Shown here: positions 1 to 64,000 of the stretch, piece by piece | How positions within the stretch are numbered: position 1 is the stretch's first letter | Layout: each line of letters begins with the position of its first letter | Assembly (NCBI GenBank): GCA_021819085.1 | Contig: JAKASJ010000005.1 | Span: 1-64,000, forward strand | From: Pseudomonadota bacterium | GTDB lineage: Bacteria; Pseudomonadota; Gammaproteobacteria; Acidiferrobacterales; UBA6901 | Length of the DNA: 64,000 nt | Direction: 5' to 3' | Program-made: the position numbers and the translations under genes | Notes under the pieces: generated by a model | What the model was told of the DNA's origin: nothing | The model's input: the letters and a program-made list of their open reading frames with translations, nothing else | The model's database searches: none

Positions 1-70
1 AGCTTCACACTGAGCTGTTACCGGCTCCGCATGTCTGGGTAGGGAACGGTTGATGGAACAACCGGTTTCA

Positions 71-190
71 TCAGGTCATTGTGGCTCCTGTGAAACAGAG
101 ACTCACGCGACTTTCAGGTCGCACAAAGACCTTCTTCGCGATGTCGATGTCCACAGTCGTTGCCCTCTTCGCCGTCGTAGACTTTTCCAT
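71..190 (-). pseudogene. IS110-family transposase, N-terminal stub
   Basis: A 39-codon reading frame starts at an ATG (188-190) preceded by a good ribosome binding site (GGAGGT). It begins MEKSTTAKRATTVDIDIAKK and continues VFV. The TTVDIDIAKKVF stretch matches the first beta strand of IS110-family (DEDD) transposases, whose usual start resembles TTVGIDLAKNVF. The frame then diverges and stops, whereas the family is about 300-400 residues long, so only the 5' end remains. The remnant reads out of the window's left side and sits next to a toxin-antitoxin pair. The family call rests on one short motif. Confidence 0.55.
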
Positions 191-430
191 TGGACACCTC
201 CTTCGTCATTGCGTAGTTTGAGCGAAACCCTATCCACTGTGGCACTCGAGATGCCGGCTGAGGAAGGGGGCGTCCATTACATTGCCTCGACGGGTTGATT
301 ATCCTAAACCAACCAGTGGCTCGAAAATCGGGGGACACTCCAGAACAATTTATCGCGCGTGGTTCATTTATCGGTGTCTGTGAAATCGAAGGAAGTTCAA
401 GGCAGGGCGGGTCGCCCGACAGAATGTATA
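191..430. other. Intergenic, no gene seen
   Basis: This stretch lies upstream of both the leftward IS110 stub and the rightward HigB-type gene. The part next to the stub could be the left end of the insertion sequence. I see no convincing coding frame; the candidate frames on both strands lack family motifs and a ribosome binding site. Confidence 0.5.
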
Positions 431-460
431 TTGACAATTATCACTTGTCAGTTTAGGGTA
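431..460 (+). promoter_or_regulatory. Candidate higBA promoter with palindromic operator
   Basis: TTGACA (431-436) is a perfect -35 element. It overlaps an inverted repeat, TGACAA (432-437) and TTGTCA (445-450), separated by seven bases. A weak -10 (TAGGGT, about 455-460) follows. HigA-type antitoxins bind palindromes over their own promoter, so this dyad is the natural operator candidate. Binding is inferred, not shown. Confidence 0.5.
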
Positions 461-486
461 GAAGAAAATAGGGATGAACAGGCGCT

Positions 487-765
487 TTGATCCAGAGCTT
501 CCGGCACAAGGGACTGAAACGGCTCTATGAGAAGGACATAGCCAAGGGCCTGTCGGCGGATATGGTTCCGAAGATCGAACGGATTCTAGCGCGCCTCGAC
601 GTGGCGACAGGGCCGGAGATGATGAACCTGCCCGGCTATGGCTTGCATCCCCTGAAAGGGGGGCTGAAGGGCTTCTGGTCCGTGTGGGTCACGGGCAACT
701 GGAGGATCATCTTCCGCTTCGACGGAGGCAATGCGTGTGATGTTGATCTGGTCGATTACCACTGA
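487..765 (+). CDS. higB: HigB/RelE-type toxin (mRNA endonuclease)
   Basis: This 92-residue protein belongs to the HigB branch of RelE-like ribosome-dependent mRNA interferases. It has the family start MIQSFRHKGLKRLYE, the central LHPLKGG...GFWSVWV segment, NWRIIFRF and the ending DYH. From memory, the Proteus vulgaris HigB active site uses an arginine and a C-terminal Asp-Tyr-His, and those three terminal residues are present. The length equals that of Proteus HigB. The start is TTG, which is unusual; no in-frame ATG gives the full family N-terminus. The toxin gene precedes its antitoxin, the order typical of hig modules. It looks intact. Confidence 0.9.
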   Translation: MIQSFRHKGLKRLYEKDIAKGLSADMVPKIERILARLDVATGPEMMNLPGYGLHPLKGGLKGFWSVWVTGNWRIIFRFDGGNACDVDLVDYH

Positions 766-784
766 CCAGAATGGAGGTAATGAA

Positions 785-1096
785 ATGACGATGAAAAATC
801 CGCCGCACCCCGGACTATCGGTGCGCTCTGATTGCCTAGATCCGCTTGACCTCTCCGTCACCAAAGGAGCGGAGGTCCTCGGCGTAACCCGTCAGGCCCT
901 GAACAATCTTGTGAACGGCAAGGCGGGAATCTCGCCGGAAATGGCGATCCGCCTCGACAAGGCCTTCGGCGGCACGGCCGAGGGCTGGCTCTCTCTTCAG
1001 ACGGCCTTTGATCTCGCGCAGGCGCGCAAAAAAGAAAGGTCTATTGCAGTAAAGCGTTATTCGAGAGAAGCGGCTAAGACCACTGAAGTGCGGTGA
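785..1096 (+). CDS. higA: HigA-type antitoxin (XRE helix-turn-helix)
   Basis: The 103-residue product contains an XRE/HigA helix-turn-helix: LSVTKGAEVLGVTRQALNN, then NGKAGISPEMAIRLDKAFGG and the HigA-typical GWLSLQTAFDLAQA. I chose the ATG at 785 because GGAGGT lies at 772-777 with good spacing; an in-frame start at 731 would add 18 residues that overlap higB and lack a ribosome binding site. The gene follows higB by 19 bases. The expected role is neutralising HigB and repressing the shared promoter. Confidence 0.9.
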   Translation: MTMKNPPHPGLSVRSDCLDPLDLSVTKGAEVLGVTRQALNNLVNGKAGISPEMAIRLDKAFGGTAEGWLSLQTAFDLAQARKKERSIAVKRYSREAAKTTEVR

Positions 1097-1119
1097 CCTA
1101 ATGGTGTTGATGTGTAATC

Positions 1120-1250
1120 AGGATCGTCCCCGGGGTATGGTGGAGGCTCCAGCATTTGAGAGAATGGAGCCACAGACAAGTCGAAGACGTATTCACCTGA
1201 AGTCCGGGCGCGCTTGTCCGCATTGTGCGGGAACACCTGGCAGGCTGTGC
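1120..1250 (+). mobile_element. Relic of IS3-family OrfA 5' end
   Basis: In the frame beginning at 1163 the translation includes KSKTYSPEVRAR, and after a one-frame change it continues IVREHLAG. This resembles the start of IS3-type OrfA proteins (KTYSPEVRxRAVRMVREH). A ribosome-binding-like GGTGGAGG (1138-1145) precedes it. The frame breaks twice within about 90 bases and the rest of the element is missing. The call depends on a short match. Confidence 0.4.
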
Positions 1251-1786
1251 AAGCAGTCTGTGTTTGTTGATGCCAGGCGAAATTTGACCTTTCCGGAACC
1301 TCGTTTCGAAAATCGATTGACCATCCCTTACTCGCCTGAATATGTCCAGCGACAGGACGTTGCAAGTGGCCTCTTGGTCAATCTCCAATCGGTACATGTG
1401 GTCAGATTTCAACCAGCACCAACGGCTGTGCTCTGGAGCCTCTTGCAGACGGGTTGATGTAACCCCGGATTTCTGCAGGGCCGGGTTGCCAGGAACGGCG
1501 GGGATCGCGGTTTAGGATGCCGCGTGCTTCTGTAGGAATCGCATGCCGTCGGTCCAAGCCTCCCGCGGTCCCCGATTGGAGTGTACGGCTGAAGTTTGTC
1601 ACCACCCGAGGGGGCCAAGGTTGCTCAGTGCACACCGGTGATGCAGGGCGGGAGGCGCAACCGAGTTGAACATGCGCGCGCGGCCCCCATATATCGGGGT
1701 GCGCCATGCCGGGTCCTCGCGGGCTGAGCCCACAACGGATACACTGCCGCTTCCGTAGCCACCTATTAAGTTGAATCCACGGGAAT
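1251..1786. other. Intergenic, no gene recognised
   Basis: About 530 bases lie between the IS relic and uup. Several frames on both strands are open but none shows a recognisable domain or a convincing start. The region probably contains mobile-element debris plus the uup promoter, which I cannot place with confidence. Confidence 0.5.
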
Positions 1787-3706
1787 ATGCCGTTACTGCG
1801 CCTGGACAAGGTATCGCTTGCCTTCGGCCATCTGCCGCTTCTCGAAAATGCGAAGTTCGAGATCCGCCGGGGCGAGCGCGTGTGTCTGCTCGGCCGCAAC
1901 GGCGAGGGCAAATCGTCGTTGCTGCGGGTGGCGAGCGGCGAAATAATGCCCGACGATGGCAGCGTCTGGGTTCGCCCGGGGGCGCAAGTCGCCCATCTTG
2001 CCCAGGAAATCGTCGTCGATAGTTCCGAGTCCGTATTCGACGTCGTCGCGGCCGGCCTTGCGGATGCGGGCAGATTGCTTTCCGAATACCACCATGCCGC
2101 AATGGAAGTCGCGCACGCGACTACCGAGGCTGGCGTACAGCGCCTTGCGCGACTGCAGCATTCGCTCGAAGCAGTCGACGGGTGGCGTCTCGAGCAGCGC
2201 GTCGAATCGGTATTGTCGCGCCTCGGCCTGGACGGTGGCGCGCCGCTGCATACCCTATCCGGCGGTTGGCGACGGCGTGTGCTGCTTGCGCGTGCCCTGG
2301 TCGGTGATCCGGACGTGCTCCTCCTGGATGAACCGACAAACCATCTCGATATCGATGCCATCCGCTGGCTGGAGGAATTCCTATCGGGTCACGCGGGGGC
2401 GGTGCTTTTCGTCAGCCACGACCGGATGTTCGTGCGACGGCTCGCAACGCGCATCGTCGAACTCGACCGCGGCGTACTCGCGTCCTGGCCCGGGACCTAT
2501 GACGATTATGTGCGTCGAAAGGATGATCAGCTTGCGGCCGAATCAAAGCATCACGCGTTGTTCGACCGGAAACTCTCCCAGGAAGAAGCCTGGATCCGCC
2601 AGGGCATCAAGGCACGGCGTACGCGCAATGAAGGACGGGTGCGTGCGCTCGAGGCCATGCGCGAACAGCGCCGCCTGCGGCGGGAGCGACGGGGTCAGGT
2701 GGAACTCAAGCTCGACGAGGGCGAGGCGTCCGGACATCTCGTCGTCGAGGCGGAGCATGCCGACGTGCGCTTCGGCGACAAGACCGTAATCAGGGACTTC
2801 TCGGTGCGCATTATGCGCGGAGATCGCATCGGCATCATCGGCGCCAATGGGGCTGGCAAGTCGACGCTCATCCGGCTGCTTCTGGGAGAGAATGCGGCCG
2901 CCGCCGGGCAGGTGCGGCGCGGCACGAAGCTGCAGGTTGCCTATTTCGATCAGCAGCGTGCCCAGCTCGATCCGGCGGCCACGGTCATGCAGAGCGTCGG
3001 CGGCGGCAGCCTGACGGTGACCATCAACGGTCGCAGTCGGCACATCGCCGGTTACCTGCAGGATTTCCTGTTTCCGCCGCAACGGCTGCAGTCGCCGGTC
3101 AGTACGCTTTCGGGCGGGGAGCGTAACCGCCTGCTGCTGGCGCGTCTGTTTGCACAGCCGGCCAACCTCCTGGTGCTGGACGAACCCACCAATGATCTCG
3201 ATGTGGAAACGCTCGAACTGCTCGAGGAACTGCTCGTCGACTACCCGGGTACGCTTCTACTGGTTAGCCATGATCGCGCATTTCTCGATGCGGTGGTCAC
3301 GAGTACGCTGGTTCTGGAAGGCGACGGGCGCGTGAGTGAGTTTGTCGGAGGCTACTCCGACTGGTTGCGCCAGCGCGGCGACCCGCCGGTGCAGCGGGAC
3401 AAGCCGGCAGCCGACGGCAGGCCCGGGCAGCCGGTGGCCGCGCGTGCGCCAGTGCGGCAGGCCAGGAAAGCCGGCAGGCTTTCCTATAAGGAACAGCAGG
3501 AACTGAAGGATCTTCCGGGCAGGATCGAGAAGCTCGAAGCGGAGCAGTCGCGTCTGCACACGGCGGTGGGGGCGGCCGGGTTCTATCAGCAGCCAGGCGA
3601 CAGGATCGCTGCGACTCTGGAGCGCCTGGAATCGGTCGGCAAAGAGATCGAAGCCGCTTATCACCGGTGGGAAGGGCTGGAATCACAGGCACGTGCGGCG
3701 GATTGA
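1787..3706 (+). CDS. uup: ABC-F family ATPase, Uup-like
   Basis: This 639-residue protein has two tandem ABC ATPase domains and no membrane segment, the ABC-F layout. Domain 1 has Walker A GRNGEGKS (residues 37-44), signature LSGGWRRR and Walker B VLLLDEPTNHLD. Domain 2 has Walker A GANGAGKS, signature LSGGERNR and Walker B LLVLDEPTNDLD. A charged linker (about 250-300) joins them. A C-terminal coiled coil (about 565-635, including YKEQQELKDLPGRIEKLEAE) is diagnostic of Uup. ABC-F proteins act on ribosomes, and Uup is also linked to tolerance of DNA branch intermediates and transposon excision. The ATG follows a weak CACGGGA site. It appears to be a single-gene unit. Confidence 0.93.
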   Translation: MPLLRLDKVSLAFGHLPLLENAKFEIRRGERVCLLGRNGEGKSSLLRVASGEIMPDDGSVWVRPGAQVAHLAQEIVVDSSESVFDVVAAGLADAGRLLSEYHHAAMEVAHATTEAGVQRLARLQHSLEAVDGWRLEQRVESVLSRLGLDGGAPLHTLSGGWRRRVLLARALVGDPDVLLLDEPTNHLDIDAIRWLEEFLSGHAGAVLFVSHDRMFVRRLATRIVELDRGVLASWPGTYDDYVRRKDDQLAAESKHHALFDRKLSQEEAWIRQGIKARRTRNEGRVRALEAMREQRRLRRERRGQVELKLDEGEASGHLVVEAEHADVRFGDKTVIRDFSVRIMRGDRIGIIGANGAGKSTLIRLLLGENAAAAGQVRRGTKLQVAYFDQQRAQLDPAATVMQSVGGGSLTVTINGRSRHIAGYLQDFLFPPQRLQSPVSTLSGGERNRLLLARLFAQPANLLVLDEPTNDLDVETLELLEELLVDYPGTLLLVSHDRAFLDAVVTSTLVLEGDGRVSEFVGGYSDWLRQRGDPPVQRDKPAADGRPGQPVAARAPVRQARKAGRLSYKEQQELKDLPGRIEKLEAEQSRLHTAVGAAGFYQQPGDRIAATLERLESVGKEIEAAYHRWEGLESQARAAD

Positions 3707-4224
3707 CGGACAATTCGCGGTACCGCCATCAGCCGGTACACTTCGCTGTTACTGCCGAATGCATAGCAAAAAAGGCCGAAGACCAGACCTGTGCAGCCGA
3801 TACACAGCCTGATTGCCCCTGGCGGCACCCGGTGCTCATCGGGTCCGTGAGCGGGTATCGGAGCCGGGCAGCGACAGCGAAAACGGGCGAAATCGGCATT
3901 GATCGAGCAAGCCACCCGTTTTTGGGGTCCGGCACATGGGTTTCATGAGCACGGCACCGGAACTCCGGACGGACAGCTGTCTGGCGGGAGACTGCCGGGC
4001 CGGTGTTTGTGGCACGGTGTATGCGGTATCCACGGACCCACCTGACTGAAAAAACAGTTGTAGCTATTTGCTGCGGGCGGGCGTAGAGTGGGGGGGTTGC
4101 AGCCTAATTCTTGTAGTCAGTTCGGTGGTTCCTCCATATACTTCGGTAGTACTTCCGTAATGCCACGTCCAGGAATGAACTGCAAACCATCGCAATTCAA
4201 TTTAAACATTTAAGAGGTATTTCC
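3707..4224. other. Intergenic region with long cold-shock-type leader
   Basis: 518 bases separate uup from the cold-shock gene. The 3' part (from about 4050) becomes AT-richer and carries no gene, as expected of the long 5' untranslated leaders of cspA-type genes, which refold with temperature. AAGAGGT at 4212-4218 is the ribosome binding site. I could not place a clear promoter. No coding frame is convincing. Confidence 0.5.
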
Positions 4225-4428
4225 GTGATTACAGGAACAGTAAAGTGGTTTAACGACGCCAAGGGCTTCGGCTTCATTACCCCCGCTGATGGTGGCAAGG
4301 ATGTGTTTGTGCATCACTCAGCCATCCAGGGAAGCGGTTTCAAGAGCCTGGCCGAAGGCCAGCAGGTGAAGTTCGACGTGCAGCAGGGGCCGAAGGGTCC
4401 GTCTGCGGCCAACGTCCAGCCAGCCTGA
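4225..4428 (+). CDS. Cold-shock protein (CSD fold)
   Basis: This 67-residue single cold-shock domain has the nucleic-acid-binding motifs KGFGFI (RNP1) and VFVHHS (RNP2) after GTVKWFNDA. The family binds single-stranded RNA/DNA and acts as an RNA chaperone. The start is GTG with AAGAGGT seven bases upstream. Family length is 65-70 residues, so it is complete. A strong terminator follows 36 bases after the stop, so this is a single-gene transcript. Which CspA paralogue it is cannot be decided from the sequence alone. Confidence 0.96.
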
Positions 4429-4464
4429 GTATCTTACACCGCGTAAACTAGGTTTTTTTACCGG

Positions 4465-4494
4465 GACCCCGCCAAGTCGGCGGGGTCTTTTTAT
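4465..4494 (+). terminator. Rho-independent terminator of the cold-shock gene
   Basis: A perfect 9-bp stem (GACCCCGCC 4465-4473, GGCGGGGTC 4479-4487) with a 5-base loop is followed by TTTTTATTTTATT. Confidence 0.95.
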
Positions 4495-4495
4495 T

Positions 4496-4807
4496 TTATT
4501 CGCGGGATGCGGGCTTTCGTCCGTGTGGGCGCCATATGGTTTGCGCCGACAGCCCGCGTGCGCTCAGACGTTCGGCGCACTCCGTTGCATAGGCGACGAC
4601 TTCTTTGTGCGATCCGCGCCGGTGCCCGACTATCGTGGACGAGCTGCTTTTCAGTACATAGCGGTGCCAGTCCTGTCCCTCGCCGCCGTCAGGCGCACTG
4701 GAACTCTCTATCTGTACGACCCTGAATGCATAGGGCGTAGCGGATCCCGCGTCGTTCCGCGAGCTGCTTATGCCAGCGTCTTTTGTGCTGTTCACCGACT
4801 GTGCCAT
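4496..4807 (-). CDS. Conserved small protein of unknown function
   Basis: This 103-residue protein has a low-complexity Ser-rich N-terminus (1-40), then a compact segment with DWHRYVLKS, STIVGHRRGS, VVAYATECAERL and a basic tail. I recall a family of short proteobacterial hypothetical proteins with the same pattern (WYRYVI...I.G.R.GS...V..YA). It has no membrane segment or signal peptide. Its stop abuts the U-tract of the convergent cold-shock terminator. Between this gene and the downstream-facing RRM gene, both on the minus strand, there are 30 bases, so the two may be cotranscribed. Function unknown. Confidence 0.65.
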   Translation of the reverse strand: MAQSVNSTKDAGISSSRNDAGSATPYAFRVVQIESSSAPDGGEGQDWHRYVLKSSSSTIVGHRRGSHKEVVAYATECAERLSARGLSAQTIWRPHGRKPASRE

Positions 4808-4837
4808 GGTTGATGACCGGGTCGTAAGGATTGATTA

Positions 4838-5107
4838 TTAATGGCGCCTTCCGGGGCCGCGGCGGCCGCGCGGCCGCTCTTCGTTTACCTTCAGGGGCCG
4901 GCCTTTGAACGAGGTACTGTTAAGCGCGGCGATGGCGGCGCGGGCCTCATGACCTTCCATTTCGACAAAGGCGAAACCACGGCAATTGCCCGTGAACACG
5001 TCCACCGCGACCTTGATGGCGCGCACCGTCCCGTATTTCGAAAAGAGCTCGCGCAGCTCCGCCTCGCGTGCTTCGGGCGGAAGATTGCCTACAAATATCT
5101 TTAGCAT
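4838..5107 (-). CDS. Single-RRM RNA-binding protein
   Basis: An 89-residue RNA recognition motif covers residues 3-75: RNP2 is IFVGNL and RNP1 is CRGFAFVEM. A short Arg/Gly-rich basic tail (RPRGRRGPGRRH) follows. Bacterial single-RRM proteins of this size are often cold- or stress-induced RNA chaperones; location near a cold-shock gene fits but does not prove that. The start ATG has GAGGA upstream. A GC-rich hairpin lies in its leader (about 5127-5150). The downstream minus-strand hypothetical gene follows within 30 bases. Confidence 0.93.
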   Translation of the reverse strand: MLKIFVGNLPPEAREAELRELFSKYGTVRAIKVAVDVFTGNCRGFAFVEMEGHEARAAIAALNSTSFKGRPLKVNEERPRGRRGPGRRH

Positions 5108-5482
5108 GTGAGTCCTCGGTCAATAGGTGCCCCGCCGCAGCGGGCACCCGATTCGTGCACGGCTTTTTTGGTGATCCGTCTGTCCAGGTCCGAGGATCGG
5201 GAGATGGGCAGGAACAGTGACGAGCGAGCGCGGGTGGTTAACGGGAGCTGTCTGTCTGGGGACGACCGACCCGCACGGGCCTGCCGGAATGAGCTGAAAT
5301 AACCCGTAGCACACACTATATCACAACCTGGGGCTGTCGGACGAGACCGAGACTGTGCTGCCCGCATCCCGAGACGAAGCGCAGACCTGCGGCGGCATAC
5401 GGCATAGCACCGCCAAGCCGGTTGATTTACAATCCCTGCCCGCCCGACAGTATGTCCCAAGAATTCATGCTAGGAACCCGCA
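5108..5482. promoter_or_regulatory. Divergent intergenic region (RRM gene / aconitase)
   Basis: 375 bases lie between two divergent genes. On the plus strand, TACAAT (5428-5433) is a good -10 candidate for the aconitase gene, with TTGATT just before it; no well-spaced -35 is clear. On the minus strand, the first 50 bases before the RRM gene can fold into a hairpin. I see no coding sequence. Confidence 0.4.
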
Positions 5483-7759
5483 ATGGAACAGACACCGACT
5501 GACGCCGTTGCGGCGGTGCGCCGACACTATCAGTCTCTCGCTGGACGACTGGACGCCGTGCGCCGCCGTATCGGCCGTCCACTTACTCTGGCTGAAAAGA
5601 TCCTCTTCACCCACTGGGAGGATAAAGGCGAAGGATTGCCGGAGCGCGGCGCTACCACGGTGGCATTGCGCCCGGACCGCGTGGCGATGCAGGATGCCAC
5701 CGCCCAGATGGCCATCCTTCAGTTCATTTCCGCTGGCCGCAAGACGACTGCGGTGCCAACGACCGTCCATTGCGATCATCTCATCCGTGCCAAAGCCGGT
5801 GCGCGCCAGGATCTGCAGATCGCGGACCAGTCCAACCGCGAGGTCTACGAGTTTTTGGCATCAGCATCGGCCAAGTACGGCATGGGGTTCTGGAAGCCGG
5901 GTTCGGGGATTATTCACCAGGTGATCCTGGAAAATTATGCGTTCCCCGGGGGGCTCATCATCGGTACCGATTCGCACACGCCCAATGCGGGTGGCCTGGG
6001 CATGATCGCGGTCGGTGTGGGCGGTGCGGATGCGGTGGACGTGATGGTCGGCATGGCTTGGGAATTGCTCTGGCCGAAGCTTGTCGGGGTGCGGCTCGTG
6101 GGGGAACCGTCGGGGTGGACCAGCGGCAAGGATGTGATCCTGAAGCTTGCCGGGATGCTTACGGTCAGTGGAGGCACCAACAAGATCATCGAATATTTCG
6201 GGCCGGGCGCGCATGCGCTCGGTTGCACGGCCAAGGCCACCATCACCAACATGGGCGCCGAGCTCGGGGCGACCTCTTCGGTGTTTCCATTCGACGGACG
6301 CATGGCGGCTTATCTTCGAGCCACCGGCCGTGCCGAGATCGCCGGGCTGGCAGAAGCGGTGGCGGCGGAGCTTGTGGCGGATCCCGAAGTCCTGCGCACG
6401 CCCGAGAAGAGCTATGACGAGATCGTGGAGATCGATCTTTCCCGGCTCGAGCCGCAGATCGTAGGACCCCATACGCCCGATCTGGCACGGCCAGTGTCCG
6501 GATTTGCCGCCGATGTGCAGGCCCGCGACTACCCGGCGGAGCTCAAGGCGGCGCTGATCGGCAGCTGTACCAACTCATCGTACGAAGACTTCGGCCGGGC
6601 TGCGCATGTGGCGCGCCAGGCGCGGGCGCGCGGCCTCAAGGCGCGCGTGCCTTTCCTGGTCACCCCGGGCTCCGAGCAGGTGCGTGCCACGGTCGAGCGC
6701 GATGGTCTGCTGGCGGATCTGGAGGCGATCGGGGCCACGGTGCTGGCTAATGCCTGCGGTCCGTGCATCGGTCAATGGGAGCGCACCGATATCGGAAAGA
6801 GCGACAGGAATTCGATTCTCACGTCTTATAACCGCAACTTTCCGCGGCGCAACGACGGGAATCCGGCCACCCATGCCTTCATCGCGAGTCCCGAGGTCGT
6901 GACGGCCTACGCGCTGGCCGGTCGCCTGGATCGTGATCCGATCCACGATGGCGTGATTCTCGACGACGGCTCGGTGCTGCAGCTGGTTGCGCCGGCGGGC
7001 GACGAGTTTCCGGAACGTGGTTTCGATCCCGGGGTATCGGGCTACGTTGCCCCGGCCGCCAATCCGGCCGCTGCCGAGGTGCGCGTTGACCCGAAGAGCG
7101 AACGCCTGGCATTGCTCGAACCCTTCGCAGCGGTCGACAAGACCGCTGGCTACCGCGATCTGCCGGTGCTGCTCAAGGCGCGCGGAAAATGTACGACGGA
7201 TCACATTTCTCCCGCCGGGCCCTGGCTGCGGTACCGCGGTCACCTGGACCGGATCAGTGACAACATGTTTTCCGGGGCAGACAATGCCTTTTCCGATCGG
7301 CCCGGTACCGGGTACAACGTGTTCACAGGGACTGCAGGCCAGCCCCTGAATGAGCTCGCGCGCGACTACAAACGGCGCGGCCAGGGCTGGGTGGCCGTGG
7401 GCGACCGCAATTACGGTGAAGGCAGTTCGCGCGAGCATGCCGCCATGTCACCGCGTTACCTGGGCTGCCGGGTGGTGCTGGCACGCAGCTTTGCGCGCAT
7501 TCACGAGACCAACCTCAAGAAGCAGGGGGTATTGCCCCTGGTCTTTGCCGATGCCGCGGATTACGAACGCATCCGCCGCGATGACCGGCTGGGATTTCGC
7601 GATCTCGACCGGCTGGCTACGGGAAATCCGGTGACCGTCGAAATCAGGCATGCGGACGGTGCGGTCGAGACCTTTTCTGCCAGCCATACCTTGACGGCAG
7701 AGCAGATCGGCTGGTTCAGGGCGGGATCGGCCCTGAACCTGATCCGGGAACAGGGCTAG
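5483..7759 (+). CDS. acn: Aconitate hydratase, mitochondrial-type
   Basis: This 758-residue 4Fe-4S enzyme interconverts citrate and isocitrate in the TCA cycle. The cluster ligands are visible: Cys362 in SCTNSS and Cys425/Cys428 in NACGPCIG. Other hallmarks are HCDHL (97-100 region), GTDSHTPNAGG (161-171) and the C-terminal swivel domain with GDRNYGEGSSREH. Length and sequence pattern fit the mitochondrial aconitase subfamily rather than the longer AcnA (about 890) or AcnB (about 865) usual in gammaproteobacteria. GGAAC precedes the ATG. No cofactor genes are adjacent; the next feature is a tRNA operon. Confidence 0.93.
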   Translation: MEQTPTDAVAAVRRHYQSLAGRLDAVRRRIGRPLTLAEKILFTHWEDKGEGLPERGATTVALRPDRVAMQDATAQMAILQFISAGRKTTAVPTTVHCDHLIRAKAGARQDLQIADQSNREVYEFLASASAKYGMGFWKPGSGIIHQVILENYAFPGGLIIGTDSHTPNAGGLGMIAVGVGGADAVDVMVGMAWELLWPKLVGVRLVGEPSGWTSGKDVILKLAGMLTVSGGTNKIIEYFGPGAHALGCTAKATITNMGAELGATSSVFPFDGRMAAYLRATGRAEIAGLAEAVAAELVADPEVLRTPEKSYDEIVEIDLSRLEPQIVGPHTPDLARPVSGFAADVQARDYPAELKAALIGSCTNSSYEDFGRAAHVARQARARGLKARVPFLVTPGSEQVRATVERDGLLADLEAIGATVLANACGPCIGQWERTDIGKSDRNSILTSYNRNFPRRNDGNPATHAFIASPEVVTAYALAGRLDRDPIHDGVILDDGSVLQLVAPAGDEFPERGFDPGVSGYVAPAANPAAAEVRVDPKSERLALLEPFAAVDKTAGYRDLPVLLKARGKCTTDHISPAGPWLRYRGHLDRISDNMFSGADNAFSDRPGTGYNVFTGTAGQPLNELARDYKRRGQGWVAVGDRNYGEGSSREHAAMSPRYLGCRVVLARSFARIHETNLKKQGVLPLVFADAADYERIRRDDRLGFRDLDRLATGNPVTVEIRHADGAVETFSASHTLTAEQIGWFRAGSALNLIREQG

Positions 7760-7800
7760 GGGCGTTGCGCCGGGCCCGATCATCCGGTTGCAGCAGGCCA

Positions 7801-7830
7801 TTGACGACCCGGGGTTTTTTCCAGCATAAT
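7801..7830 (+). promoter_or_regulatory. Promoter of the tRNA-tuf operon
   Basis: TTGACG (7801-7806) and CATAAT (7825-7830) are separated by 18 bases. A GC-rich discriminator (GCGCGGC) follows, a hallmark of stringently controlled stable-RNA promoters. The tRNA-Tyr begins 16 bases later. Confidence 0.75.
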
Positions 7831-7846
7831 GCGCGGCTTACATTTT

Positions 7847-7931
7847 GGAGGGGTTCCCGAGCGGCCAAAGGGATCAGACTGTAAATCTGACGGCTCTGCC
7901 TTCGGAGGTTCGAATCCTCCCCCCTCCACCA
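7847..7931 (+). tRNA. tRNA-Tyr (anticodon GTA)
   Basis: This 85-nt class II tRNA has acceptor GGAGGGG paired with CCCCTCC, encoded CCA, T arm GGTTCGAATCC and a long variable arm. The anticodon GTA is at 7881-7883. It is the first gene of a tRNA-tuf transcript. Confidence 0.97.
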
Positions 7932-8004
7932 GCCTGCATCCACCGGGCCTGGCACGCGGGGGTGAGCGGACCCGGAGTGCGGTGCGGGTTGGCGGGTGAT
8001 ACAC

Positions 8005-8078
8005 GCGGGTGTAGTTCAATGGTAGAACTTCAGCCTTCCAAGCTGATAGCGTGGGTTCGATTCCCATCACCCGCTCCA
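8005..8078 (+). tRNA. tRNA-Gly (anticodon TCC)
   Basis: This 74-nt tRNA has acceptor GCGGGTG paired with CACCCGC, discriminator T and encoded CCA. The loop CTTCCAA gives anticodon TCC at 8037-8039. Confidence 0.97.
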
Positions 8079-8125
8079 GTTCCGGCGGGATCGGGCCGCC
8101 TTGAAGTGCAGGAGTATGGAACATT

Positions 8126-8201
<76 letters not shown>

Positions 8202-8260
8202 GATCCGGATGACTCGCGCTGTCCGCGGGCGGTTCTGGGTGGTGGAATGGCAGGCAAGAA

Positions 8261-9472
<1,212 letters not shown>

Positions 9473-9565
9473 GGGCAGAGGGCCCGGCGGCAAGAAAAGG
9501 CTGCGTTGGTCCGGTTCCGCAAGGGTCCGGGACATCGTGGGTTTGAAGCAGGACTCCAGATTCAA

Positions 9566-9641
9566 AGGCCAGTAGCTCAATTGGCAGAGCGGCGGTCTCC
9601 AAAACCGCAGGTTGGGGGTTCGATTCCCTCCTGGCCTGCCA
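9566..9641 (+). tRNA. tRNA-Trp (anticodon CCA)
   Basis: This 76-nt tRNA has acceptor AGGCCAG paired with CTGGCCT, discriminator G and encoded CCA. Stem GCGGT/ACCGC encloses loop CTCCAAA, anticodon CCA at 9599-9601. It sits between tuf and secE, as in many gammaproteobacteria. Confidence 0.97.
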
Positions 9642-9680
9642 GAGTCCGAATGCCCTGATTGCAAAGGATTTTGTGTGTTA

Positions 9681-10031
9681 ATGGCAGATAGACTCAAGCT
9701 ATCTTTGGCGATGCTGATCCTCGCGGGCGGTGTCGGAGGATACTATTACCTCGCAGCCAAGCCGGATTCGATCCGGGTGGCGATCGTGCTCGTTTGCGCC
9801 ATTGCGGGCGCACTCGTGGCACTGCAGACTGCGCCGGGACGTGCGGTCTGGGAATTCGCAAAGGGATCGCGTGCCGAGCTGCGTAAAGTGGTATGGCCGA
9901 CGCGCAAGGAGGCGGTCCAGGTTACCCTGGTGGTGATTGCCATGGTGATCACGACCGCACTGTTTCTGTGGGTAGTCGACCTGGGCCTGACCGTAGCGAT
10001 CAAAGCCTTGACCGGACAGGGGTCCTCGTAA
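9681..10031 (+). CDS. secE: Preprotein translocase subunit SecE
   Basis: The 116-residue protein shows the three-helix gammaproteobacterial SecE layout: two N-terminal membrane segments (about 8-27 and 33-51), the conserved amphipathic stretch ending [13 protein letters not shown], and the essential C-terminal helix (about 83-108). It clamps SecY in the inner-membrane translocon. I chose the ATG at 9681 because a longer in-frame start would run through tRNA-Trp. Its TAA overlaps the nusG ATG by one base. Confidence 0.96.
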
Positions 10032-10564
10032 TGACAATGCGGTGGTATGTGGTACACACGTTTTCCGGTTTCGAAAAGCAGGTCCAGCGTTCGCTGAAGG
10101 AACATATCAAGCGCGCCGCCATGGACGAGCAATTCGGCGAGATCCTTGTGCCTACCGAGGAGATTGTCGAAATGAAGAGCGGCGAGAAGCGCACCAGCGA
10201 ACGCAAGTTCTTTCCGGGCTACGTGCTGGTCAAGATGGAGATGAATGACGATACCTGGCACCTGGTGAAGAACGTGCCGAAGGTAAGCGGCTTCATTGGC
10301 GGGTCGGGCACGAAGCCTACGCCGATCTCCGACAAGGAAGCACAGTCAATCCTGCAGCAGGTGCAGGAAGGCGTGGAAAAGCCCAGGCCCAAGTTCTCGT
10401 TTGCGCCGGGCGAGCTGGTGCGGATTGTCGACGGTCCGTTCATGGATTTCAACGGGACCGTCGAGGACGTGAATTTCGAAAAGAACAAATTGCGTGTCAC
10501 GGTGTCGATATTCGGGCGGCTGACACCCGTTGAGCTGGAGTTCAGTCAGGTCGAAAAGGGTTAG
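10031..10564 (+). CDS. nusG: Transcription termination/antitermination factor NusG
   Basis: The 177-residue product starts [19 protein letters not shown], has the NGN domain with [11 protein letters not shown], and a C-terminal KOW domain beginning [14 protein letters not shown]. NusG binds RNA polymerase, suppresses pausing, and links it to Rho or the ribosome. Start codons at 10031 and 10037 are both possible; the first overlaps the secE stop, suggesting translational coupling. Confidence 0.98.
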
Positions 10565-10667
10565 CGGTGAACGGTGTGCAGGGCGGACCGGGTTGTCCGC
10601 TATGCGCGCACGGTTCTGGTTCGGGGAGCGCCGCACGGCGCGATTGCACCCATTGGAGCGAAGGTAA

Positions 10668-11099
10668 ATGGCAAAGAAGATAGACGCGTACATCAAGCTG
10701 CAGGTTGCGGCCGGTCAGGCGAATCCCAGTCCGCCCGTGGGGCCGGCGCTCGGACAGCGCGGTCTCAACATCATGGAATTCTGCAAGGCGTTCAATGCCC
10801 AGACCAAGGACATGGAGCCGGGAACGCCGGTCCCGGTCATCATTACGGTCTTCAGCGACAAGAGCTTCACATTCATCCGAAAGACGCCGCCGGCAACGAT
10901 ACTGCTCAAGAAGGCCGCGGGCATCGAGAGCGGCAGCAAGACCCCTCATACCCATAAGGTCGGCAAGGTTACGCGCGCCCAGCTTGAGGAAATCGCCAAG
11001 ATCAAGATGGCGGATCTCAATGCGCATGATCTGGACGCCGCAGTGAAAATCATTGCCGGCAGCGCCCGCAGCATCGGCATAGAGACGGAAGGGGTGTGA
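10668..11099 (+). CDS. rplK: 50S ribosomal protein L11
   Basis: The 143-residue protein has the L11 pattern: [30 protein letters not shown], the linker, then the rRNA-binding C-terminal domain. It forms the GTPase-associated centre with 23S rRNA. GGAGCGAAGG precedes the ATG. One base separates it from rplA. The 103-base gap after nusG is where E. coli has a promoter; I do not see a strong one here. Confidence 0.99.
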
Positions 11100-11100
11100 C

Positions 11101-11811
11101 ATGGCGGATGCTAAGGCAGTGAAACTGAGCAAACGTATGCAGGCGACGGTCGGCAAGGTCCAGCGCGGACGGCAGTACCCGCTTGACGAGGCACTGACGC
11201 TCATCCGGCAGACAGCGACCGCGAAGTTCGACGAATCGGTGGACGTGGCCATCAATCTCGGCGTGGATGCCAAGAAGTCCGACCAGAACGTGCGTGGCAG
11301 CGCGCTCATGCCGCGCGGCACGGGCAAGAGCGTGCGTGTGGCGGTATTCGCGGAAGGCGCGGTTGGCGAAGCGGCCAAGAAGGCCGGGGCCGATATCGTG
11401 GGGTTCCAGGATCTGGCCGACCGGATCAAGGGCGGACAGATCGAGTTCGATGTGGTGATTGCCACCCCTGAGGCCATGCGCATCGTCGGCCAGCTGGGCC
11501 AGATCCTCGGGCCGCGCGGGCTCATGCCGAACCCGAAGGTCGGCACGGTCACGCCGAACGTTGTGAAAGCCGTCGAGAATGCCAAGGCCGGTCAGGTGCA
11601 GTTCCGCATCGACAAGGCGGGGATCCTGCATTGCTCCATCGGCAAGGCTTCCTTCGAGCCGGAAGCGCTCAAGGACAATCTCGCGGCACTGCTGGCGGCC
11701 GTGAATAAGGCCAAGCCGGCTACCGCGAAGGGCGTGTTCATAAAGAAGCTTACGCTGTCCACGACCATGGGTCCGGGGATCGGCGTCGAACAGTCGTCGC
11801 TGCCTCTGTAG
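11101..11811 (+). CDS. rplA: 50S ribosomal protein L1
   Basis: This 236-residue protein has the L1 hallmarks [12 protein letters not shown] and the [15 protein letters not shown] loop. L1 forms the mobile stalk at the E site and, in E. coli, represses translation of its own L11-L1 mRNA. It is translationally close-coupled to rplK. Confidence 0.99.
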
Positions 11812-11869
11812 CCACGCGGCAGCGCACCGGATGCCTCAATCGAACGGGGCAGACCGGGATTAGGGCTTT

Positions 11870-12115
11870 GGGCCGCCGGAACCGTTTTCCGGCGGACGGG
11901 TCCGCAGCCAGTCAGGAGCGGATTCCACCGGCGCACGAACCGTGCGTCCAGACCCGGTGAGACCGGGTCTGTCAAAGACCGCAGGTGCGGTGTGTAGTGT
12001 TTCACCGCTTAATGGGCCGGACCGCGAGGTCTTCTGCCTGCGCAGACGGTGCACCCGATGACAGGGTTTATCCTGAATACGGTCACCGCAATAGAGCAGT
12101 GTTGTTTGATCGGAG
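11870..12115 (+). promoter_or_regulatory. rplJL leader (L10-binding type)
   Basis: The 313-base gap between rplA and rplJ is rich in secondary structure: hairpins CCGCCGGAA/TTCCGGCGG (11873-11895) and AGACCCGGT/ACCGGGTCT (11950-11970), then a further structured stretch before GGAGGT at 12112. In bacteria the L10-L12 complex represses its own operon by binding such a leader. I infer that function from position; the exact L10 site is not resolved by eye. Confidence 0.6.
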
Positions 12116-12124
12116 GTGGCTCGT

Positions 12125-12652
12125 ATGAGTCTTAGTATGGAGCAGAAGCAGGCCATGGTCGCCGAAGTGTCCGGGGTATTGGCGGACTCGCAGGCGGCTA
12201 TTGTGGCCGAGTACCGCGGTCTGACCGTGGCACAGATGACCGATCTGCGCGCCAGGGCGCGCAAGGCCGGAGTCTATGTGCGTGTGGTCAAGAATACGCT
12301 GGTGCGGCGCGCCGTTGCCGGATCACCGTTCGAATGCCTCAAGGACCATCTCACCGGTCCGCTGGCGTTTGCAGCGTCCCAGGATCCGGTTGCCGTGGCA
12401 AAGCTGCTGGTGGACTTTGCCAAGGACAACGACAAGCTGCGTGTAATGACGGGAAGCATGGGTGGCAGGCTGATATCGGGTGCCGAAATGCAGGCCCTCG
12501 CCAGACTGCCTGGCCGCGAGGTGCTGCTTTCCATGCTGCTCGGCACCATGCGTGCGCCGGTGCAGAAGTTTGTCCAGACGCTGAACGAGGTGCCGGCGAA
12601 GTTCGTGCGTACCCTCGCAGCGGTGCGCGACCAGAAACAGGCCGCTGCTTGA
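12125..12652 (+). CDS. rplJ: 50S ribosomal protein L10
   Basis: The 175-residue protein contains the L10 rRNA-binding domain (QAAIVAEYRGLTVAQMT, KNTLVRRAV) and a C-terminal helix for L7/L12 dimers. I chose ATG 12125, seven bases after GGAGGT; a GTG at 12116 overlaps that site and would be too close. It lies 39 bases before rplL. Confidence 0.97.
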   Translation: MSLSMEQKQAMVAEVSGVLADSQAAIVAEYRGLTVAQMTDLRARARKAGVYVRVVKNTLVRRAVAGSPFECLKDHLTGPLAFAASQDPVAVAKLLVDFAKDNDKLRVMTGSMGGRLISGAEMQALARLPGREVLLSMLLGTMRAPVQKFVQTLNEVPAKFVRTLAAVRDQKQAAA

Positions 12653-12691
12653 TAATCGATTACTTCAGACCAAGTTTTCAGGAGACCAGTC

Positions 12692-13072
12692 ATGGCAGTA
12701 TCCAAGCAAGAGATCATTGATTCCATCGGCAGCATGTCGGTGCTCGACCTGTCCGAACTCATCAAGGAGATGGAAGAGAAATTCGGCGTGTCCGCCGCCG
12801 CTGCGGCCGTGGCCGTGGCCGCGCCGGCAGCCGGTGGCGCAGCCCCGGCGGCCGAGGCCAAGACCGAGTTCGATGTCATTCTGGCGGCCGTCGGCGACAA
12901 CAAGGTGGGCGTCATCAAGGCGGTGCGTGCCGTCACCAGCCTCGGCCTGAAAGAGGCCAAGGACCTGGTCGAATCGGCTCCGGCCACGGTGAAGGAAGCG
13001 GTGGCGAAGGCCGATGCCGAGAAGATGAAGAAGGAACTGGAAGCGGCCGGCGCCAAGGTCGAGCTTAAGTAA
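12692..13072 (+). CDS. rplL: 50S ribosomal protein L7/L12
   Basis: The 126-residue protein has the N-terminal dimerisation domain (1-33), an Ala/Val/Pro-rich hinge (about 34-55) and the C-terminal factor-binding domain with KVGVIKAVR and [10 protein letters not shown]. It recruits translation GTPases. GGAGACC precedes the ATG. The attenuator hairpin before rpoB follows. Confidence 0.99.
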
Positions 13073-13156
13073 GAAAGCGTGCCGCTGGTCGGCATGCATT
13101 CCTGTCTCAAAGTCGTACCGCGTGATCGCGACGCGGGTGCTTCGAAAGCGGGTTAG

Positions 13157-13184
13157 GGCTGGTGGCGCGCGCCACCGGCCTTTT
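13157..13184 (+). terminator. rplL-rpoB attenuator
   Basis: A 10-bp stem GGCTGGTGGC/GCCACCGGCC with a GCGC loop is followed by TTTT. It sits between rplL and rpoB, where E. coli has a partial terminator that sets the ratio of ribosomal protein to RNA polymerase. Confidence 0.8.
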
Positions 13185-13275
13185 CCCGTTTCTGATGGAA
13201 CGCGGTAACGCTCCCGGTGACCCGAACCGGACGGCGGCTGGATTGTCCCATGGGCTCTCAGAGCCGAGGAAAATG

Positions 13276-16200
13276 ATGACCTACTCATTCACCGAAAAGA
13301 AACGCATTCGCAAGACCTTTGGCAGGCGCCCGAGCATCTTGCGTGTACCCAATCTGCTGGCTACTCAGAAGGATTCCTACCGCAGGTTCCTTCAGGCCGA
13401 CGTGCCCCCGGAGCAGCGCATCGACCAGGGTCTGCAGGCGGCGTTCAAGTCGGTGTTTCCGATCGAGAGCTACAACGGCGACGTAGCCCTGGAGTTCGTG
13501 AGCTACCGGCTTGGCGTGCCGCCGTTCGACGTGAAGGAATGTCAGCAGCGCGGCCTGATTTTCGCCGCGCCACTGCGCGTTCTGCTGCGGCTTGTGGTGT
13601 TCAACAAGGATGAGGGTGCCGGCACCAAGACCGTGCGTGACATCAAGGAACAGGAAGTGTACATGGGCGAAATCCCGCTCATGACCGACAACGGCACGTT
13701 CGTGATCAACGGCACTGAGCGTGTGGTCGTGTCGCAGCTGCATCGCAGTCCCGGTGTGTTCTTCGACCACGACTACGGCAAGACCCACTCTTCCGGCAAG
13801 CTGCTGTTCTCGGCGCGCATCATCCCCTACCGCGGATCCTGGCTGGATTTCGAGTTCGACCCCAAGGATCTGCTGTACGTGCGCATCGACCGCCGGCGCA
13901 AGCTCCCTGCGACGGTCCTGCTGCGGGCGCTCGGAATGACCACCCAGGAGATTCTGGCGACATTCTTCGAGACCGACACATTTGTTCTGGACGGCGGGGA
14001 GATCCGCCTCGAACTGATCCCGGCGCGCCTGCGCGGCGAGCAGGTGGATTTCGACATCAAGACATCCAAGGGTGAGGTCATCGTCGAGGCCGGCCGGCGC
14101 ATCACTGCACGGCACGTGCGCGAGATCGAGAAATTCAAGCTCAAGCACCTTGTGGTGTCCGATACCTTCCTCGTCGGGCGCTCGCTTGCCGAGGACATCG
14201 TTGACCGCTCCAGCGGTGAGGTCATCGCCCAGGCGAATGACGTCGTGTCCCGGGAGGTCCTGGAGAAGCTGGTTGCGGCGGGCATCGGGGAGGTCAAGAC
14301 ACTCTATACGAACGATCTCGATCGCGGCCCCTTTATCGCCGATACCTTGCGCGTCGATTCCACGCGCGATGCCCTGGAGGCGCAGATCGAAATCTACCGG
14401 ATGATGCGTCCGGGTGAGCCGCCGACGCGCGATGCTGCCCAGAACCTGTTCAACAGTCTGTTTTTCAGCCTCGACCGCTATGACCTGTCGGGCGTGGGCC
14501 GGATGAAATTCAACCGTCGTCTGAGTCGCCAGAGCGACGAAGGACCCGGCATCCTCAGCAAGGATGACATCGTGGATGTCATGAAGGTGCTGATAGGCCT
14601 GAAGAACGGGCAGGGTGAAATCGATGACATCGACCACCTTGGCAATCGCCGCGTGCGTTCGGTCGGCGAGCTGGCGGAAAATCAGTTCCGCGTGGGCCTG
14701 GTGCGTGTTGAACGTGCCGTGAAGGAGCGTCTGAGCCTGGCGGAGTCCGAAGGGCTCATGCCGCAGGAGCTCATCAATGCCAAGCCGGTTTCGGCGGTCA
14801 TCAAGGAGTTCTTCGGTTCCTCGCAGCTGTCGCAGTTCATGGACCAGACAAATCCGCTGTCCGAGGTGACCCACAAGCGCCGCGTTTCGGCGCTCGGGCC
14901 GGGCGGCCTCACGCGCGAACGCGCCGGGTTCGAAGTGCGCGACGTGCACCCCACCCATTATGGACGCGTGTGTCCGATTGAAACGCCAGAGGGCCCGAAT
15001 ATCGGCCTCATCAATTCGCTCGCGGTCTATGCCCGCACCAACGAGTATGGCTTTCTGGAGACCCCGTACCGCAAGGTGGTGGACAGCCGTGTCACCGACC
15101 AGATCGACTATCTGTCGGCAATCGAGGAAGGAAAATTCGTGATTGCCCAGGCGAACGCGGCAGTCGACGAAAAGGGCAATCTGCAGGGTGATATCGTGTC
15201 GTGTCGCCACAAGAACGAATTCACCCTGTCCACGGTGGAGAAGGTCGACTACATCGACGTGGCGCCTTCGCAGATCGTTTCGGTCGCGGCTTCGCTGATC
15301 CCGTTCCTCGAGCATGACGATGCGAACCGTGCGCTGATGGGTTCCAACATGCAGCGCCAGGCGGTACCGACGCTGCGTACCGAGAAGCCGCTCGTGGGCA
15401 CGGGCATCGAAGGCATCGTGGCCATCGACTCCGGCGTGACGGTCGTAGCGCGCCGCGGCGGCATCGTAGACTCGGTCGACGCCGGCCGTATCGTGGTGCG
15501 GGTCAACGACGAAGAAGCCCGGCCGGGCGAGGCGGGCGTTGATATCTACAACCTTATCAAGTACACCCGTTCCAACCAGAACACCAACATCAACCAGCGT
15601 CCGCTGGTGAAGGTCGGCGATCAGATCGCGAAGGGTGATGTCCTGGCAGACGGCCCGTCTACAGACATGGGCGAGCTCGCGCTCGGGCGCAACATCCTGG
15701 TGGCCTTCATGCCGTGGAACGGCTACAACTTCGAGGATTCGATCCTGATCTCGGAGCGTGTGGTGGAGGAGGACTATTTCACCACCATACACATCGAGGA
15801 ACTCAATACCGTGTCGCGCGACACGAAGCTCGGACCCGAGGAAATCACGCGCGACATTCCGAATGTCGGCGAAGCGGCATTGGCGAAGCTCGACGAGTCC
15901 GGCATCGTGTACATCGGTGCGGAAGTGAACCCGGGCGACATCCTGGTAGGCAAGGTCACGCCCAAGGGCGAGACCCAGCTGACACCGGAGGAAAAGCTGC
16001 TGCGTGCGATTTTCGGGGAAAAGGCTTCCGATGTGAAGGATACCTCGCTGCGCCTTCCTTCCGGCATGTCCGGGACGGTGATCGACGTGCAGGTGTTCAC
16101 GCGCGACGGCATAGAGAAGGATGCACGCGCCAAGGCCAATGAGCAGGCCGAGCTGGCACGTGTCAAGAAGGACCTGCAGGACCAGTATCGCATTGTCGAG

Positions 16201-17355
16201 GATGATGCTTACGCGCGCATCGAGCGGCTGCTGACCGGCAAGACCGCCGATGGCGGGCCGTCGGGCCTGGCGGCTGGCGACAAGATCACCAAGAACTATC
16301 TCACCGATCTCGCGCGTGCCAAGTGGTTCGAGATCCGGCTGCGGAACGAGGAAGTGAACGAGACCCTGGAGCAGATCCGCAACCAGCTGGCGAGTCAGAA
16401 GTTGCATTTCGACCAGCTGCTCGAGGAGAAGCGCAGCAAACTCACGTCCGGCGACGATCTGCCGCCCGGCGTGCTCAAAATGGTCAAGGTGCACGTTGCC
16501 GTCAAGCGCCGCCTGCAGCCGGGCGACAAGATGGCCGGACGCCATGGAAACAAGGGTGTCATCTCGCGCATCGTTCCGGTCGAGGATATGCCGCACATGG
16601 CCGACGGAACTCCAGTCGACATCGTGCTCAATCCGCTCGGCGTGCCGTCGCGCATGAACGTCGGGCAGGTGCTCGAGACCCATCTCGGATGGGCGGCACA
16701 CGAGCTCGGTCGCAAGATAGGGCAGATGCTCGAACAGCAGACCAGGGCCGACGTCCTGCGCGGGTTCGTGGACAAGGTCTACAACCACAGCGGCAAGAAG
16801 GAGGACATCAAGTCCCTGAGCGATGCCGAAGTCGCGGATCTGGCGTACAACCTGCGCAATGGCGTGCCAGTTGCAACCCCGGTGTTCGATGGTGCGACCG
16901 AGGAAGAGATCAAGGACATGCTCGAGCTTGCGGGTCTGCCGCGGTCCGGACAGACCACCCTCTACGACGGACGCACCGGCGAGCCCTTCGATCGTCCGAT
17001 CACCGTGGGGTATATGTACATCCTGAAGCTGAATCATCTGGTCGACGACAAGATGCATGCTCGCTCCACGGGCCCGTACTCGCTGGTTACCCAGCAGCCG
17101 CTCGGCGGCAAGGCCCAGTTCGGAGGCCAGCGCTTCGGCGAAATGGAGGTATGGGCGCTCGAGGCCTACGGCGCCGCCTATACGCTGCAGGAGATGCTTA
17201 CCGTCAAGTCGGACGACGTGACGGGCCGTACCAAGATGTTCGAGAACATCGTCAAGGGCGATCACCGCATGGAGGCAGGCATGCCGGAATCCTTCAACGT
17301 GCTGATAAAGGAGATTCGCTCTCTCGGTATCGACATCGAGCTGGAGCAGGACTGA
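13276..17355 (+). CDS. rpoB: RNA polymerase beta subunit
   Basis: The 1,359-residue protein starts [20 protein letters not shown], parallel to E. coli [20 protein letters not shown]. The rifampicin-pocket region reads [20 protein letters not shown] with the wild-type Ser, Asp, His and later [10 protein letters not shown]. The catalytic-face motifs GRHGNKG and the C-terminal clamp ([20 protein letters not shown]) are present. Start 13276 fits GAGGA spacing better than the adjacent ATG at 13273; a longer frame from 13162 would begin inside the attenuator hairpin. It lies 82 bases before rpoC. Confidence 0.99.
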
Positions 17356-17437
17356 CATGGGCGGCAGGAAGGCTTGCCCGGGCCGGCGACAGGCCGCACG
17401 GCACTGGTACATGCGCGTACATTGAGGAGTTACGACA

Positions 17438-21652
<4,215 letters not shown>

Positions 21653-21691
21653 TCCGGGACGGAGCTTGCCGGTACGGGGCCACGGAACGGC

Positions 21692-21720
21692 TTGACACGG
21701 CAGGGGCACTTGCCTAGAAT
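21692..21720 (+). promoter_or_regulatory. str operon promoter
   Basis: TTGACA (21692-21697) and TAGAAT (21715-21720) with an exact 17-bp spacer form a near-consensus sigma-70 promoter. A GC-rich discriminator (CGCGCCCC) follows. It lies after rpoC and 68 bases before rpsL. Confidence 0.85.
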
Positions 21721-21731
21721 CGCGCCCCTCT

Positions 21732-21767
21732 GACAGGCCGGAGCAAGCCGGCCTGTCGTTCGTTTTT
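21732..21767 (+). terminator. rpoC terminator / rpsL leader hairpin
   Basis: A perfect 10-bp stem GACAGGCCGG/CCGGCCTGTC with a 6-base loop is followed, after GTTCG, by TTTTT. It lies downstream of the str promoter's expected start, so it may end rpoC transcripts and also attenuate str transcription. The U-tract is set back five bases, which weakens it as a terminator. Confidence 0.65.
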
Positions 21768-21787
21768 GGGCCAGAGAGTTCAGCATA

Positions 21788-22162
21788 ATGCCAACGATTA
21801 ACCAGCTGGTGCGCAGGCCGCGCACCCGGATGACGAAGAAGACGACGGTGCCGGCATTGCAGGCCTGCCCGCAGCGGCGCGGTGTGTGTACGCGCGTCTA
21901 CACCACGACGCCGAAGAAGCCGAATTCGGCACTGCGCAAAGTAGCGCGCGTGCGCCTGACCAACGGTTATGAAGTCACCAGTTACATCGGTGGCGAAGGC
22001 CACAACCTTCAGGAGCATTCGGTAGTCCTGATCCGTGGCGGGCGCGTGAAGGATTTGCCGGGCGTTCGCTATCACACCGTTCGCGGCACCCTGGATACCG
22101 CCGGTGTCAATGATCGCCGCCAGGGGCGTTCGAAGTACGGGGCCAAGCGTCCGAAGTCGTAA
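21788..22162 (+). CDS. rpsL: 30S ribosomal protein S12
   Basis: This 124-residue decoding-centre protein contains the streptomycin-determinant loops [10 protein letters not shown] (Lys43 region) and the wild-type KDLPGVRYH (Lys88 region). Both critical lysines are present, so no classical resistance substitution is seen. It opens the str operon. Confidence 0.99.
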
Positions 22163-22313
22163 CGGCAGTCCGATTTGCAATGCCGCCGCACGGAGTACGG
22201 TGCGGCGTTTTGTTCTGGTTTGCACAGGCCCGCATACGGCAGCCTTAACGGCCGGGAAGCGATACCTAATATATAGACGTTTGTAACATCATCCTTAAAG
22301 AAAGAGCTGCGCC

Positions 22314-22784
22314 ATGCCAAGACGAAGAGAAGTTCCGAAGCGCCCGGTCACGCCTGATCCGAAGTTCAGCAGCGAATCGGTTGCCAAGTTCATGAGCGTG
22401 ATCATGCGTAGCGGCAAGAAGTCGGTGGCCGAGAAGATCGTATACGGAGCCCTCGACATCATTGCGGAGAAGACCAAGTCCGATCCGCTGCAGCTGTTCG
22501 GCCAAGCCATCGACAATCTGCGTCCGCTGGTCGAGGTCAAGAGCCGGCGTGTCGGCGGTGCAACCTATCAGGTTCCGGTCGAAGTGCGTCCGGCGCGCCA
22601 GACGGCGTTGGCGATGCGCTGGGTGACCGACGCGGCCCGTGCGCGCGGCGAGAAATCCATGGGCGCGCGGCTGGCTGCGGAATTGCTCGATGCCGCAGAG
22701 AAGCGCGGCAATGCCATGAAGAAGCGCGAAGATGTCCACCGCATGGCGGAGGCCAACAAGGCGTTCTCCCACTACCGCTGGTAA
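22314..22784 (+). CDS. rpsG: 30S ribosomal protein S7
   Basis: The 156-residue protein starts [18 protein letters not shown] and has the [14 protein letters not shown] loop that contacts 16S rRNA and tRNA at the E site. In E. coli S7 represses the str operon by binding the rpsL-rpsG gap; here that gap is 151 bases and could serve the same role. Confidence 0.99.
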
Positions 22785-22823
22785 CTGGTACGAACACCGT
22801 TTTGACCAACAAGGATTAGCAAC

Positions 22824-24911
22824 GTGGCACGCAACACCCCAATAGAACGCTACCGCAATATCGGCATCATGGCGCACATCGATGCCGGTAAGACGACGAC
22901 CACCGAACGCGTGCTGTTCTACACGGGTGTGTCCCACAAGATCGGCGAAGTGCACGAAGGCACGGCGGTCATGGACTGGATGGAGCAGGAGCAGGAGCGT
23001 GGAATCACCATCACGTCGGCTGCGACCACCTGTTTCTGGAAGGGCATGGACCAGAAGCTGCCGGAGCATCGGATCAATATCATCGACACGCCCGGGCACG
23101 TGGACTTCACCATCGAGGTCGAGCGGTCGTTGCGGGTTCTCGACGGGGCCTGCTTCCTGCTGTGTGCAGTCGGCGGCGTGGAGCCGCAGTCGGAAACCGT
23201 ATGGCGCCAGGCCAACAAGTACGGCGTTCCGCGTCTTGCGTTCGTGAACAAGATGGACCGTGCCGGCGCCAACTTCATGCGCGTAGTGGGCCAGATCAAG
23301 TCGCGTCTGGGTGCAAACCCGATTCCGATCCAGCTGCCGATCGGCGCCGAGGAGCACTATAAGGGCGTGGTGGACCTGGTGAAGATGCGTGCGATCTACT
23401 GGGACGACAGCACCCAGGGCATGAAGTTCGAGGAGCGCGAGATCCCGGCGGACATGCTGGATCAATGCAAGAAGGCGCGCGAGGTCATGGTCGAGGCTGC
23501 GGCCGAATCTTCCGAAGAGCTGATGGACAAGTATCTCAACGAGGGCGACCTCACCTCGGAGGAAGTCAAGAAGGGTCTGCGCGCCCGCAACCTGTTGTCT
23601 GAAATCATTGTCGTAACCTGCGGCTCGGCGTTTAAAAACAAGGGCGTGCAGGCGATGCTGGATGCCGTGATCGATTACCTTCCGGCGCCGAGCGAGCGGC
23701 CGGCCATCAAGGGCCATCTGGACGACAAGGACGAGACGCTGGCCGAGCGCCACGCGAGCGACGACGAGCCTTTCGCGGCACTGGCGTTCAAGATCGCCAC
23801 GGATCCTTACGTCGGTCAGCTGGTGTTTTTCCGTGTGTACTCCGGGGTGCTGAATTCCGGCGACAGCGTCTACAACCCGGTCAAGCATCGCAAGGAACGC
23901 ATCGGGCGGCTGCTGCAGATGCACGCCAATACGCGCGAGGAAATCAAGGAAGTCCGCGCTGGCGACATCGCCGCGGCCGTCGGGATCAAGGACGTGACCA
24001 CGGGCGACACGCTGTGCGCCTTGGATAACATCATCACCCTGGAGCGCATGGAGTTCCCGGATCCTGTGATCTCGCAGGCAGTGGAGCCGAAGACCAAGGC
24101 AGACCAGGAGAAGATGGGTATCGCGCTTTCGCGCCTGGCGCAGGAAGATCCGTCGTTCCGGGTGCGTACCGACGAAGAGTCCGGTCAAACGATCATCTCC
24201 GGAATGGGCGAACTGCATCTGGAAATCATCGTCGATCGCATGAAGCGTGAATTCGGGGTCGAGGCCAATGTCGGCAAGCCGCAGGTGGCCTACCGCGAGA
24301 CGATCCGCAAGCCGGTCGAGCAGGAACACAAGTATGCCAAGCAGTCCGGCGGCCGCGGCCAGTACGGACACGTCTATCTGCGCCTTGAGCCGCAGGAACT
24401 GGGCAAGGGTTTCGAGTTTGTCGACGGCATCAAGGGTGGCGTGGTGCCGCGCGAGTTCATCCCGGCGGTGCGCAAGGGCGTGGAAGAGGCGCTCACCCGC
24501 GGCATCATCGCGGGCTATCCGGTGGTGGACGTGAAGGTGACGCTGTACGACGGTTCGTACCACGAAGTGGATTCGAACGAAAACGCGTTCAAGATGGCGG
24601 CCATCATGGCGTTCCGTGAAGGCGCCCAGAAGGCCAGTCCGATCGTGCTTGAGCCCATCATGGCGGTGGAAGTGGTAACACCGGAGGAATACATGGGCAG
24701 CGTCAACGGTGATCTGAGCTCCCGCCGCGGCGTGATTCTCGGCATGGAGGATGTTCCTGCCGGCAAGGTGATCCGCGCCGAGGTCCCGCTTGCCGAAATG
24801 TTCGGGTATGCCACCAGCCTGCGGTCGGCCACCCAGGGCAGGGCCACGTATACCATGGAGTTCAAGAAGTACGCGCTGGCGCCGAACGCGGTGATTAAGA
24901 AGGCAAGCTAG
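22824..24911 (+). CDS. fusA: Elongation factor G
   Basis: The 695-residue translocase GTPase has G1 AHIDAGKT, the switch II region DTPGHVDF, G4 NKMDR, and domains II-V including [10 protein letters not shown] and the C-terminal [16 protein letters not shown]. It catalyses ribosomal translocation and assists recycling. The start is GTG. It lies 36 bases before the second tuf. Confidence 0.99.
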
Positions 24912-24926
24912 CGGTTTTTTGCGACC

Positions 24927-26138
<1,212 letters not shown>

Positions 26139-26203
26139 CGCGTGGCGGGCCGGGGTCGGGCAGCGACTGTGTGCCGGCTCCGCCGTCTGCAACAGAGGTT
26201 AAT

Positions 26204-26515
26204 ATGGCAAGTCAAAAGATCCGCATTCGCCTGAAGGCCTTCGATCATCGTCTGATCGACCGCTCGGCCATGGAAATCGTCGATACGGCGAAGCGTACTG
26301 GCGCGCTGGTGAAAGGTCCGATCCCGCTGCCGACCAAGATTGAGCGCTACACGCTTTTGCGCTCTCCTCATGTCGACAAGAAGTCGCGCGATCAGTTCGA
26401 GATCCGGACGCACAAGCGGATCATGGATATCATCGAGCCGACCGACAAGACGGTGGATGCACTGATGAAGCTCGATCTGGCGGCCGGTGTGGACGTGGAG
26501 ATCAAGCTCAGCTGA
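26204..26515 (+). CDS. rpsJ: 30S ribosomal protein S10
   Basis: The 103-residue protein has [14 protein letters not shown] and [16 protein letters not shown], and is the same length as E. coli S10, which is also the antitermination factor NusE. ATG 26204 follows AGAGGTT. The gap from tuf is only 65 bases, so there is no room for the long L4-binding S10 leader known in E. coli. Confidence 0.98.
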
Positions 26516-26603
26516 GCGTTGCGTTCCCGGCCGTTTTGCCGGTTCCGGGCGGCGGATCGCGGGAACAGGCTGCGGTAAACACGAAACGACAAGGTTTACG
26601 ACG

Positions 26604-27251
26604 ATGGCGATTGGAGTGATTGGCAGAAAAGTCGGTATGAGCCGGGTGTACACGGCCGACGGCACCGCTGTACCCGTTACGGTCTTCGAAGTGGGCCCGA
26701 ACCGGGTGACACAGGTCAAGACCGCAGATACCGACGGTTACCGTGCCGTGCAGGTCACAGTAGGCGAACGCCGGGCCGTGCGTGTCGGCAAGCCTGCGGC
26801 CGGCCATTTCGCCAAGGCCAATGTCGCCGCCGGACGGGGACTTTGGGAGTTCCGCCTCGACGACGGCGAGGGTGCCGAACTCAAGCCGGGCGCCGAGATA
26901 AAGGTTGATATTTTCAATCCCGGCCAGAAGGTGGATGTGCAGGGTACCTCGATCGGAAAGGGTTTTGCGGGTGTGATCAAGCGCCATCATTTCGGCGGCG
27001 GTCGCGCAAGCCACGGTAATTCGCTGTCGCACCGGGCTCCGGGCTCCATCGGCCAGAGGCAGACGCCGGGCCGGGTGTTTCCCGGCAAGCGCATGGCCGG
27101 GCACCTGGGCAATGTGACGCGGACCCAGCAGAACCTCGAGGTAGTGCAGGTGGATGCCGGCCGCAACCTGCTGCTGGTCAAGGGGGCCGTTCCCGGTCCC
27201 AAGGGTGCCGATGTGATGATTCGGCCCGCCGTCAAGGCACAGAAGAAATAG
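26604..27251 (+). CDS. rplC: 50S ribosomal protein L3
   Basis: This 215-residue protein starts [20 protein letters not shown] and has the conserved [16 protein letters not shown] and [17 protein letters not shown] loops that approach the peptidyl-transferase centre. I chose ATG 26604; a longer frame would overlap rpsJ. Length compares with 209 in E. coli. Confidence 0.98.
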
Positions 27252-27262
27252 GGTACTCAGCA

Positions 27263-27886
27263 ATGAAAGTCAGCGTGATGAGTGAAGCCGGAGACAAGTC
27301 CGCGGCCGATGTTGAAGTGTCGGACGTGACATTCGGCGCCCGCTTTAACGAGGCTCTGGTCCACCAGGTGGTGGTGGCCGGCCAGGCGAACGCGCGTGCC
27401 GGCACGCGCGCCCAGAAGAACCGTGCCGCTGTGAGCGGCGGCGCCTCCAAGCCGTGGCGTCAGAAGGGCACCGGCCAGGCACGTTCCGGAACCATCCGCA
27501 GCCCGCTGTGGCGCGGCGGCGGCAAGGTGTTCCCGTCGTCTCCTGACGAGAACTTCACCCAGAAGGTGAACAAGAAGATGCGCCGTGCGGCCATGCGGTC
27601 GATCCTCTCGGAGCTGCTGCGCCAGGAGCGGCTGGTTACCGTGGACGCATTCAGGCTCGATGCGCCGAAGACCAAGGCCCTGGTCGCGAAGCTGAACAGG
27701 CTGGGCGCAGCCGATGCCCTCATCGTGACAGACAGCGCTGACGACAATCTGCAGCTGTCAGCGCGGAACCTGCACAAGATTGACGTGCGTCCGGTACAGA
27801 GTGTTGATCCGATCAGCCTGATCCGGCACGAAAAGGTCATCATGACCGTGTCGGCGCTGAAGCGTTTCGAGGAGATGCTGGCATGA
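27263..27886 (+). CDS. rplD: 50S ribosomal protein L4
   Basis: This 207-residue protein has the extended loop [16 protein letters not shown] and [14 protein letters not shown] lining the exit tunnel. In E. coli it represses the S10 operon through the S10 leader. Its last 4 bases overlap rplW. Confidence 0.98.
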
Positions 27887-28185
27887 CCGAACAGGACCTT
27901 TTTCACGTGATCTTGGCGCCGCACATCTCGGAGAAGAGCAGCCGGGTGGCCGACAAGAACCGTCAGTTCGTCTTCAGCGTACAGCGCAGCGCTACCAAGC
28001 CGCTGATCAAGCAGGCGGTGGAGAAGATGTTCAGCGTCGAGGTGGAGTCGGTTACCGTCACGCGCGTCAAGGGCAAGGTCAAGCGTCAGGGCAAGACCCC
28101 GGGACGCCGGCAGGACTGGAAAAAGGCCTATGTCCGGCTGAAGCCGGGCCAAGAAATCGATTTCGTCGGCGGCCAGGCGAAGTAA
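27883..28185 (+). CDS. rplW: 50S ribosomal protein L23
   Basis: This 100-residue protein contains [15 protein letters not shown] and the loop [20 protein letters not shown]23 sits at the tunnel exit and docks trigger factor and SRP. The ATGA overlap with rplD implies coupled translation. Confidence 0.98.
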
Positions 28186-28198
28186 CGGGAGCACAGAG

Positions 28199-29035
28199 AT
28201 GGCACTGGTAAAGGTCAGACCCACATCGGCCGGGCGCCGCGGCCTCATCAAGGTCGTAAATCCCGATCTGCATCGCGGTGCGCCGTTCGCGGGGCTTCTG
28301 GAAAAGAAGTCGAAGATCAGCGGCCGCAACCATTACGGACGCATCTGCGTGCGTCATCGTGGCGGCGGCCACAAGCGGCACTATCGCATCGTCGACTTCA
28401 AACGCGACAAGGACGGCGTGGCCGGACGCGTCGAGCGGCTGGAGTATGACCCGAACCGCAGTGCCAACATTGCGCTGGTGTTGTATGCCGACGGGGAGCG
28501 CCGCTACATCATTGCGCCCAAGGGCATCGAGGCCGGCAGCCGGATCGTTTCCGGCGCGGATGCGCCGATTCAACCGGGCAACTGCCTGCCGCTGCGGAAC
28601 ATCCCGGTGGGCAGTACGATCCACTGCGTGGAGATGAGGCAGGGACGTGGTGCCCAGCTCGGACGGTCGGCGGGTGCCGCCATCCAGCTCGTCGCACGTG
28701 AAGGCAGTTATGCCCAGCTGCGCCTGCGCTCGGGCGAAGTGCGCAAGGTGCACGTGGAATGTCGCGCGACCATCGGTGAGGTCGGGAATGCGGAGCACTC
28801 TCTGCGCAAGCTGGGCAAGGCCGGTGCCAGCCGCTGGCGCGGCATCCGGCCTACGGTGCGCGGGACCGCGATGAACCCGGTCGACCACCCCCACGGCGGC
28901 GGCGAAGGACGTACCAAGGGTGGCCGTCACCCCGTCAGCCCCTGGGGTACCCCGACCAAGGGATACAAGACGCGCATGAACAAGCGTACCGACGGAATGA
29001 TCGTTCGGCGGCGCAACAAGACGAGAGAGGCGTAA
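28199..29035 (+). CDS. rplB: 50S ribosomal protein L2
   Basis: This 278-residue protein shows [19 protein letters not shown] and the peptidyl-transferase loop [15 protein letters not shown] with the conserved histidine. GGGAGC precedes the ATG by 8 bases. It lies 3 bases before rpsS. Confidence 0.99.
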
Positions 29036-29038
29036 ACC

Positions 29039-29317
29039 GTGCCACGTTCCATCAAGAAAGGACCATTCGTCGACGCGCACCTTGCCGCAAAGGTGGAAAA
29101 GGCGCGTGCCGAAGGTAGCAAGCGGCCGCTCAAGACCTGGTCGCGCCGCTCGACGATTATGCCGGACTTCATCGGCCTGACGATTGCCGTGCATAACGGC
29201 AGGCAGCATGTGCCGATCCTGGTCACGGAGAACATGGTAGGCCACAAGCTCGGCGAATTCGCGGCGACGCGGACGTTCAAGGGGCATTCGGCAGACAAGA
29301 AGGCCACGACGGAGTGA
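29039..29317 (+). CDS. rpsS: 30S ribosomal protein S19
   Basis: This 92-residue protein starts (GTG) [12 protein letters not shown] and has [19 protein letters not shown] and [14 protein letters not shown]. It partners S13 in the small-subunit head. Confidence 0.98.
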
Positions 29318-29325
29318 TGACCGCG

Positions 29326-29700
29326 ATGCAAGCTACCGCAGTCCTGAAATACATTGGCGTATCGCCCCAGAAGGGCCGGCTGCTCGCGGACCAGATTCGC
29401 GGACTGCCGGTCGAGCGCGCCCTGGAGATTCTCCAGTTCAGCGCGCGCAAGGCGGCGCTGCCGGTCAAGAAGGCACTGGAATCGGCGATTGCCAATGCCG
29501 AGCACAATGAGGGAGCGGATGTCGACGAGCTCAGGGTGCAGTCGGTGGAGGTCGGCGACGGTCCGACCATGAAGCGCTTTCATGCGCGCGCCAAGGGGCG
29601 CGGCGCACGGATTCTGAAGCGCACCAGCCATATCACCATTACAGTGTCCGATGCCGTGCATGCCAAGGGCGCGCGCAAGGCGAAGAAAGGGGGCAACTGA
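29326..29700 (+). CDS. rplV: 50S ribosomal protein L22
   Basis: The 124-residue protein has [25 protein letters not shown] and the tunnel-loop region [18 protein letters not shown] chose ATG 29326 ([11 protein letters not shown]), which matches the family N-terminus and lies 11 bases from GGAG. An ATG at 29317, overlapping the rpsS stop, is the alternative and would add three residues. A basic tail of about 12 residues follows the core. Confidence 0.95.
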
Positions 29701-30380
29701 TGGGCCAGAAGATCAATCCGACCGGACTGCGCCTGGGGATCATCCGGGACTGGACCGCCAAGTGGTACTCGGGCAGCAAGCATTATTCGGCCAACCTGGC
29801 CTCGGACATCATGCTGCGCAACCGCATCAAGAAGAAGCTTGCGCATGCTGCGGTGAGCACGGTGGTGATCGAGCGCCCTGCGCAGAGCATCAACGTCACC
29901 GTCCATACCGCCCGCCCGGGGATTGTGATCGGCAAGAAAGGCGAGGACATCGAAAAGCTGCGCCAGGAGCTTACCAAGGCGGCCGGGCAGCCGGTCCACA
30001 TTTCGATCGAAGAAGTACGCAAGCCCGAGCTGGACGCGCTGCTGGTGGCGGAAAACATATGCCAGCAGCTGGAAAAGCGCATCATGTTCCGGCGTGCCAT
30101 GAAGCGTGCGGTCACCAATGCCATGCGCCTGGGTGCCCTGGGTGTGAAGATCATGTGTGCCGGGCGTCTGAACGGTGCGGAAATCGCGCGCACGGAGTGG
30201 TACCGCGAGGGACGCGTACCGTTGCATACGCTGCGTGCCGACATCGATTACGGTGCAGCCGAGGCGCACACCACCTACGGCGTCATTGGCGTCAAGGTGT
30301 GGATATTCAAGGGCGAGATTCTGGACCGTTCGGAACAGGCCCAGACTGAGCCGGATACAGCCAAGAAGGCCACGGCCTGA
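29700..30380 (+). CDS. rpsC: 30S ribosomal protein S3
   Basis: This 226-residue protein has an N-terminal KH domain ([16 protein letters not shown]) and the C-terminal domain with [20 protein letters not shown]. It forms part of the mRNA entry channel and helicase. Its ATG overlaps the rplV stop by one base. Confidence 0.99.
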
Positions 30381-30396
30381 ACACGGGGATACACAG

Positions 30397-30810
30397 ATGT
30401 TGCAGCCAAAGAGAACCAAGTACCGCAAGCAGCATAAGGGCCGCAACCGTGGGGTTGCCACACGCGGCAACAAGGTGAGCTTCGGTGAGTTTGGGCTGAA
30501 GGCCACGACCCGCGGGCGTGTCACCGCCCGTCAGATCGAGGCGGCGCGCCGCGCGCTGACGCGTTCCATCAAGCGCGGTGGCCGGGTGTGGATTCGCATC
30601 TTCCCCGACAAGCCGATTTCGAAAAAGCCGCTGGAAGTCCGCATGGGTAGCGGCAAGGGCAACCCGGAGTACTGGGTCGCAGAGGTAAAGCCCGGCACGG
30701 TCCTCTACGAGATGGAGGGCATTGGCGAGCTCGAGGCGAGGAGTGCATTCAGGCTTGCCGCGGCTAAGCTGCCGGTACGCACGACGTTTGTAGCCCGCCA
30801 GGTCATTTGA
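30397..30810 (+). CDS. rplP: 50S ribosomal protein L16
   Basis: This 137-residue protein starts [19 protein letters not shown], and has [16 protein letters not shown] and [14 protein letters not shown]. It organises the A-site region. The ATG at 30397 gives the family length; longer in-frame starts overlap rpsC. Confidence 0.98.
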
Positions 30811-30821
30811 CAGGTGCAGCG

Positions 30822-31022
30822 ATGAAGGCGAAAGAGATCCGTGGTATGTCGGCGGAAGCCAGAACCGAAGAGATCAAGGGGCTTCTGCAGGAGCAGTTCA
30901 ACCTGCGTATGCAGCAGGCTACCGGACAGCTTGCGAACAGCTCGCGGCTCGGCAAATTGCGGCGCGATATTGCACGCATCCGCACGGTGATGAACGAAAA
31001 AGAGGTGGTCGGCAATGAGTGA
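30822..31022 (+). CDS. rpmC: 50S ribosomal protein L29
   Basis: This 66-residue helical protein starts [12 protein letters not shown] and has [18 protein letters not shown]. It sits beside L23 at the tunnel exit. Start 30822 fits family length; a longer frame would touch the rplP stop. Its last 8 bases overlap rpsQ. Confidence 0.97.
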
Positions 31023-31281
31023 TGACGCACGCACTGCACGTACCGTGAGCGGTCGTGTGCTGAGCAGCAAGATGAACAAGACCATCACCGTCGTGGTCGA
31101 GCGGCAGGTTCCGCATCCGCTTTACGGGAAGTTCATACGGCGCCGCACGAAGCTGCACGCGCATGACGAGAACAACGATTGCAGGGAAGGCGATCTGGTT
31201 CTCGTAGAGGAATGCCGGCCATTGTCGAAGACCAAGACCTGGAGACTGGTGAAGGTGCTGGAAAAGGCCGTTGCGGCGTAA
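31015..31281 (+). CDS. rpsQ: 30S ribosomal protein S17
   Basis: This 88-residue OB-fold protein has [18 protein letters not shown] and [25 protein letters not shown]. It overlaps rpmC by 8 bases and is the last gene of the S10 cluster. Confidence 0.98.
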
Positions 31282-31299
31282 GCGCAGGCCGAAATCGGT

Positions 31300-31327
31300 T
31301 TGCTGCGCCCGTGTGTGATGTTAAAAT
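31300..31327 (+). promoter_or_regulatory. Candidate spc operon promoter
   Basis: TTGCTG (31300-31305) and TAAAAT (31322-31327) are separated by 16 bases in the 102-base gap before rplN, the position of the spc operon promoter in E. coli. Confidence 0.65.
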
Positions 31328-31383
31328 CAGCTGCTTTACCGCGGGAATTGCGGGATAACAAGTTCGAGTGCGGGGTTTAGGTC

Positions 31384-31752
31384 ATGATTCAGATGCAGAG
31401 CATGTTGTCGGTGGCGGACAACAGCGGAGCCAAAACTGTGCAATGCATCAAGGTGCTCGGTGGATCCAAGCGCCGTTATGCCGGTATTGGGGACATCATA
31501 AAGGTCAGCATCAAGGAGGCTATCCCGCGCGGGCGTGTGAAAAAGGGTGATGTCTACGATGCGGTGATCGTGCGGACGCGCAAGGGCGTACGCCGGGCAG
31601 ATGGGTCGGTAATCCGCTTCGATACGAATGCGGCAGTGCTGCTTAACCCGCAGCACCAGCCAGTCGGCACGCGCATCTTCGGACCGGTGACGCGCGAGCT
31701 GCGCAGCGAAAAATTCATGAAGATCATTTCCCTTGCTCCGGAAGTGCTGTGA
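31384..31752 (+). CDS. rplN: 50S ribosomal protein L14
   Basis: This 122-residue protein has [17 protein letters not shown] and FGPVTRELR, with the usual family length. It lies at the subunit interface and binds the silencing factor RsfS. It opens the spc operon. Confidence 0.99.
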
Positions 31753-31764
31753 GGGCTTAGGATT

Positions 31765-32082
31765 ATGCAAAAGATACGCAAAGGCGATCAGGTAGTTGTC
31801 CGCAGGGGCAGGGACAAGGGCAAGCGTGGAACGGTGCTGCGCATTCTCGCCGAGGATCGCGTGTTGGTCGAAAACGTGAACATGGTGAAGCGCCATACCC
31901 GTCCGAATCCGAACAAGAACGTGACCGGCGGGATTGTCGACAAAGAGGCGCCGATCCATATTTCGAATCTGGCGCTCTTCAACAGCGCAAACGGGAAGGG
32001 CGGGCGGATCGGTTTCCGGACTCTGGAAGACGGCCGCAAGGTGCGCTTTTTCCGCCACGGCGGCGAAGTCGCTGATATCTGA
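31765..32082 (+). CDS. rplX: 50S ribosomal protein L24
   Basis: This 105-residue protein contains a KOW motif ([19 protein letters not shown]) and [11 protein letters not shown]24 starts 50S assembly. It follows rplN by 12 bases. Confidence 0.98.
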
Positions 32083-32096
32083 CGGGTGAAGTCGAG

Positions 32097-32636
32097 ATGG
32101 CGAGACTGCAAGAATATTATCGGAAGACGGTGGTGCCGGAGCTCATGGCAAAATTCGGGTACAAGAACCCGATGCAGGTGCCCCGCATAACCCATATCAC
32201 GCTGAACATGGGCGTGGGCGAGGCCCTGGCAGACCGCAAGGTGCTGGAAAATGCCATGTCCGATATGGAGAAGCTGGCTGGCCAGAAGCCGGTCATGACC
32301 CGGGCGCGCAAGTCGGTTGCGGCCTTCAAGGTGCGCGAGAACTGGCCCATAGGCTGCAAGGTGACGCTGCGGCGCGCGCGCATGTACGAGTTTCTTGACC
32401 GCCTCATCACCATTGCGATACCCCGGGTGCGCGATTTCCGTGGTCTTTCCGGCCGGTCGTTCGATGGGAGCGGGAACTACTCCATGGGCATAAAGGAACA
32501 GATAATCTTTCCAGAGATCGATTACGACAAGATCGACGCGCTGCGCGGCATGGATGTATCGATAGCGACCAGCGCAAAGACCGATGACGAGGCTCGTGCG
32601 CTGCTGGCGGCCTTCAACTTTCCGATCAAGAGCTGA
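32097..32636 (+). CDS. rplE: 50S ribosomal protein L5
   Basis: This 179-residue 5S rRNA-binding protein has [27 protein letters not shown] and a C-terminal [10 protein letters not shown]. Length equals that of E. coli. Confidence 0.99.
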
Positions 32637-32643
32637 GGGATAC

Positions 32644-32949
32644 ATGGCAAAGAAATCGATGGTTTTGCGCGACGAGAAGCGCAAGGTGCTGGTGGCGAAG
32701 TATGCCAAGCGGCGCGCCGAGCTCAAGGCCATGAGCTGCGACATGAAGATCGGTGACGAAGAGCGCTATCAGGCGCAGTTCGAGCTGCAGAAGTTGCCGC
32801 GGGACTCCAGCCGCAGCCGCATCCGCAACCGCTGCGCCGTAACCGGGCGCGCACGCGGCTATTACCGCAAATTCGGATTGAGCCGCAGCAAGCTGCGTGA
32901 AGTGATGATGCGCGGCGAAGCTCCGGGCGTTGTCAAGGCCAGCTGGTAG
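32644..32949 (+). CDS. rpsN: 30S ribosomal protein S14 (zinc-free type)
   Basis: This 101-residue S14 is the long form: it has the C-terminal [21 protein letters not shown] but lacks the paired CxxC zinc ligands of the short 61-residue type. ATG 32644 lies seven bases after the rplE stop. Confidence 0.98.
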
Positions 32950-32982
32950 CGGCGAACAGAGCATAGACAGGAACAGCCATTT

Positions 32983-33378
32983 ATGAGCATGACCGACCCC
33001 ATAGCCGATATGCTGACCTACATCCGCAACGGCCAGGCAGCCGAGAAGATCGGCGTGCGGATGCCTTCGTCCACGATCAAGCAGGCGATCGCGCAGGTGC
33101 TGAAAGATGAAGGCTACATCGAGGACTTCAGGGTCGTCGACTCCGATGGCAAGCCCGTTCTTGAAGTACGCCTCAAATATTATGCCGGAAGCCCGGTCAT
33201 CGAACGCATCCAGCGTGTCAGTACGCCGGGTTGCCGCAGGTACCGGGGCAAGGACAGCCTGCCGCTGGTGAGCGGCGGTCTGGGCGTGGCCATCGTTTCG
33301 ACCTCGCGGGGCATCATGACCGACCGGGCCGCGCGCAAAGCCGGGCTCGGCGGCGAAGTGTTGTGCGTCGTTTCCTGA
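32983..33378 (+). CDS. rpsH: 30S ribosomal protein S8
   Basis: This 131-residue protein starts [18 protein letters not shown] and ends with [16 protein letters not shown]. In E. coli S8 represses the spc operon at the rplE mRNA. Confidence 0.98.
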
Positions 33379-33391
33379 TAGGTACAGAACA

Positions 33392-33925
33392 GTGTCCAGA
33401 ATTGCAAAATATCCGGTCAGCATTCCGAAGGGTGTCGATGCCAAGATCGCAGCCGGCGTGCTGAGCGTCAAGGGGCCCAAGGGACAGCTTCAGTACAACC
33501 TCCACCCGCTGGTGAAGGTGTCGCTGGAAGGCGATAGCGCCACCTTCGAGGCGATGGACGAAAGTACCATTTCCAACGCCATGTCGGGAACGATGCGTGC
33601 ACTGGTGAACAACATGGTCACCGGGGTGAGCAAGGGCTTCGAGAAGAAGCTGACCATCGTCGGCGTGGGTTATCGTGCCGCGGTGCAGGGCAGGAACCTC
33701 AATCTTTCACTCGGTTTCTCGCATCCGGTGGTCTATGCGATTCCCGAAGGCATCACGATAGAAACGCCCAGTCAGACCGAGATTGTGGTACGGGGTGCCG
33801 ACAAGCAGATGGTCGGTCAGGTGGCGTCGGAGATCCGCCGGTACCGCGAACCGGAGCCGTACAAGGGCAAGGGCGTGCGCTATTCCGATGAGCACGTGGT
33901 CCGTAAAGAGGCCAAGAAGAAGTAG
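33392..33925 (+). CDS. rplF: 50S ribosomal protein L6
   Basis: This 177-residue protein has two L6 folds, [10 protein letters not shown] and the C-terminal [18 protein letters not shown]. The start is GTG. It lies near the sarcin-ricin loop. Confidence 0.98.
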
Positions 33926-33960
33926 TCTTAAAGGTCATTGTCGAGGTAGCCGAGTCAACC

Positions 33961-34314
33961 ATGAACAAAGCACAGGCACGCGCACGGCGCAATCACAAGA
34001 CGCGGCAGAGAATCGCGGTTCTGCAGGCCGCCCGGCTGTGTGTGCATCGCACCCCGCGTCACATCTACGCACAGGTCATCGACCCGAGCGGTGGCCGCGT
34101 TCTGGCCAGCGCTTCGACGCTGGAGACGGAAGTGCGCAAACAGTTGAAGTCCGGGGGCAACGTTGCCGCCGCGGGCGCGATCGGAAAGCGCATAGCAGAG
34201 AAGGCAAAGGCTGCGGGCGTGACGCGTGTGGCGTTCGATCGATCTGGGTTCAAGTACCACGGCCGTGTGAAGGCGCTTGCTGATGCAGCGCGCGAAAACG
34301 GCCTGGAATTCTGA
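33961..34314 (+). CDS. rplR: 50S ribosomal protein L18
   Basis: This 117-residue 5S rRNA-binding protein has [17 protein letters not shown] and the ending [20 protein letters not shown]. Confidence 0.98.
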
Positions 34315-34325
34315 GGGCGAACAAG

Positions 34326-34832
34326 GTGGCGGATTCCGATAGCGAAGGGCGCGGAGACAATCTCCGCGAAAAGCTGATAAGCGTCAATCGTGTTGCCAAG
34401 GTGGTCAAGGGCGGCCGGCAGTTCGGTTTTGCGGCTCTGACCGTCGTGGGCGACGGTGACGGCCGTGTCGGCCTGGGCCAGGGTAAGGCGCGCGAGGTGC
34501 CGGTGGCGGTGCAGAAGGCCATGGACGACGCGCGTCGCAACCTGGTGAAGGTCAGCCTGAAGAAGGGCACCCTGCACTATCCTGTTGCGGGTCGGCACGG
34601 GGCAGCCAAGGTCGTGATGCGGCCCGCCTCGGAAGGGACGGGGATCATTGCCGGCGGCGCCATGCGGGCCGTGTTCGAAGTGGCCGGCGTGAATGATGTT
34701 CTGGCCAAGTGCATCGGTTCGAGCAATCCGATCAACGTCGTTCGTGCCACCATCAAGGCACTGCAGGCAATCAACAACCCCGCCGGGATCGCCGCCAAGC
34801 GCGGCAAGACGGTGGAGGAAATCACCGGATAA
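34326..34832 (+). CDS. rpsE: 30S ribosomal protein S5
   Basis: This 168-residue protein has the S5 double-stranded RNA-binding domain ([19 protein letters not shown]) and the C-terminal [17 protein letters not shown]5 influences decoding accuracy. The start is GTG. Confidence 0.98.
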
Positions 34833-34843
34833 GGAGTGCGGCT

Positions 34844-35050
34844 GTGGCCAAAACACAGAAAACCGGTGCTGGAAAGAAACTGAGGGTAACTCTGGTCCGC
34901 AGCCCCTTCGGAACCGGCAAGCGGCATATCGCCTGCGTCAAAGGTCTCGGGCTGCGCCGGATCCGGCACTCCGTAGAAGTTGACGATACGCCCGCCATAC
35001 GCGGCATGATCGACAAGGTGGCGTACATGGTTAAGTTCGAGGAAGTCTGA
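34844..35050 (+). CDS. rpmD: 50S ribosomal protein L30
   Basis: This 68-residue protein reads [16 protein letters not shown]...[20 protein letters not shown], the L30 pattern. I set the start at the GTG at 34844, seven bases after AAGGAG; this gives family length (about 59-68). Confidence 0.96.
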
Positions 35051-35052
35051 CA

Positions 35053-35487
35053 ATGCGGCTCAACACACTCAAACCTACCGCCGGCAGCAAATCAGGGCCG
35101 AAGCGCGTAGGACGTGGTGGCGGTTCCGGCCTGGGCAAGACTGCAGGTCGCGGCCACAAAGGTCAGCGTGCACGCGCCGGCGGATACCACAAGGTAGGTT
35201 TCGAGGGCGGACAGATGCCCCTGCAGCGGCGCATGCCGAAGCGCGGCTTCCGCTCGAAGCAGCAGGCGCTGATTGGCGAGGTGCGGCTGCATGCGCTCGG
35301 CAAACTCGACGTCGACGTCATCGATCTGGCGGCACTCAAGGCCGCCAATCTCGTTGCGAGCGATGTTTTGCGTGCCAAGGTGTTTCTGGCGGGCACGCTG
35401 GAGCGGCCGGTCACCCTCAAGGGCATTGCCGCTACCAAGGGCGCCTTGGCAGCCATCACTCGGGCCGGTGGAAAGGTCGAGGACTGA
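35053..35487 (+). CDS. rplO: 50S ribosomal protein L15
   Basis: This 144-residue protein has [19 protein letters not shown] and [18 protein letters not shown]. Its stop overlaps the secY ATG by one base. Confidence 0.98.
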
Positions 35488-36839
35488 TGCCGCGCAAAGA
35501 CGCACGTTCCGGGGCCGGTACAGGTCTGCTTGGCGGGAAACTGACAGACCTCAAGCAGCGCATGCTCTTCGTGCTTGCGGCGCTGGTGGTGTTCCGCGTC
35601 GGCACGCATATTCCGGTGCCGGGGATCAATGCGGCGGCTTTGGCCGAGCTGTTCCGTCAGAACCAGGGCTCGATCGTCGGTCTGTTCAACATGTTTTCGG
35701 GCGGGGCGCTCGGTAGGTTCTCGGTATTTGCGCTGGGAGTAATGCCGTATATCTCGGCATCGATCATCATGCAGCTGCTCACCACGGTCATCCCCACCCT
35801 GGAGGAGCTCAAGAAGGAAGGGGAGGCAGGACGCCGCAAGATCACGCAGTACACGCGTTACGCCACGGTGTTCCTGGCGATGTTCCAGGCGCTGGGCATA
35901 TCCATCGCGCTCGCCGGGCAGCATTCCGGAGGGGTGCCGGTTGTCATATCGCCGGGTATCGGATTCAAGCTCGTATCGGTGATAACGCTGGTCAGCGGAA
36001 CGATGTTCCTGATGTGGCTCGGAGAGCAGATGACCGAGCGTGGCATCGGCAACGGCATGTCGATGATCATTTTTTCGGGGATCATAGCGGGACTGCCCCG
36101 TGCGATCGGCAGCACGCTCGAGCTGGCACGCACCGGATCGTTTCAGCCGCTGTTCGTCCTGGTGCTGTTCGTGATCGCCATTGCAGTGACGGGCTTTGTG
36201 GTGTTCGTCGAGCGCGGACAGCGCCGCATTACGGTGAACTACGCCAAGCGGCAGCAGGGACGCAGGATGTATGCGGGCCAGACCAGCCATCTGCCCCTGA
36301 AGATCAATATGTCGGGCGTGATTCCCCCGATTTTTGCGTCGAGCATCATCCTGTTTCCGGCCACGTTGGGCAGCTGGTTCGGGCGCACCAAGGGCATGGG
36401 CTGGCTGCGCGATATCGCCACCACGCTTTCCCCCGGACAGCCGATCTACGTGATCCTGTATGCGACCGCGATCATATTCTTCTGTTTCTTTTATACGGCC
36501 ATGGTGTTCAATCCCAAGGAAACCGCGGATAACCTGAAGAAGTCAGGTGCGTTCATTCCGGGAATCCGGCCTGGTGAGCAGAGCGCACGTTATATCGACG
36601 GCGTCATGTCCCGTCTGACTCTTGCGGGAGCACTCTATGTGACCCTGGTGTGTCTTCTGCCGGAGTTTCTGATCGTCAAATGGAACGTGCCGTTTTATTT
36701 CGGCGGCACCTCGCTGCTGATCATCGTGGTCGTATGCATGGATTTCATGGCCCAGGTGCAGGCGCACCTGATGTCCCATCAGTACGAGAGCCTGTTGAAG
36801 AGGGCCAATCTGACCGGCGGCGGGATGGGAATCCACTGA
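35487..36839 (+). CDS. secY: Preprotein translocase subunit SecY
   Basis: This 450-residue inner-membrane protein has ten hydrophobic segments and family signatures: [26 protein letters not shown] (plug/TM2) and the cytoplasmic loop [19 protein letters not shown] that contacts the ribosome and SecA. With SecE (9681) it forms the translocon pore. It is coupled to rplO by a one-base overlap. Confidence 0.99.
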
Positions 36840-36885
36840 GCAGGGGCAGCGGTTCGTCAGGCATCCCCAATTGGAGCAAAAAGAG

Positions 36886-36999
36886 ATGAAGGTTAGAGCT
36901 TCCGTCAAGAAACTTTGTCGCAACTGCAAGGTTGTGCGGCGCAAGCGTGTGGTACGCATCATCTGTTCGGACCCGACACATAAGCAGCGTCAGGGTTGA
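36886..36999 (+). CDS. rpmJ: 50S ribosomal protein L36 (zinc type)
   Basis: This 37-residue protein reads [20 protein letters not shown] then [17 protein letters not shown]. The zinc ligands Cys11, Cys14, Cys27 and His32 are all present, so it is the zinc-binding L36 form. It follows secY and precedes rpsM, the canonical place. Confidence 0.97.
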
Positions 37000-37086
37000 G
37001 CGGCAGTACCGCCGTTGATTTTTTTGCGTAATGGAAGTATTCTTCCGCGTTTCCGCGCGGAAAAAGCAGAGCTGGAGATAGGTTGA
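37000..37086 (+). promoter_or_regulatory. alpha operon leader
   Basis: The 87-base gap before rpsM holds a short GC hairpin (CGGCAGTACCGCCG) followed by TTGATTTTTTT and then a TTCCGCG/CGCGGAA inverted repeat. In E. coli S4 represses the alpha operon through a pseudoknot in this leader. The structure here is suggestive only. Confidence 0.4.
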
Positions 37087-37443
37087 ATGGCCCGTATTGC
37101 AGGCATCAATATACCGAATCATAAGCACGTTGAAATCGCGCTGACCTCCATTTATGGAGTCGGCCGTCCACGCGCTCACCTGATTTGCACGGGCGCCGGA
37201 ATCGCCTCAACCACCAAGGTCAAGGACCTCACCGATGCAGAGGTCGACAAGCTGCGTGCCGAGGTGGCCAAGTTTACGGTGGAGGGGGACCTGCGGCGTA
37301 CGGTGTCGATGAACATCAAGCGCCTGATGGATCTGGGCACCTACCGCGGGCTGCGCCATCGCCGTGGTCTGCCGGTGCGCGGTCAGCGTACCCGCACAAA
37401 CGCCCGCACCCGCAAGGGTCCGCGCAAAGCAATCAGAAAATAG
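37087..37443 (+). CDS. rpsM: 30S ribosomal protein S13
   Basis: This 118-residue protein starts [19 protein letters not shown] and ends [18 protein letters not shown], the P-site tRNA-contacting tail. Confidence 0.99.
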
Positions 37444-37464
37444 ACTGGTTTTCCGGGAATTCGA

Positions 37465-37869
37465 ATGGCAAATGCAACTACGAATGTCGCTGCACCGAAG
37501 GCGAAGAAGCGCGCCCGCAAAAGTGTCGCGGAAGGCATAGCGCATATTCATGCGTCGTTCAACAACACCATCATCACGATAACCGATCGCCAGGGGAACG
37601 TGCTGTCCTGGGCGACGGCCGGCGGGGCCGGATTCAAGGGCTCGCGCAAGAGCACGCCGTTTGCCGCGCAGGTCGCCGCCGACAAGGCCGGCCGTGCGGC
37701 TCAGGAATTCGGCGTCAAGGCGCTGGAGATCAAGGTGAAGGGTCCCGGACCGGGGCGCGACTCGGCGGTGCGTGCGCTGCATGTCATCGGTTACGAAATC
37801 AGCAACATCATTGACGTCACGCCGATTCCGCACAACGGGTGTCGTCCGGCCAAGAGACGTCGCGTCTAA
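37465..37869 (+). CDS. rpsK: 30S ribosomal protein S11
   Basis: This 134-residue platform protein has [19 protein letters not shown] and the ending [21 protein letters not shown] [17 protein letters not shown]. Confidence 0.99.
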
Positions 37870-37895
37870 GCCCAGCGGAATTAACGGAGAAATAC

Positions 37896-38522
37896 GTGGC
37901 ACGCTATACCGATTCGAAATGCCGTCAATGTCGCCGCGAGGGAGGCAAGCTTTTCCTCAAGGGCGAGAAGTGCTTTACCGAAAAGTGTCCGGTCGAAAAG
38001 CGCGCCTATGCGCCCGGCCAGCACGGTCAGCGGCGTGGTCGTGCCTCGGATTATGGCGCGCAGCTGCGTGAAAAGCAGAAGCTGCGCCGGATCTACGGGA
38101 TTCTTGAGCGGCAGTTTGCCAACTATTACGCCGAATCCGACCGGCGTCGCGGCTCGACCGGCGAGAACCTGCTCATTCTGCTCGAGAGCCGCCTGGACAA
38201 CGTGGTGTTCCGGATGGGTTTCGGGGTTTCGCGTACCGAGGCACGTCAGCTCGTGCGGCACAATGCGATTCTGGTCAACGGCAAGCGCACCAACATCCCG
38301 TCTTATCAGGTGCGTGCCAGCGACGTGATCGAGATTACCTCGTCAGCCAAGGAGCAGCTGCGTATCAAGGCGGCGCTGGAAGCTGCCGAGCAGCGAGGGT
38401 TCCCTGAGTGGGTCGAGGTCGACTCCAAGGCAATGAAGGGTATCTTCAAGGCTGTGCCCGAGCGCGGGGACCTGCCGTCCGACATCAACGAACACCTGGT
38501 CGTCGCCCTCTACTCGAAGTAG
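37896..38522 (+). CDS. rpsD: 30S ribosomal protein S4 (zinc type)
   Basis: This 208-residue protein has the S4 RNA-binding domain ([27 protein letters not shown]). The N-terminus [10 protein letters not shown]...KCFTEKC carries four cysteines (Cys9, Cys12, Cys26, Cys31), a zinc site that E. coli S4 lacks. S4 starts 30S assembly and represses the alpha operon in E. coli. The start is GTG. Confidence 0.98.
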
Positions 38523-38552
38523 TAGCGGCACTGGTTCAAGCGAGGACACACT

Positions 38553-39557
38553 ATGCAGAGTTCTGCAACGGAATTTCTCAAACCGAGGCTGGTCGACGTG
38601 CAAAGCCTGGGGGCTGCGCGCGCCAAAATTACGCTGGAGCCGCTCGAGCGGGGATTCGGCTATACGCTCGGCAATGCCCTGCGTCGGATACTCCTGTCGT
38701 CAATGCCCGGCTGTGCCATCACCGAGGTCAAGATTGAAGGCGTGCTGCATGAATACTCCAGCCTGGAGGGCGTACAGGAAGATGTCATCGACATCCTGTT
38801 GAACCTCAAGTCGCTGGCGCTGCGCATGCACGGCAGCCGCAATGAGACTACTCTCAAGCTCGCGAAGAAGGGCCCCGGCCCGGTAACGGCTGGCGATATC
38901 AGCCTTGACCAGGACGTAGAGGTCGTCAACCCCGGGCATCTGATCGCCACGCTTACCAAGAGCGGCTCGATCTCCATGGACCTGAGGATCATGCGCGGCC
39001 GCGGCTACCAGCCGGTGACTGCACGGTCCGCGGAAGAGAGCCGGGAAATCGGGGTCATGCAGCTGGATGCCTCGTTCAGTCCCGTGCGGCGTGTTTCCTA
39101 CACGGTGGAGAACGCGCGCGTTGAGCAGCGTACCGACCTGGACAAGCTGGTTCTCGATATCGAGACCAACGGCGCGATCGATCCGGAGGAAGCGGTGCGC
39201 CGGGCGGCGAACATTCTGCAGGACCAGATTTCCATTTTCGTGGATTTGAAGAGCCCCGAAGCCAAGGCTATCGAGTCGCCCGCGCCCAACATCAATCCAC
39301 TGCTGCTGCGCCCGGTCGATGATCTGGAGCTCACGGTGCGTTCGGCGAACTGCCTGAAGGCCGAGAACATCTTCTACATCGGGGATCTGGTGCAACGTAC
39401 CGAGGTGGAACTGCTCAAGACGCCAAATCTTGGCAAGAAGTCGCTGACCGAGATCAAGGATGTCCTCGCCACTCATCAGCTGTCGCTGGGCATGAAGCTT
39501 GAGAACTGGCCGCCGATGTCGATTAAGGCCAAGGCCCCGGAGAAGGAATCCGCTTGA
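38553..39557 (+). CDS. rpoA: RNA polymerase alpha subunit
   Basis: The 334-residue protein has the assembly domain ([18 protein letters not shown]), a flexible linker at about 235-250, and the C-terminal UP-element/activator-binding domain ([20 protein letters not shown]...[14 protein letters not shown]). Length matches the family (329 in E. coli). Confidence 0.99.
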
Positions 39558-39575
39558 CGGAAGAGGTATAAGCAA

Positions 39576-39986
39576 ATGCGTCATCATAAGAGCGGCCGTA
39601 AGCTCAATCGTACCAGCAGCCATCGCGAAGCGCTGTTCAAGAACATGGCAGCGTCGCTGTTCCGTCATGAGCAGATTCGCACCACCCTTCCCAAGGCGAA
39701 GGAACTGCGGCGCGTTGCCGAGCCCCTCATTACCCTGGCGAAGTCAGCAAGCGTCGCGAACCGCCGTCTGGCCTACGCACGCCTGCGTGACCGCGAGGTA
39801 GTGACGAAGCTGTTCGATGTTCTCGGCGTCCGCTACCGCAACCGGCCGGGTGGATATCTGCGCATCCTGAAATTCGGCTATCGTACCGGGGATAACGCCC
39901 CCATGGCGCTGGTCCAGCTCGTTGACCGTCCCGAGACCGGTGCCGATGAAACTGCACCTGCTGCGGGAGCAGTAGCCAAGTCCTGA
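39576..39986 (+). CDS. rplQ: 50S ribosomal protein L17
   Basis: This 136-residue protein starts [20 protein letters not shown] and has [17 protein letters not shown]. It is the last gene of the alpha operon; a strong terminator follows 79 bases later. Confidence 0.99.
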
Positions 39987-40064
39987 TTTCCGGGTCGCCG
40001 GAACGGCCGCAGAGCGGCCGCCGGTACCGCAGGTCAAAGTCCTGGCAGTCCAGCCGTGGATCCC

Positions 40065-40101
40065 AAAAGGGCCGGGTTTATACCCCCGGCCCTTTTTTTT
40101 T
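40065..40101 (+). terminator. Rho-independent terminator of the ribosomal superoperon
   Basis: Stem GGGCCGGG (40069-40076) pairs with CCCGGCCC (40085-40092) around an 8-base loop, flanked by AAAA before and nine T after. Confidence 0.95.
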
Positions 40102-40140
40102 GGCGATTACGCTTTTCCCGGGCTCTGCTACCATGGCCCC

Positions 40141-40866
40141 ATGATCGCGCTGTTTACCGACTTCGGTTTGAGCGGCCCCTACGTGGGCCAGTTGCATGCG
40201 GTGCTTGCGGAATCCGCCCCGGGCGTGCCGGTCATCGATCTGCTTCACGACGTTCCGCGCTATGACGTCCGTGCTGGCGCGTATCTTCTCCCCAGTCTCC
40301 TTTCGCCGTTTCCGGCTGCGACCGTATTTCTGTGCGTCGTCGATCCGGGGGTAGGTGGCGCGCGCCGCGCGGTGGCCGTGCACGCCGATGCGCGCTGGTT
40401 CGTCGGGCCGGACAACGGGCTGTTTCACGTGCTGGCGCGCCGCGCCGAGCGCCTCGACTGTTACGAGATCCTGTGGCGTCCGGCAGGTCTGTCCAGCACC
40501 TTTCACGGCCGCGACCTTTTTGCGCCGGTCGCTGCCGGCCTGACACGCGGGGTGCTGCCCGAATCCCGGCTGGCCAGCCTTGCTGTGCCCGACGGTGAAC
40601 CGTGGCCCGATGAACTGCCCGAGGTGATCTACATCGACGGCTTCGGAAACGCGCTCACCGGACTGCTTGCCGGTCGCGCGGAGACCGGACGCGTCCTGCG
40701 TGTCCGGGGACAGACGTTGCACTACGCCGCCAGGTTCAGCACCGTGGCGCCCGGGGAGGCATTCTGGTATCGCAATTCCAGCGATCTTGTCGAAATCGCC
40801 GTTAATAAAGGCAGCGCCGCGGATGTGCTCGGGCTGCAGCCCGGCGATCGAGTCGAGATGGGGTAG
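40141..40866 (+). CDS. SAM hydrolase (SAM hydroxide adenosyltransferase, DUF62 family)
   Basis: This 241-residue protein matches the family that hydrolyses S-adenosylmethionine to adenosine and methionine. It has TDFG (7-10), VVDPGVGG, FVGPDNGL, FHGRDLFAP and YIDGFGNALT. The two domains (fluorinase-like N-terminal and OB-like C-terminal) fit the family length of 240-280. It follows the ribosomal terminator as a separate unit and converges on uvrA. A physiological role is not established from the sequence. Confidence 0.88.
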   Translation: MIALFTDFGLSGPYVGQLHAVLAESAPGVPVIDLLHDVPRYDVRAGAYLLPSLLSPFPAATVFLCVVDPGVGGARRAVAVHADARWFVGPDNGLFHVLARRAERLDCYEILWRPAGLSSTFHGRDLFAPVAAGLTRGVLPESRLASLAVPDGEPWPDELPEVIYIDGFGNALTGLLAGRAETGRVLRVRGQTLHYAARFSTVAPGEAFWYRNSSDLVEIAVNKGSAADVLGLQPGDRVEMG

Positions 40867-41051
40867 GGCAACCGCGGCGCGTCAGCAAGCAGCGCCCGGA
40901 CTTGCCGGATTCCCTGTCCCGAAAAGTGGATTCCGCGAGCGTCGGGTGCGACGCAGACGGATGCGGGCCGTGCGCTTCCCGCGTCCCGCTTTAGGTTGCA
41001 GGCCGGTACCCCATGCCCCGGGGCAAACATGAGCTGCGTCTGGCGTCCCGG

Positions 41052-43937
41052 TCAGCCGATCTTGCGCTGCGTGCTGTCGCTGCCCTCGCGCCCCAGTATC
41101 GGTCCGAGGAATCTGGCGGTATACGATGAGGTCTGCGCCGCCAGATGCTCGGGAGTGCCGGTCGCAACGACCCGGCCACCGCCGTCACCCCCTTCGGGCC
41201 CGAGGTCTATGACCCAATCGGCGGTCTTGATGACATCCAGGTTGTGCTCGATGACCACCACTGTGTTTCCGTGATCACGCAGGCGGTGCAGCACCGCCAG
41301 CAGCTGCTTGATATCGTGAAAGTGCAGGCCGGTAGTCGGCTCGTCCAGTATGTAGAGGGTATGACCGGTGTCGCGCTTGGACAGCTCGCGCGAAAGCTTG
41401 ACCCGCTGGGCTTCGCCCCCCGACAGAGTGGTGGCACTCTGGCCCAGGGTGATGTAGGAAAGACCGACATCGAGCAGCGTCTCGAGCTTGCGTCTGATCA
41501 CCGGAATCGCATCGAAGAATTCCGACGCTTCCTCCACGGTCATGTTCAGCACTTCATGGATGGTCTTGCCCTTGTAGCGGATTTCGAGGGTTTCCCGGTT
41601 GTAGCGCTTGCCTTTGCATACGTCACAGGGCACGTATATGTCGGGCAGGAAGTGCATCTCCACTTTTATCAACCCATCGCCCTGACAGGCCTCGCAGCGT
41701 CCGCCGCGCACATTGAAGGAGAAACGGCCCGGGGTGTAGCCGCGGGTGCGCGCCTCCGGAGTACCGGCGAACAGTTCCCGCAGCGGCGTGAACAGTCCCG
41801 TATAGGTGGCGGGATTGGATCGCGGCGTGCGGCCGATAGGGCTCTGATCGATGTCGACGACTTTGTCCAGCTGTTCCAGGCCTTCGATGGCCGCATACGG
41901 GGCAGGCTCGATGCTGCTTCCGTGGAAATGACGTGCGGATGCCGCAAACAGGGTGTCGTTTACGAGTGTCGACTTGCCGGAGCCGGAAACACCGGTCACG
42001 CAGGTGAAAAGCCCGATCGGAATGGACACGTCCATGCCCCGCAGGTTGTTGCCGGTCGCGCCACGGATGAGCAGCTGGCGCTGACTGTCGTTCTGCGTGC
42101 GCCGTGCCGGAACGGCGATACGCTCCACGCCGGAAAGGTATCGTCCTGTGATCGATGCAGGTTGGCGGGCAATCTCCTCGGGCCGGCCCTGGGCCACGAC
42201 CCGCCCGCCGTGCACGCCGGCGCCGGGACCGATATCAAGCACGTAGTCCGCGGCGCGGATCGCATCCTCGTCGTGCTCGACGACGATCACGGTGTTTCCC
42301 ACGTCGCGCAGCTGGCGCAGCGTGTCCAGCAGGCGGGCATTGTCGCGTTGATGCAGGCCTATGGACGGCTCATCGAGCACATACATGACGCCGACCAGGC
42401 CCGCCCCTATCTGCGAAGCAAGACGGATACGCTGTGCCTCGCCCCCGGAAAGGGTCTGTGCCGAGCGCGCCAGCGTCAGATAATCAAGTCCCACGTTCAC
42501 GAGAAATCCCAGCCGGTTGCCGATTTCGGCGACGATTTTGTCGGCGATCTCGCGCCTCCGGCCCGAAAGCGCAAGTGTGCGGAAGAACGCCAGTGCCGCT
42601 GCAACCGGAAGCTGCGTGATTTCGTGGATCGGCCTGCCGTCGATGAACACATTGCGCGCCTCGATCCGCAGGCGGGCGCCGTTGCAGTCCAGGCAGGGCT
42701 GCGATCCGAGATATCTGGAAAGCTCCTCGCGCACGGTGTTGGATTCGGTTTCACGGAAGCGCCGTTCCATGTTTGGAATGACGCCTTCAAACGGATGCCT
42801 GCGGCGCTGTGCTCCGCCGCGGTCGTTCAGGTACGTGAAGCTAATCAGCTCTTCCGCACTGCCATAGAGAATGACCTTGCGCACCTCCTCGGAAAGCGCG
42901 TCAAATGGTGCATCCAGATCGAACTTGTAGTGTCGCGCGAGACATTCGAGCATGTGGAAATAGAACGCATTGCGCCGGTCCCAGCCGCGGATTGCACCCG
43001 CGGGCAGACTGAGAGTGGGGTCGGTCACGATGCGCTGCGGATCGAAGAACTGGCGCACGCCGAGCCCGTCGCACGACGGGCAGGCGCCGGCAGGGTTGTT
43101 GAACGAGAACAGGCGCGGCTCGAGTTCAGACAGGCTGTAGCCGCACTGCGGGCAGGCATAGCGGGCGGAAAAAAGATGCTCCTCGGCCGGACCGGATCCC
43201 TCCGGAAGGGTGACGGCGCGGACTACGCCTTCACCAAGCTTGAGCCCGGTCTCGAGCGATTCTGCAAGCCGCTGTTCCTGTCCGGCCCGCACCACTATGC
43301 GATCTACCACTGCCTCGATGCTGTGCTTCTGGTTCTTTTCCAGCTCCGGAGTCTCGTCGAGTTCAATCACGTGGCCATCGACGCGCGCGCGTATGTAACC
43401 CTGGGAGCGCAGGCCTTCCAGAAGCTGAACGTGCTCTCCCTTGCGTTCATGCACCACCGGCGCGAGCAGCATCAGACGCGTCCCCTCCGGAAGCGCCATG
43501 ATATGGTCAACCATCTGGCTGACCGTCTGGGCGTCCAGCGCAAGCTTGTGCTCCGGACAGCGGGGTTCGCCTACGCGCGCATAAAGCAGACGCAGATAAT
43601 CGTAGATTTCTGTAACTGTCCCCACAGTCGAGCGCGGGTTATGGGAGACGGATTTCTGCTCGATGGAAATCGCCGGACTCAGTCCCTCGATCAGGTCGAC
43701 GTCTGGCTTCTCCATGATCGAAAGAAACTGCCGTGCATAGGAGGACAGCGATTCGACATAGCGTCGCTGGCCCTCGGCATACAGGGTGTCGAACGCGAGT
43801 GAAGACTTGCCGGACCCTGAAAGGCCGGTTATGACGATGAGCCGGTCCCGTGGCAGATCGGCGTCTATGTTCTGAAGGTTGTGGGTGCGTGCTCCGCGAA
43901 TCCGCAGATAGCCGCTGTTGTGGGTGGGAGTATCCAT
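41052..43937 (-). CDS. uvrA: UvrABC excinuclease subunit A
   Basis: This 961-residue protein has two ABC ATPase modules: Walker [10 protein letters not shown] and GVSGSGKST; signatures [12 protein letters not shown] and [12 protein letters not shown]; Walker [13 protein letters not shown] in module II. The zinc fingers are [10 protein letters not shown]...CPSC and CEACQGDG...CDVC. UvrA recognises bulky DNA lesions with UvrB and loads it. Length is that of E. coli UvrA (940). A LexA-type operator was not found upstream by eye. Confidence 0.99.
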
Positions 43938-44281
43938 GGCAATTTCAGGTCGCAGTGCAACGCACTAATATATTCCAAAGTGCCATTCCCCCATAGTCCG
44001 GGATTGCTGGGGAAGGCGGGACCCATCATTTCCGACGGATACGGCTGGCGGCACCGCGCGGCTCCACTCTTTTTTCGCATTTCGCGGCAAACCGTTCCGC
44101 CGGCTGGCGGGCCGGTGCGAACGGGAGAATTCCTGCGGAGTTGATTGCAGAACGGGCAGAGGCAGGGCAGGCGCCAGAACAGGGGTGACGGTCGTGTATC
44201 TGCCGGGTGACGTTACCCTTCCCGAAAGCGGGCATCGCAGGCTGGTCGCCTGTCTGCCCCGGGCCGGATGAAGGCCGGTAC
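43938..44281. other. Intergenic, no gene seen
   Basis: About 340 bases lie between divergent uvrA and the end of the DUF302 gene. It should hold the uvrA promoter (an AT-rich stretch at about 43963-43980) but I see no strong consensus elements and no coding frame. Confidence 0.5.
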
Positions 44282-44318
44282 GGTGCGCTGCCGGGCTGCC
44301 CGTGCCCGGCAGCGCACC
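44282..44318 (-). terminator. Very stable hairpin after the DUF302 gene
   Basis: A perfect 15-bp stem (GGTGCGCTGCCGGGC with its complement) encloses a 7-base loop. It lies 13 bases after the DUF302 stop on the minus strand. No U-tract follows on either strand, so it may be a stabilising or Rho-assisted 3' end rather than a classical terminator. Confidence 0.6.
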
Positions 44319-44331
44319 ACAGAACCCCGGG

Positions 44332-44814
44332 CTATTTCCCGGTTGCAGAATCCACGATTCCCGCGAAGATCGTGTCCAGTCTGGCTGCCATGGCGTTGAG
44401 TGCTGCATTGTGATAGGGCGCGAATACCGCACTCGGCTTTCGATACGTCAGGTCTGCGGTGCCGTCGGCGTTTTCCGTCAGGTAGATGCGCAATGGCGCC
44501 TCGATGCCGGCCGGGACGCTGGCCCTCAGCATGCGCACGGCATAATCGTTGCGGAATACCATGAGCACCGCATTGCCCGGAATGGTGATTCCGCGCGCGG
44601 CTGCGCCGTGGCTGGCACTGGCTTCCGCGACCAGCGCCATGTGGTGGGCGACGATCGACTGTTTGACACGGTTCATCAGCGTGTTGAAGGAATAGTGCGT
44701 ATGAATAGTGACGGTACCCGGGTAGGGCGCCTCGTTGTCTGCGCGCGCCATGCCTGATGCCAGGACGGCTACAGTGGCCAGAACGGCAAGGATGAAACGT
44801 TTCTTGAACATCAT
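44332..44814 (-). CDS. Secreted DUF302-domain protein
   Basis: This 160-residue protein has a signal peptide (MMFKKRF then a hydrophobic stretch to about SGMARA, residues 1-25). A DUF302 domain follows (about 35-155), with SFNTLMNRVKQSIVAHHMALVAE, NAVLMVFRND and LRIYLTEN. DUF302 proteins are single-domain, periplasmic when exported, and of uncertain function. I chose the ATG at 44814, five bases after AGGAG; the adjacent ATG at 44811 is possible. An upstream frame extension lacks a ribosome binding site. Confidence 0.85.
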   Translation of the reverse strand: MMFKKRFILAVLATVAVLASGMARADNEAPYPGTVTIHTHYSFNTLMNRVKQSIVAHHMALVAEASASHGAAARGITIPGNAVLMVFRNDYAVRMLRASVPAGIEAPLRIYLTENADGTADLTYRKPSAVFAPYHNAALNAMAARLDTIFAGIVDSATGK

Positions 44815-45245
44815 TATTTCTCCTGGAAGGTTTTTCATCTGATCCGATGTCCCGTTCTTGCCCCGCCAGTGTTTGAAGATGCCGGGGCAATCACGCTGAT
44901 GGTGCCAGTTCAGTGGATCCCAGGGGTCGCTGGGGCGGGGCATCTGGCCCTGAGGTAGTCGTGGAATTTTGCAGAATCTTACACGCACACCGGACCGATG
45001 TTAAATAAAATGGGCGTGGCGGCCATGATTGCGAACTGCGTTGCCGGAAATCAGGGTAAACGGCTTCATTGCCGGATGCCTGTGGAAGCCTGTTCTGGTC
45101 CGCCTCCTCCCCGTTGCTGTATTCCTGCCATAAATGAAAGGGTATTGGCCAGCCAGGTCCGGCATGATTTCCGCCCCCAGTCGACCATGGTCCGGGGGGT
45201 GTTGTCACCCCCGCTGCAGTTCTGGGCGCAATGGCGTGCCGTCTG

Positions 45246-45262
45246 GTTAGATATGATCTAAC
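45246..45262. promoter_or_regulatory. Perfect inverted repeat, candidate operator
   Basis: GTTAGAT-ATG-ATCTAAC is a perfect 7+3+7 dyad, AT-rich in a GC-rich background. It lies 50-65 bases before the promoter candidate of the peptidoglycan-binding-domain gene. Confidence 0.45.
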
Positions 45263-45310
45263 ATTGCCCCATGGCCGGCCCCGGTGCGGCAGAATGATTT
45301 CCGGGGCGTG

Positions 45311-45337
45311 TTGCGCAAATCAACCTTGACGTATAAT
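45311..45337 (+). promoter_or_regulatory. Promoter candidate for the PG-binding-domain gene
   Basis: TATAAT (45332-45337) is a perfect -10. TTGCGC (45311-45316) is a plausible -35 at a short 15-base spacing. The leader to the ATG is about 95 bases. Confidence 0.6.
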
Positions 45338-45440
45338 GACGCGGCCTTCGCGCTGCCGGACGAACCGGTGGCTGTGGTCTATGCACCGCGGTGGCGGAGT
45401 GAAGGGAACGTAAGTCACCATTTCATCTAGGGGAGCTACC

Positions 45441-45779
45441 ATGAAGAAATTTGTACGCACGACGTTAATCGGCGTTGCCGCCATGTTGATCACAGGGGTC
45501 GCCGTTGTCCCAGTTGCCGCCTTGGCCAAGATGCCGGCCAACCCGTGCGCGGCGAAGGGGGCAACGATGAAGAAGACCGCGGCTCACAAGCGCGTCGCAG
45601 CGAGCGCTCACGTAAAGGCCATCCAGGAAGCACTGAACAAGGCCGGTGCCAAGCTCAAGGTGGACGGCATGATGGGCAAGGGCACGCGTGCGGCATTGAA
45701 GGAATTTCAGTCCAAGCATGGTCTCAAGGCGACCGGGTATGCCAACAAGGCTACGCTCAAGGCGCTGGACGTAAAGTAG
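45441..45779 (+). CDS. Small secreted protein with peptidoglycan-binding domain
   Basis: This 112-residue protein has a signal peptide (MKKFVRTTLIGVAAMLITG to about AALA, residues 1-29). A single peptidoglycan-binding domain 1 repeat follows (about 57-110), with VKAIQEALNKAGAKLKVDGM and GKGTRAALKEFQSKHGLKATG. It has no catalytic domain, so it is likely a free periplasmic wall-binding protein. GGGGAG precedes the ATG. A hairpin follows the stop, so it appears to be a single-gene unit. Confidence 0.88.
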   Translation: MKKFVRTTLIGVAAMLITGVAVVPVAALAKMPANPCAAKGATMKKTAAHKRVAASAHVKAIQEALNKAGAKLKVDGMMGKGTRAALKEFQSKHGLKATGYANKATLKALDVK

Positions 45780-45802
45780 AAATTGCGGCCGTATGTTTCA
45801 GT

Positions 45803-45835
45803 GGCGCCGTGCATGGACGCACGGCGCCTGTTGTC
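45803..45835 (+). terminator. Terminator-like hairpin
   Basis: A 10-bp stem GGCGCCGTGC/GCACGGCGCC with a 6-base loop is followed by TGTTGTCT, a poor U-tract, 24 bases after the stop. Confidence 0.65.
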
Positions 45836-46231
45836 TGGAAGATGAACAGCTAGAGTTGCTCCACCGGATCGATTGGTGCGGCGGCAGAATATTGGACCAC
45901 CGGTATACTTGAGCGCCCCGGCTTGCCGCAGGTATCGATGCCCGGAGGCCGAAGTAATAGTTCTTTCCCCAGCCGATTGCGAGGCGAATTCCAAACCGCA
46001 GCCGCGGTGGAATTGATTTGCGCTTTAAACTGACCCGCACTCCCATTCGCCGCTGCCTTGCCCGGCGGCAAATCCTTCCCATCATTGCGTGCCCAAATGT
46101 TGTCTCGCCGCGACATGCAGGCACATGGCATGCCAGCCGGGAGGTTTCGAAAAAGCAGTCAGTTAGACAGGAGTGGCGGGGGCGACGCGTTGCATTTAGC
46201 TGCATTTACGGGCCCCGCCGTTGCGGGGCGT
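45836..46231. other. Intergenic, no intact gene
   Basis: About 400 bases lack a recognised gene. Fragments of text such as GGGTCAGTTTAAA (minus strand, about 46020-46035) resemble non-coding debris of insertion sequences, but I could not confirm any element. Confidence 0.35.
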
Positions 46232-47578
46232 TCAATTTGCAACCGCTTGTTTGGATTCCCCGGCTGTAGAGGGCACAGGCACAACGAGACGGGTCAGCTG
46301 ATAGCGGGCCGCGATGGTCTGGGCGAGTGCCTGGCGCAGGATCGTGACCGTGGTCTTGTCATAGCGCGCTGCGTGTCCGAGTTCATGGCGGAACAGGCGC
46401 TCGTAGTGCGCGCCGGGAGAGACCTCAATGCGCAGTTCGATCTTCACAGGCCGGGACGGATTCAGTGCCAGACGCGTGGACAGCACGCTCTTGCCGCCAG
46501 GAGGAATGCGCGTATCGAAGAGCTCACGAGTTAGCCGGAGATTCACGCTCCGGCCAATGACCTTGCGGGCGATCTCGTGAACATCGTGATTGCCCGGGTC
46601 CAATGCGTACAAGGTTACGTAGACCTTGGGAACGAGATAGGTGGGAAAGTCGTGCCCGATGGCTACGCTGCGAATTACGGCCTGTGCGTCTGCGGTGGCT
46701 TTGCCTGCGCGTGTAACCGTAAGGGAGATTCTAAGGCCGCGGCGTACCATGGCCGGATCATGGATGCCGCGCCACAGATGCCGTCGCTTGGGCATATGGC
46801 AGGACTGGCATGTTACGTCTGCCTGGGCAAAGCGGCTCGCGCGCCATTCCGCGTAGGTATTCTCGAACGGCTTGCCGTCGAGACTGCGGCCACCCGGCGG
46901 GGACTGGTGGCAGGTGGCACAGAAGCGGCTGTGCTGAAACGCGGTACTCGCGGTAAAGCCGTCGTGGGGAAGGCCCGGCGTATTTCCAGGCGGCATGCCG
47001 GGCGGTTGGGGTGGCCCGAAGCGCTGATGCCGGCGAACGTGGCATGCTGCGCAGACGAGCCCCTGGCGGAACAGGTGGCGGCCCACGTAGGCCGGTAGTG
47101 GCGATGACGGCACGTTCGGCCAGTGAAATTCCAGCGCTGCCAGTGCCTTCTGTTCAGCGAGCGGCGTGTGGCAGCGCATGCACCGGTTGGCCTGCCTCTG
47201 GCCCATGATGCGGAATTGCCACAGCAGCCCGGGACCCACGCTATGGCTGTGCAGGCTCGTGCGCCAGTCGTCGTATTGACGCCGGTGACACACGCCGCAG
47301 GACTCAGGAGCGAGGGATGCCTCAAGCGCCGTGTATCCCTTGGGTGGCGCGCCTTCGGGCGGCAGGGGGTAGATCCAGTGATGCGCGAGAAAGCGGCTGA
47401 TTGATCCGGGGGCAGGGTGCGGACTATGCGTAATCTGTGGCGGTGGACCGGGTTGCCAGGTACTGGCACCGGTGGTCAGCATGGCGACAGCCATGATGAT
47501 GGCCGCTATCGCCCGGTCTGTCCTTGTCGTGCGGGTTCTCTTCCCGGTACCACCAGCAGCCCGGTGTCCGGAATTCAC
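46232..47578 (-). CDS. Pentaheme c-type cytochrome
   Basis: The protein (about 448 residues from the GTG at 47578) has five CxxCH heme motifs in order: CGVCH, CMRCH, CAACH, CATCH and CQSCH. These fall within a 170-residue block (numbered from the start used here, about 94-261). A C-terminal domain without heme follows (about 275-448), with segments resembling a beta sandwich (LRISLTVTRAG, VKIELRIEVSPG). The N-terminus is Arg-rich with a hydrophobic stretch (AIAAIIMAVAMLTTGAS), a plausible signal peptide, so it should be periplasmic. The start is uncertain because no strong ribosome binding site is visible; a GTG at 47653 is the alternative. Multiheme proteins of this kind carry electrons in sulfur, nitrogen or metal metabolism; no partner genes are adjacent, so the substrate is unknown. 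Confidence 0.85.
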   Translation of the reverse strand: MNSGHRAAGGTGKRTRTTRTDRAIAAIIMAVAMLTTGASTWQPGPPPQITHSPHPAPGSISRFLAHHWIYPLPPEGAPPKGYTALEASLAPESCGVCHRRQYDDWRTSLHSHSVGPGLLWQFRIMGQRQANRCMRCHTPLAEQKALAALEFHWPNVPSSPLPAYVGRHLFRQGLVCAACHVRRHQRFGPPQPPGMPPGNTPGLPHDGFTASTAFQHSRFCATCHQSPPGGRSLDGKPFENTYAEWRASRFAQADVTCQSCHMPKRRHLWRGIHDPAMVRRGLRISLTVTRAGKATADAQAVIRSVAIGHDFPTYLVPKVYVTLYALDPGNHDVHEIARKVIGRSVNLRLTRELFDTRIPPGGKSVLSTRLALNPSRPVKIELRIEVSPGAHYERLFRHELGHAARYDKTTVTILRQALAQTIAARYQLTRLVVPVPSTAGESKQAVAN

Positions 47579-47749
47579 TGCCCGGAGCCTGCAGGCGCAA
47601 TCTGGACGGAAGCACGGCCAGAGGTGCAGGGCCCGCGCCGCAGTGGGCGACACGGGCCCGGACCCGGCCGCAGAGCGACGCCAGGAAAAATCTCCCTGGG
47701 AAAATACGGAACGTCTCGGTTCACGCCCCGGGGGAATAACGGAGGACAG

Positions 47750-48580
47750 CTAGCCGCAGGGACTGGCTGGCGCTGAACTGCTGCTGGACGTGGATCTCCC
47801 GCCGCCGCTTCCGGTCTTGCAAGCCTTGTCGGCAGTAATGATGGCGTTACCGGTAGTTGCATATGGAGTGATGGTCGGTGGTACCTCGGCGTTCTCTGGA
47901 GGATTATAGTTCAGTGAGCCAGTCGCCACATCTGTGCGCCAGGGCGAATCTGCAGGCATATTGTATCCACCGCTCATGTTTTGTGCATAGCCCAGCGCTC
48001 CCCGTTCGACCCAGGCGCTATCATAGAACTTGACCGGCGGGCCCATGACCACCGACGGGGGCAATCCCCGTGATCATGGTGCGATAGGTCGTGCGACAGT
48101 TAGGCATGAATGGTTTTCCCGGGGACATCGCCGATGGCGTCCACTGTCACGCCGTTGGGCGGGGTCTCTACCGTCCCCAATGGATGAGTGATGAGTTTTT
48201 GCAGCCAGGCCTGATCGAAGTAGCCATTAGCAAGCATCCTTGCTGTTCACCAGTCCGTCTCCGCTCAAGTTGCCCATAACGGCGCTGGTGCTGTGCTGGG
48301 TCCCGAAACTGTTGTTGGCGTACGGGTTCGCAGCAGCTCCGGGTCCCCATAATAATCGTTGCTCCCGGGCAGTTGAGGAAATTGAGGTCCGCCGCACCGC
48401 GGATATGTCCCGCGATAGCCACAGGGCATGGCCCTCTTGCAGCCGTGACGCAGTTGGTTTGTCCGACCGTCTGGTCCTGGACGCCGGCGTATTCGGCGGG
48501 TGAGCGTGCATCCCAGATCAAGGGGCGGCCGGGCGGCGTATCGGTGCCCAGGGCGACTTTGAGCATCTCCTCGAGACCCG
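47750..48580 (-). pseudogene. Rhodanese-domain sulfurtransferase, decayed
   Basis: The reading frame at the 5' end gives GLEEMLKVALG, RPLIWDARSPAEYAGVQD and GHIRGAADLNFLNCPGA, typical of a rhodanese domain. The continuation jumps to other frames: NPYANNSFGTQ and GDGLVNSKDA, then NGYFDQAWLQKLITH, then CRTTYRTMITGIAP, then GPPVKFYDSAWVERGALGYA, ending near 47750. At least three frame changes are needed, and the catalytic-loop CRTTYRT survives only as a fragment. The upstream half is missing at 48580. The parent was a secreted or periplasmic two-part rhodanese of the kind I know from sulfur oxidisers. It is nonfunctional. Confidence 0.75.
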
Positions 48581-48582
48581 CC

Positions 48583-49176
48583 GGTACTTATCGCCTGAAA
48601 GCCGTCGAGATCCATGTGCCGCCGCTACGCGAACGGAATGGGGACGTCCCGGTGCTCGCGAACTGTTTCATCGCAAAAAATTCGCTCAAGCTCGGAAAAA
48701 AGATCGAAGGCCTTACGACACCGGCTCTTGGGGCTCTGCTGTGCTACGGCTGGCCCGGTGACGTTCGCGATCTGGAAAATGTCGTGCAGCGTATGATAAT
48801 CCTGAGCGAGACGGAGCTGCTCGATGTGGACGTTCTGCCTTCTGAGCTGGTCAAGTCCGCAGAGAGTCTTCCGAAGGCGCTGGATCGGATGGCGCCTCAG
48901 AGTCTTGATGAAATCGAAATGTTTCTCTTCCCGAAGACCTTGCGCGAAACCAAGGGAAACCGCGCGCTGGCCGCGGAGATCCTTGGCATCGACAAGGCCA
49001 CGCTGTGGCAGAAGATCAGGCGCTACAACCGGGAGGCGGAGACGGGAGCAGAGCACGCCGAACGGTTTCCCGACGCATCAAAATTGCAGGTGCAGCAGGA
49101 AACGCGCCGGGCAGCCAGCGGAATCGCGTGCCGCAAGACTGTCCCGGTTGGGACAGTCGGTGGCAGGCTGGGTTAG
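48583..49176 (+). pseudogene. NtrC-family sigma-54 activator, C-terminal fragment
   Basis: This reads YRLKAVEIHVPPLRERNGDV (end of the AAA+ domain), YGWPGDVRDLENVVQRM (sensor II region) and a C-terminal Fis-type helix-turn-helix (KTLRETKGNRALAAEILGI, DKATLWQKIRRYNRE). The GAFTGA loop, Walker A/B and any receiver domain are absent. The frame continues open upstream into antisense rhodanese sequence, which is not regulator-like. Without Walker motifs it cannot remodel sigma-54 holoenzyme. It joins the rhodanese pseudogene head to head within a few bases. Confidence 0.8.
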
Positions 49177-49386
49177 TCGCAGGCAATGACCTGCGTTCAC
49201 GCATCATCACGCACCAGGAACACCGGGAGCGTGGCACCGATCCGGGGGTTCATTGTTATTGTCTCCGTGCGGCGTCTGCCGCCCAAGCCATTCGGGAGCC
49301 AGTCAAGAAAATGAACGCAGCAAGAAGCTCGCGCGGACCCGTGGCCTGCCGGGGACTAATGTATGCCTGTCTGCGAAAGGTGCTGG

Positions 49387-49860
49387 CTAAAACGGAATAT
49401 CGTCATCAAAATCATCAGCCGTGCCACCGCCCTTGCCGGCCTGGCCGCCTGCCGCGGCAGGCGAGCGCGTTTCCCCCATCGGGGTCTGATCCATATCCGC
49501 ATCTGCTGGCACCCCGCGCCCTTCGCGCGATCCGAGCATCTGCATTTCGCCGGCGACGATTTCCGTGGTATAGCGATCCTTGCCTTCCTTGTCCTGCCAT
49601 TTGCGTGTCTGCAGGCGTCCTTCGACGTAGATTTGCGCGCCTTTCTTCAGATATTCACCAGCGATTTCGGCCAGACGGTTGAAAAATACCACCCGGTGCC
49701 ACTCGGTCCGTTCCTGTTTTTCGCCGCTGGTCTTGTCCTTCCATGATTCTGATGTGGCCAAAGTGATGTTGGCGATCGCACCGCCATTGGGGGAATAGCG
49801 GACCTCCGGATCCTTGCCGAGATGGCCTACCAGTATGACCTTGTTGACGCCGCGTGCCAT
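49387..49860 (-). CDS. ssb: Single-stranded DNA-binding protein
   Basis: This 157-residue protein has an OB fold (1-110; [40 protein letters not shown]), a Gly-rich linker and the acidic tip DDFDDDIPF that recruits SSB partners. AGGAGG precedes the ATG. Confidence 0.99.
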
Positions 49861-50285
49861 ATGTCATTCCTCCTAGCGTTGGCCACAGGGCCTGCCCGTT
49901 GAAGATGAAAAAACAGGTTCTCTGTGGCGGTATTATGAAAATCGTATCTTATCTGGAAGACTCCAAATTGACATCCTCCTCGCATCACGGGTCCCGGAAG
50001 GACTTCCCGGGAACGCCCTGGATTGGGGCAGTACATTGGTTGGCATGCCGTGAGGAGGGCCGAGGACTGCGGATTCCGGTGTAGCCGGAGGCGTCTGTCA
50101 GGATGTGGAGTTCGTGGCGGATCTTCGCGAAAAAGGCGGCAACCGGTGTCCGGGGCGGATTGCAGTGAAAACCGGCTCTGCAGCCCATGCCGTGGCGCCA
50201 GTCAGAAAAGACGGGTGGTGTCAGGTAAGGAAGCATGCACTTTCATATGTCGGGAGCGGGCTCGCACACTCCGTTCCCGACCGTC
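49861..50285. other. Intergenic with possible IS200/IS605-type end
   Basis: TTGACATCCTCCTCGC (about 49967-49982), followed by the hairpin CCCGGAAGGACTTCCCGGG, resembles the terminal sequence and adjacent hairpin of IS200/IS605 elements. No transposase remains. The rest shows no gene. The promoter of the leftward ssb should lie near 49861-49930. Confidence 0.3.
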
Positions 50286-50837
50286 CTACTTGCCGGGAGA
50301 AGGTGCCGATGAAGTGATGTCGCCCAGATGAAGCGACAACGTTCCGTTACGGCGATCCTGGTAGTAATAGCGTAATGTGCGCTGGATTGCGGGGAAGGCC
50401 AATTCGTCCCACGGGATGTTCGCCTCATGAAACAGCGCCACCTCGAGGCTCTCGGTCCCTGGTGCGTAATCGGCGTTGAGCAGCTGGCCGTGGAATATCA
50501 GATAGACCTGGTTGATATGCGGCAAATTGAACAGGCTGAACAGCGACCCGATGGCAACGTTCGCATTTGCCTCTTCCATGGCCTCACGTGCCGCAGCTTC
50601 AGCCGTGGTTTCACCGTTTTCCATGAATCCGGCGGGCAGCGTCCACAGCCCGTAGCGCGGGTTGATGGCGCGACGGCACAACAAGATCTCGTCGCCGCGC
50701 TCGGGGATGCATCCGACCACCAGTTTCGGGTTTTGGTAGTGGATAGCCTGGCAACGCTCGCAAACATAGCGGGGAAGGTTGTCGCCGGGCGGAATCCTCA
50801 GGCTCACCGGGGCACCGCAGTCGCTGCAATATTTCAT
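50286..50837 (-). CDS. Nudix hydrolase with N-terminal zinc ribbon
   Basis: This 183-residue protein has a zinc ribbon (CSDCG and CERCQ, residues 4-30). A Nudix box follows: GFMENGETTAEAAAREAMEEAN, matching GX5EX7REUXEEXGU except the last Gly (Ala-Asn here). The layout resembles NudC-like or ADP-ribose-type pyrophosphatases, but the substrate cannot be read from the sequence. It likely stands alone. Confidence 0.85.
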   Translation of the reverse strand: MKYCSDCGAPVSLRIPPGDNLPRYVCERCQAIHYQNPKLVVGCIPERGDEILLCRRAINPRYGLWTLPAGFMENGETTAEAAAREAMEEANANVAIGSLFSLFNLPHINQVYLIFHGQLLNADYAPGTESLEVALFHEANIPWDELAFPAIQRTLRYYYQDRRNGTLSLHLGDITSSAPSPGK

Positions 50838-51314
50838 CGCCGAGATGAACGTCCTGGGGTATCAGGCCCCTGCGGGGAGAATGCCCATTATATATCCTCC
50901 GTCAATCGACTTTGACAGATTCCGGAGTGTGTGCGATCCGTCCGCGACGCGCATCAGTCATCGGTTTCGTGTCGGAATGCCTGCAGGTCCGGTCTCTTTC
51001 CGGCGGTTCGGCGCACGTCGGGAAGGCGGTCTGTCCGGTTGGCGTGCGGCTTGTATGCGTGCCCAGGGGGCGCTGTCGCTGCAGTGTTTCGGAGGAGATC
51101 TCTACCCTGGCAGACCGCAATGAAGGGCGATGCCGATCAGGCAGGTCCGGTCGGGGCGGGGCCCGGGAATGCCGGCATCAAGGGTCCGTGCGGGAGGCAG
51201 GGGGATCCGTGTATGAGATCCGCGCAGTCCCGCTGCCACCGCCGCAAGCGCGTACGGACGGTGAGCCAGGGAGAAATCGCGAACGGACAACATGCTGCCG
51301 CATGCCCGGCGGCA
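50838..51314. other. Intergenic; Nudix promoter at its left edge
   Basis: On the minus strand TATAAT (revcomp of 50887-50892) lies 50 bases before the Nudix ATG; an obvious -35 is not seen. The rest of the stretch has no supported gene. Confidence 0.5.
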
Positions 51315-51339
51315 GCGAAAGGGCGGCGATGCGCCGCCC
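51315..51339 (-). terminator. Terminator-like hairpin after the HU-type gene
   Basis: An 8-bp stem GGGCGGCG/CGCCGCCC with a 3-base loop (51321-51339) is followed on the minus strand by TTTCGC. The U-tract is short. Confidence 0.6.
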
Positions 51340-51375
51340 TGCCGGAAGGCGCATCACCGCCGATGAATCTTTAAT

Positions 51376-51699
51376 TCAGACCATTTCCTTGAGCGATTTC
51401 AGCGGCTGGACCTTGACCACGTTACGGGCCGGCTTGGCCTTGAACGTGACTTCTTCCTTGGTGAAGGGGTTGATTCCCTTGCGGGCAGGTACGGCCGGTT
51501 TACGTACGACCTTCAGTTTCATCAGCCCGAACATGTTGATGACGCCGGGGCCGTTCTTGAGATCGCGGCGGATCAGGTTGGAGAGGTGCTCGAACACCGC
51601 ATTGACATCTTTGCGCTTCAGATCGGTTTTGTCTGAAATGTAGGTCAGGATTTCGGACTTGGTGGTGGGTTTCTTCGTCGCCTTGCCTTTTGTTGCCAT
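51376..51699 (-). CDS. HU/IHF-family DNA-binding protein
   Basis: This 107-residue protein has an HU/IHF fold at about 13-105. It has KSEILTYISDKTDLKRKDVNAVF, GPGVINMFGLMKLKVV, the beta-arm region PARKGINPFTKEEV and TFKAKPARN. A Lys/Thr-rich extension of about 12 residues precedes the fold. The arm lacks the strict RNPQTG of canonical HU (it reads RKGINPFT). It binds and bends DNA; this paralogue resembles the HU-like proteins of sulfur-oxidising and other environmental gammaproteobacteria. TTGGGAGC precedes the ATG. Confidence 0.88.
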   Translation of the reverse strand: MATKGKATKKPTTKSEILTYISDKTDLKRKDVNAVFEHLSNLIRRDLKNGPGVINMFGLMKLKVVRKPAVPARKGINPFTKEEVTFKAKPARNVVKVQPLKSLKEMV

Positions 51700-51861
51700 G
51701 AGTTGCTCCCAATGGTGTGGTTAACAAAAACTGCGCTAAAGTAGCATAATTTCCGCTGAAAATAGAAGGGGCGGCATTCGTCTGCGATCGGTTGTTCTGC
51801 TGCAATGACTGCAGCATCGTCCGCTCGATTGAATGGAACTTAAACTTCATACCGTAACAAA

Positions 51862-52524
51862 ATGAAACGTAACGTGGTTTGGCTGTCGGTTTTTGCGATC
51901 GCGATGGCGCTTCTCGAGGCTGCGGTCGTGATCTATCTCCGGCGGCTCTATTACCCCACAGACGTGCGGAGGATCTTTCCTCCGAGGATGCTTGCACATC
52001 TGGACCTGGTGCTGGAGCTCGCGCGCGAAGCCGCCACGTTGATCATGCTCCTCGGCGTCGCCCTGCTTGCCGAGCGAGGATTCGTACGCGTATTTGCGGC
52101 ATTTGTCTACGCTTTCGGTTTATGGGACATTTTTTACTATGTCTGGCTCAAGGTCTTCATCGGCTGGCCCGTGCGCTGGGGAGAATGGGATATTCTGTTT
52201 CTGATTCCCTGGGCCTGGCTCGGCCCGTGGGTAGCCGCGGTGGCCGTGGCCGCGCTGTTCGTGCTCTGGGGTGGCGCCGTCCTGACGCTGCGCGGGGTCT
52301 GCCACGTTACCCTTTCTGAAGGCGCGGTGTTCGTCGCCGGGACGACGCTGGTGCTGGTGTCCTTTCTGCAACCGGCCTTTGGCCTGCTCAGCCGCGGACA
52401 ACTGGCACTGGCCGCATACCGTCCGGGAAATTTCTGGTGGGGGACCTATGTTGCCGGACTGGCACTGATGGCGGTGGCTTTGGTTTGGATCTTCATCGAC
52501 GGCAGGCGAGAGGCTTCGCAATGA
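51862..52524 (+). CDS. Multi-pass membrane protein of unknown function
   Basis: This 220-residue protein has about six hydrophobic segments (about 5-24, 52-68, 73-96, 103-124 region, 129-146, 152-172, 190-212). A short basic stretch YLRRLYYPTDVRRIFPPRM follows the first. I do not recognise a family. It overlaps the HNH gene by four bases (ATGA), so the two are translationally coupled. Its start is divergent from the HU gene with a 162-base gap. Confidence 0.75.
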   Translation: MKRNVVWLSVFAIAMALLEAAVVIYLRRLYYPTDVRRIFPPRMLAHLDLVLELAREAATLIMLLGVALLAERGFVRVFAAFVYAFGLWDIFYYVWLKVFIGWPVRWGEWDILFLIPWAWLGPWVAAVAVAALFVLWGGAVLTLRGVCHVTLSEGAVFVAGTTLVLVSFLQPAFGLLSRGQLALAAYRPGNFWWGTYVAGLALMAVALVWIFIDGRREASQ

Positions 52525-52922
52525 CAAGGCAGGCAGATGGTTCAGGTGGAAACAAGGGCGGATCGGGCCGGCTCGACGACGTTGTGGCACGGGCGCGTCG
52601 GGAGCGGGATGAACGCCTGAAGGGATACCGCGAGCTTTCGCTCAGGATCCATCCCTGGGTGTGCGGCCGGTGCGGCCGCTCGTTCACGCGCGAGAATCTG
52701 CATCTGCTTACGGTTCACCACAAGGACCATAATCACGACAACAATCCGCTGGATGGCAGCAACTGGGAGAACCTCTGCATCTACTGCCATGACAACGAAC
52801 ATGCCCGCTATCTGGATCACCAGGCCGGTGCAGGCGTTGCGAGCGGTACGCCATCGGACGGACGGCAGGATGCGACCAACCGGCCATTTGAACGTCTCAA
52901 GGACCTCCTGAAGCCGAAATAG
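52521..52922 (+). CDS. yajD: HNH nuclease-domain protein, YajD-like
   Basis: This 133-residue protein contains an HNH fold (about 45-105): VCGRCG, LLTVHHKDHNHDNNPLDG, NWENLCIYCHDNEH. The zinc/metal ligands CxxC, HH and CxxCHxxxH are all present. YajD is a conserved proteobacterial protein of unestablished function. I chose ATG 52521, which overlaps the preceding stop. Confidence 0.88.
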   Translation: MTRQADGSGGNKGGSGRLDDVVARARRERDERLKGYRELSLRIHPWVCGRCGRSFTRENLHLLTVHHKDHNHDNNPLDGSNWENLCIYCHDNEHARYLDHQAGAGVASGTPSDGRQDATNRPFERLKDLLKPK

Positions 52923-53120
52923 CCCCGCCGGTTCCGGACCGGAATCCGGCATTCGCCCGGTATCTTTGATAGATGATCCCGCCGATGCGTGTGCAGCAAC
53001 TCAGGACAGCCGATTCGACCAGATTGACCAGACTGTGCGGTCCGTGGCCGGGCAGGATCCGCCCGGGTTGCTAGCCTTTAACCGGCGAAAGGCGACCGCT
53101 GCCGCAGCGTATCGCGACCA

Positions 53121-54287
53121 TCATCCGCCCGGCTTCTCCGGCAACTCGATCTCCGGGCGCCCGATCTCCGGGCGCTCAATGTCGGGACGTTCGATATCGG
53201 GACGTTCGATGTCTGGCCTTTCGTGCGACTCGGGCCGCGTGCTGGCGGCGGGTCGGGGTGCCAGCGGCGACGGAAGATCCACCCGCATCGGATCCGCACG
53301 CAGTACCACCCGGTTTACGAGTACGCTGCCGTCCGGTTCGGCCACGCCGCGCACCGCGATTGCCGTGCCGGCCCGTGCGTCAGCGGCGGTCCCGCCACTG
53401 AAGTGTGTCCGTGCCGTGTAGCGCAGCGGTACACCGTTGGCAAGCAACACATCAGAGCCGGACCGGGCCTCGACGTAGCCCGACATCTCCACCGCCGTGC
53501 CCGGAGCGCCGACGGGGGCGAGGACGGGTTGCACGCGCATCACGACCGGCATGCCTCGCACGTAACGACCCGTGGCCCGCACCTGCTCGCCGATCGCAAT
53601 TCCCGTGAACGGTCCGGAAGCCGCCAGGGTCCGGGTGCCGATGGTCAGATGCCCCTGTGTCCGGTTGATCGCGCGTACGGGTCCGCTCAGCAGGAAGGTC
53701 GTTGCCGGCGCGCGTACTACGCGTGTCGCTACCCAACGCCCGTTGCCGCGGGCCAGCGCGCTGATGCGGACCGCATCGCCGGCGTGAAGCTGTGCCAGTT
53801 CCAGGCGCGGCGCCCCGGGGCCGCCGGTTCGCGTCTCGGCCGTGACGTGAACCACTTGGCCGAGGAGCGTGAAGCTTCCTGCGTGTGTAGTCACCTTTTC
53901 GATGCGTCCGGCGAGTGCGACCCGGACGTGTACCGAGTCGGCGGTCAATCGCCCGTCCGGTTTGGCCTGTGCCTGCACGAGGACCACGTCCCCGAGGTGC
54001 ACATCCCGGACGGTGCCCGGGCGGCCATCAAGGCGATAACCGGTCGTATCGTTGAGTAAGTACTCACTTCCATTGACGTAGATGCTCCCGAAGCGCTGTA
54101 CCACTCCGAAGCTGCTTATCCCGGTACCGCCGATGCCTTCGCGGGTGATTCCCGTACCGCCGATCCCGCCTCCGGACCCCGGGTCGGTGGCGTCTGCCGG
54201 GAGCGGCGCCGCCAGGAGCAACAGGCCAGAGAAAAGCGCGAAAAGCACCCGTCGGCCAATAGGCCCTTTAATAACGCATTTGCTCAT
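53121..54287 (-). CDS. Exported DUF5666 protein with RPD-repeat tail
   Basis: This 388-residue protein has a signal peptide (MSKCVIKGPIGRRVLFALFS to about 33), then GGIGGTGITREGIGGTGI, then several repeats of DUF5666-like beta domains (about 60-330). The last 34 residues are a repeat tail: HERPDIERPDIERPDIERP, EIGRPEIELPEKPGG. DUF5666 is a small OB-like domain of unknown function, common in exported proteins. Start 54287 gives a clean signal peptide; a longer frame has no such signal. It lies four bases downstream of the DUF6502 stop, so the two form an operon. Confidence 0.82.
   Translation of the reverse strand: MSKCVIKGPIGRRVLFALFSGLLLLAAPLPADATDPGSGGGIGGTGITREGIGGTGISSFGVVQRFGSIYVNGSEYLLNDTTGYRLDGRPGTVRDVHLGDVVLVQAQAKPDGRLTADSVHVRVALAGRIEKVTTHAGSFTLLGQVVHVTAETRTGGPGAPRLELAQLHAGDAVRISALARGNGRWVATRVVRAPATTFLLSGPVRAINRTQGHLTIGTRTLAASGPFTGIAIGEQVRATGRYVRGMPVVMRVQPVLAPVGAPGTAVEMSGYVEARSGSDVLLANGVPLRYTARTHFSGGTAADARAGTAIAVRGVAEPDGSVLVNRVVLRADPMRVDLPSPLAPRPAASTRPESHERPDIERPDIERPDIERPEIGRPEIELPEKPGG
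53124..53225 (-). repeat. 15-bp repeats encoding ERPDI
   Basis: Three ERPDI units, then ERPEI and GRPEI, are encoded by degenerate 15-bp repeats. They close with ELPEK. The same closing pattern appears in the small protein at 56160. Confidence 0.85.
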
Positions 54288-54291
54288 GGGG

Positions 54292-55140
54292 TTACTCACG
54301 CCCTCCGCGTCGCGATTCTTTGCCGGGCTCGACCCGGCTTGCTTCTTCGTAGTAGTAGATGCCCAGGCGCATGCGCCGGCAATCTGGACCCGGGGCGGCG
54401 CGCGCCGCCTCATTGAGTGGCATGACACGCTGATTGGCCTCCCTCAGAAACGCTTCGGAGAGCTGTGTAAGCGCCGGGCGTACCGCAGCCAGATCCTCGC
54501 GCGCAATGACCTCGTAGTACACGGCCCGCTCCAGGAAGGCTTCGCCCTGGCCGGAGATATTGTGCAGAGCGCTCGACAGGTGATCGCCTACATTTGCTCC
54601 GAGGAAGGCAAGCTTGTCTTCAGGCAGGGCTGAGACGTAAGCGGTCTTCAGCAGTCGCACTGTGTCGCCCTCGACCGTCGCCACTCCTACCCGCACCAGT
54701 TCTTCGAGAACGACGCTGGGGCGCACGTCTGCCTTGATCGCACGCACGAGGGTTTCGAAACTCACGCGGCTGTTCGCGGCGCGACGCAGCAGCGCCCGGG
54801 GGCGCCCGTCGCGGTCGAGGAAACGGGGCAGGGACACCCAGGCGGCTACCGCGCGCGCGGCCAGGTTCGCCCCGGGGCGCAAAACGTGGGGTTTGGTGCC
54901 GGCGCGCGCCTGTGTCCGCAGGCGCTTCACGTCTTTTCGGTGGATGCCGGTCAGCAGGCTCATACGGCTGTCGGAGACGGTGCCGGGATCCGCACCATCG
55001 TGCTGCTCCGCAGCGCCGATGTACACCTCCTTGAGCGCGTCGCTGAGGGCCGGATAGGTTACGCCCCGACCAATGAGGTAGCGGACGAGGGGGGCGAGGA
55101 TCGCCCGGATGGCGGCCTTCAGTGCAGCGTCCACGATCAT
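54292..55140 (-). CDS. DUF6502-family protein, possible DNA-binding regulator
   Basis: This 282-residue soluble protein matches DUF6502: LVRYLIGRGVTYPALSDALKEV (18-39), RMSLLTGIHRKDVKRLR (59-75) and SRVSFETLVRAI. The N-terminal third looks like a winged helix-turn-helix. I infer that it binds DNA. It has no signal peptide, in contrast to its operon partner. It is divergent from the outer-membrane gene across a 212-base region with two dyads. Function not established. Confidence 0.75.
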   Translation of the reverse strand: MIVDAALKAAIRAILAPLVRYLIGRGVTYPALSDALKEVYIGAAEQHDGADPGTVSDSRMSLLTGIHRKDVKRLRTQARAGTKPHVLRPGANLAARAVAAWVSLPRFLDRDGRPRALLRRAANSRVSFETLVRAIKADVRPSVVLEELVRVGVATVEGDTVRLLKTAYVSALPEDKLAFLGANVGDHLSSALHNISGQGEAFLERAVYYEVIAREDLAAVRPALTQLSEAFLREANQRVMPLNEAARAAPGPDCRRMRLGIYYYEEASRVEPGKESRRGGRE

Positions 55141-55200
55141 ACTCTGATGCCCCCGCCCCGACCGCCCATCGGCCGGTTTAAATCAAGCATAGCATGCCGC

Positions 55201-55257
55201 TTGACCGTGGGAAAAGTTCCCACTAAGATTCGTTCCGCTTGTGGGAAATGTTCCACC
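55201..55257 (+). promoter_or_regulatory. Divergent-locus promoter with two operator dyads
   Basis: TTGACC (-35, 55201-55206) and TAAGAT (-10, 55224-55229) are separated by exactly 17 bases. That spacer is the perfect dyad GTGGGAA-AAG-TTCCCAC. A second, imperfect copy, GTGGGAA-ATG-TTCCACC, covers 55241-55257, beginning about five bases after the expected start. Centre spacing is 34 bp, about three turns. The promoter faces the outer-membrane gene. A regulator bound here should block or remodel it; DUF6502 is the closest candidate. Confidence 0.75.
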
Positions 55258-55352
55258 GCTTAGTAAGGTGGCGGACGGGCGGCGGGGGGTCCGGGGTGCA
55301 GGTTCAGCGTCCGTCCCAGCCGTGTTTCTGAATCGACGACAAGGAGCGATGA

Positions 55353-56129
55353 ATGATCTGCAAGTCCAGTGTGGCCGCAGTGCTTGTGGCCGCGGGTGTG
55401 GTGGGTGCCAGCACGGTGGCACAGGCCGCCGGCAGCACGGTAGTCGGGGTCGCACCGGCATACTACGAGGGCGACTATGGCACCTCTTCGACCACGCAGA
55501 TCTATTATCTGCCGTTTTATGTCAAGTATCAGAAGGACAATCTGACGCTCAAGGCGACGGTGCCGCTACTGTCGGTGCACAGCACCGGTGCGATCCTCTC
55601 CGGGGGTACGGTGGTCGGAAATCGCGGCGCAACCAGGAGTACGACCGAAAGCGGCCTGGGCGACATCTGGCTCGAGGGCCGCTACCGTATCCGCGGTATC
55701 GGCTCTGCCCCCGACATTCTTCCTTATGCCAAGATCAAGCTCGGCACAGCCTCGCGCAGCTCCGGACTCGGTACCGGCGAGAACGACTACGAGGGCGGGG
55801 TCGGGTTCGAGTGGTCAGTGGGCAGGTCGTTGTTCCCGTTTGCCGATGTCGGTTACCGGATTGTCGGCTCGGCTCCCGGGCTGACACTGCAGAATATCTT
55901 GACCTATGACGGCGGAGCCAGCATGCAGCTGGATCGCCAGAACTTTCTGACCGGCATGTTCGCCGGTCACCAATCCGAGCAGCCGGGTTTTCCAGACGCT
56001 GCCGACGCCATCATCGCCTGGAACTATTACCCGCAGCCCGGCCATGGTCTTCAGGTCTACTTCGACAAGGGATTGAGCAATGGAAGCCCGAATTGGGGAG
56101 TCGGAGTAGGTGTGGAACGGCCCTTTTAG
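55353..56129 (+). CDS. Outer-membrane beta-barrel-like protein
   Basis: This 258-residue protein has a signal peptide (MICKSSVAAVLVAAGVVGAS to about 26) and alternating-polarity strands (AYYEGDYG, IYYLPFYVKY, LKATVPLLSV, DIWLEGRYRI, YAKIKLGTASR, GVGFEWSVGR). It ends in VGVGVERPF, an aromatic C-terminus typical of BAM-inserted barrels. The pattern resembles the MetA-pathway/'transporter' family (PF13557), but I cannot assign a substrate. AAGGAG precedes the ATG. It is followed at 30 bases by the RPD-tail gene. Confidence 0.8.
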   Translation: MICKSSVAAVLVAAGVVGASTVAQAAGSTVVGVAPAYYEGDYGTSSTTQIYYLPFYVKYQKDNLTLKATVPLLSVHSTGAILSGGTVVGNRGATRSTTESGLGDIWLEGRYRIRGIGSAPDILPYAKIKLGTASRSSGLGTGENDYEGGVGFEWSVGRSLFPFADVGYRIVGSAPGLTLQNILTYDGGASMQLDRQNFLTGMFAGHQSEQPGFPDAADAIIAWNYYPQPGHGLQVYFDKGLSNGSPNWGVGVGVERPF

Positions 56130-56159
56130 TGGGTGTCAATGAAACAGGAGGACTTTGTC

Positions 56160-56567
56160 ATGAATAGCAGAACTGCATTGTTAGTTGCCTCGGCTCTGGG
56201 GCTGACCCTGGCCTTGGGCGTTGTTGTCCAGGCCGGTGCCACCGATAGCGATACGGATGCGACGACTTCCGCGTCTTCGTCCACCAACGCCGCTACCCCG
56301 GCCATACCCTATCCGGGCCAGGGCGAGAGGGCGACACCGGCCATGCCCGGCAACCCGAGGGCAGAGGAAGAAGTGGAAAGACACCGGCCGGATTTCGATC
56401 ACCGGCCCGATGTCGACCGTCGTCCGGATATCGATCACCGGCCTGATGTCGATCGACCCGATGTCGATCGACCCGATGTCGACCGGCCCGATGTCGACCG
56501 TCCGCAGATCGACCGTCCCGATATCCAGAGGCCGGACATCGAAGTCCCTGAGACCATGGACCGCTGA
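56160..56567 (+). CDS. Small secreted protein with RPD-repeat tail
   Basis: This 135-residue protein has a signal peptide (MNSRTALLVASALGLTLALG to about 27), a low-complexity Thr/Ser/Ala/Pro spacer (28-73), and a tail of RPD repeats (74-130): HRPDFD, HRPDVD, RRPDID, HRPDVD, then four RPDVD/RPQID and RPDIQ, RPDIE. It closes with VPETMDR. The core has no catalytic motif. AGGAGG lies 7 bases upstream of the ATG. A strong terminator follows. It is unlike any protein I recognise. Confidence 0.8.
   Translation: MNSRTALLVASALGLTLALGVVVQAGATDSDTDATTSASSSTNAATPAIPYPGQGERATPAMPGNPRAEEEVERHRPDFDHRPDVDRRPDIDHRPDVDRPDVDRPDVDRPDVDRPQIDRPDIQRPDIEVPETMDR
56379..56549 (+). repeat. 15-bp repeats encoding RPDVD
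   Basis: Near-identical 15-bp units (for example GATGTCGACCGGCCC) encode about eleven RP(D/Q)x(D/E/Q) pentapeptides. The short, near-identical units suggest recent slippage or recombination. Confidence 0.88.
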
Positions 56568-56585
56568 GCCGAACTTGCATCGTCG

Positions 56586-56623
56586 GCCCCTGGGCATGAC
56601 GTGGCCCAGGGGCTTTTTTTTTT
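56586..56623 (+). terminator. Strong terminator of the RPD-tail operon
   Basis: Stem GCCCCTGGGC/GCCCAGGGGC (10 bp), loop ATGACGTG, then ten T. Confidence 0.95.
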
Positions 56624-56782
56624 CGAGAAGCAAGGCGGCCGGCCGATGTGCAGCAGTGCCGGCGCGATTGCGGGCGGTGTCGGGCGGCAGTGTTGTGGGC
56701 AGCTATCCCCACCGGGGTATAGTCATGGCGCCGGGTCCGGATCTACCGTAGATCGAGCAGGACACCACGGAGGGGACCGGCC

Positions 56783-57256
56783 ATGAGCCTTGCGCCCACC
56801 TTGCGGCAGTACCTTGCCGAGCTGGGAATCGGTTACGAGATCCTGGCGCACCAGCGCACGACTTCAAGCCGGGCGACGGCGAATGCGGCCCATGTGCCTG
56901 CGGGCAGTCTCGCGAAGTCAGTCGTCCTGGAGGACGAGCACGGGTTTCTGGTGGCAGTCATTCCGGCCAATTGCCGCCTGGAACTGGGTCAGGTCCACCG
57001 GCTGCTGGACCGGCGGCTCGGTCTCGCGACGGAACGGGCGGCAGCGACGCTGTTCCGGGATTGCGAGGTCGGAGCGATTCCGGCGGTTGGCTGCGCCTAC
57101 GGATTGGAAATGCTGGTGGACGACAGTCTGGTGGATCAGCCCGAAGTGTATATGGAGAGCGGCGACCACCGTGAACTCCTGCATATGAGTAACGGGCAGT
57201 TCCGTCGTCTGTTTTCGACGGCTTGGCACGGGCATATCAGTCACCTCTACCTCTGA
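56783..57256 (+). CDS. YbaK/EbsC-type aminoacyl-tRNA deacylase domain
   Basis: This 157-residue protein resembles the YbaK/ProRS-editing domain: YEILAHQRTTSSRATANAAHVP, SLAKSVVLEDEHGF, VIPANCRLEL and GAIPAVG. Such proteins hydrolyse mischarged tRNA (often Cys- or Ala-tRNA-Pro). The substrate is not readable. GGAGGGG precedes the ATG. It stands alone. Confidence 0.85.
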   Translation: MSLAPTLRQYLAELGIGYEILAHQRTTSSRATANAAHVPAGSLAKSVVLEDEHGFLVAVIPANCRLELGQVHRLLDRRLGLATERAAATLFRDCEVGAIPAVGCAYGLEMLVDDSLVDQPEVYMESGDHRELLHMSNGQFRRLFSTAWHGHISHLYL

Positions 57257-57415
57257 GAGCCGGCGAATCCGGGGTTTTCCCCGCAGAACGCCGGAAATGC
57301 GGCAATCCGTGCGGCCAAGGCCCGCTTCAGGCTATAATTTCCCAGCCTATCTGATTGTTTTGTGCAGGATTCGACCCCAATGAATCCAGCGGTGCCTTTT
57401 TTTTGGAGGATTGTC

Positions 57416-57727
57416 ATGCCGATTTACGAATATCTTTGCCAGGCCTGCGGACACGAGCACGAGGCGATGCAGAAGCTGAGCGAGCCGGTTCTGACCGTGT
57501 GTCCTGCCTGTGGAAAACCGGAACTCAAAAAGCGCATATCGGCTGCCGGATTCCAGCTGAAGGGCAATGGCTGGTACGCAACGGATTTCAAGGGTGGTTC
57601 CGGAAAGAGCAAGGAAGGCGCCGACAAAGGCGACAAGAAGGCGGGCGATGCCGGTTCCGGCACCGATGCCGGTCCTGCCAAGAAGGCCGGCGGCTGTGGC
57701 GGCGGCACCTGCGGCTGTGCCCATTAG
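57416..57727 (+). CDS. FmdB-type zinc-ribbon protein
   Basis: This 103-residue protein has an FmdB-like zinc ribbon (MPIYEYLCQACGHEHEA, CPACG) and a Gly/Lys-rich tail ending CGGGTCGCAH. FmdB-family proteins are suspected regulators; the role is unproven. The ATG at 57416, with TTGGAGG upstream, gives the family start. Confidence 0.9.
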   Translation: MPIYEYLCQACGHEHEAMQKLSEPVLTVCPACGKPELKKRISAAGFQLKGNGWYATDFKGGSGKSKEGADKGDKKAGDAGSGTDAGPAKKAGGCGGGTCGCAH

Positions 57728-57763
57728 CGTTTTTCCGGCCCGGTCGCCCGGGCTGTCCATGGT

Positions 57764-58402
57764 ATGGTCAGACTGCGCCGCTACCTGATTGCCGGACTGC
57801 TGGTTTGGTTGCCGCTGGCGGTCACGGTGGTGCTTATCCGGTTCCTGTTCGAAATCGTCGACCAGACGCTGCAGCTGCTGCCCCCGAAAGTCCAGCCCGA
57901 CCGGCTTCTCGGCTTTCATCTGCCCGGTGTCGGCGCGGTGCTGGTTTTGGCCGTGCTGCTTCTGACCGGAGTGATCGCGACGAATCTCTTCGGGCGCAAC
58001 CTGGTCAGGCTGTGGGAGGAACTTCTGGCGCACATCCCGGTGGTGCGCGCCATCTATTCCGCCGCAAAGCAGCTCACGGAAACCCTTTTCGGCAACTCCG
58101 CCACGTCATTTCGCAAGGTGCTGCTGGTGCAGTATCCCCGAGCCGGCATGTGGACGCTTGCGTTCCTGACAGGGGAGGGCACGCACGAGGTCAACCGGAA
58201 AACCGGCCAAGATCTCGTGCATATCTTCGTGCCGACGACGCCCAATCCCACGGCCGGTTTTTTCCTGATCATGCCGCGCAGCGAAGCCATTGAACTCGAC
58301 ATGAGCGTGGACGCGGGGATCAAGCTCATACTTTCGGCTGGCGCGGTCGGTCCGGACGGCAAAAAGAACGGCGGTAGCGTAGAATCAGACCCCATGCGCT
58401 GA
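57764..58402 (+). CDS. DUF502 membrane protein
   Basis: This 212-residue protein has two membrane segments (about 5-27 and 58-76) and a soluble domain with IPVVRAIYSAAKQLTETLF, YPRAGMWTLAFLTGE and IFVPTTPNPTAGFFL, diagnostic of DUF502. The function is unknown. The DUF502-aspS pair, 66 bases apart, is common in proteobacteria. Confidence 0.92.
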   Translation: MVRLRRYLIAGLLVWLPLAVTVVLIRFLFEIVDQTLQLLPPKVQPDRLLGFHLPGVGAVLVLAVLLLTGVIATNLFGRNLVRLWEELLAHIPVVRAIYSAAKQLTETLFGNSATSFRKVLLVQYPRAGMWTLAFLTGEGTHEVNRKTGQDLVHIFVPTTPNPTAGFFLIMPRSEAIELDMSVDAGIKLILSAGAVGPDGKKNGGSVESDPMR

Positions 58403-58467
58403 GCGCACACAGACCGATGAGCGCCGGCATACCGATTTCTGCCCAGTGATAAGGACCCATACTCAGA

Positions 58468-60258
58468 ATGCGCAGTCATTATTGCGGAAAGCTGGACCTC
58501 AGTCTGACCGGCGAGGTGGTGCAACTTTGCGGCTGGGTGCACAGCCGCCGTGACCACGGGGGCGTCATTTTCATCGATCTGCGCGATCGCGCCGGCATCG
58601 CGCAGATCGTCTTCGATCCTGAGAATAGTGTGGCCTTTTCCGCGGCCGAGGGCGTGCGCAGCGAGTACGTGCTGCGGGTCGAAGGGCAGGTGCGCAGGCG
58701 TCCGCCCGGAACCGAGAATCCGCACCTGCACAGCGGCATGGTCGAGGTGCTGGCCATGCGCCTGGAGGTCCTGAACCGCTCCGAGCCCTTGCCCTTCCAG
58801 CTCGACGAGGCCGAACTCAACGAGAGTGTTCGCCTGAAGTACCGCTATCTCGATCTGCGGCGCGACCACATGCGCCGCAATATACTGCTGCGCCACACTC
58901 TGACCCGGACGCTGCGGCGGTTTCTCGAAGATCACGACTTTGTCGAGATCGAAACGCCGGTGCTTACCAAGTCCACGCCCGAGGGCGCGCGTGATTATCT
59001 GGTGCCGAGCCGCACTCATCCCGGACACTTTTTCGCGTTGCCGCAGTCGCCGCAGCTTTTCAAGCAGCTGTTGATGGTCGCCGGATTCGAGCGTTATTTC
59101 CAGGTAACCCGCTGCTTCCGCGATGAGGATCTGCGTGCGGACCGGCAGCCGGAGTTTACCCAGCTCGACATCGAGACCTCGTTCCTGGACGAGGACGGGA
59201 TCATGCGGCTCATGGAGGAGATGATTCGCACGGCCTTCCGGGCGGTGCTTGCTGTTGAGTTGCCGGACCCCTTTCCGCGCATGACCTACGCCGAGGCGAT
59301 GACGCGCTTTGGCGTCGACCGCCCCGACCTGCGTATCGGACTTGAGCTTGTCGAGGTCGCCGATCTGGTCCGGAATGCTGAATTCAAGGTTTTTGCGCAG
59401 GCCGCCAACAGTCCCGGGGGGCGCGTTGCGGCGCTGCGTCTGCCGCAGGGCGAACGGCTGTCGCGCAAGGATATCGATGACTATACCGCCTATGTGGCCG
59501 GGTTCGGGGCCAAGGGGCTTGCCTATATAAAAGTCAACGACGCCACGCGCGGGCGCGAAGGCTTGCAGTCGCCGATCCTGAAATTCCTTTCTGACGAGAC
59601 ATTGTCTGCGTTGATGGCGCGCTGCCGTGCCGCTACCGGGGATATCATCTTTTTCGGCGCCGACCAGGCCAGGGTGGTGAACGATGCGCTCGGTGCCCTG
59701 CGCATCCGGCTGGGGCACGATCTTGGTCTCGTGGAGCAGGCGTGGAAACCGGTGTGGGTCGTGGATTTTCCGATGTTCGAGTACAACGCCGAAGGCCGGC
59801 GCTGGCAGGCGCTGCATCACCCGTTTACAGCGCCGAAGGAAAGCGACCGGGAGCGCGTCGATATTGATCCGCAGAACGCGCTTTCGCGCGCTTACGACAT
59901 GGTGCTCAACGGGTCGGAAATCGGCGGGGGTTCGATCCGCATCCATCGCGAGGAAGTGCAGGAGAAGGTGTTCGGGCTGCTTGGCATCGGCGCGCAGGAA
60001 GCGCGCGCGAAGTTCGGGTTTCTGCTGGATGCGCTGAAGTTCGGGGCGCCTCCGCATGGCGGTATCGCCTTCGGACTTGACCGCGTTGCCGCCATCATGG
60101 CCGGTGCGGATTCGATTCGCGATGTCATCGCCTTTCCCAAGACACAGAAGGCAACCTGCCTGCTCACCGATGCCCCGAGCGTGGTGGACGAAGCGCAGCT
60201 GCGCGAGCTCCACATCCAGTTGCGCAAGCCTCCGGAGCCGGTGAGCGGTGCAGGCTGA
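58468..60258 (+). CDS. aspS: Aspartyl-tRNA synthetase, likely non-discriminating
   Basis: This 596-residue class II bacterial-type AspRS has an N-terminal OB anticodon domain, motif 2 ([18 protein letters not shown]), the GAD insertion and motif 3 (GIAFGLDR). It charges tRNA-Asp. His30 and Gly81 lie at the positions that are Leu and Lys in E. coli; from memory, His/Gly there marks non-discriminating AspRS in Pseudomonas aeruginosa, which also aspartylates tRNA-Asn. Its end overlaps nudB. Confidence 0.97.
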
Positions 60259-60742
60259 TACGCGCAGCTACAAGCGTCCGGAATCGGTGCTGGTGGTGGT
60301 GTATACGCGCGCCGGCCAGGCACTCATGTTGCGCCGCGCCGATTTTCCCGAGTTCTGGCAGTCGGTCACCGGCAGCATGGAGTGGAGCGACGAAACACCG
60401 CTCGCCACCGCGTTGCGCGAACTGCGCGAGGAGACCGGGCTGGTGGTGGCTGCGGATGCTCTGCGTGACTGGCATGCGAGCAACCGCTATGTCCTGTTTC
60501 CGCACTGGCGCCATAAATATGCGCCCGGTACGGTCGAGAACACCGAGCACGTGTTTTCCCTGGAGCTCGAGAACGAGGTGCCGATCGTGCTCACTCCTGC
60601 CGAGCATTCCGAATATGTCTGGATGCCGCTCACCGACGCCGCACGGCTCGCTTTCTCCTGGACGAATCGCGATGCGCTGCTCGCACTTCAGCGGGAGCGG
60701 GATGAATCCGGTTTCCGGGGACGTGCCGGAGAGGGGGCATGA
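60248..60742 (+). CDS. nudB: NudB-type Nudix hydrolase (dihydroneopterin triphosphate)
   Basis: This 164-residue protein has a Nudix box [23 protein letters not shown], matching GX5EX7REUXEEXGU. In E. coli NudB removes pyrophosphate from dihydroneopterin triphosphate in folate synthesis. The start is GTG, overlapping the aspS stop by 11 bases. aspS-nudB is a conserved pair. Confidence 0.9.
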
Positions 60743-61445
60743 CGGCAGCGGCTTGGGTGCGGTGGGCTGTGACGCGGCCCGGGTGAGTGCGGGACGGCAG
60801 CGATGCCCTGCCCCCGGGCGGGGTGAGACGGTGATCCTGGTCAACGGCCTGTGGATGCCGGGATGGGTACTGTCCGTGCTTGCCCGACGCCTGCGCCGCT
60901 GCGGCTACGCTGTGCGCAGCTTCACCTATCGGTCGATGGCCTGCAGCCTGCAGGAAAATGCCGATCTTCTGAAGGAGTTCGTCGACGTCCAGCCGGCCGG
61001 GGTCATGCATTATGTCGGCTACAGCCTCGGTGGCATCGTGGTCCACGCACTGTTTCATTATCATCCGCAGCAGCGTCCCGGGCGCATCGTCACGCTCGGA
61101 TCGCCCCACCAGGGCAGCCGCGCTGCCGCCACCGTTGCGCGATATGCCCTGGGACGCCGCCTTCTCGGCAAGAGCCTGCCGGCGCTCGTGTCGCGAGAGG
61201 GGCGCCTCTGGCCATGGCCGGCTCGCGAGACCGGCACCGTAGCCGGCACGTTCAATTTCGGGCTCGGACGCCTTCTGCCGGGGCAGGCCGGCGCTTCCGA
61301 CGGTACGGTGCGCCTGACCGAGGCGCAGCTGCCGGAAGCAACGGACCGGATTTCGTTGCCGGTATCCCATTTCGGCCTGCTCATATCCGGGCAGGCCGCC
61401 CAGGCAGTCTGCCGGTTTTTGAGCACAGGCCGTTTTGGCCTCTGA
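60702..61445 (+). CDS. Alpha/beta hydrolase (lipase/esterase-like)
   Basis: This protein (247 residues from ATG 60702) has an alpha/beta hydrolase fold. It has ILVNGLWMPGWVLSVLARRL, the nucleophile elbow GYSLGG and TLGSPHQGS (a typical lipase loop). A catalytic Asp and His follow in the C-terminal part (GTVRL, VSHFGLL). The first 40 residues are polar and may be non-native; a later GTG start at 60831 would trim them. It overlaps nudB by 41 bases. Confidence 0.78.
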   Translation: MNPVSGDVPERGHDGSGLGAVGCDAARVSAGRQRCPAPGRGETVILVNGLWMPGWVLSVLARRLRRCGYAVRSFTYRSMACSLQENADLLKEFVDVQPAGVMHYVGYSLGGIVVHALFHYHPQQRPGRIVTLGSPHQGSRAAATVARYALGRRLLGKSLPALVSREGRLWPWPARETGTVAGTFNFGLGRLLPGQAGASDGTVRLTEAQLPEATDRISLPVSHFGLLISGQAAQAVCRFLSTGRFGL

Positions 61446-61585
61446 AGGGTCCGGATTGCGGCGCATTTGCGCCGCGCTGCTTTGGGAACGCGCGCACGCG
61501 GTGTTAGACTGGGCGCCGGCTTGCGGCGCCACTCCGTCAGCCTGAAGAAGCATACAAACTCAAAGAGTTAGGAGCACCATACCCC

Positions 61586-62332
61586 ATGGCGGGCCACTCC
61601 AAATGGGCCAATATCCGCTTCCGCAAAGGCGTGCAGGATGCCAAGCGCGGGAAAATCTTCACCAGGCTGATCCGCGAAATTACCGTCGCGGCGCGCGCCG
61701 GCGGCGATCCGGCCTACAATCCGCGTCTGCGCGGGGCGATCGACAAGGCCCTGTCTCAGAACATGACCAAGGACAGCATCGAGCGCGCGATCAAGCGTGG
61801 CACGGGCGAACTGGAAGGAGCGCACTACGAGGAGATCCGCTACGAGGGGTATGGTCCGGGCGGCGTCGCGGTGATGGTCGAATGTACGACCGACAACCGC
61901 ACCCGTACCGTGGGCGAGGTGCGTCACGCCTTCGCCAAGCACGGCGGCAATCTCGGCACCGATGGGTCGGTCGCCTACCTGTTCAGGAAGCTCGGCGTGT
62001 TGACCTACCCGGCAGGGACCAGCGAGGATAAGGTGATGGAGGCGGCACTGGCGGCCGGGGCGGACGATGTGATCGCCAACGAGGATGGTTCCATCGAAGT
62101 GCTGACCGTGCCCGATGCCTTCGAAAATGTGTGCCGCGCGATGGAGCAGGCCGGGCTCGCACCGGAACATGCCGAAATCGTGCAGCGCGCGAGCACCGAT
62201 GTCAGGCTGGACGGCGAGGAAGCCGAAAAAATGCTGAAGCTCATGGATGTCCTTGAGGACTTGGATGACGTGCAGAATGTGTATACCAATGCGGATTTTC
62301 CCGACGAGGTGCTGGAGCGGCATGCCGGCTGA
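61586..62332 (+). CDS. yebC: YebC/PmpR-family transcriptional regulator
   Basis: This 248-residue protein starts [20 protein letters not shown] and has [15 protein letters not shown] and FRKLGV. YebC-type proteins bind DNA in some species, and newer work links some to translation of proline-rich stretches. AGGAGC precedes the ATG. It begins the yebC-ruvCAB operon, a widespread arrangement. Confidence 0.97.
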
Positions 62333-62374
62333 GCGCGCGATCGCGTGCCTCCGGTGCTGGGAATAGCCGCCGGG

Positions 62375-62911
62375 ATGCGGATACTGGGCATAGATCCGGG
62401 TTCGCGCATCACGGGATTCGGCGTGGTGAGCGTGCTGGCTTCGGGCGCGGTCGGTTATGTTGCCAGCGGCTGCGTGCGTGTGGCGGGAGAAAACCTGGCC
62501 GAACGCCTGAAAGTCGTGTACAACGGCGTGCTCGAGATCATCGAGCGCTACCAGCCGGAAGTCCTCACCATCGAAAAGGTGTTCATGGCGCGCAATGCTG
62601 ATTCCGCGCTCAAGCTCGGACAGGCGCGCGCGGCCGCCATTCTGGCAGGCGTAAACCGTGCGCTCCCCGTATCCGAATTTACGGCCCTGCAGATCAAGCG
62701 TGCGGTGGTCGGGCACGGCCACGCGCACAAGGACCAGGTCAAGCACATGGTCAAGGCGCTGCTTGAACTCTCCGGCATGCCCCAGGCGGACGCGGCCGAT
62801 GCGCTTGCCTGCGCCATCTGCCACGCGCATCACGCTTCTGGCGTCGGCATGGGCGCGCGCCGGGCGGCACCCCGTCTGCGGGTGGTGCGTGGCTTCGAGG
62901 GGGGACGATGA
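62375..62911 (+). CDS. ruvC: Holliday junction resolvase RuvC
   Basis: This 178-residue protein has the acidic catalytic residues in GIDPGSRITGFG (Asp), TIEKVF (Glu) and ADAADALACAIC (Asp-Asp), the RuvC pattern. Start 62375 gives the family N-terminus MRILGIDPG. It overlaps ruvA by 4 bases. Confidence 0.98.
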   Translation: MRILGIDPGSRITGFGVVSVLASGAVGYVASGCVRVAGENLAERLKVVYNGVLEIIERYQPEVLTIEKVFMARNADSALKLGQARAAAILAGVNRALPVSEFTALQIKRAVVGHGHAHKDQVKHMVKALLELSGMPQADAADALACAICHAHHASGVGMGARRAAPRLRVVRGFEGGR

Positions 62912-63504
62912 TCGGGCGCCTGCACGGCACGCTGCTGGTCAAGGAGCCGCCGCTGCTGCTCGTGGATGTCGGCGGCGTCGGCTACGAGCTGGAGGCGCCC
63001 ATGTCGACCTTCTATGACCTTCCGCAAGCCGGCGGGATCGTCACGCTGCATACCCACCTTGTGGTACGCGACGATGCCCACTTGCTGTACGGGTTCTCGC
63101 GCGAACGCCAGCGCCGGCTGTTCCGCAGTCTGCTCAAGGTAAACGGCGTGGGTCCGCGCGTCGCGCTCGCGATTCTTTCGGGCCTGTCGGACGACGAGCT
63201 GTTGCGCTGCATCGCCCAGGAGGATATCGCCCGCCTTACGCGGGTGCCGGGGATAGGCCGCAAGACGGCCGAGCGCCTGATCATCGAACTGCGGGACAAG
63301 GTCGAGCCGGCACCATCCGCGGATGCCGTCCGTCCGCCGGCCGGGCCGCCCGATCCGGTGCAGGAGGCGATCAGCGCCCTGGTTGCGCTAGGCTACAGGC
63401 CGCAGGAAGCAAGCCGCGCGGTGGGATCGGTGTCCCCGGATGGCCTGCGCAGCGAAGAAATCATACGCCAGGCCCTCAAGGGGCTGGCCGGGTTGCGCAC
63501 ATGA
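62908..63504 (+). CDS. ruvA: Holliday junction helicase subunit RuvA
   Basis: This 198-residue protein has the OB domain ([15 protein letters not shown]), HhH motifs ([33 protein letters not shown]) and the C-terminal RuvB-binding domain ([16 protein letters not shown]). Its ends overlap ruvC and ruvB by 4 bases each. Confidence 0.98.
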
Positions 63505-64000
63505 TAGAAACCGAGCGCCTGGTTTCGGCGCAAAGCGAGGGTTCGGCCGAAGAGCAGGGGGTAGAGAACAGGCTGCGTCCGCAGCGTCTCCAGGACTACA
63601 TCGGGCAGCCCGAGATCCATGAACAGATGGAGGTGTTCATCGCGGCGGCGCGCAAGCGCGGCGAAGCACTCGATCATGTGCTGCTGTTCGGTCCGCCGGG
63701 TCTCGGCAAGACGACTCTGGCCAACATCATCGCCCATGAGATGGGGGCGAGCCTGCGCCAGACCTCGGGTCCGGTGCTGGAGCGCCCGGGCGACCTCGCG
63801 GCCCTGTTGACCAACCTGAAGCCGCATGACGTGCTGTTCATCGACGAGATACACCGGTTGAGCCCGGTCGTGGAAGAGATCCTGTATCCGGCCATGGAGG
63901 ATTGCCAGATCGACATCCTGATCGGCGAAGGGCCGGCGGCGCGCTCGATCAAGCTCGAGCTGCCCCCGTTCACCCTGATCGGAGCCACTACCCGGGCCGG
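63501..64000 (+). CDS. ruvB: Holliday junction helicase subunit RuvB (5' part; runs off the window)
   Basis: The first 166 codons of RuvB are present: [18 protein letters not shown], Walker [10 protein letters not shown], Walker [10 protein letters not shown] and sensor 1 IGATTRAG. It is cut by the window edge, not by a mutation. RuvB is the hexameric motor driving branch migration. Confidence 0.98.

What the first reader, a model, noticed from the sequence alone, without database searches (positions are those of the whole stretch)
53121..56567. Four-gene envelope locus: DUF6502 + DUF5666 / beta-barrel + RPD-tail protein
Seen: a leftward pair (DUF6502, then an exported DUF5666 protein) is divergent from a rightward pair (outer-membrane-like barrel, then a small secreted protein), with one operator-laden promoter between them. 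Three of the four products are exported. Inference: this is one regulated envelope system, with DUF6502 as the cytoplasmic regulator and the two repeat-tailed proteins acting at or on the outer membrane. None has an assigned function that I know of. This is my best candidate for an undescribed system.
Basis: partly seen in the sequence, partly recalled or inferred. Interest (0 to 1): 0.8.

Follow-up and report, generated by a model that had tools for sequence, protein, structure and literature searches.

The report
Regulated surface-protein cassette with own operator
Four neighbouring genes (a DNA-binding switch of an unstudied family, an outer-membrane channel and two exported proteins with matching repeat tails) form one conserved cell-surface system in many Proteobacteria, all behind the same 17-base switch site, although what the system does for the cell is still unknown.

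Summary
DUF5666 lies immediately downstream of DUF6502 in 86 of 92 testable loci, and a barrel homologue lies within 5 kb in 55 of 79, across Gamma-, Beta-, Alpha- and Deltaproteobacteria. Gene order varies, including one four-gene co-directional operon. DUF6502 is predicted to carry two helix-turn-helix domains. A 17-bp palindrome, GTGGGAANNNTTCCCAC, exactly fills the spacer of a sigma-70 promoter in front of the barrel. It is unique in this genome. Across 96 genomes the exact site occurs 20 times, only in DUF6502 carriers: 18 sites are at DUF6502 loci, and the other two lie directly in front of the repeat-tail gene missing from those loci. Regulators with a changed recognition helix have a changed operator. 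The repeat tails of DUF5666 and the small protein match locus by locus (RPEI, TPEV, VPSVQ), even in dereplicated loci (p = 5e-5). DUF5666 is predicted to be a string of OB/CusF-like barrels. The channel is a distant COG4313/FapF relative without FapF's coiled coil. Best reading: DUF6502 represses a surface cassette whose barrel delivers or anchors the tailed proteins. Regulation is well supported; the transport role is inference. I found no paper mentioning DUF6502.

The parts
54292..55140 (-). DUF6502 protein (282 aa): predicted one-component DNA-binding regulator with two helix-turn-helix domains and a helical C-terminal domain
   Evidence: PF20112 1.8e-23; AF2 pLDDT 89; residues 28-87 and 87-169 align to HTH/winged-helix regulators
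53121..54287 (-). DUF5666 protein (388 aa): signal segment, GIGGTG motifs, four small beta domains, RPDI repeat tail; 4 nt downstream of DUF6502
   Evidence: PF18914 6e-23; AF2 pLDDT 79.6 with domains at 57-123, 126-193, 198-255, 266-330; CusF/SilF/PilY2-like OB barrels
53121..53222 (-). C-terminal repeat tail of the DUF5666 protein (ERPDIERPDIERPDIERPEIGRPEIELPEKPGG)
   Evidence: translation; in this genome the repeat pattern occurs only here and in the RPD gene
55353..56129 (+). Outer-membrane-like beta-barrel (258 aa, signal peptide plus about 232 aa), distant COG4313/FapF superfamily
   Evidence: 22 of 40 family members match PF13557; profile matches FapF structures at 1.4e-5
56160..56567 (+). 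Small exported protein (135 aa) with NAATPA...ATPAMPGNP motif and RPDV repeat tail
   Evidence: translation; relatives next to barrel or operator
56385..56567 (+). RPD pentapeptide-like repeat tail of the small protein
   Evidence: translation
55207..55223 (.). Operator O1, perfect palindrome GTGGGAAAAGTTCCCAC; only exact copy in the genome
55241..55257 (.). Operator O2, imperfect (12 of 14); perfect in two of the nearest relatives (G033, G003)
55201..55229 (+). Sigma-70-type promoter TTGACC-17 bp-TAAGAT whose spacer is exactly O1; reads towards barrel and RPD genes
56585..56614 (+). Intrinsic terminator after the RPD gene, followed by a run of T

Best explanation
This is a dedicated, locally regulated cell-surface cassette. 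(1) DUF6502 is a one-component transcription regulator. Its first helix-turn-helix (recognition helix around residues 68-80, IHRKDVKRLR) binds the palindrome GTGGGAANNNTTCCCAC. Because the palindrome fills the spacer between the -35 and -10 hexamers of the barrel promoter, binding most likely blocks RNA polymerase (repression). The site lies 67-83 bp upstream of DUF6502's own start, so autoregulation of the DUF6502-DUF5666 arm is likely. (2) When an unknown signal, probably sensed by the helical C-terminal domain, releases DUF6502, three exported proteins are made: a channel-type outer-membrane barrel, a small repeat-tailed protein, and a string of four OB/CusF-like domains (DUF5666) with a tail of the same repeat type. 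(3) The two tailed proteins act together, either by recognising the same partner or by co-assembling, most likely with the barrel as their outer-membrane export or anchoring point, in the way FapF serves Fap subunits. Step 1's DNA-binding part is well supported computationally; repression and autoregulation are inferred from promoter geometry; step 3's partnership of the tails is supported by locus-matched repeats; the export/anchor role of the barrel is inference (about 0.35 on its own).
For: Linkage: DUF6502 and DUF5666 co-occur in 36 of 96 genomes with only 5 and 3 discordant (Fisher 1.7e-17), DUF5666 is immediately downstream in 86/92 and a barrel within 5 kb in 55/79 (loci). Gene orders differ (divergent; barrel convergent after DUF5666; L101 with all four genes in one direction behind one operator), so linkage is not just recent shared ancestry. 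Operator: palindrome score of at least 10/12 upstream of DUF6502 in 77/96 loci versus 4/96 shuffled. Exact site 20 times in 96 genomes, only in DUF6502 carriers (15/41 versus 0/55, Fisher 4.8e-7; control pattern 2 hits). The two sites lying neither at nor beside a DUF6502 locus are each within about 100 bp of a NAATPA/RPD gene. Helix-operator covariation: H-type helix with the N3 site in 63 cases, S/T-type with TTGGGAANNNNTTCCCAA in 6, no crossing. Held-out plasmid loci in Methylocystis, Azospirillum and Microvirga carry it upstream of DUF6502 (14/14 in Azospirillum). Orphan barrels have no such site (5/5). Tails: within-locus similarity exceeds permutations (p = 5e-5, also after dereplication to 14 loci). 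Barrel: FapF is the only family of solved structures matched.
Against: No expression, binding or secretion data exist. The barrel lacks FapF's coiled coil and plug region, and COG4313 channels with known function take up hydrophobic molecules (PMC4493636, PMC9581022). A small repeat protein was recognised in only about 24 of 55 barrel loci, and 24 of 79 DUF6502 loci have no barrel homologue. In Nitrosomonas, Methylococcales and others the operator drives different genes (beta-propellers, flavocytochrome c sulfide dehydrogenase, MauG-like, glycosyltransferase), so the regulator is not tied to one biochemical function. Tail matching could partly come from sequence exchange between neighbouring repeats. 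The closest fold match of DUF6502, HetR, is weak.
Confidence: 0.55

Rival explanations
1. The barrel is an uptake channel for a hydrophobic or amphipathic small molecule, as in COG4313 (TcpY, SphA), with DUF5666 and the repeat protein as periplasmic or surface binding partners, and DUF6502 as the regulator sensing that molecule.
For: 22 of 40 barrel relatives match PF13557; characterised COG4313 members take up hydrophobic molecules (PMC4493636, PMC9581022); a divergently encoded one-component regulator is the usual layout for catabolic uptake.
Against: No catabolic enzyme recurs next to the locus: the only clusters present in many loci are DUF6502, DUF5666 and the barrel, besides opposite-strand shadow ORFs and generic domains. 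The usual PTG motif is replaced (GTAS). Matched repeat tails on two exported proteins are not explained by uptake.
Confidence: 0.22
2. The cassette builds an extracellular matrix or fibre: the small repeat proteins are the polymerising subunits (some are Q/N-rich), the barrel is the exporter and DUF5666 a nucleator or anchor; a functional analogue of Fap/curli.
For: FapF is the best structural-sequence match of the barrel; the small protein in L154 has QYQTQTQTKTEAQVQNK repeats next to the barrel behind the operator, and L110/L111/L116 have Q/N-rich secreted proteins behind the operator; glycosyltransferases lie behind or near the operator in Acidithiobacillus and Methylocystis.
Against: The RPDV/TPEV tails are charged and proline-rich, unlike amyloid cores; no C39 protease (FapD) or other fap gene recurs nearby.
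Confidence: 0.2
3. Only DUF6502-DUF5666 is a true unit; the barrel and RPD genes are neighbours that were captured by the operator in some lineages and have a separate function.
For: Barrel homologues also occur without DUF6502 (G023, G029, G051, G089; a second copy in this genome), and one orphan pair barrel + RPD-like protein has no DUF6502 nearby (L082); 24 of 79 loci lack a barrel.
Against: Barrel linkage persists through rearranged gene orders and in four classes; the operator is found at barrels lying apart (L143, L157) and at RPD genes on other contigs; tails of DUF5666 and RPD match within loci.
Confidence: 0.2
4. The palindrome is bound by another regulator and DUF6502 has a non-DNA role.
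For: No direct binding data; DUF6502 has no detectable sequence match to a solved regulator.
Against: Exact sites occur only in DUF6502 genomes; operator spacing switches with the DUF6502 recognition helix; predicted HTH domains.
Confidence: 0.05

Closest known systems
Fap functional-amyloid system of Pseudomonas, FapF exporter (PMC5557850, PMC6173800)
   Same: A COG4313-like/12-stranded outer-membrane barrel encoded with small secreted repeat proteins; the barrel profile matches FapF at 1.4e-5.
   Different: No N-terminal coiled coil or plug, no FapA-E genes, different repeats, plus DUF5666 and a dedicated DUF6502 regulator with its own operator.
COG4313 / Phenol_MetA_deg outer-membrane channels (Pput2725, TcpY, SphA; PMC4493636)
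   Same: Distant sequence membership (22/40 relatives match PF13557); conserved GLGD and GLGTG segments.
   Different: The window protein itself is below Pfam detection; PTG replaced by GTAS; linked to repeat-tail proteins rather than catabolic genes.
One-component winged-helix/HTH repressors with an operator in the promoter spacer (general kind; HetR is the top Foldseek hit)
   Same: Palindrome-binding, divergently encoded next to its target; HTH domains align to IclR, Rrf2/NsrR, MarR and HetR structures.
   Different: A separate family (PF20112) with no sequence match to these; overall similarity to HetR is weak (TM 0.34).
CusF/SilF and PilY2 small OB-like periplasmic proteins
   Same: Single DUF5666 domains superpose on CusF (Z 9.2, 61 residues, 2.0 A).
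   Different: Four domains in a row with GIGGTG motifs and a repeat tail; no conserved metal-ligand pattern seen in the alignment (by inspection).

Membership tests
Pfam DUF6502 (PF20112) | whole-protein score above the curated cut-off | tested here: met
   83.2 bits versus cut-off 27
Pfam DUF5666 (PF18914) | score above the curated cut-off | tested here: met
   81.3 bits versus cut-off 27, three stretches
COG4313 / Phenol_MetA_deg (PF13557) | profile match | tested here: inconclusive
   P0003 itself has no match at E<=1; 22 of 40 homologues match, best 3.6e-11
COG4313 / Phenol_MetA_deg (PF13557) | PTG motif at the extracellular loop (as described in PMC6173800) | tested here: not met
   the alignment shows GTASxSxGLGTG at the likely equivalent place; motif equivalence is my reading
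COG4313 / Phenol_MetA_deg (PF13557) | 12-stranded barrel with inserted N-terminus | not tested
   no structure prediction of the barrel was run (both jobs used on DUF6502 and DUF5666)
FapF amyloid exporter | N-terminal coiled coil, linker and plug before the barrel | tested here: not met
   mature protein is about 232 aa and its first strand begins right after the signal peptide; FapF-beta alone is 324 aa (PMC5557850)
FapF amyloid exporter | encoded in a fapA-F operon with FapD C39 protease | tested here: not met
   no such recurrent neighbour in the clustered neighbourhoods
HetR-type regulator | HetR fold over the whole protein | tested here: inconclusive
   Foldseek E 0.0086, TM 0.34; VIA Z 7.2 at 11.6 A, tied with unrelated rows; no sequence match
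One-component HTH regulator (kind) | HTH domain plus cognate palindromic operator | tested here: met
   predicted HTH domains; operator conserved and covarying with the recognition helix; binding itself not tested
CusF metal-binding OB proteins | metal-ligand residues in the OB barrel | tested here: not met
   fold similarity only; no conserved His/Met/Trp cluster in alignment A4 (by inspection)

The most novel reading that the evidence does not exclude
A previously undescribed surface-delivery system in which a COG4313-type outer-membrane channel exports or anchors proteins recognised by short proline-centred repeat tails (XPXVX), under a new family of one-component regulators (DUF6502); the tails co-diversify because they are the sorting or assembly signal.
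Probability: 0.3. Interest if true: 0.85.

Novelty: new variant of a known kind. Interest (0 to 1): 0.64.

Why it matters
It gives a testable function to two large uncharacterised families. DUF6502 becomes a regulator family with a named operator, from which the regulon can be read in any genome; this worked blind here, as the operator alone found the missing repeat-protein genes on other contigs. It also shows that a class of outer-membrane channels thought to take up small molecules is repeatedly encoded with exported repeat proteins, which makes a protein-delivery role directly testable, in bacteria that include acidophiles, ammonia oxidisers and plant symbionts.

Tried and rejected
Rfam search of the region: nothing. 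NCBIfam: nothing. The Ad_Cy_reg hit (E 0.0066) was seen in only 1 of 63 DUF6502 members and dropped. Extensin and cytadhesin hits of the RPD protein are low-complexity matches below cut-off. The second loose palindrome in this genome (C27:4438, two-base gap) lacks the flanking G and C and was not treated as a regulon site. Orphan barrel paralogue in this genome (C17): no operator. A sequence profile of DUF6502 against the PDB gave only chance-level hits. DUF5666 profile against the PDB: nothing significant. No DUF6502 in phage records. No paper mentions DUF6502; four mention DUF5666, of which the three I opened give no function. An automatic scan reported small repeat proteins in 27 of 55 barrel loci, but several were wrong-frame ORFs or other proteins; my curated count, adding those found by similarity, is 24.
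Full report
What is there. DUF6502 and DUF5666 are read leftwards, 4 nt apart; the barrel and the small RPD-tail protein are read rightwards and end in a strong terminator. Between them lies TTGACC-GTGGGAAAAGTTCCCAC-TAAGAT: a perfect 17-bp palindrome that is exactly the spacer of a sigma-70 promoter facing the barrel. A second, imperfect copy follows; it is perfect in two of the nearest relatives. In the 3.42-Mb genome the exact palindrome occurs once, there is no one-mismatch copy, and the number of looser copies equals that of the reversed control pattern.

Linkage. In 96 relatives, DUF6502 occurs in 41 genomes and DUF5666 in 39, together in 36. Adding 79 loci from a scan of 84,980 species genomes with a DUF6502 alignment, DUF5666 is immediately downstream on the same strand in 86 of 92 testable loci, and a barrel homologue lies within 5 kb in 55 of 79. 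No other gene recurs at a comparable rate apart from opposite-strand shadow ORFs and generic domains. The order is not fixed: divergent in the own genus, RPD divergent and barrel convergent in family f4, barrel downstream of DUF5666 in Nitrosomonas, and all four genes in one direction behind one operator in L101. The loci include Gamma-, Beta-, Alpha- and Deltaproteobacteria.

The regulator. AlphaFold2 on 63 aligned DUF6502 sequences gives pLDDT 89. Residues 28-87 and 87-169 align to helix-turn-helix and winged-helix regulators; the top Foldseek hit is HetR bound to DNA (E 0.0086), but the whole-chain superposition is poor, so I claim only the domains, not HetR membership. A palindrome matching at least 10 of 12 positions lies upstream of DUF6502 in 77 of 96 loci against 4 of 96 shuffled regions. 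Loci whose recognition helix reads TGIHRK have the N3 site (63 of 63 with a site); those reading TGLSRK or TGLTRK have TTGGGAANNNNTTCCCAA (6 of 6); none cross over. These loci are related to each other, so the counts are not independent events. Independent plasmid loci in Azospirillum (14/14 match), Microvirga (13/14, two sites) and Methylocystis (12/14, three sites) carry the site upstream of DUF6502; in Rhizobium leguminosarum the only site lies downstream of DUF5666.

A blind test. The exact N3 site was searched in all 96 genomes. It occurs 20 times, in 15 genomes, all DUF6502 carriers (Fisher 4.8e-7); the control pattern occurs twice. By position 17 sites are at DUF6502 loci, and one more (G039:C28) is the broken-off flank of such a locus, recognised by a shared neighbouring gene. 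The remaining two (G035:C60, G039:C99) each lie less than about 100 bp in front of a gene for a small exported protein with the NAATPA motif, the component missing from the DUF6502 loci of those genomes. The N4 site likewise led to a stand-alone DUF5666 lipoprotein (G077) and a beta-propeller lipoprotein (G065); its association with DUF6502 genomes alone is only suggestive (p = 0.07).

The exported proteins. DUF5666 is modelled as four small beta domains between a disordered GIGGTG segment and a disordered repeat tail (pLDDT 79.6). Single domains superpose on CusF, SilF and PilY2 (Z about 9, 61 residues, 2.0 A), without an obvious metal site. The barrel family matches Phenol_MetA_deg in 22 of 40 members and, among solved structures, FapF (1.4e-5). 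It lacks FapF's coiled coil and plug, so it is not FapF. The small proteins share a signal peptide, often an NAATPA...PGNP motif, and a tail of short repeats whose type varies: RPDV, TPEV, VPSVQ, DRPER, or Q/N-rich. In 20 loci with both proteins, the repeat type of the small protein resembles that of the DUF5666 tail of the same locus more than of other loci (p = 5e-5, also with 14 dereplicated loci). In this genome the RPD repeat pattern is found only in these two genes.

Where the picture is incomplete. The operator-bearing promoter points away from DUF6502 to different extracytoplasmic proteins in other lineages: YncE-like propellers in Nitrosomonas and others, a cytochrome and flavocytochrome c sulfide dehydrogenase in Methylococcales, a MauG-like cytochrome, a glycosyltransferase in Acidithiobacillus. 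In Methylocystis a barrel of another Pfam family has two 12/14 sites in front of it. So the constant part is DUF6502 + DUF5666 + the operator, and the surface cargo varies. Five barrel homologues without DUF6502 nearby have no operator.

Mechanism. A palindrome filling a 16-17 bp promoter spacer is the geometry of a repressor site; I infer repression relieved by an unknown signal. The matched tails argue that DUF5666 and the small protein share a partner or assemble together; the barrel as exporter or anchor is the simplest way to join the three, by analogy with FapF, but uptake of hydrophobic molecules, the known role of COG4313 channels (PMC4493636), is not excluded. Nothing here has been shown by experiment.

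Noticed in passing
G000:C17:1700-2473 (L043:1694-2506): A second barrel gene in this genome, 58% identical, without DUF6502, DUF5666 or operator nearby.
   Followed up: partly
L082:7839-9036: Barrel plus NAATPA-type repeat protein as a pair with no DUF6502 nearby, so the pair can exist without the regulator.
   Followed up: partly
L127:7667-9487, L137, L153, L159 (Nitrosomonas): The operator promoter divergent from DUF6502 drives a roughly 607-aa exported protein with a cupredoxin-like N-terminus (by eye) and a YncE-like beta-propeller.
   Followed up: partly
L148:7808-9829 and L161 (Methylococcales): Cytochrome c and flavocytochrome c sulfide dehydrogenase genes directly behind operator-like sites next to DUF6502.
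   Followed up: partly
L177:8992-9932 (Methylocystis plasmid): Two operator-like sites in front of an unrelated outer-membrane barrel (OMP_b-brl), as if one barrel type had replaced another.
   Followed up: partly
L154 (record titled Flavobacteriales MAG): A proteobacterial-type locus whose small protein has Q/N-rich 16-residue repeats resembling amyloid subunits; possible mis-binning or transfer.
   Followed up: no
G033:C99:1-4455 (L045): A locus about 92% identical to the window's, in a genome of another family that also has its own 54% copy; transfer or contamination.
   Followed up: no
L090:7553-13154 (Acidithiobacillus ferriphilus): Two DUF6502-DUF5666 pairs in tandem, no barrel within the fetched DNA.
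   Followed up: no
plasmid records, mostly Rhizobium (75 records): DUF6502 is common on large, often conjugative plasmids of plant-associated Alphaproteobacteria.
   Followed up: partly
window 56783-60258: Downstream neighbours look ordinary by inspection: YbaK-like protein, FmdB-type zinc ribbon, a DUF502-like membrane protein, aspartyl-tRNA synthetase.
   Followed up: no
PMC13255231: A machine-learning study lists DUF5666 among protein families informative for bacterial growth pH.
   Followed up: no
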